Source of the DNA: an uncultured Alphaproteobacteria bacterium
GTDB lineage: Bacteria > Pseudomonadota > Alphaproteobacteria > Rhodobacterales > Rhodobacteraceae
Assembly (NCBI GenBank): GCA_902600895.1
Contig: CACKLF010000010.1
Location: forward strand, 1 to 49,241
DNA: 49,241 nt
Direction of reading: 5' to 3'
A program made the position numbers and the translations under genes. Shown here one piece after another: positions 1-49,241 of this stretch; position 1 is the stretch's first letter, and every line of letters starts with the position of its first letter. The notes under the pieces were generated by a model. The model did no database searches. It saw only the letters and a list, made by a program, of their open reading frames with translations, and had not been told where the DNA came from.

Positions 1-2
1 GA

Positions 3-302
3 AGCGCAAAAATAACCTATGAATATGGATATCCTGCCACAATAAACAACTCTAAAAAAGCTACCATTTCAGCTGAGGTTGCTTCCTCAATAGTTGGAAG
101 TGAAATGGTCGCAATAAATATTCCGGTGAATATGGCCTCTGAAGATTTTTCGTATATGCTTAATATGAGACCTGGTGCATACGTCTTCCTTGGACAAGGT
201 GATACGCCAGGCTTACATCACCCTGAATATGATTTTGATGATGACATATCTCCTATTGGAGCTAGTTGGTACGCTAGTATGGTGGAGCGTATTCTAAAAT
301 AA
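3..302 (+). CDS. M20-family amidohydrolase, C-terminal fragment (cut by window start)
   Basis: This is the 3' end of a gene entering from the left. Reading from base 3, the frame is open for 99 codons to a TAA at 300-302. It begins inside a segment of the form ITYEYGYPATINN, which is typical of the late part of HipO/AMA/IAA-amino-acid-hydrolase-type M20 amidohydrolases. It then shows MASEDFSYML and GAYVFLGQGD followed by LHHPEYDFDDD, the usual C-terminal catalytic-domain signature with a metal-site histidine. Family members hydrolyse N-acyl or peptide-like amide bonds with a two-metal centre in the cytoplasm. The substrate cannot be told from this fragment. The DMT exporter downstream starts only 4 bases after the stop, so the two are probably co-transcribed. 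Confidence 0.85.
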   Translation, partial: SAKITYEYGYPATINNSKKATISAEVASSIVGSEMVAINIPVNMASEDFSYMLNMRPGAYVFLGQGDTPGLHHPEYDFDDDISPIGASWYASMVERILK

Positions 303-306
303 AATT

Positions 307-1278
307 TTGACAGATTCCCACTACTGGAAGGAAAAGAAAATCTTCAAAACGGATTTCCCAATTTTGGCCATATTTATGGTAATTTTAGGAGGATTCATAT
401 TAGGGTTCCAAGATGCCTTTGTTAAAGCTTCCTCAACTTACACCTCTTATTGGCAATTTCTTACGATAAGGTCTTTCTTTAATTTTACTATAGTATTTTT
501 GATCTGCCTGATATTTTTAAGTGCTAGAACATTTGTACCACAAAATATTCTTTTTGTACTACTTCGCTCTCTATGTGTGGGCATTTGCATGATATGCTTT
601 TTTTCAGGAGCCGTTACGTTAGATTTTTCCCTTATGATAGCAGGTTTGTATACTTACCCCATATTTATTACCATTATGGCAGCGATCATTCTTCGAGAAA
701 AACTTAACTTTGCTAGGATATCGGGAATGACATTAGGGGTTTTAGGCTCACTTTTAATACTTGAGCCTTGGTATTTTGATATTTCATATGTTCAGATTCT
801 ACCGATTTGCGCAGGATTTTTTTATGCTTGCAATATCATAATAATAAAAAGATTTTGCCCTCGGGAAAACCCCTTAGCCTTGGAGGTTATTCGTGCTCTA
901 GTTTTTATTCTTATAGGTTTGTTTGGGATAATTTTTTCAGAAGCCATTTTATCAGACTCCATTAAGTCAGAATTACCTTTTATTGCTAATGGCTGGCCTG
1001 ACATCACGTTCTTGATAATCGCGATTTGCATTATTGCCTCTGTCTGTAATTTACTGGGAAATCTTTTTATTATAAAAGGTTACCAGACTGCAGATAGTAG
1101 TCTGTTGGCTCCATTTGACTTTTTGTACCTCGTTTTTGCAGTGATCTGGGGAAGAATTGTTTTACAGACATGGCCCAGCCTTTTTGACTTCCTTGGAATT
1201 GCTCTTATTCTTTTTGCAGGCGTTGTTTCTAGTTTGGAGATCTTTAATCCTAAAATCAATTTAAACAACAATTCTTAG
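307..1278 (+). CDS. DMT/EamA-family transporter (10-TM drug/metabolite exporter)
   Basis: The 323-residue product is almost entirely hydrophobic and fits ten membrane segments in two five-helix EamA repeats. The first repeat opens with GFILGFQDAFVKASS. The second includes IIKGYQTADSSLLAPFDFLYLVFAVIWG, which resembles the conserved EamA helix containing the A-x-x-L-x-P/F pattern. The start is a TTG, with no ATG before the first membrane helix. The first in-frame ATG, at 376, would remove part of helix 1, so TTG is preferred. It lies 4 bases after the amidohydrolase stop, so translation may be coupled. Family members move small metabolites or amino acids across the inner membrane. The substrate here is unknown. 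It is the first of three EamA proteins in this window. Confidence 0.85.
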   Translation: MTDSHYWKEKKIFKTDFPILAIFMVILGGFILGFQDAFVKASSTYTSYWQFLTIRSFFNFTIVFLICLIFLSARTFVPQNILFVLLRSLCVGICMICFFSGAVTLDFSLMIAGLYTYPIFITIMAAIILREKLNFARISGMTLGVLGSLLILEPWYFDISYVQILPICAGFFYACNIIIIKRFCPRENPLALEVIRALVFILIGLFGIIFSEAILSDSIKSELPFIANGWPDITFLIIAICIIASVCNLLGNLFIIKGYQTADSSLLAPFDFLYLVFAVIWGRIVLQTWPSLFDFLGIALILFAGVVSSLEIFNPKINLNNNS

Positions 1279-1346
1279 TTTGACATAAACTTCAAAAACA
1301 TTTGCGACAAATTATCTTAAAATATTTTCCTCTTTTTATTGCAAAT

Positions 1347-1352
1347 TATAAT
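1347..1352 (+). promoter_or_regulatory. Candidate -10 element for katG
   Basis: A perfect TATAAT lies 42 bases before the katG ATG in the 116-base gap after the exporter gene. The hexamer about 16-17 bases upstream is a poor -35 match (TTTTCC). That would fit an activator-dependent promoter such as an OxyR-type peroxide response, but no clear operator is visible. In AT-rich DNA a chance TATAAT is common, so this is tentative. Confidence 0.3.
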
Positions 1353-1364
1353 ATGGGAAGGTAA

Positions 1365-3527
<2,163 letters not shown>

Positions 3528-3532
3528 AGGTA

Positions 3533-4591
3533 ATGAACTTTAAGGCCATGGATTTAATTGATCTCAGAAGTGATACGGTGACTAGACCGTCTGAGGAAAT
3601 GAAAAAAGCAATTTATAACGCCGAAGTTGGTGACGATGTATACGGCGATGATCCATCGGTAAACTATTTAGAGAATAAAATTTCCGAGATGCTAGGAAAA
3701 GATGAAGCTGTATTTATGACCAGTGGAACACAGAGTAATTTTTCATCGGTATTGGCTCACTGCAACCGTGGAGAGGAAATCATTGTAGGAGATACTTACC
3801 ATATAACCGGAGACGAGGCTGGGGGGGTATCAGTTCTAGGTGGGGTGGCCATGAATACTATTCCAGTAGAGAAAGATGGATCGCTTTGCCCAAAAAATAT
3901 CTATAAAGCAATAAAACCTGATGACCCTCATTACAGTATATCAAAACTTTTATGCTTGGAAAATACTTCACGTGGAAAAGCAGTGTCCTTAAAGAAGATG
4001 GCGGCTTCTTATGACCTTGCAAAAAAATCTGATCTGAGTGTTCATTTAGACGGAGCAAGATTTTTCAATGCAACAACTGAATTAGGATGTTCACCTAAGG
4101 ATCATGCAAGCTTTTCAGATACGATATCCATTTGCCTCTCAAAAGGCTTAGGAGCCCCTGCGGGATCACTACTGGTGCTGCCAAAAGATTTAGCAAAAAA
4201 AGCTCGCCGTATACGTAAACTTGCTGGAGGATCTCTGAGACAAAGCGGTCTCCTGGCCGCTGCTGGTATATATGCTCTTGACAACAATATTGAACGATTA
4301 AAAGATGATCATGCTAGAGCACAAAACTTCAAAAACGAATTACACCAATATTTTGGTAATATGTCTGAAAAAAGAGTTTCAGCTGATACGAATATGGTAT
4401 TTTTTAGTGATATCAGCGACAAATTTAAAGAAATTATACCCTTCTTTGAAAAAGAGAATATACTTCTATCTAAATGGTCAGGTAACACTCTTAGGATTGT
4501 GTTTCATCTTGATGTCAATGATGAAGCAGTAAAGAAGTTAATTCAAGTTTTCAAAAAATTTTATGAACCCTCTGTTATTTCACTAAATTAA
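3533..4591 (+). CDS. ltaE: Low-specificity L-threonine aldolase (PLP-dependent)
   Basis: The enzyme cleaves L-threonine or L-allo-threonine to glycine and acetaldehyde, and can act on other beta-hydroxy amino acids. The N-terminal IDLRSDTVTRPSEEM is the family hallmark. Further signs are the substrate loop GDDVYGDDP, SGTQSN, HLDGARFFNA and the PLP-binding lysine in ICLSKGLGAPAGS (about residue 204). The frame is open back to 3494 inside katG, but I take ATG 3533, or equally ATG 3548, because homologues begin just before the IDLRSDTVT motif. It lies directly behind katG on the same strand, so it is likely co-transcribed. Its stop overlaps that of the convergent regulator gene by 4 bases. Confidence 0.93.
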   Translation: MNFKAMDLIDLRSDTVTRPSEEMKKAIYNAEVGDDVYGDDPSVNYLENKISEMLGKDEAVFMTSGTQSNFSSVLAHCNRGEEIIVGDTYHITGDEAGGVSVLGGVAMNTIPVEKDGSLCPKNIYKAIKPDDPHYSISKLLCLENTSRGKAVSLKKMAASYDLAKKSDLSVHLDGARFFNATTELGCSPKDHASFSDTISICLSKGLGAPAGSLLVLPKDLAKKARRIRKLAGGSLRQSGLLAAAGIYALDNNIERLKDDHARAQNFKNELHQYFGNMSEKRVSADTNMVFFSDISDKFKEIIPFFEKENILLSKWSGNTLRIVFHLDVNDEAVKKLIQVFKKFYEPSVISLN

Positions 4592-5295
4592 ACTACCTTT
4601 ATTGCTGCTTTATCTACAGTTAATAAATAGCCTTTTTTGCTAACATTTTTAATTAATAATTCTGACATCATCTGATTGCCAAGATTGTCTCTCAGTCTTT
4701 TAATCCTCATAGCACCAGTTGCCTCGTCACAATCAATTATATTTTTCCCAGATATTATTGACTCGATATTACTTCCACTAATTACCTCATCATCCAGCCT
4801 AGCTTCACAAAGAATTGCTAAAGTTTCGCAAGCTGCCTCGGTCAAATCAAGTCTAAAATTGTTAATCAAAACTATCTTTTCATCTCGGTTTAAGATCAAA
4901 CTGCTTACATGAATACCCGACCTTTCAACTTCTGAAATCCTGTTATTTAGTAGCAAAATATTTTGAAAGAAAAGAAGTGCAGCAATTAATAAAATGGACG
5001 AAAAAGAGAATAAAATAAGTATTACATACCTGTAAGTTTCTAGAGTTTCTGAAAATGCTGTGCCACTCTCAGCCATTATCTCTAATAACTGAATCTCCAT
5101 TGGACTTTTTAAATCAGTTTCTAGAAATAAATTTTCTACGTGATTATTGAAAGCATTTGCATCAGGTAATTTGTATAAAAGCAAAAACGCAGAACAAGTT
5201 AAAACCAAAAAAATACTCGCTATTCCTATGTAGAAAGTCAGACCAAACCTCTGTTTTACCACCTTATCAGTATTTGAGAAAGTAAGCCCCTGCAT
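4588..5295 (-). CDS. Membrane-anchored winged-helix transcriptional regulator (two TM segments, OmpR-type C-terminal domain)
   Basis: The 235-residue protein has two hydrophobic helices, about residues 18-42 and 88-112, with a roughly 45-residue loop between them that is probably periplasmic. The cytoplasmic C-terminal part, about 150-230, ends in AMRIKRLRDNLG ... NVSKKGYLLTVDK. That matches the recognition helix and wing of OmpR/PhoB-type winged-helix DNA-binding domains. The layout resembles one-component membrane regulators of the ToxR/CadC type, but with the DNA-binding domain at the C-terminus. The frame is open to 5328, but ATG 5295 has a strong ribosome site (AGGAAGGA) just upstream and is chosen. 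The gene overlaps the end of the small secreted-protein gene by 29 bases, so the two are translationally coupled and probably act together, perhaps as sensor and effector. Confidence 0.7.
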   Translation of the reverse strand: MQGLTFSNTDKVVKQRFGLTFYIGIASIFLVLTCSAFLLLYKLPDANAFNNHVENLFLETDLKSPMEIQLLEIMAESGTAFSETLETYRYVILILFSFSSILLIAALLFFQNILLLNNRISEVERSGIHVSSLILNRDEKIVLINNFRLDLTEAACETLAILCEARLDDEVISGSNIESIISGKNIIDCDEATGAMRIKRLRDNLGNQMMSELLIKNVSKKGYLLTVDKAAIKVV

Positions 5296-5554
5296 TGTCC
5301 TTCCTTTCTTCGAGATTATCTTTTCCAAACAAGTCTATTAATTTGAGTAAAACCCAACCATTAGCTCGCAATCGAGCTCTCAATTCTAAAGCTACTGCAT
5401 CTCTTTTATCACATAAACTTGGGTTGATTTTAGCAATACCATAATGAAGACGTAATGGTTCGTTTTTTTTGGCCTTATAATCTGCATAGCATTCACCAAA
5501 TGTCATATGGGGAATGCTACTTAAGAATAAAGTTATTAATAGAATCTTTTTCAT
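5267..5554 (-). CDS. Small secreted protein of unknown function, partner of the membrane regulator
   Basis: This is a 95-residue protein with a clear Sec signal peptide (MKKILLITLFLSSIPHMTFG, cleavage likely before ECYADY). The mature part is about 75 residues with two cysteines, in ECYADYKAKK and PSLCDKRD, that could form a disulfide. A conserved-looking tail GWVLLKLIDLFGKDNLEERK ends in NAGAYFLKY. I recall similar short proteins in Rhodobacterales, annotated only as hypothetical. It is translated first and overlaps the winged-helix gene by 29 bases. I infer that it may be a periplasmic ligand or modulator of that membrane regulator. No enzymatic motif is visible. Confidence 0.75.
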   Translation of the reverse strand: MKKILLITLFLSSIPHMTFGECYADYKAKKNEPLRLHYGIAKINPSLCDKRDAVALELRARLRANGWVLLKLIDLFGKDNLEERKDNAGAYFLKY

Positions 5555-5726
5555 AAAATTTACCTGTCCCTTTCGAGTTTAATTTAGATAAGACAGATCA
5601 GGTTAAACAATAACAGAAATCCAAACTTACCTCAAAATATAATGTTATTGGATAACAGCAACGTGTTTTTGAATATCAGTATACTACTTGATATTTTCCA
5701 ATGCATGCTGCTAGAAAGGAAAACCC

Positions 5727-6350
5727 ATGTATCTTTATAATATGTCCAAGAAATTTAGAACCGTAGTTTTCATTTTATCTTTGTTAAACCTATGCTTCAC
5801 TGCCACTTACTCAATAGGAAGTGAGTCTGATTTTTTTAAAGGAGTGATGGGGGCGATAATTGTAAATGGAATTCTTCAAGAGGTAAAAAAGAAAAAAGAG
5901 CCAGTGATTGTTCGGAAACAAATAACATACATAAGCCCATATAATATATCGACACACAACCAAAGTACCAATAAATCACAACAAATAAAATATAACACAA
6001 TTCCTCAAAAAGCTTTCAAATCTCAATTACTGACGGTAAGACATAGTATCCAAGGGGAACTTATGAAAATGGGTTATTATTATGGTAAACTTGATGGTTA
6101 TTGGGGCCTAAAAACGGAACATGCAATTTCATCATACGCCAGAGATACTGGGCAACTACATTTACTAACCACTGTTATGGGTGCAAATTCCCTATTCAAC
6201 AAGATATTAAACAGCCAAAATAAAATGGGTCATAAATCAACTCAGTTGAGACATAAAGATGAAATTGTGCATCTTGAAACACAAATATCTAGCCTATTGG
6301 AAGAAATTAGAGCACTAGAGATTCGAATTTCACAATTAAAAAGAAATTAG
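5727..6350 (+). CDS. Secreted peptidoglycan-binding-like protein with C-terminal coiled coil
   Basis: The N-terminus (about residues 8-30) is a hydrophobic signal peptide or anchor, followed by a basic, low-complexity linker. Residues about 110-160 read RHSIQGELMKMGYYYGKLDGYWGLKTEHAIS in two pieces. This fits a PG_binding_1-type repeat: helix, G-Y/F, D-G-x-x-G, then T-x-x-A-I. The last about 35 residues (EIVHLETQISSLLEEIRALE) are a heptad-like coiled coil. A good ribosome site (AGAAAGGA) sits before the ATG at 5727, with a second ATG at codon 6. It is probably periplasmic and associated with cell wall. It is divergent from the small secreted protein/regulator pair, sharing a 172-base intergenic region. 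The exact role is unknown. Confidence 0.65.
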   Translation: MYLYNMSKKFRTVVFILSLLNLCFTATYSIGSESDFFKGVMGAIIVNGILQEVKKKKEPVIVRKQITYISPYNISTHNQSTNKSQQIKYNTIPQKAFKSQLLTVRHSIQGELMKMGYYYGKLDGYWGLKTEHAISSYARDTGQLHLLTTVMGANSLFNKILNSQNKMGHKSTQLRHKDEIVHLETQISSLLEEIRALEIRISQLKRN

Positions 6351-6654
6351 GAGAAAAGTAGCATAGAAATTATCAAGCCCGTAAGGTTTATCCGATAGTT
6401 TATACTCGGCTATACTAAAAACTTTCTGGCCATATTTATCGATCATGCAAATGATCTTGCAGTAAAACTTGAGTAAAAATATAGTCTAGAAAATACTTTT
6501 GTTGGTATGATAGGTAAAACTCACCAGAATATCTGACTGGACCAAGAGAAAAACTAGTTCACCAAAGGAATTAGAGAAAGGGCCTATAATGCCAAACTTG
6601 CATTAAATATATTTTAAGATAGTGAAATTGGTTTGACTCGCATATAATTTTACA
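6351..6654. other. Gene-free stretch with no identifiable feature
   Basis: This 304-base gap lies between the peptidoglycan-binding-like gene and the P450 gene. No reading frame longer than about 30 codons fits a known product. The frame continuing from the upstream gene carries about six stops in 100 codons, which is what AT-rich non-coding DNA would show. Some pieces look protein-like, but I could not match them to a family. There is no clear stem-loop or tRNA. Confidence 0.5.
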
Positions 6655-7821
6655 ATGCTCGATAAGCCTAATATATATAATGTTAATCAAAAGGAATTTT
6701 GGATAGATCCCTATCCAGATCTTCAAATACTTCGTAAAGAGCTACCCATTGCTTATGTCCCAGAACTGAATGCTACTCTTATAACAAAGAGAAATTTAAT
6801 TTTTAAATATGAAAAAAAAGTTGATGTCTTCTCATCAGATCAGCCAGATGGGTTAATGACAAAATTAATGGGTGAAAATATGATGAGAAAGGATGGGAAA
6901 TCCCACCTAAATGAAAGGAAAGCAATTTTTCCATCCATCTCACCAAAAACTACAATGGCAATCTGGCACAAGAAATTCGAAGATGCTGCTGAGGAAATTT
7001 TAAATTCCCTTAAAAAAAAGTCTGGAGGAGATTTAGTTAGAGACTACGCGATGCCACTATCTGCTGAAGCATTAAAAATAGTTACTGGACTAACAAATAT
7101 GGAAAGAGATGAGATGGACAGGGTTAGTCAAGGAATGATTGATGGTATAGCAAATTATTCTGGAGATCCTTCCATTGAAGAAAATTGCAAAAAATGTACA
7201 ACCTCTATAGATCTTCATATAAGTGAAATTATTAAATCACACCAAGAAAACCCGAATAACTCGCTATTATCAACACAATTAATGGCAGGATTAACTGATC
7301 AGCAGATCCGAGCAAATATTAAGTTAGCTATATCTGGTGGACAAAATGAGCCAAGGGACGCTATTGCAGGCACCGTTTGGGCCTTGCTAAGCTATCCAAG
7401 TCAATTGAAGGCTATACAAAATGAAGAGTTCACTTGGTTGGATGCATTTGAGGAATTCGCCCGGTGGATTTCACCAATTGGAATGTCTCCTCGACGAGTC
7501 GCAAAGAAATATAAAATTGGAACAATTGATTTTTTGGAAAACGAACGTATTTTCCTCATGTTTGGTTCTGGAAATCGAGACGAAGATTGCTTTGATGATC
7601 CTGAAAGTTTTAATATTGCGCAAGATAGATCTAACACCATAACATTTGGTGCTGGCCCCCACTTTTGTGCTGGTGCATGGATTTCCAGGTGCCTTATAGG
7701 CCAAGTTGCCCTACCAAAATTATTTGCACATCTTCCAAATTTAAGGCTTAGTTCAACTTCAAAAGTTGAATTTAGAGGATGGGCATTCAGAGGCCCACTG
7801 GAAGTACGTTGTACTTGGTAA
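6655..7821 (+). CDS. Cytochrome P450 (bacterial class I type)
   Basis: The 388-residue soluble protein carries the P450 signatures. The K-helix ExxR is E267-x-x-R270 (EEFAR). The haem loop is FGAGPHFCAG with ligand C338. The I-helix is unusual: instead of the common A-G-x-E/D-T-T it has SGGQNEPRDAIAG (about 227-239), a variant seen in one subset of alphaproteobacterial P450s. There is no signal peptide or membrane anchor, so it is a cytoplasmic class I enzyme needing a ferredoxin and reductase, neither of which is next to it. It inserts oxygen into an unknown organic substrate. The ATG at 6655 has no strong ribosome site. The gene stands alone, with 168 bases before the TRAP operon. Confidence 0.93.
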   Translation: MLDKPNIYNVNQKEFWIDPYPDLQILRKELPIAYVPELNATLITKRNLIFKYEKKVDVFSSDQPDGLMTKLMGENMMRKDGKSHLNERKAIFPSISPKTTMAIWHKKFEDAAEEILNSLKKKSGGDLVRDYAMPLSAEALKIVTGLTNMERDEMDRVSQGMIDGIANYSGDPSIEENCKKCTTSIDLHISEIIKSHQENPNNSLLSTQLMAGLTDQQIRANIKLAISGGQNEPRDAIAGTVWALLSYPSQLKAIQNEEFTWLDAFEEFARWISPIGMSPRRVAKKYKIGTIDFLENERIFLMFGSGNRDEDCFDDPESFNIAQDRSNTITFGAGPHFCAGAWISRCLIGQVALPKLFAHLPNLRLSSTSKVEFRGWAFRGPLEVRCTW

Positions 7822-7967
7822 AATCCTTTTCCAACCTTACACTAATCGTATTAATGTTTATTAACAATCGGAGCTCCCGCAACATAAAATAAAAAAAAGT
7901 GTTGAACTTTTTAAAATTTAATAAAGAATTAGTTTACGGATAAATTTTTGTAAAATTACACTATATA

Positions 7968-7973
7968 TATAAT
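7968..7973 (+). promoter_or_regulatory. Candidate -10 element for the TRAP operon
   Basis: A TATAAT lies inside a TATATATATAAT run 16 bases before the dctP-like ATG. The leader would be very short. No convincing -35 is present (best TTTTTG with a 17-base spacer). The ribosome site TGGGAG at 7978-7983 is good. The promoter is tentative because the whole gap is AT-rich. Confidence 0.3.
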
Positions 7974-7989
7974 AACTTGGGAGATTGAA

Positions 7990-9015
7990 ATGAGATTAAG
8001 CAAATTTATGGCTAGTGCAGGTGCTATTGCAGCAAGTTTTGGCATTACAATAGGTACTGCATCAGCTGAAAAGGTTCTCACCGTAGCATCCTGGGCAGCA
8101 CCTTTTCATGTGATGAACGAGAGTGTATTTCCTTGGATAAGTAACGAACTTGGAAATTGTACAGGTGGAACCCTTAGTCTAAAAGTGGAGTATGGACTTG
8201 CACCTCCTCCAGCCATGTATGACACAGTAAGAGACGGAGTAGCTGATATGTCCTGGATTGTTTACGGCTACACACCTGGAAAGTTTGTAACCACGATGAT
8301 AGGTGAGCTACCCAGTATCCCTGGGAATGCCAGACAAAAATCAGTGGCTTTTCAAAGAACTCATGAAAAGTATTTTGAGTCAGTTGGGGAAGCCAAAGGT
8401 GTTCAAATACTGGCTAGCTATACTCACGGCCCAGGAATGGCAAATACCATTAAAAAAATTACATCTTATAAAGAGCTTGAAGGCGTGAAAATGCGGATAG
8501 GTGGTGGTGTTGCTAACGCTATAGGGAGTGCTCTAGGTGTTGCAGGAGTAAATGCACCTGCACCAGCAGTTTACGAGCTAATTGATGGAGGGGTTGCAGA
8601 TGGCGTATTTTTTCCTTTCGAAACAATGCATGCATTTAAGATTGCCGAATTAGCTAAATATTCTTTTCATAACCCAGACGGTATGTATACGACTGTCTTT
8701 GGGCTTATAATGAATGATGATACTTATAATGATCTTGATTCCAAACAAAAGGCCTGCGTTGACGAGATGAGAGGCGTTAATTTAGCAAGAACTATTGGAT
8801 GGTTTTGGGATGATGCAGATAAGGTTGGAGCCTCAGCCGCTGCTAGTTATGGGCATGAGCTAACCATCGCGAGTGATGCAGAAAGGCAGTATTTTAAAGA
8901 TGCTACGGCCGGTGTTACTACAGATGTACTAGCTAAGGTATCTGCTAAAGGAGTTGATGCAGAATCTGCGTTAGCGTACTTCAAAGAGCAAGTAGCTACA
9001 GAATCTGGTCAATAA
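7990..9015 (+). CDS. TRAP transporter substrate-binding protein (DctP family)
   Basis: This is the periplasmic receptor of a tripartite ATP-independent periplasmic transporter. Residues 1 to about 26 form a signal peptide ending TASAEKV. The mature protein shows the DctP layout: an early WAAPFHVMNESVFPWIS, a central GVKMRIGGGVANAIGSALG loop that normally contains the conserved substrate-contacting arginine (R in KMRIGG), and GVADGVFFPFETM near the hinge. The family usually binds carboxylates through that arginine. The specific ligand is unknown. At 341 residues it is of normal length. It is the first gene of a three-gene operon with a good ribosome site. Confidence 0.93.
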   Translation: MRLSKFMASAGAIAASFGITIGTASAEKVLTVASWAAPFHVMNESVFPWISNELGNCTGGTLSLKVEYGLAPPPAMYDTVRDGVADMSWIVYGYTPGKFVTTMIGELPSIPGNARQKSVAFQRTHEKYFESVGEAKGVQILASYTHGPGMANTIKKITSYKELEGVKMRIGGGVANAIGSALGVAGVNAPAPAVYELIDGGVADGVFFPFETMHAFKIAELAKYSFHNPDGMYTTVFGLIMNDDTYNDLDSKQKACVDEMRGVNLARTIGWFWDDADKVGASAAASYGHELTIASDAERQYFKDATAGVTTDVLAKVSAKGVDAESALAYFKEQVATESGQ

Positions 9016-9032
9016 AAGATTAGCTTTGTTTA

Positions 9033-9581
9033 ATGAAATCGTTAATTGATAATTTGGAATGGCTTGCCCTCAAGGTGAGCCGTTTCATTTCAAACCTATC
9101 AGGAATAGCAGTACTCTGGATAATTGCTATAACATGTGTAGATGTTATTGGAAGATATTTTTTTAATTCCCCACTGTATGCTGGTTCCGAAATGGTTCAG
9201 GTTAGCATGGCCTTTGTGATTTTCTTATCACTGCCCGGACTCTTCTTTAAAAATGAAAATATTATTGTTGATTTATTTCCATTTTTTAAAAAAGGCTATG
9301 TAGGCTGGGTTATGGGTGGAGCTTTTTTAGCCACAACAGCGTACTGTCTATGGATTATAGCCGGTAAAACTTATGCTTATGCCAAGCGATCTTTTGAGGA
9401 TGGTGATACATATGAATACATAATCTTACCTGGTTATTCCTTTGACCATAGTCCCTTCATGCCAAAATACTTGGTTGATACTTTTATGGCTTTTGCCGTG
9501 TTTTTTACATTTGCCATGGTTGTTTTAAGATTTTTTGTCCTTATCAGTCGTCCAAAATCTAATTCAGAGCCAGAAGAGTAA
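9033..9581 (+). CDS. TRAP transporter small permease (DctQ family)
   Basis: The 182-residue membrane protein has four hydrophobic helices typical of the small TRAP subunit, at about residues 20-40, 55-75, 95-115 and 145-170. The motif VDVIGRYFFNSPLYAGSEMVQ is the DctQ signature (D-V-x-x-R-x-x-F-x-x-P-x-x-x-x-x-E). The start ATG is 17 bases after the binding-protein stop. The large permease follows 6 bases after its own stop. It pairs with DctM to form the sodium-driven membrane transporter. Confidence 0.93.
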   Translation: MKSLIDNLEWLALKVSRFISNLSGIAVLWIIAITCVDVIGRYFFNSPLYAGSEMVQVSMAFVIFLSLPGLFFKNENIIVDLFPFFKKGYVGWVMGGAFLATTAYCLWIIAGKTYAYAKRSFEDGDTYEYIILPGYSFDHSPFMPKYLVDTFMAFAVFFTFAMVVLRFFVLISRPKSNSEPEE

Positions 9582-9587
9582 TACCTA

Positions 9588-10889
9588 ATGGATGGTTTCA
9601 CAATCTCACTGATCGGTTTTGGTGCAGTAGTGCTTTTGGCTTTCTTAAGATTCCCTCTGGCATTGGCTATGGGAATGGTAGGAGTTATTGGTTTTGGTGA
9701 ACTTACAAACTACAGAGCAGCTATATCAAATCTAGGTCGACTAGTGTTAGACCTTGGACAATCTTATTCACTCTCAGTTTTACCTCTTTTCATTTTAATG
9801 GGTTTATTGGTTGATAGGGGTGGGATGGCACAACAATTATATAGAGCTGCCTATGCCTTTTTAGGGAATAAAAAGGGTGGGCTAGCGATGTCCACCGTTG
9901 TAGCATGTGGAATGTTCTCAGCTATATCGGGGTCATCAATTGCAACAGCAGCCACAATGTCGAAAGTTGCAATGCCAGAGATGCGGAGATACAAGTATGC
10001 TGACTCACTTGCTACAGCATCTATCGCTGCTGGAGGCACCCTGGGTATATTAATTCCTCCTAGTGTCATTCTGGTTATCTACGGCATACTGACTGAACAA
10101 TCAATTGGAAAGCTATTTATGGCTGGCTTCTTGCCTGGTTTCCTTGGCATCCTGTTGTATACCTTGGCAGTTTATTTTGTTGTTAATAGGAATCCAAACC
10201 TTGGACCTGCTGGTGAAAGAACTGCTTGGCCACAAAGACTACTGGCTCTGAAAAATGTTTGGACCACCTTATCATTATTTATTTTCGTTATTGGTGGTAT
10301 CTACATTGGTGTCTTCTCAGCAACTGAGGCAGCAGGGATGGGTGCTGCAGGGGCTTTACTAATCACTTTTTTTAAAGGTAATCTAACTGGGAGTGTTTTA
10401 TTAGAGGTTTCACGAGAGGCTGCTCTATTAACTGCTAAATTATTTGCATTACTATTCGGTGCATCAATGTTCTCTAACTTCCTAAATCGTGCTGGATTTC
10501 CTGATGCGCTTTTGGACATTATAAATTATTTTGAACTGTCCGGCTTATCCGTTATTTTGTTAATTCTCCTAATCTATATATTACTAGGATGCGTATTTGA
10601 ATCAATGTCCATGATACTTCTTACAGTACCTATTTTCGCACCATTAGTGCATACATTAGGCTTTGATCTGATTTGGTTTGGAATTTTGGTTGTAGTGGTC
10701 ACAGAGATAAGCTTAATCACACCCCCAATTGGATTGAATGTTTTTGTTTTAAAAGGTGTTATTAAAGATGTTCCAGTTTCCACAATATTTAAAGGTGTAA
10801 CCCCTTTCTGGATAGTGGATATCATAAGGCTGGGGCTAATAGCTTTTATTCCATCTCTTGCACTATTTTTACCTTCCATGATGTATTAG
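9588..10889 (+). CDS. TRAP transporter large permease (DctM family)
   Basis: The 433-residue protein has about 12 hydrophobic segments. Landmarks include PLFILMGLLVDRGGMAQQLY, SAISGSSIATAATM (a sodium/substrate-site loop) and GILIPPSVILVIYGILTE. The mirror-image second half has LTVPIFAPLVHTLGFDLIWFGI and ITPPIGLNVFVLKG. These are diagnostic of DctM, the elevator-type subunit. It is the last gene of the TRAP operon, and its stop lies 8 bases from the end of the convergent ureidoglycine aminohydrolase gene. A functional link to that gene (ureide uptake) is possible but is only an inference. Confidence 0.95.
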   Translation: MDGFTISLIGFGAVVLLAFLRFPLALAMGMVGVIGFGELTNYRAAISNLGRLVLDLGQSYSLSVLPLFILMGLLVDRGGMAQQLYRAAYAFLGNKKGGLAMSTVVACGMFSAISGSSIATAATMSKVAMPEMRRYKYADSLATASIAAGGTLGILIPPSVILVIYGILTEQSIGKLFMAGFLPGFLGILLYTLAVYFVVNRNPNLGPAGERTAWPQRLLALKNVWTTLSLFIFVIGGIYIGVFSATEAAGMGAAGALLITFFKGNLTGSVLLEVSREAALLTAKLFALLFGASMFSNFLNRAGFPDALLDIINYFELSGLSVILLILLIYILLGCVFESMSMILLTVPIFAPLVHTLGFDLIWFGILVVVVTEISLITPPIGLNVFVLKGVIKDVPVSTIFKGVTPFWIVDIIRLGLIAFIPSLALFLPSMMY

Positions 10890-10897
10890 GGCTTACA

Positions 10898-11719
10898 TTA
10901 AGGAAGAACCATCTGTCTATTAACATCTTTGTAAAGCAAGTACCGAAAATCCTCAGGTCCGCCGGCATAACATGCCTGAGGACAGAAAGATCTAAGCCAC
11001 AAAAAATCACCTGCTTGCACTTCAACCCAGTCGTCATTTAATCTGTAGGCACCCTTGCCTTGCAAAATATAGATACCATGTTCCATGACGTGTGTCTCCA
11101 TGAAGGGTATTGTCCCGCCAGGCTTAAAATTTACAATGTTCACGTGCATGTCATGCCGGATATCCGATGGATCAACAAACCTGGTAGTCGTCCAAGAATC
11201 ATTATTATTGTGCATTTGGACAGGCTCTATCTCTCTCTCATATTTTACGAAAAAATCTGGCACTTTAATTCCACTACACACATCATATTTTTTTCTAATC
11301 CATTGAAAATATGCATCAGCTTTTGTATTATTTTTTATTTTCCAAGCAATGTCTGGAGGAATATAACAATAAAATCCTGGACACAGTTCAATATGATTTT
11401 CTTCAATCTGTAAGTCTAATTTTCCATGAAGGACAAAAATAACACTTTGAACACCCTTCTGTTCTTCTGGTTTTTCACTTCCTCCACCAGGATGAATATT
11501 CATAATATACTGAGAAAATGTTGTCGAAAATCCACTGAGTGGCTTAGCTAAAACCCATGCTCTAGCCCTTTCCCAATTTGGAAAAAAGCTAGCTACTATA
11601 TCGGTCATTACCTCCCTTGGTATAAAAACATAAGTTTCTTTAAAGATTGCCCTGCCCGTCAATAGTTTCTCTTGGTTTGGCAAACCCCCATGCGGAAAAT
11701 AATACTTTACATCAGACAT
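10898..11719 (-). CDS. allE: (S)-ureidoglycine aminohydrolase (bicupin)
   Basis: The enzyme releases ammonia from (S)-ureidoglycine, giving (S)-ureidoglycolate in allantoin/purine breakdown. It has two cupin domains. The C-terminal one binds the metal (usually Mn) through E210, H212, H216 and Q250 (numbered from the upstream TTG), seen in METHVMEHGIYILQGKG and FCPQACYAGGP. It ends with the family tail YLLYKDVNR. The frame opens with TTG at 11725, but ATG 11719 has an AGGG site at proper distance and is chosen. No other allantoin gene is nearby except, possibly, the decayed Ldh_2-family gene at 33674, a family that includes ureidoglycolate dehydrogenase. It is the last gene of the long minus-strand block. 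Confidence 0.88.
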   Translation of the reverse strand: MSDVKYYFPHGGLPNQEKLLTGRAIFKETYVFIPREVMTDIVASFFPNWERARAWVLAKPLSGFSTTFSQYIMNIHPGGGSEKPEEQKGVQSVIFVLHGKLDLQIEENHIELCPGFYCYIPPDIAWKIKNNTKADAYFQWIRKKYDVCSGIKVPDFFVKYEREIEPVQMHNNNDSWTTTRFVDPSDIRHDMHVNIVNFKPGGTIPFMETHVMEHGIYILQGKGAYRLNDDWVEVQAGDFLWLRSFCPQACYAGGPEDFRYLLYKDVNRQMVLP

Positions 11720-11773
11720 ATTCAAACCCTAGTGTTACAATTAGAATACAATACATCAAAAGAATAATAATTC

Positions 11774-12907
11774 TTATAATAAAATGCTTTCGTCAACACT
11801 TGATAAATTAGTAGCGCCGCAGAGCCCCATTGTCATATCAAGCTCTTTTTGTAATATTTGCAAAACATTTGTTACACCCACTTCACCCTCAGCTCCTAAC
11901 CCATACAAAAAAGCTCTGCCAATTAATGTTCCCTGAGCCCCAAGTGCAATTAATCGTAAAATATCTTGTCCCGTTCTTATTCCACCATCTACCCAAGTTT
12001 CGCACTTGCCCTTTGTCACATCAAGAACACCTGGTAAAGCCGATATGGTGGATGACGTACCATCTAGCTGACGCCCACCGTGGTTTGATACAACAAGTGC
12101 ATCTACGCCAATATCTAGAGCAGCCTTAGCATCATCTTTATCCATAATGCCCTTTAAGATTAACTTTCCAGGCCACCTTCTTCTCAGCTCCTTCACATCC
12201 TCCCATGAAAGCGAGGGATCAAATTGTTTGCTCGTCCATTCTGCTAAAGATGACATATCTTTTATGCCTTTGACATGCCCTACAATATTACCAAACTTCC
12301 TATTTTTGGTTTTAAGCATCTTAAAACACCACTTTGGTCGGTTTACCAAATCAATGATGTTTTTAAGGGAGATCTTGGGGGGTACACTCAATCCGTTTTT
12401 TACATCTCTATGCCTTTGACCCATGACTTGTAAATCTAATGTGATCATAAGTGCAGAACAATTAGCCCGCTTAGCCCTTTCAATAAGGTCATAAATAAAG
12501 GCTCTATCTTTCATAACATATAATTGAAACCAAAAGGGAGAACTTGTTCTGGACCTAACCTCTTCTATGGAACATACCGACATCGTAGAAAGTGTAAAAG
12601 GTACGCCAAACTTCTCAGCAGCTCGTGCTGCATGAATTTCTCCATCTGCCGTTTGCATTCCAGCCAAACCGGTAGGAGCCAGAGCCACAGGCATAGGTAA
12701 AACCTGATCTAGCATTTTCATTTGTGTGGACCGCTTACTAATATCTATGGCCACTCTCTGCCTAAATTTAATATTTGAAAGATCAGCAATATTCGCTCTG
12801 AGAGTATCCTCAGTCCATGAGCCACTCTCTACGTAATCGAAAAACATACGAGGGACAGTTTGTCTGGCTTTTTCTCTCATATCAGATACTGAAGTTATAA
12901 CAGTCAA
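11774..12907 (-). CDS. lldD: FMN-dependent alpha-hydroxy-acid dehydrogenase (L-lactate dehydrogenase LldD type)
   Basis: This family oxidises L-2-hydroxy acids such as lactate or glycolate using FMN and passes electrons to quinones or oxygen. The 377-residue protein begins with the typical MFFDYVESGSWTEDT (active-site Tyr Y25). It has APTGLAGM, the FMN-phosphate region, K252 in LILKGI and the catalytic pair H276/R279 in VSNHGGRQLDG. The start is a TTG. An internal ATG at codon 10 exists, but the first nine residues (TVITSVSD) match the family N-terminus, so TTG is kept. It lacks a cytochrome domain. It sits 74 bases after the glycerophosphodiesterase gene. The exact hydroxy acid is uncertain. 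Confidence 0.88.
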   Translation of the reverse strand: MTVITSVSDMREKARQTVPRMFFDYVESGSWTEDTLRANIADLSNIKFRQRVAIDISKRSTQMKMLDQVLPMPVALAPTGLAGMQTADGEIHAARAAEKFGVPFTLSTMSVCSIEEVRSRTSSPFWFQLYVMKDRAFIYDLIERAKRANCSALMITLDLQVMGQRHRDVKNGLSVPPKISLKNIIDLVNRPKWCFKMLKTKNRKFGNIVGHVKGIKDMSSLAEWTSKQFDPSLSWEDVKELRRRWPGKLILKGIMDKDDAKAALDIGVDALVVSNHGGRQLDGTSSTISALPGVLDVTKGKCETWVDGGIRTGQDILRLIALGAQGTLIGRAFLYGLGAEGEVGVTNVLQILQKELDMTMGLCGATNLSSVDESILL

Positions 12908-12981
12908 ATAATGTTTTCCATTCTGGTTTATTTTAGTTTGTAAATTGCTCTACATAATCCTTAACACAATGGGGCCAATTG

Positions 12982-13716
12982 CTAAATGCTTTTTTCTAAT
13001 ACATCTTTGAGTTTTTTGCAGTGATCAGTCATTATTCCATCGACACCAAGCTCGATTAATGATCGCATCTTTTCTTCTTCATTAATTGTCCAAACATGCA
13101 TTAAAATTCCTATCATATGGGCATATTTTATTGAGCGCGTGGATACCAACTTAATACCAAATTTGCTTTCGGGTACTTGTATAAAATCGGCAGAAAACTT
13201 GAACATTATCCCTGTTAAAAAGCCAAAAACAAACTTAATAACTTGAGAAACACCAGCTACCGTTTTGACCTTGTCATTTAAAAGCTTAGATAAATACCTT
13301 ACTCGCCTGTCGCTAAATGAGGCTATGTGAACCCGAGACAGTGAATTTGAAGATCTTATCACTTCAGCCAGAGGCTCCACAACGTCCCAAGATTTTGCAT
13401 CGATATTAAATATCAAATCTGGAAACAGATTAAAAATATGCTCTAGCCGAGGAATCTTATACTTACCATTTATTAAAAATGTATCAATTTCTTCCGATGA
13501 GGTCTCTGAAAAATTTTTATCCAAATGGAGTAATCGCTTAAAGTTAGTATCGTGATAAACGTATACTACTCCATCAAGAGATAATTGAACGTCAAGCTCT
13601 ATACACCGATAACCGAGCTCTCTAGCCCTTCTAAATGCTTCGATTGTATTTTCGGTAAAATCTGTATTGCCGCCCCTATGAGCGATTGGTAAGAAACTAT
13701 GTTTTCGCAAAATCAT
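12982..13716 (-). CDS. ugpQ: Glycerophosphodiester phosphodiesterase
   Basis: The enzyme hydrolyses glycerophosphodiesters to glycerol-3-phosphate and an alcohol. The 244-residue TIM-barrel shows the GDPD signature: H13-R14 (AHRGG), E22-N23-T24 (TENT), E40 and D42 (IELDVQLSLDG), and H55 (VYHD). There is no signal peptide, so it is probably cytoplasmic like E. coli UgpQ. It follows the Liv-type solute-binding protein gene on the same strand, with a stable hairpin between them covering the region just ahead of its ATG. It may allow use of phospholipid headgroup diesters. A functional tie to the transporter is not established. Confidence 0.9.
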   Translation of the reverse strand: MILRKHSFLPIAHRGGNTDFTENTIEAFRRARELGYRCIELDVQLSLDGVVYVYHDTNFKRLLHLDKNFSETSSEEIDTFLINGKYKIPRLEHIFNLFPDLIFNIDAKSWDVVEPLAEVIRSSNSLSRVHIASFSDRRVRYLSKLLNDKVKTVAGVSQVIKFVFGFLTGIMFKFSADFIQVPESKFGIKLVSTRSIKYAHMIGILMHVWTINEEEKMRSLIELGVDGIMTDHCKKLKDVLEKSI

Positions 13717-13724
13717 TGGGAATA

Positions 13725-13748
13725 TGAGGGGCTCGATTCAACCCCTCA
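13725..13748 (-). terminator. Intercistronic stem-loop between the solute-binding protein gene and ugpQ
   Basis: An inverted repeat with 7-bp perfect arms (TGAGGGG / CCCCTCA) and a 10-base loop lies 11 bases past the solute-binding-protein stop and 8 bases before the ugpQ ATG. No U-run follows, so it is not a classic intrinsic terminator. More likely it protects the 3' end of the highly expressed binding-protein mRNA, or dampens read-through and translation of ugpQ. It is the only GC-rich hairpin I can see between genes in this window. Confidence 0.6.
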
Positions 13749-13759
13749 CATTTCAGTCT

Positions 13760-14917
13760 CTATTTTCGCAGTAACTCTTTCCAGTTTCCTTCAATAATTT
13801 GGGAAATGATAATATCACTAGATCCTATATGATCTCCCGGCCCAAAGGTTATCTGGTTACCTAAGATCGCATCATAGTAATTTAAACTCTCCATTGCATT
13901 TTGAAAACTTTGTGGGTTTAAATCTCTACCTGCTGCTTCTAATGCCATAACCAATAAACCAGCAGCTGCTCTTCCTAAGAGAGCCCCTGTTGAAGGAAAT
14001 TCACCAAACTCTTTTTGATATTCCGCAACCCAAGCAGCAACCTCGGGGTTTGCCATTCGGGCTACTAAGTCTGACCAACCTGAGGCCACATAAAAGCCTT
14101 CAGTTAATCCACCAGGTACTTTTGCAACAGCTGTATGCATAGAAGCTGACGCTCCTAAAAACTTAGCATCCATCCATCCAAGTTTTTTTGCTGTGGCGAG
14201 CACCGTGATAGCCTGGCGCACACCAAGAGCTAGAGCAATAATCTCACAACCCTCTCCTTTCAGCTTAGACAGCGCACCTACAAAATCTTCTTCGTCTGGT
14301 TTATGAGTGGTCTCAGTAACATAGGTTATACCAGATGCTGCAGCACCTTCTTTAGCTCCTATCATTATGTCTTTCCCAAAATCCGTTGGAAGGTACATTG
14401 AACACACTTTGGACGACCCTGTATCTTTGCTTATATAATCTACACCAGCAATTATCTCAGCGGTGTAATCGGACGTAGAGGCATACCTATAATCATTATA
14501 GGGAGTAGCCATTCTTGCGGAACCTGACAGAGGGGCAACGTTCGCTATTTGTTTGCTTTCTAACAGATCAAATGATGCTAAATTAAATGGTGTGCCCATT
14601 TGCTGATACATAATAAAAATCTTATCAGAGTTCACGAGTTTGTTTAAGTTTTGCTGAGCTTTCGGCATTTGATAAGACATATCCTCCACCACTAACTTGA
14701 TTGTCCTACCATGAACCCCTCCAGCTGCATTAATCTTATCAAAATATTGTTTTGATGCGCCCATTGCTGGAGCGCCGAATGCTGCAAACGGACCAGACAT
14801 ATCTTGATTCGAACCAACAATTATTTCAGTATCAGACACTCCCTGTCCAGCATACAGCATGCTACCAAATCCTAGACTGACTAAAAAGCCATATATTGTT
14901 CCTTTGATTAAGTTCAT
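13760..14917 (-). CDS. Branched-chain-amino-acid-type ABC transporter substrate-binding protein
   Basis: This is a type I periplasmic binding protein of the LivJ/LivK-HAAT family, 385 residues. It has an N-terminal signal peptide cleaved near LYAGQG, then SDTEIIVGSNQDMSGPFAAFG, the usual first strand and binding loop. Later come NAAGGVHGRTIKLVVEDM and PLSGSARM. A GGGAG ribosome site precedes the ATG. It is the receptor for the LivHMGF transporter encoded upstream on the same strand, from which it is separated by an acyl-CoA synthetase gene. In such mixed clusters the ligand is often a carboxylic acid rather than an amino acid. The ligand here is unknown. Confidence 0.9.
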   Translation of the reverse strand: MNLIKGTIYGFLVSLGFGSMLYAGQGVSDTEIIVGSNQDMSGPFAAFGAPAMGASKQYFDKINAAGGVHGRTIKLVVEDMSYQMPKAQQNLNKLVNSDKIFIMYQQMGTPFNLASFDLLESKQIANVAPLSGSARMATPYNDYRYASTSDYTAEIIAGVDYISKDTGSSKVCSMYLPTDFGKDIMIGAKEGAAASGITYVTETTHKPDEEDFVGALSKLKGEGCEIIALALGVRQAITVLATAKKLGWMDAKFLGASASMHTAVAKVPGGLTEGFYVASGWSDLVARMANPEVAAWVAEYQKEFGEFPSTGALLGRAAAGLLVMALEAAGRDLNPQSFQNAMESLNYYDAILGNQITFGPGDHIGSSDIIISQIIEGNWKELLRK

Positions 14918-14939
14918 TTAAATCTCCCTTTATATATTT

Positions 14940-16814
14940 TTAATTATACATCGAATCGATCATAGTTTTATAATTTTTTTCTAAAACTCCTCTTTTAATT
15001 TTCATGGTCGCCGTCATCTCATCATCTTCAGCTGTAAGAAGAACATCAATAAGTCTATATTTCTTTATTTGTTCAACCCTAGCCACTTTATCATTAACCT
15101 TTTGCACCTCATTATCAATTAATTTTTTTATTTCTTGCGCGTTACACAAAGAATTGAAATCAGAATAATGTATTTTATTTTCTTGAGCGTATTTCTCTAC
15201 ATTTTCTTGATCAATTAAAATAAGTGCTGTTAAATATTTCTTCAAATCTCCTACTACTATTGCATCAGAAATATACTTTGAAAATTTTAAAGAATTCTCT
15301 ATTTCTGCTGGCGAAATGTTTTTGCCACCAGCAGTTATAATAATATCTTTAAGCCTACCAGTGATTTTTAAGTACTTTCCGTCCATAACACCTTGATCAC
15401 CAGTTTTAAACCAACCATCATTAGTGAAGGCTTGGGATGTTAAGTCTTTATTATTATAATACCCCTTAAAAACACTAGCTGACGTAAATTGTATTTCTCC
15501 ATCCTCAGCTATTCTCACCTGACAACCGGGGTACAGCTTGCCAACAGTTCCGACATGATTGTCATTAGGTGTGTTCACTGTCATCAATGCTGTTGTTTCT
15601 GTCATTCCATAGCCTTCTACTATGGGAACGCCAATAGCTAAGTACCACTCTAGCAGTTCTGGAGAGATTGGAGCAGCCCCAGTCACAGCTTTAGTAACCC
15701 TATCGAACCCGATCATTCGTCTTAAATTTTTGAAGACAAAATAGTCAAAGATACTATATATGAAGTTGGTCATGACTGGAACTGAGCGATTTTCCAACTG
15801 AAATTGAACTTTTTTTTCTGCAACTTTCAGCGCAAAAAAATATGCCCATTGGGAAAAGTTTGTAGCCTCAGATAGTGCTAGATTAAAATTACTGTAAATT
15901 TTCTCGTATATTCTTGGCACACCCGCAAAATACATTGGACTTACCTCTTGAAGGTTTTCGAAAATGGTCTCAATGTTTTCTGCAAAATTTACAGTCGTTT
16001 TGTTCACTATTGGATTTAGGCCTGAAGTTGTTCGTTCATAAATGTGACACAATGGAAGAAAGCAGAATAATTCATCAGAAGGGAAAAATCTAATTAAATG
16101 CTTTTGGGCTGAGCCTGCATACAATAAATTTTCCTGAGTAATCATTGCGCCTTTTGGCTCCCCTGTGGTTCCAGATGTGTAAACCATTATTGCCACGTCA
16201 TCGGCTTTTGATTTTTGTATTTCATTTTCAAAGAGGTCTTTAGAGGAGACTAAATAAGCTTTGCCAATATCATATAGCTCATCAAGGAAAATCACTTTAT
16301 CATGGTAAAAATTTGCGAGGTTTTTTCTATCAAAAACTATGACTTTTTTTATATTTTGTACTTCAGAATAAACACTTAAAAACTTATCCAACTGCTCATC
16401 AGTATCTAGAAACAGAAATGAGCTCTCCGAGTTAGATAATTGAAACAAAAGTTGCTGCGCTGAGTCCGTTGTGTAGACACCAGAGCATATTGCACCCATG
16501 CATTGGGTGGCTAGATCAGTATAAATCCACTCCTTTCGACCTTCAGAAATTATAGAAACGGTATTGCCTCTCCTTAACCCTAGGGAATATAAACCCAATG
16601 CAATCAACCTTACGTTTTCATAATAATCTATCCAGGAAAATGACTTCCATATTCCTAAATGTTTTTCCCTGTGAGCGACTTTTTCACCCAATTCTGAGCA
16701 CCTTTTTGAAAAAAGTTTTGGTAGGGTATTGCAACCATCAATTAAAAATGGACCCTCAGACAGGTCTTTATTGATTTCAATACCATCTAAAACTTCTTTT
16801 AAAATTTCATTCAT
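14940..16814 (-). CDS. Long-chain-type acyl-CoA synthetase / AMP-dependent ligase
   Basis: The 624-residue ANL-superfamily enzyme activates a carboxylic acid with ATP and CoA. Visible motifs are the P-loop MVYTSGTTGEPKGAMIT, the A5 region VEGYGMTETTALM, TGDQG, and GRLKDIIITAGGKNISPAEIE. The C-terminal MTATMKIKRGVLEKNY carries the catalytic lysine. The N-terminal start and the KIKR ending match the FadD15/eukaryote-like long-chain synthetase group. The gene is embedded in the Liv operon, 17 bases after livF and 22 bases before the solute-binding protein gene, so it probably activates the transported acid. Chain length cannot be deduced. Confidence 0.9.
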   Translation of the reverse strand: MNEILKEVLDGIEINKDLSEGPFLIDGCNTLPKLFSKRCSELGEKVAHREKHLGIWKSFSWIDYYENVRLIALGLYSLGLRRGNTVSIISEGRKEWIYTDLATQCMGAICSGVYTTDSAQQLLFQLSNSESSFLFLDTDEQLDKFLSVYSEVQNIKKVIVFDRKNLANFYHDKVIFLDELYDIGKAYLVSSKDLFENEIQKSKADDVAIMVYTSGTTGEPKGAMITQENLLYAGSAQKHLIRFFPSDELFCFLPLCHIYERTTSGLNPIVNKTTVNFAENIETIFENLQEVSPMYFAGVPRIYEKIYSNFNLALSEATNFSQWAYFFALKVAEKKVQFQLENRSVPVMTNFIYSIFDYFVFKNLRRMIGFDRVTKAVTGAAPISPELLEWYLAIGVPIVEGYGMTETTALMTVNTPNDNHVGTVGKLYPGCQVRIAEDGEIQFTSASVFKGYYNNKDLTSQAFTNDGWFKTGDQGVMDGKYLKITGRLKDIIITAGGKNISPAEIENSLKFSKYISDAIVVGDLKKYLTALILIDQENVEKYAQENKIHYSDFNSLCNAQEIKKLIDNEVQKVNDKVARVEQIKKYRLIDVLLTAEDDEMTATMKIKRGVLEKNYKTMIDSMYN

Positions 16815-16831
16815 ATGTTAGCCTCAAAAGA

Positions 16832-17614
16832 TTATCGCCAAGTTTTTCTATTTTTCCATCTTTTTTGCTCAAGCTGACTATTTTGGTTGGCACCCAAATA
16901 GAACTCTTGAATATCTCTTGATTCCCTAAGATCAGAGCTTTTCCCGTGTAAAACAATTCTTCCAAGTTCCATGACATAGCCAAAATCTGCAATATTTAAG
17001 GCAGCTTTTGCATTTTGCTCAACCAGCAGAATTGTAACCCCCTTTTCCTTGTTCAACTTTAACAAAATGCCAAATATCTCCTTAACAAGTTTGGGACTTA
17101 GTCCCAAACTCGGCTCATCAAGCAGTAAAATTTTTGGCTTAGACATCAGTCCCCTAGCTATAGCAAGCATTTGCTGCTCTCCACCAGACAAAGTAAGAGC
17201 CTGTTGCTTGTATCGTGACTTCAGTACTGGAAAATACGAACAGAAAAGTTCGATATCAGATTTTATCTCAGCTTTATTTTTTCTTGTATATGCACCCATA
17301 AAAAGGTTTTGTTCCACGCTCAGCATTGGAAAAACTTCTCTCCCCTCAGGAACATGAGATACTCCTTTACGAACCAAAATGTCAGCTGCAGCTCCGTCTA
17401 TTGCTTCATTTTCAAGGAAAATTTTACCCTTCTCTGGGTCCATTACCCCCGAAATATTTTTCATCAAGGTTGTTTTTCCTGCGCCATTAGCACCTAATAC
17501 AGACACTATCGAATTCTTTGGAACCTTTAAGGAAACACCCTTTAGAGCCATAATTGGACCATAATAACTCTCAATGTTCTCTACCCTCAAAATTATCTCG
17601 CTTGGATCCGACAT
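16832..17614 (-). CDS. livF: ABC transporter ATP-binding protein LivF type
   Basis: This is the second ATPase of a branched-chain-amino-acid-type importer, 260 residues. Walker A is GANGAGKTT, the signature is LSGGEQQ, and Walker B is ILLLDEPS followed by LGLSPKLV. The C-terminal ELGRIVLHGKSSDL is typical of LivF. The gene begins directly after the livG stop with no gap. The tail beyond about residue 240 (NQNSQLEQKRWKNRKTWR) is unusually basic and longer than in standard LivF. A perfect 10-bp inverted repeat lies inside the coding sequence at 17088-17110. Confidence 0.93.
   Translation of the reverse strand: MSDPSEIILRVENIESYYGPIMALKGVSLKVPKNSIVSVLGANGAGKTTLMKNISGVMDPEKGKIFLENEAIDGAAADILVRKGVSHVPEGREVFPMLSVEQNLFMGAYTRKNKAEIKSDIELFCSYFPVLKSRYKQQALTLSGGEQQMLAIARGLMSKPKILLLDEPSLGLSPKLVKEIFGILLKLNKEKGVTILLVEQNAKAALNIADFGYVMELGRIVLHGKSSDLRESRDIQEFYLGANQNSQLEQKRWKNRKTWR
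17088..17110. repeat. Perfect 10-bp inverted repeat inside livF
   Basis: AGTTTGGGAC and its exact reverse complement are separated by TTA, giving a tight hairpin in both strands. It lies within codons for LGLSPKLV just after Walker B of livF. No U-run follows on either strand. It may be a chance result of codon choice or a stability element affecting the polycistronic message. Confidence 0.5.
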
Positions 17615-18373
17615 TTATGCTCCGATGTATGCTTCTATAACTTTTGGATCACTTTGAACTTCTTTAGGACTACCAACTCTAACAACCTTACCGTCTACGA
17701 TGGCGGCAACTCTGTCAGCAACCTTGTTAACAAGATTCAGATTATGCTCAACCATAAGTATTGTTATACCCATAATTTTCTTTATATCCTCTATCCAAAA
17801 TGCCAAATCCACCGTTTCCTCAGCTGAAAGGCCCGACGCAGGTTCATCTAAGAGTAATAATTTTGGCTTCAGCACCAAAGCTCTAGCTAATTCAACTATT
17901 TTTCTAGTTCCATAGGAGAGTCCCATTATATATTTTTGTCGATAAGGCTGCAAATTAAGAAAATCCATAATTTCTTCTACATCGATTCTATTAGCAACTT
18001 CGGCATCACGTACGGACCTGGTAAAAACTATTTCAGAAAACATGTTACTAGTCTTTCTCGTATTAGTCCCCACTAACAAGTTTTGTAGAACAGTTGCATT
18101 CCCAAAAAGCTCTATGTTTTGGAATGTCCTCGCAATTCCAACTCTTGAAATGTGAAAAGCTTTTAGTTTATTCAAAGATCTACCATCAAAAAAAATTTCT
18201 CCGCCATTTTGCTCGTATAATCTTGAGATTATATTGAAAACAGTGGATTTTCCTGCTCCATTTGGACCGACCAGCGCAAAAATCTCACCCTTATTTATAT
18301 TCAAAGACATTTTATCGACTGCAGTAACTCCACCAAACTTCATAGTTACGTTTTTTAACTCTAAAAAGCTCAT
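17615..18373 (-). CDS. livG: ABC transporter ATP-binding protein LivG type
   Basis: This is the first ATPase of the Liv-type importer, 252 residues. Walker A is GPNGAGKST, the signature is the LivG variant LSYGTRK, and Walker B is LLLLDEPASGL. The LivG-specific stretch GIARTFQNIELFGNATVLQNLLVG follows the Q-loop. The C-terminal KVVRVGSPKEVQSDPKVIEAYIGA is characteristic. Its ATG overlaps the livM stop by 4 bases, indicating translational coupling. It drives import together with livF, livH and livM. Confidence 0.95.
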   Translation of the reverse strand: MSFLELKNVTMKFGGVTAVDKMSLNINKGEIFALVGPNGAGKSTVFNIISRLYEQNGGEIFFDGRSLNKLKAFHISRVGIARTFQNIELFGNATVLQNLLVGTNTRKTSNMFSEIVFTRSVRDAEVANRIDVEEIMDFLNLQPYRQKYIMGLSYGTRKIVELARALVLKPKLLLLDEPASGLSAEETVDLAFWIEDIKKIMGITILMVEHNLNLVNKVADRVAAIVDGKVVRVGSPKEVQSDPKVIEAYIGA

Positions 18374-19470
18374 CGAACTCTTTCAGTTTTTAAATAACTC
18401 TTCTGCCGTTTAAACATATCTTTTCTGTATAGTGGAAACAGTTGAAAATAAGTTCTGATCTTTAACCATCGCCCATAAATTCCAAACGGCTCAAAGAGAA
18501 TAAATAAAATTAAAATTAAACTAAACAGGCCTGTTTCTAGACCTGGGAAATTCATTAAATTTATTCCTAAACCATCTAAAAACCTATCTCTGGATAAAGA
18601 TATTAAAATGGGAAGTACGCCAACTATAATGGCCCCAAAAAACGCACCATGAATTGAGCCCAGTCCTCCTATAACTATCATTAACAATAAATTGATTGAT
18701 AAAACCACATTGAACGTTTCGTAATTAAATACTGTAACAAAATGACCAAAAAAGGCTCCAGCGATGCCTGTTATAAAGCAAGATATTGCAAAAGCCACCG
18801 TCCTTACCCTAGCAACATTTACACCTATTGCTAATGCTGAAATTTCACTATCTCTTACAGCTGCAAAAGAGCGCCCTAAAGGAGATCTCAGTATGTTCTT
18901 GTATATAATCACTAACAAAGTGGTAAAAAACAGAATCAACCAATAGAGCCTGTCAATGTTGCCATAACGGTTAAAATTTACAGAAAAAATCTCAATGTCT
19001 GGTGCGAATATTCCATTGACGCCTCCAGTAAGTGGCTCCGCTAGAACAATTATATCTTCAACCAAAATTGAAACAGCTAATGTTAAAATAGCCAAATAGA
19101 TACCATGAAGTTTTGCCGTTGGAATTGCTATCAAAATGCCCAAAAGTGAAGATAAAAAACCTGCTATGGGTAGCGCTATTAAAAAAGGCAACCCCAATTT
19201 AATTTGTAAAATTATGACAGAGTAAGCCCCCACTGCCATAAACGCAGCATGGCCCAAACTTACCTGACCACTGTGACCCACTAAAACCATAAGGCCCATT
19301 CCTGCAATTGACCAGATTAAAATGAGAGCTATCTCTCCTAAATAATAGTCATCAAGAAAAAATGGCAAAATAGCTGAAAAAAAAAGTAAAAAGATGTACT
19401 GAAATTTATGTATACTATCCTTAAACAAATTTATATCTGGATCGTAGGATGTTTTGAATGTAATTCGCAT
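18370..19470 (-). CDS. livM: ABC transporter permease LivM type
   Basis: The inner-membrane permease has 366 residues and about nine to ten hydrophobic helices. Family motifs are GHSGQVSLGHAAFMAVGAYS, IYLAILTLAVSILVEDI, LTGGVNGI, SPLGRSFAAVRDSEISALAIGVNVARVRTVAFAIS and GGLGSIHGAFFGA. Beyond the last helix there is a hydrophilic tail of about 40 residues. It is one base from livH upstream and overlaps livG by 4 bases, so the cluster is a single operon. Confidence 0.95.
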   Translation of the reverse strand: MRITFKTSYDPDINLFKDSIHKFQYIFLLFFSAILPFFLDDYYLGEIALILIWSIAGMGLMVLVGHSGQVSLGHAAFMAVGAYSVIILQIKLGLPFLIALPIAGFLSSLLGILIAIPTAKLHGIYLAILTLAVSILVEDIIVLAEPLTGGVNGIFAPDIEIFSVNFNRYGNIDRLYWLILFFTTLLVIIYKNILRSPLGRSFAAVRDSEISALAIGVNVARVRTVAFAISCFITGIAGAFFGHFVTVFNYETFNVVLSINLLLMIVIGGLGSIHGAFFGAIIVGVLPILISLSRDRFLDGLGINLMNFPGLETGLFSLILILFILFEPFGIYGRWLKIRTYFQLFPLYRKDMFKRQKSYLKTERVR

Positions 19471-19471
19471 A

Positions 19472-20347
19472 TTACACTTTCTTTATAGATACCTGACTAA
19501 AGAGTCCATGTGGCCTTAAAATTAGGACTAAAACTAATACTATATAGGGTACCAAGTGACTAAAGCCAGAGGGCAAATATCTACCAGAGAAAGGTTCGAT
19601 AAGACCAATAATTAAACCCCCTACTAGAGCTCCTGGCAAAGATCCAAAGCCACCTATAACTGCTGCCGCAAATGCTTTAATTCCTAAAAGACCAGTTATA
19701 GGGTCGACAGAGCCTTTGGCAGAAAATAACATGCCAGCTATACCTGCTAAAATCCCTGCAATTACCCACGCAAAGGACTGCATCTTATTGACGGGTATCC
19801 CCACATAAAAAGCGGCAAGCTGATTTTGAGACGCTGCTACCATTGACACGCCTAGCTTGGTACGAGCAAAAAATACGTAAAGTATAAAGGTAAGGAAGAT
19901 CGTCACTAAGATGACGAAAATTTCTGCCATTCCCAGCACCGCTTGATAAAAATAAATATTTTTTCCTACCATTGGACTTTCAAGATAATGCGGTTCGTGC
20001 CCCCAAATAGCTCCTGCGACAAAACGTAATATAAAGCCAAGAGCTATAGTCAAGATAGCTATAGCTATTTGTGATTGCCCAATAACTTGCCTTAGAAAAA
20101 TTCTTTCTATGAGATAACCAAAACTACCCATAATCAACATCATTATTGGAACCGAAAGCCAAAAGGGTAACCCGTTGTAATCTGAATTTGTGAGCCAAAT
20201 TGTAATAAATGCACCAAACATCATCATATCACCCTGCGCAAAATTGACTGCTTCTGTGGCCTTGTATATTAACACAAATCCAAGAGCAATTAACCCATAG
20301 ACGCAGCCACTGGCAAATCCACTAAGCAAAAGTTGAAGTATTTCCAA
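19472..20347 (-). CDS. livH: ABC transporter permease LivH type
   Basis: The inner-membrane permease has 291 residues. Motifs are GFASGCVYGLIALGFVLIYKATEAVNFAQGDMM (given here only in family form), FARTKLGVSMVAASQNQLAAFYVGI and a late GGFGSLPGALVGG. The start is TTG, with GGGGAG four to five bases upstream as ribosome site. No earlier ATG is available. It is the first gene of the operon livH-livM-livG-livF-acyl-CoA synthetase-binding protein. A short 84-base region separates it from the divergent methyltransferase gene, so the operon promoter must lie there. Confidence 0.95.
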   Translation of the reverse strand: MEILQLLLSGFASGCVYGLIALGFVLIYKATEAVNFAQGDMMMFGAFITIWLTNSDYNGLPFWLSVPIMMLIMGSFGYLIERIFLRQVIGQSQIAIAILTIALGFILRFVAGAIWGHEPHYLESPMVGKNIYFYQAVLGMAEIFVILVTIFLTFILYVFFARTKLGVSMVAASQNQLAAFYVGIPVNKMQSFAWVIAGILAGIAGMLFSAKGSVDPITGLLGIKAFAAAVIGGFGSLPGALVGGLIIGLIEPFSGRYLPSGFSHLVPYIVLVLVLILRPHGLFSQVSIKKV

Positions 20348-20431
20348 AGCACTCCCCTATGGAATAAAACCTATCTGAAAAACAGTTCACATGGTAATCT
20401 ATCATTTTGTGACAAAAAATAAAGGCACAAG

Positions 20432-21037
20432 ATGGGCAGAAAAATGTATGACGAACAGACAGTTGAATTTTATGATAAAAACTTTTCACAATACATTAAT
20501 TGGTCCAAAACAAACACGTCTTTCAAATTAGAAAAAAAGTTCCTCAGCTTGCTTGACGAGACAACTTCAATTATCGACGTAGGGTGCGGAGCAGGTCACA
20601 GTGCTATTTGGTTTTCACAAAATGTTTCAGAGGTAATAGCACTAGATCCTTCAATTAAATTAACTGAAAAACTTAAGCTTTTGTCGAAAGTAAATACCAT
20701 TAATGAAAGTATCTTAAATATAGACTTCCGTCAAAGCTTTAACGGTGCATGGGCTTCATTTTCCCTTCAGCACTTAAAAAAGCACAATCAAAAAAAAGCA
20801 CTCAGTATTATCTATGATGCTTTAAAATATCCTGGTCTATTGTATCTGGGTATACATAGGGGTGAACATTCTTACAGAGACAATCTAGGACGACTTTATG
20901 TGCCAAGAAACGAAAGAGAGCTTGAAAATGAACTAGTAGAGATAGGATTTAGAATTCGGGACATATCCATCAAAAAAAGCTTTAGTTTTGAAAAAAAACC
21001 GATAGAAGTTATGCACATATTCTGCTCAAAAAATTAA
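20432..21037 (+). CDS. Class I SAM-dependent methyltransferase
   Basis: The 201-residue protein has the SAM-binding motif I IIDVGCGAGHSAIWF near residue 47, and the acidic post-I residue in VIALDPS. A motif-II-like FNGAWASFSLQHL follows, then a typical beta-sheet ending. It resembles small UbiE/TehB-like methyltransferases. The substrate is unknown. An AAAGG ribosome site precedes the ATG. It is divergent from the Liv operon and convergent with the frameshifted dehydrogenase, whose end is 17 bases away. Confidence 0.8.
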   Translation: MGRKMYDEQTVEFYDKNFSQYINWSKTNTSFKLEKKFLSLLDETTSIIDVGCGAGHSAIWFSQNVSEVIALDPSIKLTEKLKLLSKVNTINESILNIDFRQSFNGAWASFSLQHLKKHNQKKALSIIYDALKYPGLLYLGIHRGEHSYRDNLGRLYVPRNERELENELVEIGFRIRDISIKKSFSFEKKPIEVMHIFCSKN

Positions 21038-21054
21038 ACGCAAATCTATTTGTT

Positions 21055-22138
21055 TTATGGAATTAGTACAAATTTACCTAAATGCTTTTTCTTTAAAAAT
21101 TCTTTTTGCGCATTAACAATATCATGTAAAGGGAAAGTCTTTGAAACCACAGGCGTGATTTCATTGTTTTCAATATAATTGATAAGGTTTGGAAAAATAT
21201 TGTCACTCCAGGCTGTTGCGCCTAAAATCTTAAGGTCTTTCAAGTAAAGGTCCCTTAAATCTAAGTTTACTATTGGACCAGCTATTGCACCAGACGAAAT
21301 ATATGTACCCATCTTTTTTAATAACTTCAGTAAAAAGGGGAAAATCCCCCCCCCCCACTGGATCAACTATCAGATCAAAATACCTCTCACCAAAGGCTTC
21401 AACAGTTTGATTAATACTTACTGCAATATGGGACAAAGGAAATTTGTTGAAAAGCTCTTGCTTTCCAGCACTGGTCAAAATTGATACATGAGCTCCTCTG
21501 TTGATTGCTAATTGGATGGCTGCATATCCCACATTACCAGATGCACCAGTAACAAGAACCTTCATCCCAGAATCACACCTCGATTGGTATAACATATTTT
21601 CAGCAGTACCATATGCACAAGGTATGGAAGCAAGTTCACAATCTGTCCAATTTGACTTAACTACGAAAACGTCCTTTTGAGGCACTTTTACAAATTGAGC
21701 GAATGCTCCGTTGAAATCTGAAGCCATCCATTTACTTTGCGAAGTATCTATTTTGCTCGTTTTTACACAGGGCCGAACAATTACTCTCTTTCCTACCAGA
21801 TAATCACAAGACTTTGATCCTGTTGAAACAACTTCACCACAACAGTCAGTTCCTTGTATAAGAGGAAAATTTGTAGTGCTGTTCCAACCCAAACCCTTCT
21901 GGGACACACCCCCTTTGAGATCAGATCGTGCAAGAGACCCTGTATCTAAATTAACTTTTGCATCATACCAACCAATACGAGTGTTTATATCCGTGTTATT
22001 AATTCCTGCAGCTAGTACTCGTAATAAAACTTCATCACTTGATATCTTGGGTACATCTACATCACAATATTTTAATTTTTCGTAACCACCTATACCCTCC
22101 GTTAAGATAGCTTTCATTCTTTTAGGTAAAATATTCAT
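21055..22138 (-). pseudogene. Zinc-type/quinone-oxidoreductase-like medium-chain dehydrogenase, interrupted by a frameshift at a G11 run
   Basis: From the ATG at 22138, the first 259 or so residues match the medium-chain dehydrogenase/reductase superfamily. They include a GroES-like domain with AAGINNTDINTRIGWY and GTDCCGEVVSTG, and the Rossmann motif VTGASGNVGYAAIQLA. At 21346-21356 the coding strand has eleven Gs. After them the frame shifts and stops at 21230. The correct continuation (FPFLLKLLKKMGTYISSGAIAGP through to KHLGKFVLIP) lies in another frame to 21055. With ten Gs the two halves join into one 360-residue protein of normal length. The rest of the gene is intact, which points to a recent or reversible change: a sequencing/assembly indel, or a phase-variable tract. 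The second half is not a separate gene. Confidence 0.85.
21346..21356. repeat. Homopolymer run C11 (G11 on the coding strand)
   Basis: Eleven consecutive Cs occur in an otherwise AT-rich sequence, inside the medium-chain dehydrogenase gene. Other G/C runs I noticed here are at most about seven bases, for example in ltaE near 3825. One base fewer restores the reading frame. Such runs are prone both to replication slippage and to base-calling error. Confidence 0.9.
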
Positions 22139-22319
22139 CTAAATGCCGGTGGTTAAATTCAATTAAATAACTCAAAAATAGCCTATCTATTTTGTATTGC
22201 ATAGGGTTTGGAAACATTTAATATTAATCTAGAACATATCCAATCTTGAAAGTTGCAATTTAGATATGTGCTTTCTGGATTGTGGGTTTTGAGATGATAA
22301 AAAGAATAGGAAACAACTA

Positions 22320-23678
22320 ATGACAAAAATGGAATGTTGTGGGCCAGGTTATTCCTCCCCTGCAGAAGCAATAAAGGCTCCAGCAGAGAAACTGGTGTAT
22401 TCTATAGCAATATATACTGGAACAGGAATTCAAAAACCTGACTACCTCGCAACCGTTGATGTGGATCCCCAAAGCCCATCTTATTCCAAAGTAATTCATA
22501 GACTTGAGATGCCAGGAATTGGAGATGAATTACATCACATGGGTTGGAACGCGTGCTCATCATGTCACAATGACTCAAGTATGTCGCGTCGATATCTACT
22601 GTTACCTGGCGTTAGGTCAAACAATATTCACGTAATAGATACAGATTCAGATCCTCGCGCACCCAGAATCCATAAAATAATTGATGGCGCAGAGATAAAA
22701 ATGAAAACCAATCTTTCTGGGCCACATACAGTACACTGTTTAGGAAATGAGATTATAATTTCTTTTCTCGGTGATGCAAAAGGAGAGGCACCCGGAGGTT
22801 ATCTTCATCTCAGCAAAGACTTTGAGATCATTGGTAGGTGGGAAAATTCGATGGGCAATATTAAATTTGGTTATGATTTTTGGTATCAGCCTCGCCATAA
22901 TGTTATGGTTTCCTCTGAATGGGCATCTCCAAATACCTTTATGCCAGGTTTTGATTTAGAAGAAGTTGGGCATTTAAAATATGGGAGAGAAATACATTTC
23001 TGGGATTTTAAAAAACGTGTGCCCATAGAAACTTTTTATCTTGGAGAAGATGGGCTTTTACCATTAGAAGTAAAATTTCACCATAATCCAGACAGTACTC
23101 ATGGTTTTTGTGGTGCAGCGCTGAGTTCTAATGTCATTCACTGGTGGCGAAATGCAAGCGGAGCATGGGAGTGGGAAAAGATTATTGATGTTGAAAATGA
23201 GCCACATCCAGAGTGGCCAATACCGGTGCCAGGGGTGATGTCGGCAATCCTCATATCAATGGATGATAAATACTTATACCTGAATAATTGGCTTCATGGG
23301 GATATGCGGCAGTATGATATCAGTGACCCTCACAACCCAAAGCTAACAGGCCAAGTGTGGATGGGTGGACTTTTGGGGAAAGCTCCAATTGTTAATGGAG
23401 TTAAAATCGCAGGTGGCCCACAAATGTTCCAATTAAGTCTTGATGGAAGGCGGCTATATGTTACCACTTCTTTGTTCTCCACATGGGACAACCAATTTTA
23501 CCCTGAAATTCGGAAAAGTGGTGGTGTTATGATACTAATCGATTGTGATCCAGAAAATGGTGGTATGTCGATAAACTCTGACTTCTTAGTTGACTTTGGA
23601 AAAGAACCCAATGGACCAAGCCGATGCCATGAAACACGATATCCTGGTGGCGATTGCACAAGTGATATTTGGATATAA
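22320..23678 (+). CDS. mtoX: Methanethiol oxidase / selenium-binding protein (SBP56, SELENBP1 family)
   Basis: The family converts methanethiol to formaldehyde, hydrogen sulfide and hydrogen peroxide, using a metal (copper reported) in a beta-propeller. The 452-residue protein matches end to end. N-terminal CCGPGYSSP is followed by DYLATVDVDP, then the metal-site segment DELHHMGWNACSSCHND (H72, H73, C79, C82, H83). Later come GYDFWYQPRHNVM, NWLHGDMRQYDISDPHNPKL and GGPQMFQLSLDGRRLYVTTS. The end is HETRYPGGDCTSDIWI. There is no signal peptide, so unlike reported periplasmic bacterial enzymes it looks cytoplasmic and resembles animal SELENBP1. An AGGAA ribosome site precedes the ATG. It heads a tight five-gene cluster. 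Confidence 0.93.
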   Translation: MTKMECCGPGYSSPAEAIKAPAEKLVYSIAIYTGTGIQKPDYLATVDVDPQSPSYSKVIHRLEMPGIGDELHHMGWNACSSCHNDSSMSRRYLLLPGVRSNNIHVIDTDSDPRAPRIHKIIDGAEIKMKTNLSGPHTVHCLGNEIIISFLGDAKGEAPGGYLHLSKDFEIIGRWENSMGNIKFGYDFWYQPRHNVMVSSEWASPNTFMPGFDLEEVGHLKYGREIHFWDFKKRVPIETFYLGEDGLLPLEVKFHHNPDSTHGFCGAALSSNVIHWWRNASGAWEWEKIIDVENEPHPEWPIPVPGVMSAILISMDDKYLYLNNWLHGDMRQYDISDPHNPKLTGQVWMGGLLGKAPIVNGVKIAGGPQMFQLSLDGRRLYVTTSLFSTWDNQFYPEIRKSGGVMILIDCDPENGGMSINSDFLVDFGKEPNGPSRCHETRYPGGDCTSDIWI

Positions 23679-23680
23679 TT

Positions 23681-24055
23681 ATGCCAGATATCAAAATAGC
23701 AAATCGGAATAATGTAATTTATAAAGTGGATAAAAATAGACCACTATTAGATAGTTTGATAGAGCAAGGGTTAGATTTGCCTTATGGTTGTAAATATGGC
23801 GGCTGCATTACTTGTGCAGCTAAGCTAATATCTGGAAAAGTAGATCAACACCGACAAGTTGCGTTGAATAATAGGCAAATTAATAACGGATATATTGTAT
23901 TATGCGTCGCCAGACCCAAAGGTGATTGTACTCTTGAAATTGGCGTAGAAAGTCATGATACGTTATACAGGAACCCTTTTTTAGACCCTTTAGAGCCTCA
24001 TGAATTAAAGAAAGATATTGCAAAAAATGAGAAGACAAAAAATGGAATACTATAA
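23681..24055 (+). CDS. Plant-type [2Fe-2S] ferredoxin
   Basis: The 124-residue ferredoxin-domain protein has the plant-type cluster pattern C37-x4-C42-x2-C45-x29-C75 (GCKYGGCITC ... LCVARP). The C-terminal roughly 40 residues are charged. The frame is open from a TTG at 23669 inside mtoX, but ATG 23681, two bases after the mtoX stop, fits the family N-terminus and is chosen. It carries single electrons. Its position directly behind mtoX suggests a role in methanethiol-oxidase maturation or electron transfer. It could also serve another oxygenase such as the P450 at 6655. It overlaps the next gene by 14 bases. Confidence 0.9.
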   Translation: MPDIKIANRNNVIYKVDKNRPLLDSLIEQGLDLPYGCKYGGCITCAAKLISGKVDQHRQVALNNRQINNGYIVLCVARPKGDCTLEIGVESHDTLYRNPFLDPLEPHELKKDIAKNEKTKNGIL

Positions 24056-24500
24056 TCATAACGAACCTTACAGTCAAAAATATCTCCAAGATATCTTGAA
24101 TAGTGTAAAGACAATTGCCATGGTAGGAGCTAGTCCCGATAAAACAAAATTTAGCTATGGTGTCTTGAGAGTACTTCACGAAACAGGATACAAGATGATC
24201 CCTATAAACCCAACTCCAGGGTTGAAGGAGATAAGAGGTCTGAAAGTATATCCTACTTTGGAGTCAGTTAATCAAGAAATTGATATGGTCGAAGTCTTTA
24301 GGTCTCCAAAAGAATTAATACAAATTGCGAAAGATGCAATAAAAGTAAATGCCAAGGTCTTGTGGGGACAAATTGGAGTAAGAAATGACGAAGCAGCACG
24401 TATAGCTGAAGAAGCTGGAATTAAAGTAGTTATGGATAGATGTCCCAAAATTGAACTGTTTAGACCTTTCTGGAAACCAAAACTTAACCTATCAATCTAG
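24042..24500 (+). CDS. CoA-binding domain protein (YccU-like)
   Basis: The 152-residue protein has a Rossmann-like CoA-binding fold: VKTIAMVGASPDKTKFSYGVLRVL, YKMIPINPTPGLKEIRGLKVYPTL, DMVEVFRSP and KVLWGQIGVRNDEAARIAEEAGIKVVMDRCPKIE (families noted in parts). The conserved cysteine in MDRCPKIE is typical of the group. The biochemical role is unknown. Possible starts are TTG 24018, ATG 24027 and ATG 24042. The last has GAGAAG upstream and is preferred, giving a 14-base overlap with the ferredoxin gene. Gene order suggests it works with the mtoX cluster, perhaps carrying an acyl or persulfide thioester. Confidence 0.85.
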   Translation: MEYYNHNEPYSQKYLQDILNSVKTIAMVGASPDKTKFSYGVLRVLHETGYKMIPINPTPGLKEIRGLKVYPTLESVNQEIDMVEVFRSPKELIQIAKDAIKVNAKVLWGQIGVRNDEAARIAEEAGIKVVMDRCPKIELFRPFWKPKLNLSI

Positions 24501-24508
24501 AGATTTTC

Positions 24509-24907
24509 ATGCCACAAAATAGTACCACTGGAATAAAAACACTCATATCAGAGGCTAATAAGGCTGCACCAAAAAAGTCGGTTAATGAAGTAAAACACCT
24601 TTATCAAAATAAAGACTACATATTTATTGATTTACGCGATATCCAAAAACTAAAAAAGGGAGGTAAAACACCTAGATCTTTTTCTTGTCCAAGAGGAATG
24701 TTGGAATTTTGGATTGGCCCCGAAAACCCTTATCACAAAGAAATCTTCAACCAAAATAAACCATATATGCTCTATTGTGCTAGTACATGGACATCAGAAT
24801 TGAGTGTAAGAACTGCTATTGAAATGGGTTTAAAACCGGTAGTACACCTTGCAGGCGGTTTCACAGCCTTGGAAAAAGCTGAGATGCCAATAGAAAAATT
24901 AACTTAA
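24509..24907 (+). CDS. Single-domain rhodanese (sulfurtransferase)
   Basis: The 132-residue rhodanese-domain protein has a probable catalytic cysteine C90 in the active-site loop YCASTWTSELSV. Other marks are FIDLRDIQKLKK (the CH2A-type strand) and VVHLAGGFTALEKA, the usual C-terminal G-G-F/W-x-A-W-like motif. Rhodaneses move sulfane sulfur as a cysteine persulfide. Located 8 bases after the CoA-binding gene in the mtoX cluster, it could accept sulfur after oxidation of the sulfide released by methanethiol oxidase. That role is inferred from context. Confidence 0.88.
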   Translation: MPQNSTTGIKTLISEANKAAPKKSVNEVKHLYQNKDYIFIDLRDIQKLKKGGKTPRSFSCPRGMLEFWIGPENPYHKEIFNQNKPYMLYCASTWTSELSVRTAIEMGLKPVVHLAGGFTALEKAEMPIEKLT

Positions 24908-24926
24908 TAAATGGAAAGCTTGGTAA

Positions 24927-26069
24927 ATGAATCAAGCTAATTGGTCTTTTCCTACAGATATTAGATTTGGCTGCGGTCGAATACTAGAAGTTAAACAGTG
25001 TTGTGAGGAACTAAATATCCATAAGCCTCTGATAGTAACTGATAAAACTCTAGAATCTACCAAGTTGTTTTCAAAATTTAGGGATAAAATTTCTGGAATA
25101 GGTATGACTTTTGATGTCTTTTCAGATGTTGATACTAATCCAAGTGAAAAAAATTTAACTGATGGGTTAGCATATTTAAAAAAAGTCAATAGTGATGGCA
25201 TTATAACCTTTGGTGGAGGCTCAGCTATAGATTTGGGGAAACTTATGTCTTTTATGAGTGTACAAACTAGGCCAGTGTGGGATTTTGAAGATCGAAATGA
25301 TTGGTGGAAAAGAGCTTCTGAACTAAATACTTTGCCTGTAATCGCACTGCCCACAACAGCTGGTACTGGTTCTGAGGTCGGTCGGGCCAGCGTATTAACC
25401 GATACTAAAAACTTCACAAAAAAAATCATCTTTCATCCCTCAATTTTGCCAAATATTGTAATACTAGATCCCGAATTAACTGTTTCTATGCCTGCCAACA
25501 TAACTGCTGGAACCGGAATGGATGCATTTGCACACAACTTGGAGGCTTACTGTTCTCAAGCCTTGCATCCTATGTCACATGGCATTGCCCTCGAAGCGAT
25601 GAAAATGACATTCATGAATCTGCCAAATTGTTACAAATACCCAGAAGATCTTAAATCACGCAGTCAGATGTTGATATGTGCGACTATGGGTGCGGTAGCC
25701 TTTCAAAAAGGGCTAGGAGCTATCCATGCTTTATCCCACCCAATTGGCGCCAAATATAATTCACATCATGGCACGACTAACGCTATTCTCATTAATCCAG
25801 TACTATACCTTAACAAATTAAAAGTGGAAGAAAGGATTCTGGAAGCCTGTAGATACTTTAATTTTGAGGCCTCATTTGAAACTTTTATCAAAAAGATTGA
25901 TGAACTCAACTCATTAATTAATATTCCAAGGAGTTTGACTAGTGTAGGTTTTCAAACTGCGGATACAAATGAAATAATAGAAAAAGCATTAAATGATCCA
26001 AGTGGACAGACCAACCCTGTACCTCTAACTGAAAAAAACTTAGCCCAAGTATTAAGAGATGCAATTTAG
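24927..26069 (+). CDS. Iron-containing (group III) alcohol dehydrogenase
   Basis: The enzyme interconverts alcohols and aldehydes with NAD(P). The 380-residue protein has the nucleotide-binding GGGSAIDLGK and PTTAGTGSE. Its metal ligands are D199 and H203 (TGMDAFAHNLEAY), H267 (GAIHALSHPIG) and H281 (YNSHHGTTNAI). It lies 19 bases after the rhodanese gene and ends the mtoX cluster. In that setting it could handle the formaldehyde made by methanethiol oxidase, but the substrate is not determined by sequence. Confidence 0.92.
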   Translation: MNQANWSFPTDIRFGCGRILEVKQCCEELNIHKPLIVTDKTLESTKLFSKFRDKISGIGMTFDVFSDVDTNPSEKNLTDGLAYLKKVNSDGIITFGGGSAIDLGKLMSFMSVQTRPVWDFEDRNDWWKRASELNTLPVIALPTTAGTGSEVGRASVLTDTKNFTKKIIFHPSILPNIVILDPELTVSMPANITAGTGMDAFAHNLEAYCSQALHPMSHGIALEAMKMTFMNLPNCYKYPEDLKSRSQMLICATMGAVAFQKGLGAIHALSHPIGAKYNSHHGTTNAILINPVLYLNKLKVEERILEACRYFNFEASFETFIKKIDELNSLINIPRSLTSVGFQTADTNEIIEKALNDPSGQTNPVPLTEKNLAQVLRDAI

Positions 26070-26087
26070 ATTTCTAAAACCATAACA

Positions 26088-26993
26088 TTATCCAATTTCG
26101 CCTATTTTAGGAATGGCATGTTGAGCCCCTATTTTCGTGCAGGCCAAAGCCGCAGCTTTATTCGCTATTATTAGTGATTCTTCTAAGGACTTTCCTTGAT
26201 CAAGGCACGCGGAAAGGAAACCACAAAATGTATCGCCAGCTCCTACAGTATCAACTACACTAACTTTTGAGGCAGGTATTTCAAATTTATTCTTAGACGA
26301 TGTGCAAATTAATCCCTTATCCCCCAAAGTAACCACAAAGGTTTTTTCAAGTAAATTAGATATTTGTCCTGATTTATCCAAAATGCTTTGATCTTTATGT
26401 TTTTGCTTATACGCAAAAAAATCTGAAAAAAGGCTAGAAAATTCAACTTCATTGCAAACAATGATTGACGATTTTTTTGCCAACTTTGGTGAATAAGAAT
26501 TTTTAGGAGCAGTGTTTAAAATTATCATAGCATTGATTGCACTTGCCATTTTAACCGCCTGTTCAAGAATGTGATAAGGTATTTCTTGCTGAATAAGTAG
26601 TATATCAGACGATCTCATGGAAGCTAAACCATATTCAACATCTTTAATGGATAAACCATTATTAGCTCCTGCGGATACAACAATTTGGTTTTCTCCAAAA
26701 TCGTCAAGAATTATAAAAGCAATGCCAGTGTTTGCATTTAGAGTTACTACACTCGTAATATCAATGTCAGCTTCCAGAATATTTTTTACGGCGGCGTCAC
26801 GATTTTGATCATTTCCAACTGCTGCTATGAGTCTTACCTTAGAACCAGCTCTACTGGCAGCTAATGCTTGGTTTGCACCTTTTCCGCCAGGGGAAATAAC
26901 TAACTTATCTCCAATAACTGTTTCGCCCTTGATGGGAAGCGATCTAACATTTGTAATAAAATCCAAATTTATAGAACCAACACAAAATATCAC
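26088..26993 (-). CDS. rbsK: Ribokinase / PfkB-family sugar kinase
   Basis: The 301-residue PfkB kinase has N-terminal GSINLDFITNVRSLPIKGETV, GGKGANQALAASRAG and C-terminal DTVGAGDTFCGFL, with the catalytic aspartate in GAGD. The start is GTG, just 2 bases after the nucleoside-hydrolase stop. Following a nucleoside hydrolase, it most probably phosphorylates the released ribose to ribose-5-phosphate. The family also includes nucleoside kinases, so the substrate is inferred mainly from context. Confidence 0.9.
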   Translation of the reverse strand: MIFCVGSINLDFITNVRSLPIKGETVIGDKLVISPGGKGANQALAASRAGSKVRLIAAVGNDQNRDAAVKNILEADIDITSVVTLNANTGIAFIILDDFGENQIVVSAGANNGLSIKDVEYGLASMRSSDILLIQQEIPYHILEQAVKMASAINAMIILNTAPKNSYSPKLAKKSSIIVCNEVEFSSLFSDFFAYKQKHKDQSILDKSGQISNLLEKTFVVTLGDKGLICTSSKNKFEIPASKVSVVDTVGAGDTFCGFLSACLDQGKSLEESLIIANKAAALACTKIGAQHAIPKIGEIG

Positions 26994-26995
26994 TG

Positions 26996-27934
26996 CTAAA
27001 GTAACCCTATTCTATCAGTGAGAAATTTAAAGAATTCATCATCGTCAATCGAGTTTACATAATACACATTTTTTTTCTTTTTTGTTACGTTCCACCAATC
27101 AACAACTGTCATTCCTCTTGTTAAATCTGAATTTATTTCTACCTCAACGTTAACTTTACGTCCTCCATAAAAGTCTGGCCTTAACAAGTAAGCAATGACA
27201 TTTGGATCGTGCAAAGGGCCACCCTCGCTACCATATTTTTCAACGTCAAATCTTTCAAAAAAGTCAAGCATTTCTGCGATAGCTGTACCCGCCTTATTGC
27301 CAATATCTCTGAATGCCTCAATCCTACGTCTAGAAGTTAAAGCTTTATGGGTTACATCAAGTGGAAGCATCACGACCGGGATTCCCGAGCCTAGTACCTC
27401 CGCAGCTGCCTCTGGATCAACATAAATATTAAATTCAGCTGCTGGAGTAATATTTCCACCCTCGAAAAAACCTCCTCCCATCATCACAACTTGTTCAATG
27501 AGTTTTTTAATTCTTGGTTCTTTTCTAAAAGCAAGGGCTATATTTGTTAAAGGACCAAGAGTGCAAATAGTCACTTTCTCTTTTGAGTGAGAAAAAACCG
27601 TATTTATAATAAACTCTACGGCCCCTATCTCCTGCAATCTAATTTTTGGTGGATCCAAAATGGGACCATCTAATCCAGTTTTGCCATGCACATGTTCTGC
27701 TGTAACTAATTTTCTGCTAATAGGATGCTCCGCTCCAGCAAATACGGGTACATTTGTATATTTAGTCAACTCCAACACTTTTCTAGCATTCTCAGCCGTT
27801 AACCTCAAAGGAACATTTCCAGCAACGCAAGTGATTCCTAAAACTTGTAGTTCTTCAGACGCCAAGGCTAACAAAATTGCTACTGCATCATCCTGACCAG
27901 GGTCGGTATCGATAATTATTTTTTTTCTTTTCAT
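26996..27934 (-). CDS. Inosine-uridine-type nucleoside hydrolase
   Basis: The enzyme splits ribonucleosides into base and ribose. The 312-residue protein has the calcium-binding hallmark DTDPGQDDA at residues 9-17, with the remaining ligands in TLGPLTNIALA and GGPLHDPNVIAYLL. The middle loop MMGGGFFEGGNITPAAEFNIYVDPEAA is the family signature. No signal peptide is seen. It forms a two-gene nucleoside-salvage operon with the following ribokinase. The upstream 180-base region is shared with the divergent gene at 28115. Confidence 0.93.
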   Translation of the reverse strand: MKRKKIIIDTDPGQDDAVAILLALASEELQVLGITCVAGNVPLRLTAENARKVLELTKYTNVPVFAGAEHPISRKLVTAEHVHGKTGLDGPILDPPKIRLQEIGAVEFIINTVFSHSKEKVTICTLGPLTNIALAFRKEPRIKKLIEQVVMMGGGFFEGGNITPAAEFNIYVDPEAAAEVLGSGIPVVMLPLDVTHKALTSRRRIEAFRDIGNKAGTAIAEMLDFFERFDVEKYGSEGGPLHDPNVIAYLLRPDFYGGRKVNVEVEINSDLTRGMTVVDWWNVTKKKKNVYYVNSIDDDEFFKFLTDRIGLL

Positions 27935-28036
27935 ATGCCTTTTTCAGTTTAACTTAATTTTTTTTTTATTTTTACATAGTTGGCTTTTCTTTTTGCACGA
28001 TATTTGCATTTACATTACCTATTAAGCAATTAAATT

Positions 28037-28056
28037 AATATTAATAATGTAATATT
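28037..28056. promoter_or_regulatory. Inverted repeat between nucleoside hydrolase and the divergent unknown gene
   Basis: AATATTA and TAATATT are separated by 6 bases, in the 180-base divergent intergenic region. It could be a regulator site, but the sequence is extremely AT-rich and a 7-bp palindrome may be chance. Confidence 0.25.
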
Positions 28057-28114
28057 GTTAATAGACATTAGAAAAAAGATTTGAATTAAGTATTAACTGA
28101 TAGATTAATAGAAA

Positions 28115-28801
28115 ATGCCGAAAGATTATAAAAAGTTTTTAGAAGGTCAAACCTTATCCTATTTACTTGCTGAACCAAATAATGAGCAGTTGAGTGAAGA
28201 TGAAGACGGAACAAAAGATCTGTATGAAATTATAGAAAAAGCAACTGAAATTAAAGGTGATGAGCTTGCGAATAATCAGTTGAAAGTTAAGAAACCGACT
28301 AAAAATAGCAAGATAGTGAAACGGATAAGTGATAATATTGTTAGTAGAGGTACAGGCTCCTCAAAAAACACTCCAGCATATCATGCAGAGCAGGCGCAAC
28401 TATTTGCTATGAGCTCTCTAACTTGTATTGAAAGAAATAAAAGTTCGAAAGCGACCTGGAACGCAATTCGTGCCCAAAATGCAATAGTAAGCGCACGCAA
28501 CCTGCTTAGCGAGATACACAAAGAAAATAGATTTGAGACAGATCACTTTGCAAAAAATATTTCTATAATTGGAAAGACAAAATCTGAAACAAAATCTGAG
28601 CTTATTGAGTTGATTGATGAATATGAGGAGTTATTAATTGATCACGATAGGTATGGGGCCTTCAGAAGGCTAGCTGCAAAAAAATGGGGCCGTCCAGCAA
28701 TTAAGATAACCATACAGGAAGTAAATGAAATAACAAAATTAGTACACGAGGCATACGCACTTAACCCAGAGCGCGTAGATAGGTCAAAATCACAAGACTA
28801 A
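28115..28801 (+). CDS. Conserved-looking hypothetical protein, charged and soluble
   Basis: I do not recognise this 228-residue protein. It has no signal peptide or membrane segment. Residues 1-90 are acidic then basic and look disordered (SEDEDGTKDLYEI, KKPTKNSKIVKRISDN). The C-terminal half is helical and regular, with KSSKATWNAIRAQNAIVSARNLL and YGAFRRLAAKKWGRPAIKIT. It is convergent with the aminotransferase gene; the two stops abut with no base between them. The mixture of Lys/Glu-rich linker and compact helical part suggests a protein-protein or nucleic-acid binding role, but nothing firmer can be said. Confidence 0.6.
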   Translation: MPKDYKKFLEGQTLSYLLAEPNNEQLSEDEDGTKDLYEIIEKATEIKGDELANNQLKVKKPTKNSKIVKRISDNIVSRGTGSSKNTPAYHAEQAQLFAMSSLTCIERNKSSKATWNAIRAQNAIVSARNLLSEIHKENRFETDHFAKNISIIGKTKSETKSELIELIDEYEELLIDHDRYGAFRRLAAKKWGRPAIKITIQEVNEITKLVHEAYALNPERVDRSKSQD

Positions 28802-29944
28802 TTAGTTAAAAACTTTATCAACTGCACTTTGAAGTGTGTCCAATGCTGCATCTACATTGTAAAGTTTATCCAGACCAAAAAGTCCAATTCGGAAGGTCAT
28901 AAAATCTTCCTTTTCATCACAATTCAATGGTACTCCAGCTGCTATTTGTAGTCCGTTATCTTTAAACCTTTTACCATTATGGACATTAATATCATCTGTG
29001 TAACATACAACTACCCCAGGAGCCTCAAAACCCTTTGCGGCGACGGATACAAGACCTTTCTGGGAGAGCATACCTCTAACTCCACTACCTAACCGCCACT
29101 GCTCACTTTCAACTTTGCTGAAACCAAACTCTTTAGTCTCTTTCATTGTATCTCTAAAATTTTTTAATGAATCGGTAGGCATAGTTGTGTGATAAGCATG
29201 ACCACCATCAAGGTAAGTATCCATAATTCCCAGCCACTTTTTCAAATCCATTGAAAAGCTATTGGATACAGTCGTTTCAATCTTTTTTACAGCTACTTCA
29301 CTTAACATTACTAAGCCAGCAGAAGGTGTTGAAGACCATCCTTTCTGAGGTGCAGAAATAAGAATGTCCACACCAACGCTTTCCATATCTACCCATGCAC
29401 AACCAGACGCTACACAATCTAAGACAAATATAGCTCCAACTTTATGTGCTGCTTCGGAAACACTACGCAGATACTCATCTGGAAGAATTATTCCAGCAGA
29501 GGTTTCTACATGGGGAGCAAAAACAACATCAGGTTGCTTTTCTAAAATCTTTGAAACGACCTCATCAATCGAAGGTGGTGAAAATGCAGATTGTGAATCA
29601 TTACTTTTTTGCCTTGCTTTAACAACTGTAAGATCCTCATAAAAATCACCTGCTTCGAATATTTGACTCCACCTATATGAAAACCAGCCATTTCGTATAA
29701 CCAAACATTTTGATTGGTTGCCAAACTGACGCGCAACGGCCTCCATAGCATAAGTTCCACCACCCGGTACTATGGCAACTTTGCGCGACTTATAAATGTC
29801 ACTAAGCATCTCTGACAAATCTTTCATTACTTCTTGAAAATTTTCAGACATGTGATTGAGTGACCTATCAGTGAAAACCACCGAGTATTCTAATAGTCCA
29901 TCGGGATCGACATTTGCGAGAAGACCAGTCATTACGAACTCCAT
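28802..29944 (-). CDS. Class V aminotransferase (alanine-glyoxylate / serine-pyruvate type)
   Basis: The 380-residue PLP enzyme has VPGGGTYAMEAVARQF, VFAPHVETSAGIILP, FVLDCVASGCAW (the aspartate that contacts PLP) and the Schiff-base lysine in SAPQKGWSSTPS. The C-terminal FRIGLFGLDKLYNVD is typical. It most resembles alanine-glyoxylate or serine-glyoxylate aminotransferases, which transfer an amino group to a small 2-oxo acid. It follows the malonyl-CoA synthetase gene by 60 bases on the same strand. The precise amino donor and acceptor are uncertain. Confidence 0.85.
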   Translation of the reverse strand: MEFVMTGLLANVDPDGLLEYSVVFTDRSLNHMSENFQEVMKDLSEMLSDIYKSRKVAIVPGGGTYAMEAVARQFGNQSKCLVIRNGWFSYRWSQIFEAGDFYEDLTVVKARQKSNDSQSAFSPPSIDEVVSKILEKQPDVVFAPHVETSAGIILPDEYLRSVSEAAHKVGAIFVLDCVASGCAWVDMESVGVDILISAPQKGWSSTPSAGLVMLSEVAVKKIETTVSNSFSMDLKKWLGIMDTYLDGGHAYHTTMPTDSLKNFRDTMKETKEFGFSKVESEQWRLGSGVRGMLSQKGLVSVAAKGFEAPGVVVCYTDDINVHNGKRFKDNGLQIAAGVPLNCDEKEDFMTFRIGLFGLDKLYNVDAALDTLQSAVDKVFN

Positions 29945-30004
29945 AAAAAAATGATATTTCTAAGATATAAGCTACTTCATACAATTGAAAACAGCAATTT
30001 TATT

Positions 30005-31525
30005 TTAGCTACTAAATGTCTCAGAATAAATATCTCTGAGTAGATTTTTTTGCACTTTTCCCATTGTGTTTCTGGGTAGTTTTTCAATGAAAATTACCTC
30101 TTTGGGTCTTTTGTACTTAGCTAGTTTACGCTCCAGATTGAGACCAATTTCGGATTTGCTGATCTCATGACCATTCAATTTTACAACCAGTGCAATTACA
30201 CCTTCACCAAAATCTGAATGATAAGCACCAATCACTGCACTTTCTGATACTCCTTCAATTTCATCTATAGCTAGTTCAATTTCTTTCGGATAAACATTAA
30301 AACCACCTGAAATAATTAGGTCTTTGTCTCTTCCAACTATTTCGATGTAGCCAGAATTGTCCTTGAAGCCAATATCCCCTGTTTTAAAAAATCCATCAGC
30401 CGTGAAATCCTCTTCTGTTTTTTCAGGAAGATTCCAATAACCTTTAAAGACATTGTCACCTTTAATATAAATAGATCCAATATTTTGCTTTTGCACAATA
30501 TCCCCATCCTCATTTACTATCTTTATTTGCACTCCTGGCAAAGCTTTACCCACTGACCCAGCTTTTCTAATACCATCGTAAGGATTAGATGTGTTCATAT
30601 TCGTCTCTGTCATTCCATAGCGCTCTAAAATTTTATGCCCAGTCCTCTTCTCAAATAATTTATGCGTTTGAGACAAAAGAGGCGCACTTCCAGAAATAAA
30701 AAGTCTAATTGATTTTGTTTTTTCTCTGTTTAACGCGCTTGACTCTAATAGTCTGGTATAAAAGGTTGGTACACCCATCATTACTGTAGTATCACCCATC
30801 AATTTGATTATTTCTTCTCTGTCAAAACTTGGTAAAAATAGCATACTGCACCCTGATAACAATACGAGATTTGTTGCAACAAAGAGACCATGGGTGTGAA
30901 AGATTGGTAAAGCATGCAAAAGAACGTCATTTGAATTAAATCTCCAAGCTGTTTTTAAAACACGGGCATTTGATAGTAAATTCTTATGTGTAAGCATTGC
31001 ACCCTTAGAGCGACCAGTAGTACCCGATGTGTATAATAGTGCTGCGATATCATTTTCACTGCACTCCATTACTTTACTATATCCTAAAATCCCTTTTTCT
31101 AAACAATTGAGACTACCTGTACCATGCTTGGTCAATGTTTCCACTTTAATCTGGCCTAAAGCCTTGACTGCATCAATTGTCTCTTTATTTTCTTCTTCAC
31201 AAATAAAAAGTCGTGCCCGTGAGTCCTTTAAGAAAAATAATACTTCCTCCTTTGTGTAGTCTGGATTGAGAGGTAAAAAGATATAGCCCATTTGGATAGA
31301 AGCTGCGACTATGTTAAGACATTCAACTGATTTAAATAGTTGAAACGCTATTCTGTCTCCCTTCTTGATTCCCAAATCCTTAAAGATAGAGGCGTATTTT
31401 TGAGTTTTTTCTGAAAATGATTGGTACGTCAACCGTGACCCATCAGCAAACAATATAAAATCCTTGTTACTTTTTTGATGCTTTCGAAATAAATTATCGA
31501 ATAAAGGGTTAATTAAGTCTGCCAT
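30005..31525 (-). CDS. matB: Malonyl-CoA synthetase (MatB)
   Basis: MatB ligates malonate (or methylmalonate) to CoA with ATP. The 506-residue protein has the A3 loop LLYTSGTTGRSKGAML and the strongly MatB-specific stretch LERYGMTETNMNTSNPYDG. Further motifs are GSVGKALPGVQIKI and the C-terminal domain with ISGGFNVYPKEIE and the catalytic lysine in PRNTMGKVQKN. It is cytoplasmic. The companion decarboxylase MatA is not next to it. The aminotransferase downstream may share its transcript. Regulation is not visible. Confidence 0.93.
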   Translation of the reverse strand: MADLINPLFDNLFRKHQKSNKDFILFADGSRLTYQSFSEKTQKYASIFKDLGIKKGDRIAFQLFKSVECLNIVAASIQMGYIFLPLNPDYTKEEVLFFLKDSRARLFICEEENKETIDAVKALGQIKVETLTKHGTGSLNCLEKGILGYSKVMECSENDIAALLYTSGTTGRSKGAMLTHKNLLSNARVLKTAWRFNSNDVLLHALPIFHTHGLFVATNLVLLSGCSMLFLPSFDREEIIKLMGDTTVMMGVPTFYTRLLESSALNREKTKSIRLFISGSAPLLSQTHKLFEKRTGHKILERYGMTETNMNTSNPYDGIRKAGSVGKALPGVQIKIVNEDGDIVQKQNIGSIYIKGDNVFKGYWNLPEKTEEDFTADGFFKTGDIGFKDNSGYIEIVGRDKDLIISGGFNVYPKEIELAIDEIEGVSESAVIGAYHSDFGEGVIALVVKLNGHEISKSEIGLNLERKLAKYKRPKEVIFIEKLPRNTMGKVQKNLLRDIYSETFSS

Positions 31526-31685
31526 TTATGTTTATCAAAAATTTAACCAATTTTTTTTGAATATTTACTTTGTTTGATGACCCAACTCAAGTGTTTAAAA
31601 TCACATTATATTGATTCATTTGTTTTACTTTATTTTAATTTTATACTATTTCCATAGTTATTCGCAATTTTATTAGGAAATTAAA

Positions 31686-32684
31686 ATGCTTTACAGACAT
31701 TTAGGGCAAAAAAAAACAAGAATTTCCGCCCTTGGTATTGGCGCAATGTCTTTTTCCGATTTTTATGGAAAATCAAGTACTAAAATATCACACTCCATTC
31801 TTTCTGCATCTTTAGACTTGGGTATAAATCACATCGACACTGCAGATATCTATGGCATGGGTTCTTCGGAAGAGAGAATTGGCAGTTTTTTGCAAAAAAA
31901 TCCTTCAGCAAAAAAATTTTTTAAAATTGCCTCAAAGGGTAGTATTAGAAAGTCTAACGATGGGAGCACCTTTTTTGATAATTCAAGAAAATATTTAGTA
32001 GAAGCCCTTAACTCGTCATTAAAAAAATTGGGTTTAGAGAACATAGAGCTTTATTATGTTCATAGGCGTGACCAATCGATACCAATAGAAGAAGTTTCAG
32101 AAACATTGGCATCTTTTGTTAAAGAAGGAAAAATAAATCAGTTTGGCTTTTCAGAAATAGCCCCCACTTCACTGGATAAAGCTAGTGAGATACACCCTGT
32201 TGCTGCTGTCCAATCTGAATATTCACTATCTACACGCTACCCCGAATTGGGTCTCTTACAAAAAACAAAGGCATTGAGCACTAGTTTAGTCGCTTTTAGT
32301 CCTGTTGGTAGGTCTCTTTTAACAGACAATCCACATACTCAAGAAAAAGTAGATAACATGCCATTTTTGAAGCAAAACCCCAGATTTATTGAGCCCAACC
32401 TGACTAAAAATATCCAGGCAGCCTATGCCTTTCGAAAACTCGCCGGTGATTGGAATATGACAGCTGGTGGGCTAGCTATTGCTTGGCTTTTAAATAAAGA
32501 TTCCCACATATTACCCATACCTGGGACACGCTCAGTAAAATATTTAAATGAAATGGCTGAAGCTTGCGAAAAAATTTTTAGCAAAACTGAAATGGAAGAA
32601 ATTGAAAATAGACTTCCTATTGGCTGGGCCTTTGGAGATCGTTATTCAGTAGCTCAGTGGGTAGGCCCTGAAAAATATTGCTGA
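31686..32684 (+). CDS. Aldo/keto reductase
   Basis: The 332-residue TIM-barrel NADPH-dependent reductase has the catalytic tetrad D51 and Y56 (HIDTADIYGMG), K84 (FKIASKG) and H126 (YYVHRRD). C-terminal IPGTRSVKYLNEMAEA binds the cofactor. It belongs to the AKR13/YghZ-like group by overall layout. The substrate is unknown. It stands alone on the plus strand between matB (divergent) and a DMT exporter gene whose end is one base away. Confidence 0.92.
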   Translation: MLYRHLGQKKTRISALGIGAMSFSDFYGKSSTKISHSILSASLDLGINHIDTADIYGMGSSEERIGSFLQKNPSAKKFFKIASKGSIRKSNDGSTFFDNSRKYLVEALNSSLKKLGLENIELYYVHRRDQSIPIEEVSETLASFVKEGKINQFGFSEIAPTSLDKASEIHPVAAVQSEYSLSTRYPELGLLQKTKALSTSLVAFSPVGRSLLTDNPHTQEKVDNMPFLKQNPRFIEPNLTKNIQAAYAFRKLAGDWNMTAGGLAIAWLLNKDSHILPIPGTRSVKYLNEMAEACEKIFSKTEMEEIENRLPIGWAFGDRYSVAQWVGPEKYC

Positions 32685-32685
32685 T

Positions 32686-33558
32686 TTAAGTATTATTGTG
32701 TTTAGGTCGGACGAAAAATATTCCTATCATTATCAGTGCAAATGATGTCCAAACGAAATATGAATGTACTTCCTCAAGTAGGAGTATTCCCCAAACTATT
32801 CCAAAGAATGTTACTAAATAACCAGTCTGACCAGCAAAAACAGAGCCAGCCCGTCCTATAAGGAAGATAAACGTTGAATAACCTATTGCTGAGATTACAC
32901 CAATTCCAACTAGTGAGTAAAATAATGGTGCGTTATCATTCGATGGTACAAAAAACTGACCTGATATAATCGATATGGGCAGAGAAATACCCGCAGTTGT
33001 TATACTTAAAGCGCAAGCGATTTTTATTGGTCCAACATTTTTAGGCTTTATCTTATCAATATATATATTTTCCAACGAATAGAAAACTGCACACAAAAGT
33101 GATAGGAGAACCCAAGGTACGTCTGACTTCTCAGGTAAACTATTTTCCGGAACTAATAAAACCAATAGTGCAAAAAAGCCCAATATTAACCCGATAGACC
33201 TCAATAAACCGAATCTATCAAGACCAACCATTAATGCCAGGATATAGGTAAACATTGGAACCATAGAAACAGATAAAGATAAAATTCCAGAATCTATATG
33301 GAAAGCCGCGGAGTACAAAATGACATTGGGAAAAATACCTGCCAAAAAAGTCACTATTATGATGAAAGGGAATAACGATCTATCTATATTTAAGCTGCCA
33401 TATCTCCAGAGCACAAATACAAGTAAGATTGAACCAGAAACTATATTTTGCCAAAAAGTCAAACCTAACGGAGAGCCTCCTGACATTGCTGCAATTTTAC
33501 TTAAAGGAAATGTTAAACCCCATGCAATGCCTAAAAAAATTAAAACTGCCCAGTTCAT
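32686..33558 (-). CDS. DMT/EamA-family transporter
   Basis: The 290-residue protein has ten predicted membrane helices in two EamA repeats. The first is AWGLTFPLSKIAAMSGGSPLGLTFWQ; the second contains YSTFIFLIGRAGSVFAGQTGYLVTFFGIVWG and LLEEVHSYFVWTSFALIMIGI. Its presumed role is export of metabolites or amino acids; the substrate is unknown. It ends one base from the aldo/keto reductase stop. Confidence 0.88.
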   Translation of the reverse strand: MNWAVLIFLGIAWGLTFPLSKIAAMSGGSPLGLTFWQNIVSGSILLVFVLWRYGSLNIDRSLFPFIIIVTFLAGIFPNVILYSAAFHIDSGILSLSVSMVPMFTYILALMVGLDRFGLLRSIGLILGFFALLVLLVPENSLPEKSDVPWVLLSLLCAVFYSLENIYIDKIKPKNVGPIKIACALSITTAGISLPISIISGQFFVPSNDNAPLFYSLVGIGVISAIGYSTFIFLIGRAGSVFAGQTGYLVTFFGIVWGILLLEEVHSYFVWTSFALIMIGIFFVRPKHNNT

Positions 33559-33673
33559 AAAAGACTACCCTTAATTTTATAGGACAAAAAAATGCTTAGT
33601 ATTAACATTGCCCTAAACTGGACAAAGTGTGAGCCGGTCTTAACAGATTAGTTATAGATAGGGAAACCCAAAA

Positions 33674-34634
33674 ATGAAGAATAAAGATATGAGCGAGAAA
33701 GAATTACTGAGAAAGTCACCAGAAGACTTAAAAGTCTTTATTTTCGAGGTAATGCAAAGCCTAAGCTGTTTAGAAAAAATTTTAAAAGAAATAGCTGAAA
33801 ATCATGTAAATTCTAGTCTGAGCGGAGTGGAATTTCACGGAATATGAATAATTTTACAATATGCAGAGTATTGCTGAAGTGGATATTTAAGAAATGAGAT
33901 TCTTCTAGAAATTAAAAAGGGTAAAAAACAGTAATATTATTGATGGGTTGGGAGGTATATGGATACCGGCATTGAATGTGGCTTTACAACACTCTATTGA
34001 GGAAACAAAAAAGTTTGGGATCAATGTAATTGGTGTCGTAAACACTGGTCATACTGGTCGACAGGGAGCTTAAACTGAGATAGCTGCTTACCAAAATAAT
34101 CTTTGAATTATTATATGTGAAGGGGGAACAATGTTCAAGTTGTTATAGATTTCGAAACTTCAGCAATATCCAGTGGTAGAGTTTATTATCGCCAAAAGAC
34201 TATGTTTTAAGTTGAACAAAGGAACTATTTTATACAGAGATGTTAATCTAACAGATGACCCAGAAGATTATTTTTCTTGGCGGAACCATTCTTTCAGCGA
34301 ATGAAGCCAAACTATATTCACTATCAATTTTTGCAGAATTAATAACTGGGGCAATGTTAGGTTCTGCTACTTTGGAATATAACTGGCTGATTATCACAGT
34401 AGATACCCATGTTTTCAAAATCAGACCAGACCTAAGTCTATTGCTGAAGAAGTATTGTCAGATACTAAGAGATATCCGTCTGCAAAAGGCTTTGAAAAAG
34501 TAAAGATGCCTAGTGAAAGAGAGCCAAAAACTTCAAACCCATTATTTACTAAAGGTATTAAAGTAACTTGTGAACTTTGGTCTCAAATGGTTCATCACCA
34601 AAAAGGCCTAAATGCTAAGTATATAAATGAGTAA
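33674..34634 (+). pseudogene. Decayed Ldh_2-family dehydrogenase (malate/L-lactate/ureidoglycolate dehydrogenase-like)
   Basis: Pieces of a single Ldh_2-family protein can be read in order across this stretch, in all forward frames. The N-terminal piece SPEDLKVFIFEV ... SLSGVEFHGI corresponds to the family D-SHGI motif and ends in TGA at 33845. Next comes LQYAEYC-stop-SGYLRNEILLEIKKGK. After a frame change there is IDGLGGIWIPALNVALQHS ... INVIGVVNTGHTGRQGA with two more stops. Then LYRDVNLTDDPEDYF, then LYSLSIFAELITGAMLGS in another frame. The end is AEEVLSDTKRYPSAKGFEKV ... WSQMVHHQKGLNAKYINE to TAA. At least four internal stops and three or four frame changes show long inactivation. The 57-codon frame at 33674 and the 82-codon frame at 34255 are parts of it, not genes. 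Confidence 0.85.
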
Positions 34635-34773
34635 CCACCGTTTAAGAATATGTTAGCCAGTTTAAATAAGAAAAGAACAGTTAAAAGCAAAAAAACTTTT
34701 CATCTAGCTTACACCTTATTACTATCAACCTAGAACATTCAATTTATCTTTACTGATACCAGGAGTTTTTAGA

Positions 34774-36933
34774 TTGCAAAGTATACCACCTGAAAACAGA
34801 ATTGTATTGGTTGGTGGAGGTCATTCGCATTGCGTATTTTTAAAAATGTGGGCTATGAAAAAAGAAAAGCCAGCCCTTGACATCATATTAATCAACCCAG
34901 AAGGTTTTACACCTTACACAGGTATGCTTCCCGGATTAATCAGTGGAAACTATCAAAGAAAAGATGCTTATGTGGATTTAACAAAATTATGTAATGCGTC
35001 AGGAGTGCGCCTACTAATAGGTACTGTTGAAAAAATTAATCTTTCTAAAAAGTCACTGGTAATAAAGGGTCGGCCTGAAATAACATTTGATATCGTATCA
35101 GTAGACGTCGGAATTAAATCAATAGCTAATGATTTTTTGTCTCAATCTGAAAGACTTGTATCAGCTAAACCCATGGATAGGCTTTACAAAAGGTGGAAAG
35201 AGTTTCTGTCAGAATCACACAAAAATGAAAAAAGTGCGGTGACTATTGTTGGTGGAGGCTTGGGAGGCATAGAGCTCGCTTTTGCAGTTAAAGAGGCTTT
35301 AGAAAAAAAGCAATCACTACATGAAGTGACGGTAATCGACAATGGTAAAATTCTCAAATATGAAACTGCTATTTTAAGGAGGAAGCTAACCAAAATTTTA
35401 TTGGGAAAGAGAGTAAAAATTATCGAAAACACGAATATTTTAAGCATAAATGATAATGAAATTTCTCTTTCAAATGGAACTAGCATTCATAGTGACTTTA
35501 CAATTTTGACTGCGGGGGCACACCCGCACTCATGGATTGAGGAAAGCGGGGTACCTTGTAAAAATGGGTTCATTGTTGTAGATTGTTTTTTAAAATCCCC
35601 AGAGTTTCCCTTCTTATATGCTGCTGGTGATTGTGCTCATCTTGATAGTACACCTAGACCAAAAGCTGGGGTATTTGCTGTCAGGGCAGGACCCTATTTA
35701 TTTTATAACATCATCTCATACATTGAAAATAGAGCTCCTAAAAAATTTTATCCTCAAAAAAATCACCTTAAACTTATTTCTATTGGGAACCAGAAGGCAG
35801 TATCTTCTGGAAGAGGATTTCAGCTCTCAGGAGGTGTGATCTGGTATTGGAAAAATTTAATAGATATGAAATTTATGGAGAGCTTCTCTAAGCTAAAACC
35901 GATGAGTCACAAAAAAGAAGTAGAATCTGGAGAAATACAAAGACAAATGATTTGTGGGGGTTGCGGATCAAAAATTGGTCAGGATTTACTCAATCAAGCA
36001 ACTTCAAAGATAGTTAATAAGAAAAACAAAAATGTACTTAATTCAATAGGTGACGATGCAGCGATAATAAAAATTGATTCATCAAAACAAATTGTTACCA
36101 CCGACCACCTTAAGGCATTTACCAAAGACCCCTGGCTAATGTCTCGTATCTCTATAATTCACTCCTTAGGAGATATTTGGGCTATGGGAAGTAAGCCTAA
36201 ATATGCCTTACTTAATATTATCTTACCTGAAGCAAATAAATCAATTCAAGCAAACTGGTTAGAAGAAATCATGGATGCTGCGAAGTATACTTTTTTAAGT
36301 GAAAACATATCTTTGATTGGCGGTCATACAACCCAGGGAGCAGAATTAACCATAGGAGTTACTCTGTTAGGAGACATGGTTAGCAAACCTACTGAAATTA
36401 GTAATGCTAAAATTGGTGATAAGATTATTCTGACCAAACCTATAGGAACAGGTGTCATTTTAGCAGGTGAGATGCAAGGCTTAACGTCAGCGCAGCATTT
36501 AACAAATGCTCTATCTTGGATGCAAAAAAGCCAAAGCTCACTAATCGAAATAGCGAAAGAATGTAACGCTATTACTGATGTAACTGGATTTGGTTTGATA
36601 GGCCACCTTATGAATATTTGTGAAGCCTCACATGTCTCTGCAACAGTCTCTATTAAAAAGATACCGTTATTAAAAGGAACTATTGAACTTGTGAAAAACG
36701 GTGTAGAGTCCACTCTTTTCCCAGAAAATAAGAGTAAAAATAAAAATGTTCATCTCATTAATGATGAGGCATTAGACTTACTTTTTGATCCTCAAACTAG
36801 TGGTGGTATGTTAATTTCTACCTCAGATAGAAAAGTTAAGGCAGTACAAAATCATTTAACTAAATCAGGATTGCTAAGTTCAGTAATAGGAGAAATGGGG
36901 CGCGGAGAACCACACATATTTATCAGAAATTAG
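34774..36933 (+). CDS. selD: Fusion of NADH dehydrogenase-like FAD oxidoreductase and selenide, water dikinase (SelD)
   Basis: This is a 719-residue bifunctional protein. Residues 1 to about 385 form an NDH-2-like pyridine nucleotide-disulfide oxidoreductase: FAD motif VLVGGGHSHC, NAD motif VTIVGGGLGGIELAF and FLYAAGDCAH. From about 390 it is SelD, which makes selenophosphate from selenide and ATP. Active-site C397 and K400 lie in ICGGCGSKIG, followed by NSIGDDAAI, TTDHLKAF, SLGDIWAMG and LIGGHTTQGAE. The catalytic residue is Cys, not selenocysteine. The start is TTG with AGGAG 8 bases upstream. The oxidoreductase half is presumed to help supply or reduce selenium. It faces selU, so selenophosphate is probably used for tRNA selenouridine. 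Confidence 0.93.
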   Translation: MQSIPPENRIVLVGGGHSHCVFLKMWAMKKEKPALDIILINPEGFTPYTGMLPGLISGNYQRKDAYVDLTKLCNASGVRLLIGTVEKINLSKKSLVIKGRPEITFDIVSVDVGIKSIANDFLSQSERLVSAKPMDRLYKRWKEFLSESHKNEKSAVTIVGGGLGGIELAFAVKEALEKKQSLHEVTVIDNGKILKYETAILRRKLTKILLGKRVKIIENTNILSINDNEISLSNGTSIHSDFTILTAGAHPHSWIEESGVPCKNGFIVVDCFLKSPEFPFLYAAGDCAHLDSTPRPKAGVFAVRAGPYLFYNIISYIENRAPKKFYPQKNHLKLISIGNQKAVSSGRGFQLSGGVIWYWKNLIDMKFMESFSKLKPMSHKKEVESGEIQRQMICGGCGSKIGQDLLNQATSKIVNKKNKNVLNSIGDDAAIIKIDSSKQIVTTDHLKAFTKDPWLMSRISIIHSLGDIWAMGSKPKYALLNIILPEANKSIQANWLEEIMDAAKYTFLSENISLIGGHTTQGAELTIGVTLLGDMVSKPTEISNAKIGDKIILTKPIGTGVILAGEMQGLTSAQHLTNALSWMQKSQSSLIEIAKECNAITDVTGFGLIGHLMNICEASHVSATVSIKKIPLLKGTIELVKNGVESTLFPENKSKNKNVHLINDEALDLLFDPQTSGGMLISTSDRKVKAVQNHLTKSGLLSSVIGEMGRGEPHIFIRN

Positions 36934-36934
36934 C

Positions 36935-37987
36935 TTAAAACTCCAAGCAGCTTTTAATTTTATCCACCGCCACCTTTAAATCTGAAGGTTCGAAATTATC
37001 CAACTTTATCCTCTTAATGATCTGAGAACCATTTTTATCTGATGATGTGCTATATCTTGGATCATAATGATGTTTTATTAACTCCTCAGCCAATTTGATA
37101 TAATTTTTTTCGTTAAATAAATTTGACCAATATAACACCCTTTCAAGTCCCTGAATTTTCTTGAGTGAAGCTAGTTTTTCCAAAAACCTTTTTTGATCTC
37201 TTATCAAGAGCAAATACTCTTTGACCAGATATTTTGACCTTTGCTCTACAGGTCCTGACAGTACAATGCGATCTGCCGTTCTCATTTTTTTCCAAAGGGC
37301 CGAAGGTAAAGATATCCGACCAATTTTGTTTGACTCTGCCTCTAAAACTATTGGTTCTTTTGGATCAAATCTCTTTATCTTTCTATAAAGTTCACTTTCA
37401 AACGACTTTTGGGTTGGTTGAACATCGTCTAAGGAGCCAAAAACTGATCCTTTATGATTTGCCAACCCTTCAAGATCGATAATATTTACACCCTCGTCAC
37501 CAAGCAACTTGAGTATTTGAGTCTTAGCTGTACCTGTATTACCTGCTATTAAATATATCTTTCTTTCGAAAGTATCTTCATATAATGATTTATATATTAT
37601 TTTACGATAAGATTTATAACCACCCTCAATTACTGATACCTTCCATCCCACTTCACTTAATATGGTAGCAAACGCTTTTGACCTTCGTCCTCCACGCCAA
37701 CAATATATCAAAGGCTTCCAAGTCTGGTTATTTTTTACTAGTATTTTTCTTAAATGCTGACCCACATTTTCAGCTATCAATGCTCCACCGAGTTTCCGTG
37801 CCTCAAATGGGCTAACGTTTTTGTAAATACTTCCAACATCTCCTCTCTCTGAGTCAGATAGTGCAGGTAGATTTATGGCCTCAGGAACATGGTCGGCTGA
37901 AAATTCAGAAGGTGAGCGAACATCTATAATTGCATCAAAAGAATTCTCACCTATTTCATTTGCACATATATACTCAATGGGTTTCAT
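36935..37987 (-). CDS. mnmH: tRNA 2-selenouridine synthase
   Basis: MnmH (SelU/YbbB) converts 2-thiouridine to 2-selenouridine at the wobble base of certain tRNAs, using selenophosphate. The 350-residue protein has an N-terminal rhodanese domain with active-site C96 in IYCWRGGRRSKA, and a C-terminal P-loop domain with IAGNTGTAKTQIL (about 149-160). VLEAESNKIGRISLP is a family hallmark. It is convergent with the NDH-SelD fusion, the stops being one base apart. No selA/selB or selenocysteine tRNA is seen in this window. Confidence 0.95.
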   Translation of the reverse strand: MKPIEYICANEIGENSFDAIIDVRSPSEFSADHVPEAINLPALSDSERGDVGSIYKNVSPFEARKLGGALIAENVGQHLRKILVKNNQTWKPLIYCWRGGRRSKAFATILSEVGWKVSVIEGGYKSYRKIIYKSLYEDTFERKIYLIAGNTGTAKTQILKLLGDEGVNIIDLEGLANHKGSVFGSLDDVQPTQKSFESELYRKIKRFDPKEPIVLEAESNKIGRISLPSALWKKMRTADRIVLSGPVEQRSKYLVKEYLLLIRDQKRFLEKLASLKKIQGLERVLYWSNLFNEKNYIKLAEELIKHHYDPRYSTSSDKNGSQIIKRIKLDNFEPSDLKVAVDKIKSCLEF

Positions 37988-38149
37988 TATCTAATTCACT
38001 TACCTTCTGAAAAATTACCAAAGAGGATCTTTTTTAGTCAACCATTATGAGTAAATATAACAGACCAGTTGTGACTACTAAAGAGCGTAGTCTACTTAGA
38101 TCAATACGCCGTATCAATAACGTTTAGCGCATTAACCAATAGATACTGG

Positions 38150-38731
38150 TCACTTTACTAACCTCCAAATAAATGGAACCAAAAGACCGGCAATTAAGAG
38201 TTTATATAAATCTCCAATTAAGAAAGGATAAAACCCTTTTATAAGAGCGTATTCGAACCCTTTAATGACAGAAAGTTGCAAAATTCCGAACGAGTATATT
38301 ATTACCAGCCCTATCAACATGCAAATTAGTGACGTCAATATATTTCTTCCCCATCCCCTGTCTGCTAAACGGCCCAAGACCAACCCTGCAACAAGAAACC
38401 CAAGAATAAATCCTCCAGTAGGACCAAACAAGTACAAAAGGCCACCTCCATATGCAAAAACTGGAAACCCGATAGCCCCTTGAAAAATATATAGCCCTAT
38501 CGTTGATGTAGCCAAAGATCGCCCATAGAGCATGCCAATCATCAAAACCGCCAATGGTTGCAAGGTCATGGGAACTGGATAAAGATCAACTTTAATCTTT
38601 GCTGAAATAATAAGCAATATGCTACCAAGAGCCACTAAACTTATGTTGGTAAAATTAAACACTCTATTTTTACTTGATTTTGCAACAACTAACTCAATCC
38701 AACTCATGGATCCTGATTTTGAATCTGCCAT
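38150..38731 (-). CDS. bioY: Biotin transporter substrate-binding component BioY
   Basis: BioY is the six-helix membrane protein that captures biotin, alone or as the S-component of an ECF transporter. The 193-residue protein has VPMTLQPLAVLMIGMLYG, FPVFAYGGGLLYLFGPTGGF (read in parts) and late FLIGDLYKLLIAGLLVPF. No EcfA/T genes are adjacent. BioY can act without them or with modules encoded elsewhere. It implies biotin scavenging. It stands alone, with 162-base gaps on both sides where I see no riboswitch or clear operator. Confidence 0.93.
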   Translation of the reverse strand: MADSKSGSMSWIELVVAKSSKNRVFNFTNISLVALGSILLIISAKIKVDLYPVPMTLQPLAVLMIGMLYGRSLATSTIGLYIFQGAIGFPVFAYGGGLLYLFGPTGGFILGFLVAGLVLGRLADRGWGRNILTSLICMLIGLVIIYSFGILQLSVIKGFEYALIKGFYPFLIGDLYKLLIAGLLVPFIWRLVK

Positions 38732-38893
38732 CTTTTATGCGTTCTCCCTAATTAGATAAAATGAAATTTCTTATATATCATACCATACAAAAAACTATCA
38801 AATTTTCAAAATAAAAACAAAAATGATATCACCAAAAACTGGCTATTATCTTTATTTAAAAATTTTAATTTACTCATTTCCAAATGGATGTAT

Positions 38894-39745
38894 TTAGAGG
38901 TTTAAGGCACTTACAATCCATGTGCTAAAATTCATCATAATACCTTCGTCAGTTTCATATTTACTTAACTCCAACTTAAGGGCTTCGAAGAATCTTTCTC
39001 TTGTTTTGCTACCTGAATTTTCTATTGGACCAGACATTGGACCCATCCTTCCAAGAAATCTCGCTGCCTCATCTAAGGTTCTACCAGCACTATGCGCACA
39101 CGAAAAATTTTCAAAGCTAACATTTTTCCATCCAGCTTCATTTAGAATACTTATTACATATTCTTTGTCTTCAAAAGCAAAGGGGCCTGGTGTTTTTTCT
39201 GGAGGGGTTGGGGGCAATTCAAGAAATCGAGAAGCAATTTCAGTTGGGAGCTCTATCCAGTCATTCTCGAGACGTTCAGCCCAACAGGCAAATATAAATC
39301 TCCCACCTCTTTTTAAACTTCTTCTTAAATTACTGAAAGCAACTACTGGGTTATCAAAAAACATTACCCCAAATCTACTAAATAAGGCATCAAACGAATT
39401 TTCTTTAAATTCATAAGTCTGAAGGTCGGCCAAGGTATACTTTATGTTGACAAGGTTGCTATTAATTCTTCTTTTTTCAGCATAATCTAACATTGGCTCA
39501 CTTATATCAAAGCCCTGAACCAAGCCACTTTTTCCTATTTTTTTACTAATCAAAAAGCTCATCGTACCAGTTCCACAACCTAGTTCTGCAATCTTTTCTC
39601 CTTCAATAGGGTTAAGTTTACTCAGAGCCGCCTCACCGATAGGCTTGAGCAATGAGTCAATCTTAGGCTGCAACTCGACCCAAGACTTTCCTTTGGATTC
39701 ATTCCAAAATTTTTTTTGATCAACATTAACTTTGCTGGTTTGCAT
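38894..39745 (-). CDS. Class I SAM-dependent methyltransferase (UbiE-like)
   Basis: The 283-residue protein has SAM motif I IAELGCGTGTMSFLI and post-I VQGFDISEPMLDYAEKR. Motif II follows in FDALFSRFGVMFFDNPVVAFSNLRRSLKRGG (FSRFG is typical), with FIFACW after it. It resembles UbiE/COQ5-type methyltransferases, with an extra C-terminal region of about 90 residues (LPPTPPEKTPGPFAFEDKEYV). The substrate is unknown. It is divergent from the MetE-like operon and shares a roughly 120-base regulatory gap with it. Confidence 0.85.
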   Translation of the reverse strand: MQTSKVNVDQKKFWNESKGKSWVELQPKIDSLLKPIGEAALSKLNPIEGEKIAELGCGTGTMSFLISKKIGKSGLVQGFDISEPMLDYAEKRRINSNLVNIKYTLADLQTYEFKENSFDALFSRFGVMFFDNPVVAFSNLRRSLKRGGRFIFACWAERLENDWIELPTEIASRFLELPPTPPEKTPGPFAFEDKEYVISILNEAGWKNVSFENFSCAHSAGRTLDEAARFLGRMGPMSGPIENSGSKTRERFFEALKLELSKYETDEGIMMNFSTWIVSALNL

Positions 39746-39866
39746 TAAATTTCCTTAATCAAAGAACATTTACAAAAACCTTTCCGAACAATAACAAAAC
39801 ATTTATAAAGTTAAATTACAAATAATTATTGATGGTTTCAGTAACCTTACAATGAGAGAAAATACT

Positions 39867-40988
39867 ATGTCAGAATTAAAGCCGCCATTCAGAGCAGACC
39901 ATGTTGGAAGCTTGTTAAGAACCACAGAATTGAAACATGCTAGGAATAAACACTTTAACGAGGAGTCCATTTCAGCCGACGAATTGAAGGAGATAGAAAA
40001 TAAAGAGATTATTAATAATATAAAAATGCAAGAAAATGCGGGCTTAGTTGCTATCACAGATGGAGAGGCGCGGCGCTCATTTTGGCACTATGATTTTATG
40101 GGTAGTTTAAGTGGTTTGGACTTGGTTGAACGCGATGAAGGGGTTCAATTTGCCACTATGAAACTTCGACCAATCTTTCCCACAATTACTGACACACTGG
40201 ACTTTCCTCGCGACCACCCTATGCTTTCCCACTATCAATATGTTGCAGAAAATACAAAAATGATCCCTAAAATTTCTATTCCGGGTCCGAGCAGTTGTCA
40301 CTTTAGGACTGCATTAACTGATATACACCCCGAAAAATATAAAGACCTTGACTTATTATGCACAGACATATCAAAAGCATATAAAAAAGCTGTGAAAGCC
40401 TTTTATGATGTTGGTTGCAGGTATTTGCAAATGGATGATATTTTCTTCGCGTATCTTTGTGATCCCAAGCATAGGCAAGCAAAGAAAGATGAAGGGATGG
40501 ATCCAGATGATCTTATTAAGAGATATGCAAAAATGATGTATGAAGCTATTGCTGAGCGGCCAAAAGATATGATAATTGGAATGCATCTGTGTCGAGGAAA
40601 CTTTCGATCTACCCACGCTGCGGAGGGTGCCTATGATCTGGCAGCTGACGCCGTTTTTAATATGACTGATGTCGATGTGTTTTTTATGGAATATGACACT
40701 CAAAGAGCCGGAGGATTAGAGCCTTTACGACTTCTGGCAAAAGGTAAGCAGAGAGTTCTGCCTGGATTCATTACCACAAAGACTGGAGAATTAGAAAAAT
40801 TAGATGATCTAAAAAGAAAATTTGAGGAAGCAGCACAATTTGTAGACATGGATCAGCTTGGAATAGCTCCGCAATGCGGTTTCTCTTCAACAGAAGAGGG
40901 GAATGATTTATCTATAGATGATCAAAAAAGAAAACTTGATCTCGTAGTGAAGGTTGCTGAAAGTATTTGGGGCGGGGTTAATACTTAA
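39867..40988 (+). CDS. MetE C-terminal-domain-like methyltransferase (cobalamin-independent methionine synthase family, COG0620)
   Basis: The 373-residue protein covers only the catalytic barrel of MetE and lacks its N-terminal domain. It opens with PPFRADHVGSLLR. The zinc ligands are present: H and C in GMHLCRGN, E in FFMEYD, and C in IAPQCGFSS. The in-frame ATG at 39852 has no ribosome site; ATG 39867 has AGAGA 8 bases upstream and is preferred. Family members transfer methyl groups to thiols. Short forms like this may use substrates other than methyltetrahydrofolate, so calling it methionine synthase would be unsafe. It heads an operon with a desaturase and a TIM-barrel protein. Confidence 0.85.
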   Translation: MSELKPPFRADHVGSLLRTTELKHARNKHFNEESISADELKEIENKEIINNIKMQENAGLVAITDGEARRSFWHYDFMGSLSGLDLVERDEGVQFATMKLRPIFPTITDTLDFPRDHPMLSHYQYVAENTKMIPKISIPGPSSCHFRTALTDIHPEKYKDLDLLCTDISKAYKKAVKAFYDVGCRYLQMDDIFFAYLCDPKHRQAKKDEGMDPDDLIKRYAKMMYEAIAERPKDMIIGMHLCRGNFRSTHAAEGAYDLAADAVFNMTDVDVFFMEYDTQRAGGLEPLRLLAKGKQRVLPGFITTKTGELEKLDDLKRKFEEAAQFVDMDQLGIAPQCGFSSTEEGNDLSIDDQKRKLDLVVKVAESIWGGVNT

Positions 40989-41009
40989 CTCAGTTAGGAG
41001 AAAATTAAA

Positions 41010-41993
41010 ATGGAAGAAAGTTTTTCACGAAGAAATATTTTGTCACCAGGAGAGTTGAGAACACTTAACCAAAAGTCCAACCTGATGGGATTTCTACAAC
41101 TAATTAGTCATTTAGCACTAATTTTTACAGTTGGATATGCTCACTTTTATGTTAGTGGGTCTTGGTTATGCCTCATAACAGGCTTTGGACTCGGCGTATT
41201 GGTGAACTTTTTATACGCTGGTCAGCATGAACTATCCCATTCAACAGTATTCAAGACGCCATTAATAAATGAACTTTGTGGAAGAATTATCGGGTTTTTC
41301 ATGTTTTTCCCTAGAGATTTTGACCAAATTATGCACTTTGCTCATCATAAATTTACGCAAAATTGGGAAAAAGATGGGGAGCTTGTACGAGAACCGTTTA
41401 CACTTAGCTCTTATTTGTTATGGCTTTTCGGAGTAACTTATTGGAAAAATAGGTGGATTGGAATCATTAGGCGAAGTTTAGGAAAGATAATCGAACCATA
41501 TATTTTTAAAAGCCAGGAGCGAAAAGTTATAATTGAGTCTCGTGTGCATCTTGTGGGATATCTGTTAATATTTTTTACTTCCATTTATTTTCAAAGCTGG
41601 ATTGCAGTTTATTACTGGATACTACCTATGATACTCACTAAACCTATACACCAGCTCCAAAACACAATTGAACATTTGGGTTTGTCTCATGAGAGCGATA
41701 TTTTGCACAATACTCGATCGACAAAGACAAATTTTTTCTTTAAATGGCTATGTTGGCAAATGCCTTATCATACCGCTCACCATACCTTCCCATCTGTCCC
41801 ATTTTGGAAACTGAAGCATCTAAACAAAAAAGTTGAGGACATATCCGGTCCCGTACATTCTATGGGATGGCTTGAATTCCAATTTGAGGTAATATCAAAA
41901 CTCCTTGAAAAAGATGAAAGTCAATGGCCGGCTTCCGAAGTTTGGGTTGTTTCTAGTAAAGATAAGAAAAAAGAGTTTAAATTAGAAGCATGA
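41010..41993 (+). CDS. Membrane fatty acid desaturase-type di-iron enzyme
   Basis: The 327-residue membrane protein has the three histidine boxes of the desaturase/hydroxylase superfamily: H73-x3-H77 (GQHELSHST), H109-x2-H112-H113 (MHFAHHKF) and H254-x2-H257-H258 (YHTAHHTF). Between them are four hydrophobic helices. A further IHQLQNTIEHLG adds histidines. The family covers acyl-lipid desaturases, carotenoid ketolases and sterol/alkane hydroxylases, so the substrate is open. It lies 21 bases behind the MetE-like gene and overlaps the next gene by 4 bases (ATGA). That points to a shared pathway rather than routine lipid metabolism. Confidence 0.88.
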   Translation: MEESFSRRNILSPGELRTLNQKSNLMGFLQLISHLALIFTVGYAHFYVSGSWLCLITGFGLGVLVNFLYAGQHELSHSTVFKTPLINELCGRIIGFFMFFPRDFDQIMHFAHHKFTQNWEKDGELVREPFTLSSYLLWLFGVTYWKNRWIGIIRRSLGKIIEPYIFKSQERKVIIESRVHLVGYLLIFFTSIYFQSWIAVYYWILPMILTKPIHQLQNTIEHLGLSHESDILHNTRSTKTNFFFKWLCWQMPYHTAHHTFPSVPFWKLKHLNKKVEDISGPVHSMGWLEFQFEVISKLLEKDESQWPASEVWVVSSKDKKKEFKLEA

Positions 41994-42847
41994 CAGAGAA
42001 AGGTCACTCCTTAAAAATTTTTACATCTCTATGGTCTATGAAGCCGCATGACCACACTGGAAAAATATTGTCACATCAAGATATCTGTTTGAAAGTAAAG
42101 GATGCTGAGTTTGACGGGCTTGCCTTGGATCTAGGAGCAAGTGACATCAATGAAGCAAAGGCCATTCAACCATATCTGGAAAAAAATGATCTCATACCCT
42201 TAATCGTAGCTTTCCCCAAAACAGTAGCGTCGCTTGAAGATACTTTACTTATGGCAAAGGATTTTGGATCTCCATTTGTAGATGTGATTGGACAGGTGAC
42301 CCCTCTATCAATTGAAGGCATGGTACCCATAATTAGAGATTGGTTAGAGATGTCTGATAAAGTGAATATGCCTATACTTTTTGAAACCCATAGAAACTGC
42401 ATTACTAATGACTTATACACCACACTGCTGCTACTAGACGCTATCCCTGAAATGAGGTTGTGTGCAGATCTATCTCACTATGTTGTTGATAGAGAGTTCT
42501 GGTATCCTTTAAGTAATAGGGATTTAGGATTGATATCAAGAATTATAGACAGATCAGATAGTTTCCAAGGAAGAGTGGCAAGCCGACAACAAATTCAGTT
42601 ACAACTAAATTTTCCTCAAAATAAAAAATGGATAGATTTGTTTAAAAGTTGGTGGAAAGAGGGTATTTATAAATGGAAAAAACGCAATTTTTGTGATGAT
42701 TTCTTATTCCTTTGTGAGTTAGGCCCTCCTGAATACGCTATGACGGATCAATTTGGTAGAGAAATGTCCAATAGATGGGAAGAGTCTCTTCTTATTAAAT
42801 CATGGATCCAAGAAATATGGAATGCTACAGACAAATCTGGGAATTAA
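41990..42847 (+). CDS. Xylose-isomerase-like TIM-barrel protein (sugar phosphate isomerase/epimerase type)
   Basis: The 285-residue protein fits the AP-endonuclease-2/xylose-isomerase-like barrel. It has FDGLALDLGA, MPILFETHRNC (metal-binding glutamate and histidine) and MRLCADLSHYVV (aspartate, histidine). Near the end are GRVASRQQIQLQ and FLFLCELGPPEYA (glutamate). This set of D/H/E residues suggests an intact divalent-metal site. The chemistry could be isomerase, epimerase or lyase. The ATG overlaps the desaturase stop, so translation is coupled. No identity more specific than the fold is safe. Confidence 0.75.
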   Translation: MTEKGHSLKIFTSLWSMKPHDHTGKILSHQDICLKVKDAEFDGLALDLGASDINEAKAIQPYLEKNDLIPLIVAFPKTVASLEDTLLMAKDFGSPFVDVIGQVTPLSIEGMVPIIRDWLEMSDKVNMPILFETHRNCITNDLYTTLLLLDAIPEMRLCADLSHYVVDREFWYPLSNRDLGLISRIIDRSDSFQGRVASRQQIQLQLNFPQNKKWIDLFKSWWKEGIYKWKKRNFCDDFLFLCELGPPEYAMTDQFGREMSNRWEESLLIKSWIQEIWNATDKSGN

Positions 42848-42852
42848 ATTTC

Positions 42853-43737
42853 TTAAATTTTTAACCTCTCAACTTGAGTTAGGAATACACCTATGACAAC
42901 CAAAATTAATGCAAAAAACTGTACCCAAATCCACGAACCCCCAAGAAAGAAGACAAATACCATCACATAAAATGGTGCTGAATTCATATGAATGGATGCC
43001 ATCGCTATTCCCAACTTTGAAACCCCAACAATCCATAGAACTTGGGATATCGAAATTCCGAAGGCTGCAAAGATAATGATGCAATATATCTGCTCGAGAG
43101 TCATAGCTTTAAGAATTGAAATATAACCAGAGTCAAATTTAATCATTATGTAAGGAACACAAACAAAGATTGCTGCTCCCAGTATAGAAATAGACCCTTG
43201 AGCAATTTTACTATAATTTGGTAGAGTTTTGGTTATTTCGCGTGATCCCCAAGCAAAAAGAAATACACCTGGCAACGAACATAGTAGACCCCAAATATAA
43301 TAAGAGTTATCTTCGAATCCAAAGGTCATAACTATACCTCCGATTATTGAAACAATCAGACCAATTAGATACTGGAGTTTCAAAACCCTATTATCAGATA
43401 ATATTTCAAGTATTGTCCCAAAAATAGGCATAAAAGCAGCAGCAATCGCTACTGTCACAGCATTAGAAAGACTTTGGGCATAAATAAATATACATCCTCC
43501 TGCGCCAAAACCAAAACCTCCGTAAAGTAAGCACTTGAGAATTGGAAATGATTTGAGATTAATATACCCCTCAAACATAAACCATATTAGTAAAGCAATG
43601 ATTGAAGCCAACAGTAAGCCTAAGACATATACAAAAAGTGGGTCAAAATTAAGAAGTAAAATATCTTTAGCCGGGAACCCTGAAGCCCATAGAACCATCG
43701 CACTTATACAGAAAAAATTTGAATACAACTTTTCCAT
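42853..43737 (-). CDS. DMT/EamA-family transporter
   Basis: This is an exporter-like membrane protein of 294 residues with two EamA repeats. The first is AMVLWASGFPAKDILL; the second contains GISISQVLWIVGVSKLGIAMASIHMNSAPFYVM. The frame extends to 43857, but ATG 43737 has AAGGA six to seven bases upstream and puts the first membrane helix at the N-terminus, so it is chosen. Its substrate is unknown. It ends 5 bases from the TIM-barrel gene, on the opposite strand. Confidence 0.88.
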   Translation of the reverse strand: MEKLYSNFFCISAMVLWASGFPAKDILLLNFDPLFVYVLGLLLASIIALLIWFMFEGYINLKSFPILKCLLYGGFGFGAGGCIFIYAQSLSNAVTVAIAAAFMPIFGTILEILSDNRVLKLQYLIGLIVSIIGGIVMTFGFEDNSYYIWGLLCSLPGVFLFAWGSREITKTLPNYSKIAQGSISILGAAIFVCVPYIMIKFDSGYISILKAMTLEQIYCIIIFAAFGISISQVLWIVGVSKLGIAMASIHMNSAPFYVMVFVFFLGGSWIWVQFFALILVVIGVFLTQVERLKI

Positions 43738-43889
43738 AATGGTCCTTTGTGATATAACGTAAAAACGAGAGTTGATAGTGTGATGATTTATTTGTGGATT
43801 GAAACAAGATTGAGCTGAGTTCTTGCTAAAACTAAATCTGTTCTCGAAACTTGGCAAATAAAAAATTGAGTAAAGTGATTCTCACTTTT

Positions 43890-45053
43890 TCATGCCTTAA
43901 AAATTCCGTCCAAATCATTATTTTTATATTTCAAAAACCTATTATCGTAAATACCAAACCAGTCAGCCAAAATTCTTTCATAAACGGCTCTATAATCCAT
44001 GGTAAACCTCATATCACCATCTTCCAATTTACCTAAATCAGGATGGACCCCCCAAAACCCACCATTTACAGACCCCCCAACTACAAAATGAGGGGCAGCA
44101 GTACCATGATCTGTTCCATCCGTGTAGTTTTCTGCCGCTCTTCTACCAAATTCTGAGTAAGTCATTATTAAAGTATTTTCCCACTGGCCTATTTTCTTTA
44201 GCGCTTTTGCAAAGTCAGCTGTTGCGCGCCCTAGACTCCGTAATCTGTTCCTATGCCTCCATGGCTGGCCTTCATGGGTGTCAAATCCCCCTATTTTGAC
44301 TTTTAAAATTGGAGAACTAATACCCGCATTTATCAATAGTATAGCTCTAGTGAACTGTGCTCCAAGATCACCACCCTCTATTTGAAAGTCCCTAATATAG
44401 CTTTTCTTCAATTTTCTAGAAATACTTTCCATTGAGGAGTTCAACGTATGAGCTCTGTCAAGTAACATTCTAAGTGCCTCATTTTTTGTATCCACTGCTG
44501 GCACTTCATCAGAAGTTAGCTCCATAAATTGTTGCGCTGAAGTCATAGACAACCAGATACCTGATGGAGATGAAAAAATTCCCATACCACCGTCGAGACT
44601 AATACCATGAGCCTCTAATTGATCGTGACCTGATAGACTCTCAATATCCTCAGTCAGCCAGCCATTGCGACCCGAACCACTTCCATCACCACCGGTCTCC
44701 CAAAGCGCTATTGATTTAAAATGAGAACGATTAGCACCAGGATATCCCAATCCGTGAATGATAGCCATCTCTCCTGCTTCCCAAAGTTTTCCTACAGATT
44801 TCATGGCATCGTGAAGGCCAAAATCTTTTGACAAGGTTATTGTTTCTGACTTGTCCAGGCCTATATTGGGTCTCAGTTCCCTGTATCTGTGATCATTTAA
44901 GGGAATTACTGTATTTAGCCCATCATTTGCACCAGATAGTTCAATGAGAACTAATCTCCTACCTGATTTTTGTGCTGCATAGGCTATCTTAAGCGGCACA
45001 ACAGGAATCACAATTCCTGAAACCAAAATTTTTAATACTGACCTTCTGTCCAC
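43890..45053 (-). CDS. DUF1501 family protein with Tat-like signal
   Basis: The 387-residue protein begins MDRRSVLKILVSGIVIP, a twin-arginine-like leader ending near AYAAQ, so it is exported. The body shows the DUF1501 layout: LVLIELSGANDGLNTVIP, PGANRSHFKSIALWETG, TYSEFGRRAAENYTDGTDHGTAAPHFVVGGSVNGG and C-terminal FTMDYRAVYERILADWFG. This family is related to the sulfatase/alkaline-phosphatase-like fold by its metal-site D and H residues. Its function is unknown. The start is GTG. It lies 8 bases after the DUF1800 gene, the common partner of DUF1501. Confidence 0.92.
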   Translation of the reverse strand: MDRRSVLKILVSGIVIPVVPLKIAYAAQKSGRRLVLIELSGANDGLNTVIPLNDHRYRELRPNIGLDKSETITLSKDFGLHDAMKSVGKLWEAGEMAIIHGLGYPGANRSHFKSIALWETGGDGSGSGRNGWLTEDIESLSGHDQLEAHGISLDGGMGIFSSPSGIWLSMTSAQQFMELTSDEVPAVDTKNEALRMLLDRAHTLNSSMESISRKLKKSYIRDFQIEGGDLGAQFTRAILLINAGISSPILKVKIGGFDTHEGQPWRHRNRLRSLGRATADFAKALKKIGQWENTLIMTYSEFGRRAAENYTDGTDHGTAAPHFVVGGSVNGGFWGVHPDLGKLEDGDMRFTMDYRAVYERILADWFGIYDNRFLKYKNNDLDGIFKA

Positions 45054-45061
45054 ATTAATAC

Positions 45062-48000
45062 CTATTTTAAATTATAGACTGGATCAGTTATTATTGAAGA
45101 TACATCTTCGCTAGTTCTAGATACAACTACCGGATCTACCGCCAAAAACAGATCTGCTAATGACACTATATGATTATCTCTAAAAGATTTTTCTATTTCA
45201 AACAAGCTAGTTTTTGGTTTTGTGTTAGCTGGAAATGGAATACCCGTCTTCAATCCCTCCATCATAGACATCATATTCGCACTTTCTTGGGATGGGCGGA
45301 CAATTAGTGGTTCTGAGCCCACAGATTTAACATAACGAGTTTTTGGTAATGTCTTCAAGATGAAATCTAATGTATCTGACCAACCGTCTGTTCGCTCTCT
45401 TTCTACTGCTCTTTTCCATTCTCTTCCCTTCTTAATTTCTTCAAAAATTTTTGGCATTGACGCCCACAAGGCATCTACAAATTTCCTGTCAGACTTTTCG
45501 AGGCCCCAGTAGTGCGCTTCGTGATCTTCGTTGTTTCTTCGGATTAAAGAAATTTTTATATCTTTATTATAGGGAGGCCTGTCACTTTTATGAACTTTCT
45601 GAGGCCACCGATTTTCAAAGCAATCAGGGTAGCATCCCATCGATGACAACATCAAAAAAAGATTACCATTTTTTCTTTTTACCAATTTTATTCGTATAGC
45701 ATTATACCTAATATTGTTAAACTTAACATTCAAAAGATTTATGGCAATCTCATTCCAATCTCTGTTTTTGTTAAACCGATTCATCCAGCTCAAACCTGCA
45801 CGCTCGACATATAGTTTATCTCGTTTGTCACTATCTAGTTTATTAGAACTATTGCTATCTACTAAAGAAATAGATTTTCTCATTTCAACCCAACCACTAC
45901 AATATAGTTCACCAGGATCACTGTCACACGTATTGCCATGTTGCTCACCGTCACTAGATAAAAAAAGTTCATTATCAACTTTAATCCAATCAACAAAAAA
46001 GTTTCGGTCTCCGTTATCACTGCCGCCAGGACCACAACAGTGATCATTCATAAAGGTAACTTCTACGGTGTCGAATTCATCACCATTTTCAATATTTAGT
46101 TGCAATGTTTGCCATGGAAGTTGAGAAGCATCCTTAATTCTACCAAACTTTTCCGTATCATGACCGTTTACAGCTTTATGCGTAGAGGAATAGATAAGTC
46201 CAGTCTTTTTGATTGATCGCAAGCATCTCTTTGATAGGTATTGTATATCATTAAAATTTGCTTTATCAGCCCAAAATTTATCTCCTGCCCGACTTTCTAC
46301 TGCACTTAATTTAACTAATAAGTTCCCAAGAAACTCTTTCTTTCCCAGATGTGAGCACAAACCTTGCAGAATGCGTTTATCATTTGATGATAAATGTCTG
46401 TATAATTTATCGAATCTACCATCCCTAAGAGAATCTGAATTTATAAAAAACACTCCAGGAGAAGTATCTTTGTAGTCGCTTAATTCTTGGGGAATTTCAG
46501 CCTCAAAAGTGTCTTCAATTAACTTAATACCATAAAAATCACCCCAAACAGCATGGCCTTCAAGCCCAACTGTTATCACTTTTTTCATTCCTTCTAACTT
46601 CGAAGTAACATCCTTGAATGTTAAAGTAGCATGAATCAATTCATCTCCAACCAATTTTTCTGATACCTCGTAATCACTGTACATAAACGGCATGCTAACT
46701 TCCCTCTTCACAATATTATTAATCAATTGAATTTTAAATTTGGATGGTCCTTTATAATCTTCCGAGGCATATCGAAGCGCTATCGACCGTTTTGTCATCT
46801 CAACAGGAGCTGTCTGAGCATTTACCATATTCTCTACATTAGAACCTAAAGAAGAAAAAAAACTCTTTGCTAAATAAGATCTATTTAACAGACCTGATGG
46901 TGTAATCCAACTTTGACCACCTGGCCAGCCAGCAACGTTAGGATGCTCGAATAAATTTTGTCCTAGCAAGCTTAATTTATTTGGCAATGTATTCCAGTCA
47001 GCGGGTAGAAATCCCGTACTCCGAATTGTTCCAATCAGATAATCAACTGGTGATTTCACAATCGTTGCACGCACACTCTCATCCCAAAACGCTTTTGAAG
47101 TAAGAACTGATCTCAACAAAGTTCTGATGTCAAAGTCACTCCTTTTAAACCTTTTGGCTATAGACGTTATCTCTTCTTCATTTTCAGCGACCTCCGAAAC
47201 AAAATATCTCCAAAATTTTCTTGTCAGAAACTCTGATGCATTTTCTTGCTCAAATAATATATCAACAAATTGGTCTCCATTAAAATCTCCTGACTTGCCA
47301 AAAATACTTTTAATACCATTGTCATGTCTCCACCCATCGAACATAAATGATGTATTTCTTATTTTATTTATTGAATAGCCTGTTAGAGCACGAGCTCCCT
47401 CCTTAACAGTTTTTTCAGAATAGTTGCCTTCTCCTAATACGAATAATTCCATTAACTCACGCGATAAATTCTCATTTGGCTTTCCTTTTTCTGAAAACTC
47501 ATTATCCAAATAATTGAGCATGGCCGGATCCTTAATAACTGACTTCGTGAGCATTTTGAAATTTCCAGAACCAAGTTCCCTGAACATGATGTTTTGCCTA
47601 GCTATTGAAGTGGATTGCTCGTTTATCGCAGAGTATGATGATACGAAATGGTTGTGCCAGAAAAGAACAAGGCGTTCAGTTTGAGGAGATGGTGTTTCTA
47701 TCATCTCTTTCACCCACCAAATTCGATACTCACTCATCTCCCGATCTCTTGCAACTCTAAAAGACTGTTCTTCCTCGCTATTAAGATCACCATCTATCCA
47801 ATAGGGTGGATTGGGGCCATCAAGGAATTTTGGCAAAGGAAGCCAGCTTTCAGTTTTAATCTCATTTATAATATAGCTTATTGCTTTTGATCGTGTCATA
47901 CCCATCAGTTTGTTCACATCTTTTATATTAGCTCCAATTCCAACCCTTTCCAAAAGATGCCTAGCATCACCTATACCAATCTTTTTCTGAAGAAAGTCTT

Positions 48001-48301
48001 TGGAACTCTCATCCAATTCTTGTTGTTCATTCCAAAGTTCATACACTGAGTTTATTGACCTTTGAATGTCGACAGAATCTAATGTCATTTTCTGTCTTTT
48101 ATGGAACATTGACAATGCACGCGCCGTTTTACCCCCCCAAAGCCCATCAGCCTTTCCAGGATTAAAGCCAGTGAGGATCAAAGCTCTTTGAAGTTGCTCA
48201 ACTTTGGAGTCATAATTAGAGGCAGACGCTACGCCAAAAAAAAGAAAAGGAATGGCAAGAACCAAAGTTATGGTAAAATTAAATATAAAATGAGTTTTCA
48301 T
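45062..48301 (-). CDS. Very large secreted DUF1800 protein with peptidoglycan-binding and carbohydrate-binding-like domains
   Basis: The 1079-residue protein has a signal peptide (MKTHFIFNFTITLVLAIP), then a PG_binding_1-like repeat (VEQLQRALILTGFNPGKADGLWG). From about residue 110 it has DUF1800, with ARHLLERVGIG, LVLFWHNHFVSS, LSRELMELFVLGEGNYSE, FLTRKFWRYFVSE and NVAGWPGGQSWITP. About half of the protein follows the DUF1800 core. Near residue 750 there is VEVTFMNDHCCGPGG ... GDRNFFVDWIKVDN, resembling calcium-dependent xylan-binding modules (CBM60/36 type). The start at 48301 has GGA upstream; a start at 48322 is also open. DUF1800 proteins are usually near 500 residues, so this is a doubled-length version. 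It is co-transcribed with DUF1501. Confidence 0.85.
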   Translation of the reverse strand: MKTHFIFNFTITLVLAIPFLFFGVASASNYDSKVEQLQRALILTGFNPGKADGLWGGKTARALSMFHKRQKMTLDSVDIQRSINSVYELWNEQQELDESSKDFLQKKIGIGDARHLLERVGIGANIKDVNKLMGMTRSKAISYIINEIKTESWLPLPKFLDGPNPPYWIDGDLNSEEEQSFRVARDREMSEYRIWWVKEMIETPSPQTERLVLFWHNHFVSSYSAINEQSTSIARQNIMFRELGSGNFKMLTKSVIKDPAMLNYLDNEFSEKGKPNENLSRELMELFVLGEGNYSEKTVKEGARALTGYSINKIRNTSFMFDGWRHDNGIKSIFGKSGDFNGDQFVDILFEQENASEFLTRKFWRYFVSEVAENEEEITSIAKRFKRSDFDIRTLLRSVLTSKAFWDESVRATIVKSPVDYLIGTIRSTGFLPADWNTLPNKLSLLGQNLFEHPNVAGWPGGQSWITPSGLLNRSYLAKSFFSSLGSNVENMVNAQTAPVEMTKRSIALRYASEDYKGPSKFKIQLINNIVKREVSMPFMYSDYEVSEKLVGDELIHATLTFKDVTSKLEGMKKVITVGLEGHAVWGDFYGIKLIEDTFEAEIPQELSDYKDTSPGVFFINSDSLRDGRFDKLYRHLSSNDKRILQGLCSHLGKKEFLGNLLVKLSAVESRAGDKFWADKANFNDIQYLSKRCLRSIKKTGLIYSSTHKAVNGHDTEKFGRIKDASQLPWQTLQLNIENGDEFDTVEVTFMNDHCCGPGGSDNGDRNFFVDWIKVDNELFLSSDGEQHGNTCDSDPGELYCSGWVEMRKSISLVDSNSSNKLDSDKRDKLYVERAGLSWMNRFNKNRDWNEIAINLLNVKFNNIRYNAIRIKLVKRKNGNLFLMLSSMGCYPDCFENRWPQKVHKSDRPPYNKDIKISLIRRNNEDHEAHYWGLEKSDRKFVDALWASMPKIFEEIKKGREWKRAVERERTDGWSDTLDFILKTLPKTRYVKSVGSEPLIVRPSQESANMMSMMEGLKTGIPFPANTKPKTSLFEIEKSFRDNHIVSLADLFLAVDPVVVSRTSEDVSSIITDPVYNLK

Positions 48302-48364
48302 CTGAAAATCCAAAAAATGCATTTTAATTTTATCATTTAGTTTTTTTAGTGCAATAATGTAAAT

Positions 48365-49241
48365 ATGGAATCAAAATTAAAAAAAAATCAGTTGGATCTT
48401 AAAACATTAATAGAGAGTAAGAAAGATGATCTCATATCCTTGACACAAGATTTAGTAAGGATTCCAACTTTGAACCCTCCAGGAGAGAATTATTTAGAGA
48501 TTTGTGAGTACCTCGAAAAACGACTAAAAAGATCACATTTTTCGACCAAACTAATCAGAGCAAAAGGAACACCTGGTGATTCAGACAAGTATCCGAGGTG
48601 GAATATTGTTGCAAGAAGGGAAGGTCCCAAAAAAGGAGACTGCGTGCACTTTAATTCACATACAGATGTTGTTGACATCGGATCAGGGTGGTCCTTTGAT
48701 CCATTTGGAGGACAGGTAAATGATGGCAAAATATATGGACGTGGTACTTGTGATATGAAAGGCGGTCTTGCCTCCTCAATAATTGCCTGTGAGTCTTTTC
48801 TAGAATTGTTTCCAAATTTTAACGGAACATTAGAAATATCTGGAACTGCTGATGAAGAAACAGGTGGCTACGGTGGGGTAGCCTACCTTGCAGAGAATGG
48901 ATTTTTTTCGCCTCAAAAAATTCAACATGTAATCATTCCAGAACCTCTAAATAAAGACCGTATTTGCCTTGGACACAGAGGAGGATGGTGGGCTGAGATT
49001 GAAACGTTAGGGAAGATAGCTCATGGATGTATGCCATTTTTAGGGGATTGTGCAGTCAGGCACATGGGAGCCGTTTTAGAAGAGTTTGAGAACAATTTAT
49101 ACCCGAAGCTTCAGAGCAGAAAAACCGAAATGCCTGTAGTTCCAGAAGGTGCCCGCCACTCTACAATGAATATTAATTCTATTCATGGAGGTCAAGTTGA
49201 ACCAGACCCACAAACGGATGCATTACCTTCCCATTGTGTTC
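48365..49241 (+). CDS. M20 peptidase/deacylase (ArgE/DapE family), N-terminal part cut by window end
   Basis: The frame is open from ATG 48365 to the end, 292 codons. It carries the M20 metal-site motifs: HFNSHTDVVDIG (His and Asp with the following aspartate), YGRGTCDMKGG (bridging Asp) and GTADEETGGYGG (catalytic Glu pair). N-terminal LVRIPTLNPPGENYLEI is typical of ArgE/DapE-type deacylases, which remove acyl or succinyl groups from amino acids. It is divergent from the DUF1800 gene with about 60 bases between the coding starts. The C-terminus is outside the window, so substrate assignment is not possible. It is a different M20 subgroup from the fragment at the left end. Confidence 0.9.
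   Translation, partial: MESKLKKNQLDLKTLIESKKDDLISLTQDLVRIPTLNPPGENYLEICEYLEKRLKRSHFSTKLIRAKGTPGDSDKYPRWNIVARREGPKKGDCVHFNSHTDVVDIGSGWSFDPFGGQVNDGKIYGRGTCDMKGGLASSIIACESFLELFPNFNGTLEISGTADEETGGYGGVAYLAENGFFSPQKIQHVIIPEPLNKDRICLGHRGGWWAEIETLGKIAHGCMPFLGDCAVRHMGAVLEEFENNLYPKLQSRKTEMPVVPEGARHSTMNINSIHGGQVEPDPQTDALPSHCV

Follow-up and report, generated by a model that had tools for sequence, protein, structure and literature searches.

Genes for a membrane di-iron enzyme of the desaturase type (DES) and a TIM-barrel protein (TIM) are an almost perfectly co-inherited pair in many marine bacteria. In the Rhodobacteraceae DNA analyzed here (the window, the whole stretch of 49,241 nucleotides from contig CACKLF010000010.1), the pair is preceded by a gene for a methionine-synthase-like protein (MET). 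The MET-DES-TIM operon is real and beyond chance, since the trio is kept in a congener and DES-TIM far beyond it. We lean toward a model in which DES and TIM act one after the other in a single aerobic route, probably catabolic, for a small organic molecule, with MET added and not required.

Layout and conservation of the operon

The operon and the stretch before it contain the following features.

SAM: 38894..39745, minus strand, class I SAM-dependent methyltransferase, divergent from MET; association uncertain
Intergenic SAM/MET stretch: 39746..39866, no strand, partly conserved in the congener
MET: 39867..40988, plus strand, core-MetE-like zinc-site methyltransferase of the PRK06520/NF005085 subfamily, 373 aa
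DES: 41010..41993, plus strand, membrane di-iron oxygenase or desaturase-type protein, PF00487, 327 aa
TIM: 41990..42847, plus strand, xylose-isomerase-like TIM-barrel protein of an unnamed family, 285 aa

The open reading frames and spacing given in a preliminary description were confirmed. The MET stop codon ends at 40988 and the DES ATG lies at 41010, leaving 21 nt, and DES and TIM overlap by 4 nt (ATGA). The MET start was placed at 39867 because the same ATG aligns in the congener, unlike a longer start at 39852. The trio is kept in both genomes of the genus that were examined, with 79 to 83% amino acid identity; the congener MET (83%) is slightly above DES and TIM, and the MET-DES spacing there is 31 nt. 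SAM follows the block into the congener (67% identity) and is present in 1 of the 80 TIM loci. A SAM riboswitch or other known RNA before MET was rejected, since no Rfam family matched the window at its gathering score and positions 39600 to 40000 gave chance-level matches only, at E ≤ 5.

At least 574 stretches with TIM relatives were confirmed in one scan. No relative turned up when viral contigs were scanned once with the TIM protein. By title, most of the 80 TIM loci kept come from Planktomarina, SAR116, or genera of Rhodobacteraceae. In 75 of the 80, TIM is preceded by DES on its own strand, and 67 of these pairs are no more than 90 nt apart; some loci are short contigs whose neighbors past the ends are unseen. 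DES was absent from the sequenced piece in five loci (L162, L169, L175, L178, and L182), and the genome of L162 (G505) has DES elsewhere. The gene-neighborhood check proposed in the preliminary description thus found an adjacency that is not unique to this genome: the congener has the trio, and DES-TIM is widespread. The trio as a general conserved unit was rejected, as MET adjoins in 1 of the 80 TIM loci versus DES in 75.

The two genes also co-occurred across a family sample, for which the DES and TIM searches covered 295 genomes each, taken as the same set. Close TIM matches (E ≤ 1e-110) were found in 23 genomes and close DES matches (E ≤ 1e-138) in 22, with an overlap of 22, under E-value limits chosen after the results and with profiles built from mostly linked loci. 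Fisher's P for this co-occurrence was 2.7e-32, uncorrected for relatedness. Remote TIM matches in G026 and G464:C15 (E of about 1e-11 and 1e-12) were excluded from the 23, and DES rows with E of about 1e-60 to 3e-64 did not count as close. Four genomes of the sample have kept both DES and TIM though the two lie far apart. In those four, TIM adjoins DUF1611 and aminotransferase-type genes, beside which it could serve another route.

MET and its place beside DES-TIM

MET matched Pfam Meth_synt_2 (59 bits) and scored 435.4 bits against NCBIfam PRK06520 (NF005085), above the subfamily cut-off of 313. MetE-type zinc ligands are HxC, E, and C, and these residues of MET align with a MetE chain and with 1ypx, a PDB relative (E = 3.6e-96). 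MET is not a full MetE: the catalytic domain alone matches its 373 aa, and the N-terminal folate-binding half is missing. The alignment therefore bears out the claim that the zinc ligands are kept and the N-terminal half of MetE is absent. MET was rejected as a MesD, with 45 bits versus a cut-off of 392 for NF006589, which we take to be the MesD model. DUF1852, the MesD partner, was absent among the seven other proteins tested around MET. Judged from its sequence, MET is a zinc-site core-MetE homolog and not MesD.

The odds are a little below even that MET rides in the operon as a passenger, being a core methionine synthase of the housekeeping type and sharing only transcription with DES-TIM. 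MET adjoins the pair only in the two examined genomes of one genus, and its relatives with 64 to 70% identity are located elsewhere, in genomes giving no TIM match. Of the 75 loci in which DES and TIM adjoin, 74 show no MET, some of these pieces being too short upstream to show it. Genome G000 contains corrinoid-binding and S-methyl_trans proteins; therefore, another methionine route is likely, and MET is unlikely to be the sole one. While each of these points favors a passenger, the tight spacing kept in the congener (21 versus 31 nt) and the 83% identity of MET there argue against it. MET perhaps handles one-carbon units or is just co-transcribed, and methyl transfer is a possible step of the DES-TIM route.

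DES, TIM, and the proposed route

DES belongs to the Pfam family FA_desaturase (PF00487; 124 bits versus a gathering cut-off of 29.7), and its histidine boxes are conserved. H73, H77, H109, H112, H113, H222, H254, H257, and H258 were invariant in a 14-sequence alignment (A3), and H73 was nearly invariant in a 40-sequence alignment (A4). DES was rejected as an equivalog of GntB, DesA, or CrtW, with 24.6, 26.3, and 19.9 bits versus cut-offs of 380, 500, and 350, respectively. Searches of solved structures with the DES protein and profile gave no match. Foldseek with the AF2 model (pLDDT 81.8) returned two chains with E ≤ 0.001, each belonging to a chloroplast FtsHi motor complex (TM 0.65 to 0.66), followed by weaker rows for FtAlkB and SCD1. 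In a tree read from topology alone, TIM-linked DES proteins formed one clade except for row L183, which is a shadow reading frame and not a true DES. Up to 9 kb from TIM, phmmer matched no MocE-type ferredoxin or reductase in either the window or the congener, and Rieske proteins are encoded elsewhere in the genome. DES could be a desaturase.

TIM had no Pfam or NCBIfam match at 1e-3, including Pfam AP_endonuc_2 (PF01261). Its AF2 model (pLDDT 89.2) has the predicted fold of a xylose-isomerase-like TIM barrel, with tied VIA Z scores of about 20 to Art22 and 19.6 to IolE (about 240 residues and rmsd of 3.1 to 3.8 in the leading rows). On this model, TIM is placed in the xylose-isomerase-like TIM barrel superfamily. 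Conserved motifs are E132-T-H134, D160-x-S-H163, and E243-L-G-P. For AsbF, excerpts of PMC9324987 give E142, D172, and E253 as metal ligands and place H144, H175, and H198 in the site. E132, H134, D160, and H163 of TIM align with E142, H144, D172, and H175 of AsbF, and E243 was assigned by position. No invariant histidine in the TIM family matches AsbF His198. The intact-looking metal site of the preliminary description thus stands for the acidic ligands, by comparison with AsbF, and falls short at His198.

TIM relatives are often found beside other oxygenases, and in public plasmid records they occur under annotations of sugar phosphate isomerase and fatty acid desaturase. Eight rhizobial plasmid regions were chosen for annotation among 40 matches listed of 82 records, near relatives included. 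Seven of the eight carry a hydroxylase-type membrane enzyme, a Rieske/MocE-type ferredoxin, and an FAD reductase (the hydroxylase assigned to PF04116 by Pfam in two and by phmmer and record annotation in the others), and the eighth has PhyH instead. In the class sample, PhyH lay within 3.1 kb, a limit set after the results were seen, at at least 9 of the 17 TIM places without DES, versus 0.52 expected. The naive P of 1.7e-10 is too small as an estimate of significance because few lineages supply the PhyH and FrmA cases (five families for PhyH). The other eight places had no PhyH among the matches listed, and one of them (L097) has FrmA and FghA. At L101, a Rieske ring-hydroxylating oxygenase lies near the TIM relative.

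Genes for one-carbon metabolism were found at some of these loci. FrmA (formaldehyde dehydrogenase) is on the TIM strand in 6 of the 131 loci scanned, some of which overlap one another (L035 and L104 are one example). All six cases belong to sister TIM clades, and no DES-linked locus of the scan has FrmA at 4 kb or less from TIM. FghA, searched for outside the DES-linked loci, adjoins FrmA in L097 and L103. PanB-like genes lie beside an oxygenase in L229, L230, L306, and R. etli L235. DES and TIM are co-inherited, TIM relatives are often beside other oxygenases, and the chemistry very likely includes oxygenation. The earlier suggestion of one route for the trio holds in part: the genes are coupled and oxygenation is very likely, but the three families form no general trio.

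For the favored route, we infer the order of steps, the catabolic direction, any demethylation, and the role of MET as follows. An imported small molecule would be the substrate of DES, a membrane di-iron enzyme that would use O2 either to hydroxylate it or to strip off a methyl group oxidatively, as formaldehyde. TIM, a putative metal-dependent barrel with a fold related to IolE, AsbF, and sugar epimerases, would then isomerize, epimerize, or dehydrate the DES product. MET would have been added before DES-TIM in one genus, most likely for one-carbon or methionine metabolism alongside the pair. The formaldehyde enzymes and PanB-like genes at sister TIM loci speak for this route, as do Opp/Dpp-type transporter genes, present up to 7 kb from TIM in 11 to 12 of the 80 loci. 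The absence of FrmA near DES-linked TIM and of a ferredoxin or reductase within 9 kb counts against it, as do the varied neighbors of DES-TIM and the missing His198 counterpart in TIM.

Like GntB with arginine, DES might instead hydroxylate a guanidino or amino-acid-like compound, with TIM converting the product and no demethylation; we regard this as unlikely. The weak match to GntB points this way, and so do some of the genes near TIM, which vary among loci. An arginase-family cluster lies near TIM in 16 of the 80 loci (one member was confirmed by Pfam, and the L306 member scores above the NCBIfam cut-off for agmatinase), the Opp/Dpp-type transporters count here too, and DUF1611, MR_MLE, and class IV aminotransferase clusters occur in 9 to 11 of the 80 loci. 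Against this, the GntB score of 24.6 bits is far under its cut-off, and most of the arginase-family genes lie on the other strand and may reflect no more than conserved synteny.

It is doubtful that TIM is the constant half of a widespread, unnamed pathway that couples it to oxygenases of at least three kinds, in which oxidative one-carbon removal from a small metabolite would precede TIM chemistry on the remainder and MET would lead to methionine. The partner kinds are a membrane desaturase type, a membrane hydroxylase type with its own electron carriers, and the soluble PhyH. Under such one-carbon removal, MET would turn part of the released one-carbon or methyl group into methionine in this genus.

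More improbable still is that MET works with DES (and TIM) as an O2-dependent methionine synthase like MesD/MesX, in which the oxygenase pair would release or produce a methyl donor and MET would transfer the methyl group to homocysteine. MesD, another core MetE, needs its partner MesX and oxygen, according to excerpts of PMC7857596. The zinc-ligand residues of MET, its lack of the folate half, and the one-carbon genes in some sister TIM loci would fit such an enzyme. The 45 bits of MET versus 392 for NF006589, the occurrence of DES-TIM without MET nearly everywhere, and the lack of a SAM riboswitch upstream of MET in the Rfam search do not. Finally, an ordinary lipid or carotenoid desaturase with coincidental TIM adjacency, to which PF00487 membership and the weak DesA and CrtW matches point, is strongly disfavored by the near-perfect DES/TIM co-occurrence and adjacency and by scores of 26 bits versus 500 (DesA) and 20 versus 350 (CrtW).

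Comparison with known systems

In the open-access literature, we found no paper that describes this gene combination by its title or the opening of its abstract. Should DES-TIM prove to be a two-step oxidative module, it would represent an unassigned metabolic capacity in many Alphaproteobacteria, carried in part by a TIM family that is unnamed in Pfam or NCBIfam. The strict co-inheritance of DES and TIM, even when far apart, makes their function directly testable, and the different oxygenases found around a single TIM family narrow the possible substrates.

Among possible models for MET, MesD is likewise a core MetE with conserved zinc ligands, and by the excerpted account it needs an O2-dependent partner (PMC7857596). 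MET differs in that it belongs to another subfamily, and its partner would be a membrane di-iron enzyme where that of MesD is DUF1852. TIM resembles AsbF, IolE, and related barrels in fold (VIA Z of 17.8 to 20, rows partly tied) and in the ETH...D..H pattern of AsbF, but identity is 14 to 16%, and TIM has no invariant third histidine. For DES, GntB, the L-arginine hydroxylase of guanitoxin biosynthesis, is a distant relative, far below its equivalog cut-off.

In the rhizopine catabolism of rhizobia, mocDEF removes the methyl group of 3-O-methyl-scyllo-inosamine. Like DES-TIM, the mocDEF/mocC system has a PF00487 oxygenase near a xylose-isomerase-like protein, and the R. etli MocD-like protein is 25% identical to DES; pfam01261 sugar-epimerase homologs are placed near mocDEF in excerpts of PMC3538637. 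Unlike that system, DES falls in a clade different from that of the MocD-like protein and is accompanied in the window by neither MocE nor a reductase. TIM was rejected as a sequence relative of the R. etli isomerase beside mocD, as no similarity was detectable. The rhizobial plasmid PF04116 operons differ in that their oxygenase has no meaningful BLASTP match to DES and is accompanied by electron carriers of its own, and in that regulators and transporters of the sugar type are present at several of these loci. Like the operon in the window, they place the same TIM family (35 to 39% identity in the rows listed) beside a membrane di-iron-type enzyme.

Operon layout and conservation in the genus

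The preliminary description proposed a coupled operon of three genes, the first two separated by 21 bases and the last two overlapping by 4, to which a divergent methyltransferase gene might belong. Both spacings were seen as described, with all three genes on the plus strand:

38894-39745, strand opposite to MET: SAM, divergent class I SAM-dependent methyltransferase
39867-40988, + strand: MET, core-MetE-like zinc-site methyltransferase
41010-41993, + strand: DES, PF00487 membrane di-iron oxygenase/desaturase-type protein
41990-42847, + strand: TIM, xylose-isomerase-like TIM-barrel protein

The source assembly is 1.59 Mb with 60% completeness. The same SAM-MET-DES-TIM block, followed by an EamA transporter gene, was found in a congener, the sole other member of the genus examined, with identities of 83% (MET), 80% (DES), 79-81% (TIM), 67% (SAM), and 60% (EamA). 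The congener has 31 nt between MET and DES, and its DES-TIM overlap is likewise 4 nt; the two genomes diverge past SAM. More than one genome thus carries the trio, though it is known from one genus.

Further genes were observed nearby. Two large downstream proteins (387 and 1,086 aa; 43890-48322) are strongly conserved and in the same order in the congener. Beyond SAM, the congener (L035:15633-19901) carries genes, transporter-like by look, that cluster by sequence with the genes preceding DES in loci L074 and L075. Selenium genes occupy window 34774-37987, where an oxidoreductase/SelD fusion (Nterm_to_SelD 389 bits and selD 267 bits, both over cut-off) is adjoined on the other strand by the tRNA 2-selenouridine synthase gene mnmH.

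The DES-TIM pair and the place of MET

A TIM-profile scan of 84,980 species genomes confirmed at least 574 stretches, and the best 80 loci, most of them titled Rhodobacteraceae, Planktomarina, Litoreibacter, Marivita, or SAR116, were analysed. Of these 80, 75 have DES co-directional with TIM and upstream of it (67 within 90 nt, 8 at 0.7-1.2 kb); MET appears in one and SAM in one, the congener in both cases. Beyond the genus, the proposed linkage held for DES with TIM but not for MET.

Among 295 sampled genomes of the window's family, TIM was present in 23 and DES in 22, all 22 among those 23 (Fisher P = 2.7e-32, uncorrected for relatedness). The limits (TIM, E ≤ 1e-110; DES, E ≤ 1e-138) were chosen after the scores were seen, and the scores are clearly split, the next DES and TIM rows falling at ~1e-64 and 1e-12, respectively. 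The TIM genome without DES, G484, is a fragmented assembly of 870 contigs. In 16/23 TIM genomes, no more than 1.5 kb separates a whole DES gene from TIM, and in G429 and G438 the distance is 1.4-1.6 kb; G604, G566, G505, and G652 keep both genes though they are far apart. In the DES tree, TIM-linked DES proteins appear as one clade, one mis-picked row aside, and a MocD-like protein of R. etli (25% identity to DES) falls in a separate clade. We regard a functional pairing of DES and TIM as nearly certain.

DES matches Pfam FA_desaturase, with conserved histidine boxes. Foldseek with the predicted structure (pLDDT 82) returned two chloroplast motor complex chains at E ≤ 0.001, with weaker FtAlkB and SCD1 rows. 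Assignment as DesA, GntB, or CrtW was rejected, the NCBIfam scores being far under cut-off.

Pfam and NCBIfam searches with TIM gave nothing at 1e-3. The best VIA rows for its predicted structure (pLDDT 89) were Art22 and IolE, each over 242 residues (Z 20.0 and 19.6, rmsd 3.6 and 3.1, respectively); they were tied, with many xylose-isomerase-like barrels close behind. A weak profile alignment to AsbF (E = 0.0047 from one alignment and 0.027 from another) places ETHRNCITND over ETHPNTLTD and D160/H163 over D172/H175. According to PMC9324987, the metal ligands of AsbF are E142, D172, and E253, and H198 binds product. By comparison with AsbF, only the acidic ligands of the TIM metal site, earlier described as intact-looking, seem in place: E132 and D160 of TIM are invariant and aligned with AsbF, with E243 placed by position. 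Histidine is invariant at just two TIM positions, H134 and H163, so H198 has no counterpart except glutamines such as Q193, Q201, or Q203.

MET scored 435 bits against NCBIfam PRK06520 (cut-off 313) and fell under the cut-off of each other NCBIfam methionine synthase model, including NF006589, which we take to be the MesD model (45 bits; cut-off 392). Its closest solved structure is 1ypx (E = 3.6e-96). As previously claimed, the zinc ligands are kept and the N-terminal half of MetE is absent; HxC, E, and C of MET align with MetE. Price et al. present MesA-MesD as core methionine synthases without the folate half, with MesD requiring MesX and oxygen (PMC7857596). Relatives of MET at 64 to 70% identity in three other genera have surroundings without DES or TIM, and a TIM search gave no match in the genomes that carry them. 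Because B12-binding and S-methyl_trans proteins are present in both genomes of the genus, MET need not be its sole methionine synthase. Most likely, MET is a genus-specific addition to DES-TIM; it may be a passenger or have a C1-linked function. Two genomes have flavoprotein monooxygenase-like genes, PobA-like by eye, close to relatives of MET (L209:5560-8285 and L212:4777-8160).

Gene context and other oxygenases around TIM

Neighbours up to 7 kb from TIM were clustered, and each cluster was named after a single tested member; the clusters included Opp/Dpp-type transporter parts (11 to 12 per 80 loci), arginase family (16), LysR (12), DUF1611 (11), MR_MLE (10), aminotransferase class IV (9), and BKACE (8). 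No neighbour of DES-TIM was universal in the 80 loci, and the substrate is therefore not fixed by context.

DUF1611, MR_MLE, and class IV aminotransferase genes follow TIM on the same strand in L112, L124, L127, L162, L172, and others, and in L299, L301, L303, and L305; in the four genomes with DES elsewhere, the arrangement was identified by eye. The set resembles a D-glutamate pathway. One genome has a group of genes for a MocD-type oxygenase, a PanB-like protein, and a MocE-type ferredoxin ~3 kb from TIM, near agmatinase-family and DES genes (L306:1180-9848). A 229-aa protein between DES and TIM (L105:9269-9958) had no NCBIfam match and has cysteine motifs that we take to be CDGSH-like; it is a possible electron carrier.

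Of 385 genomes sampled across the class, 28 carry TIM, at 31 places, and DES adjoins it at 14. PhyH lies within 3.1 kb at no fewer than 9 of the 17 non-DES places, against 0.52 expected from PhyH density in the same genomes (naive P = 1.7e-10, with the limit chosen afterwards and the nine cases from five families); at the other 8, no nearby PhyH was found among the matches listed. L101 has a Rieske oxygenase near TIM. Seven of eight hand-picked annotated plasmid regions with TIM encode a hydroxylase-type membrane enzyme (PF04116 membership Pfam-tested in two), a Rieske/MocE-type ferredoxin, and an FAD reductase, and one of the eight has PhyH.

A scan of 131 loci found frmA close to TIM, and in the same orientation, in L096, L097, L098, L103, L317, and L318, none of them DES-linked; L097 and L103 also encode S-formylglutathione hydrolase. 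These formaldehyde-oxidation genes suggest that the oxygenases of those loci, at least, would demethylate. In L097:761-3591 and L103:8590-11532, TIM, S-formylglutathione hydrolase, and S-(hydroxymethyl)glutathione dehydrogenase genes are consecutive on one strand, with PhyH nearby in L103.

A proposed route and its precedent

MET, DES, and TIM are each members of known superfamilies. Most likely, a substrate would be taken up via lineage-specific transporters and attacked by DES in an O2-dependent reaction, and the oxidised product would then be acted on by TIM. An oxidation followed by a TIM step is a reading we lean toward; involvement of demethylation is more tentative. Our searches of an open-access library found no description of the DES-TIM pair, its strict co-inheritance, or the range of TIM-associated oxygenases. 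Rhizopine loci include a demethylation step. They are a precedent for DES-TIM in that an oxygenase stands alongside a xylose-isomerase-like protein (PMC3538637, PMC10107442).
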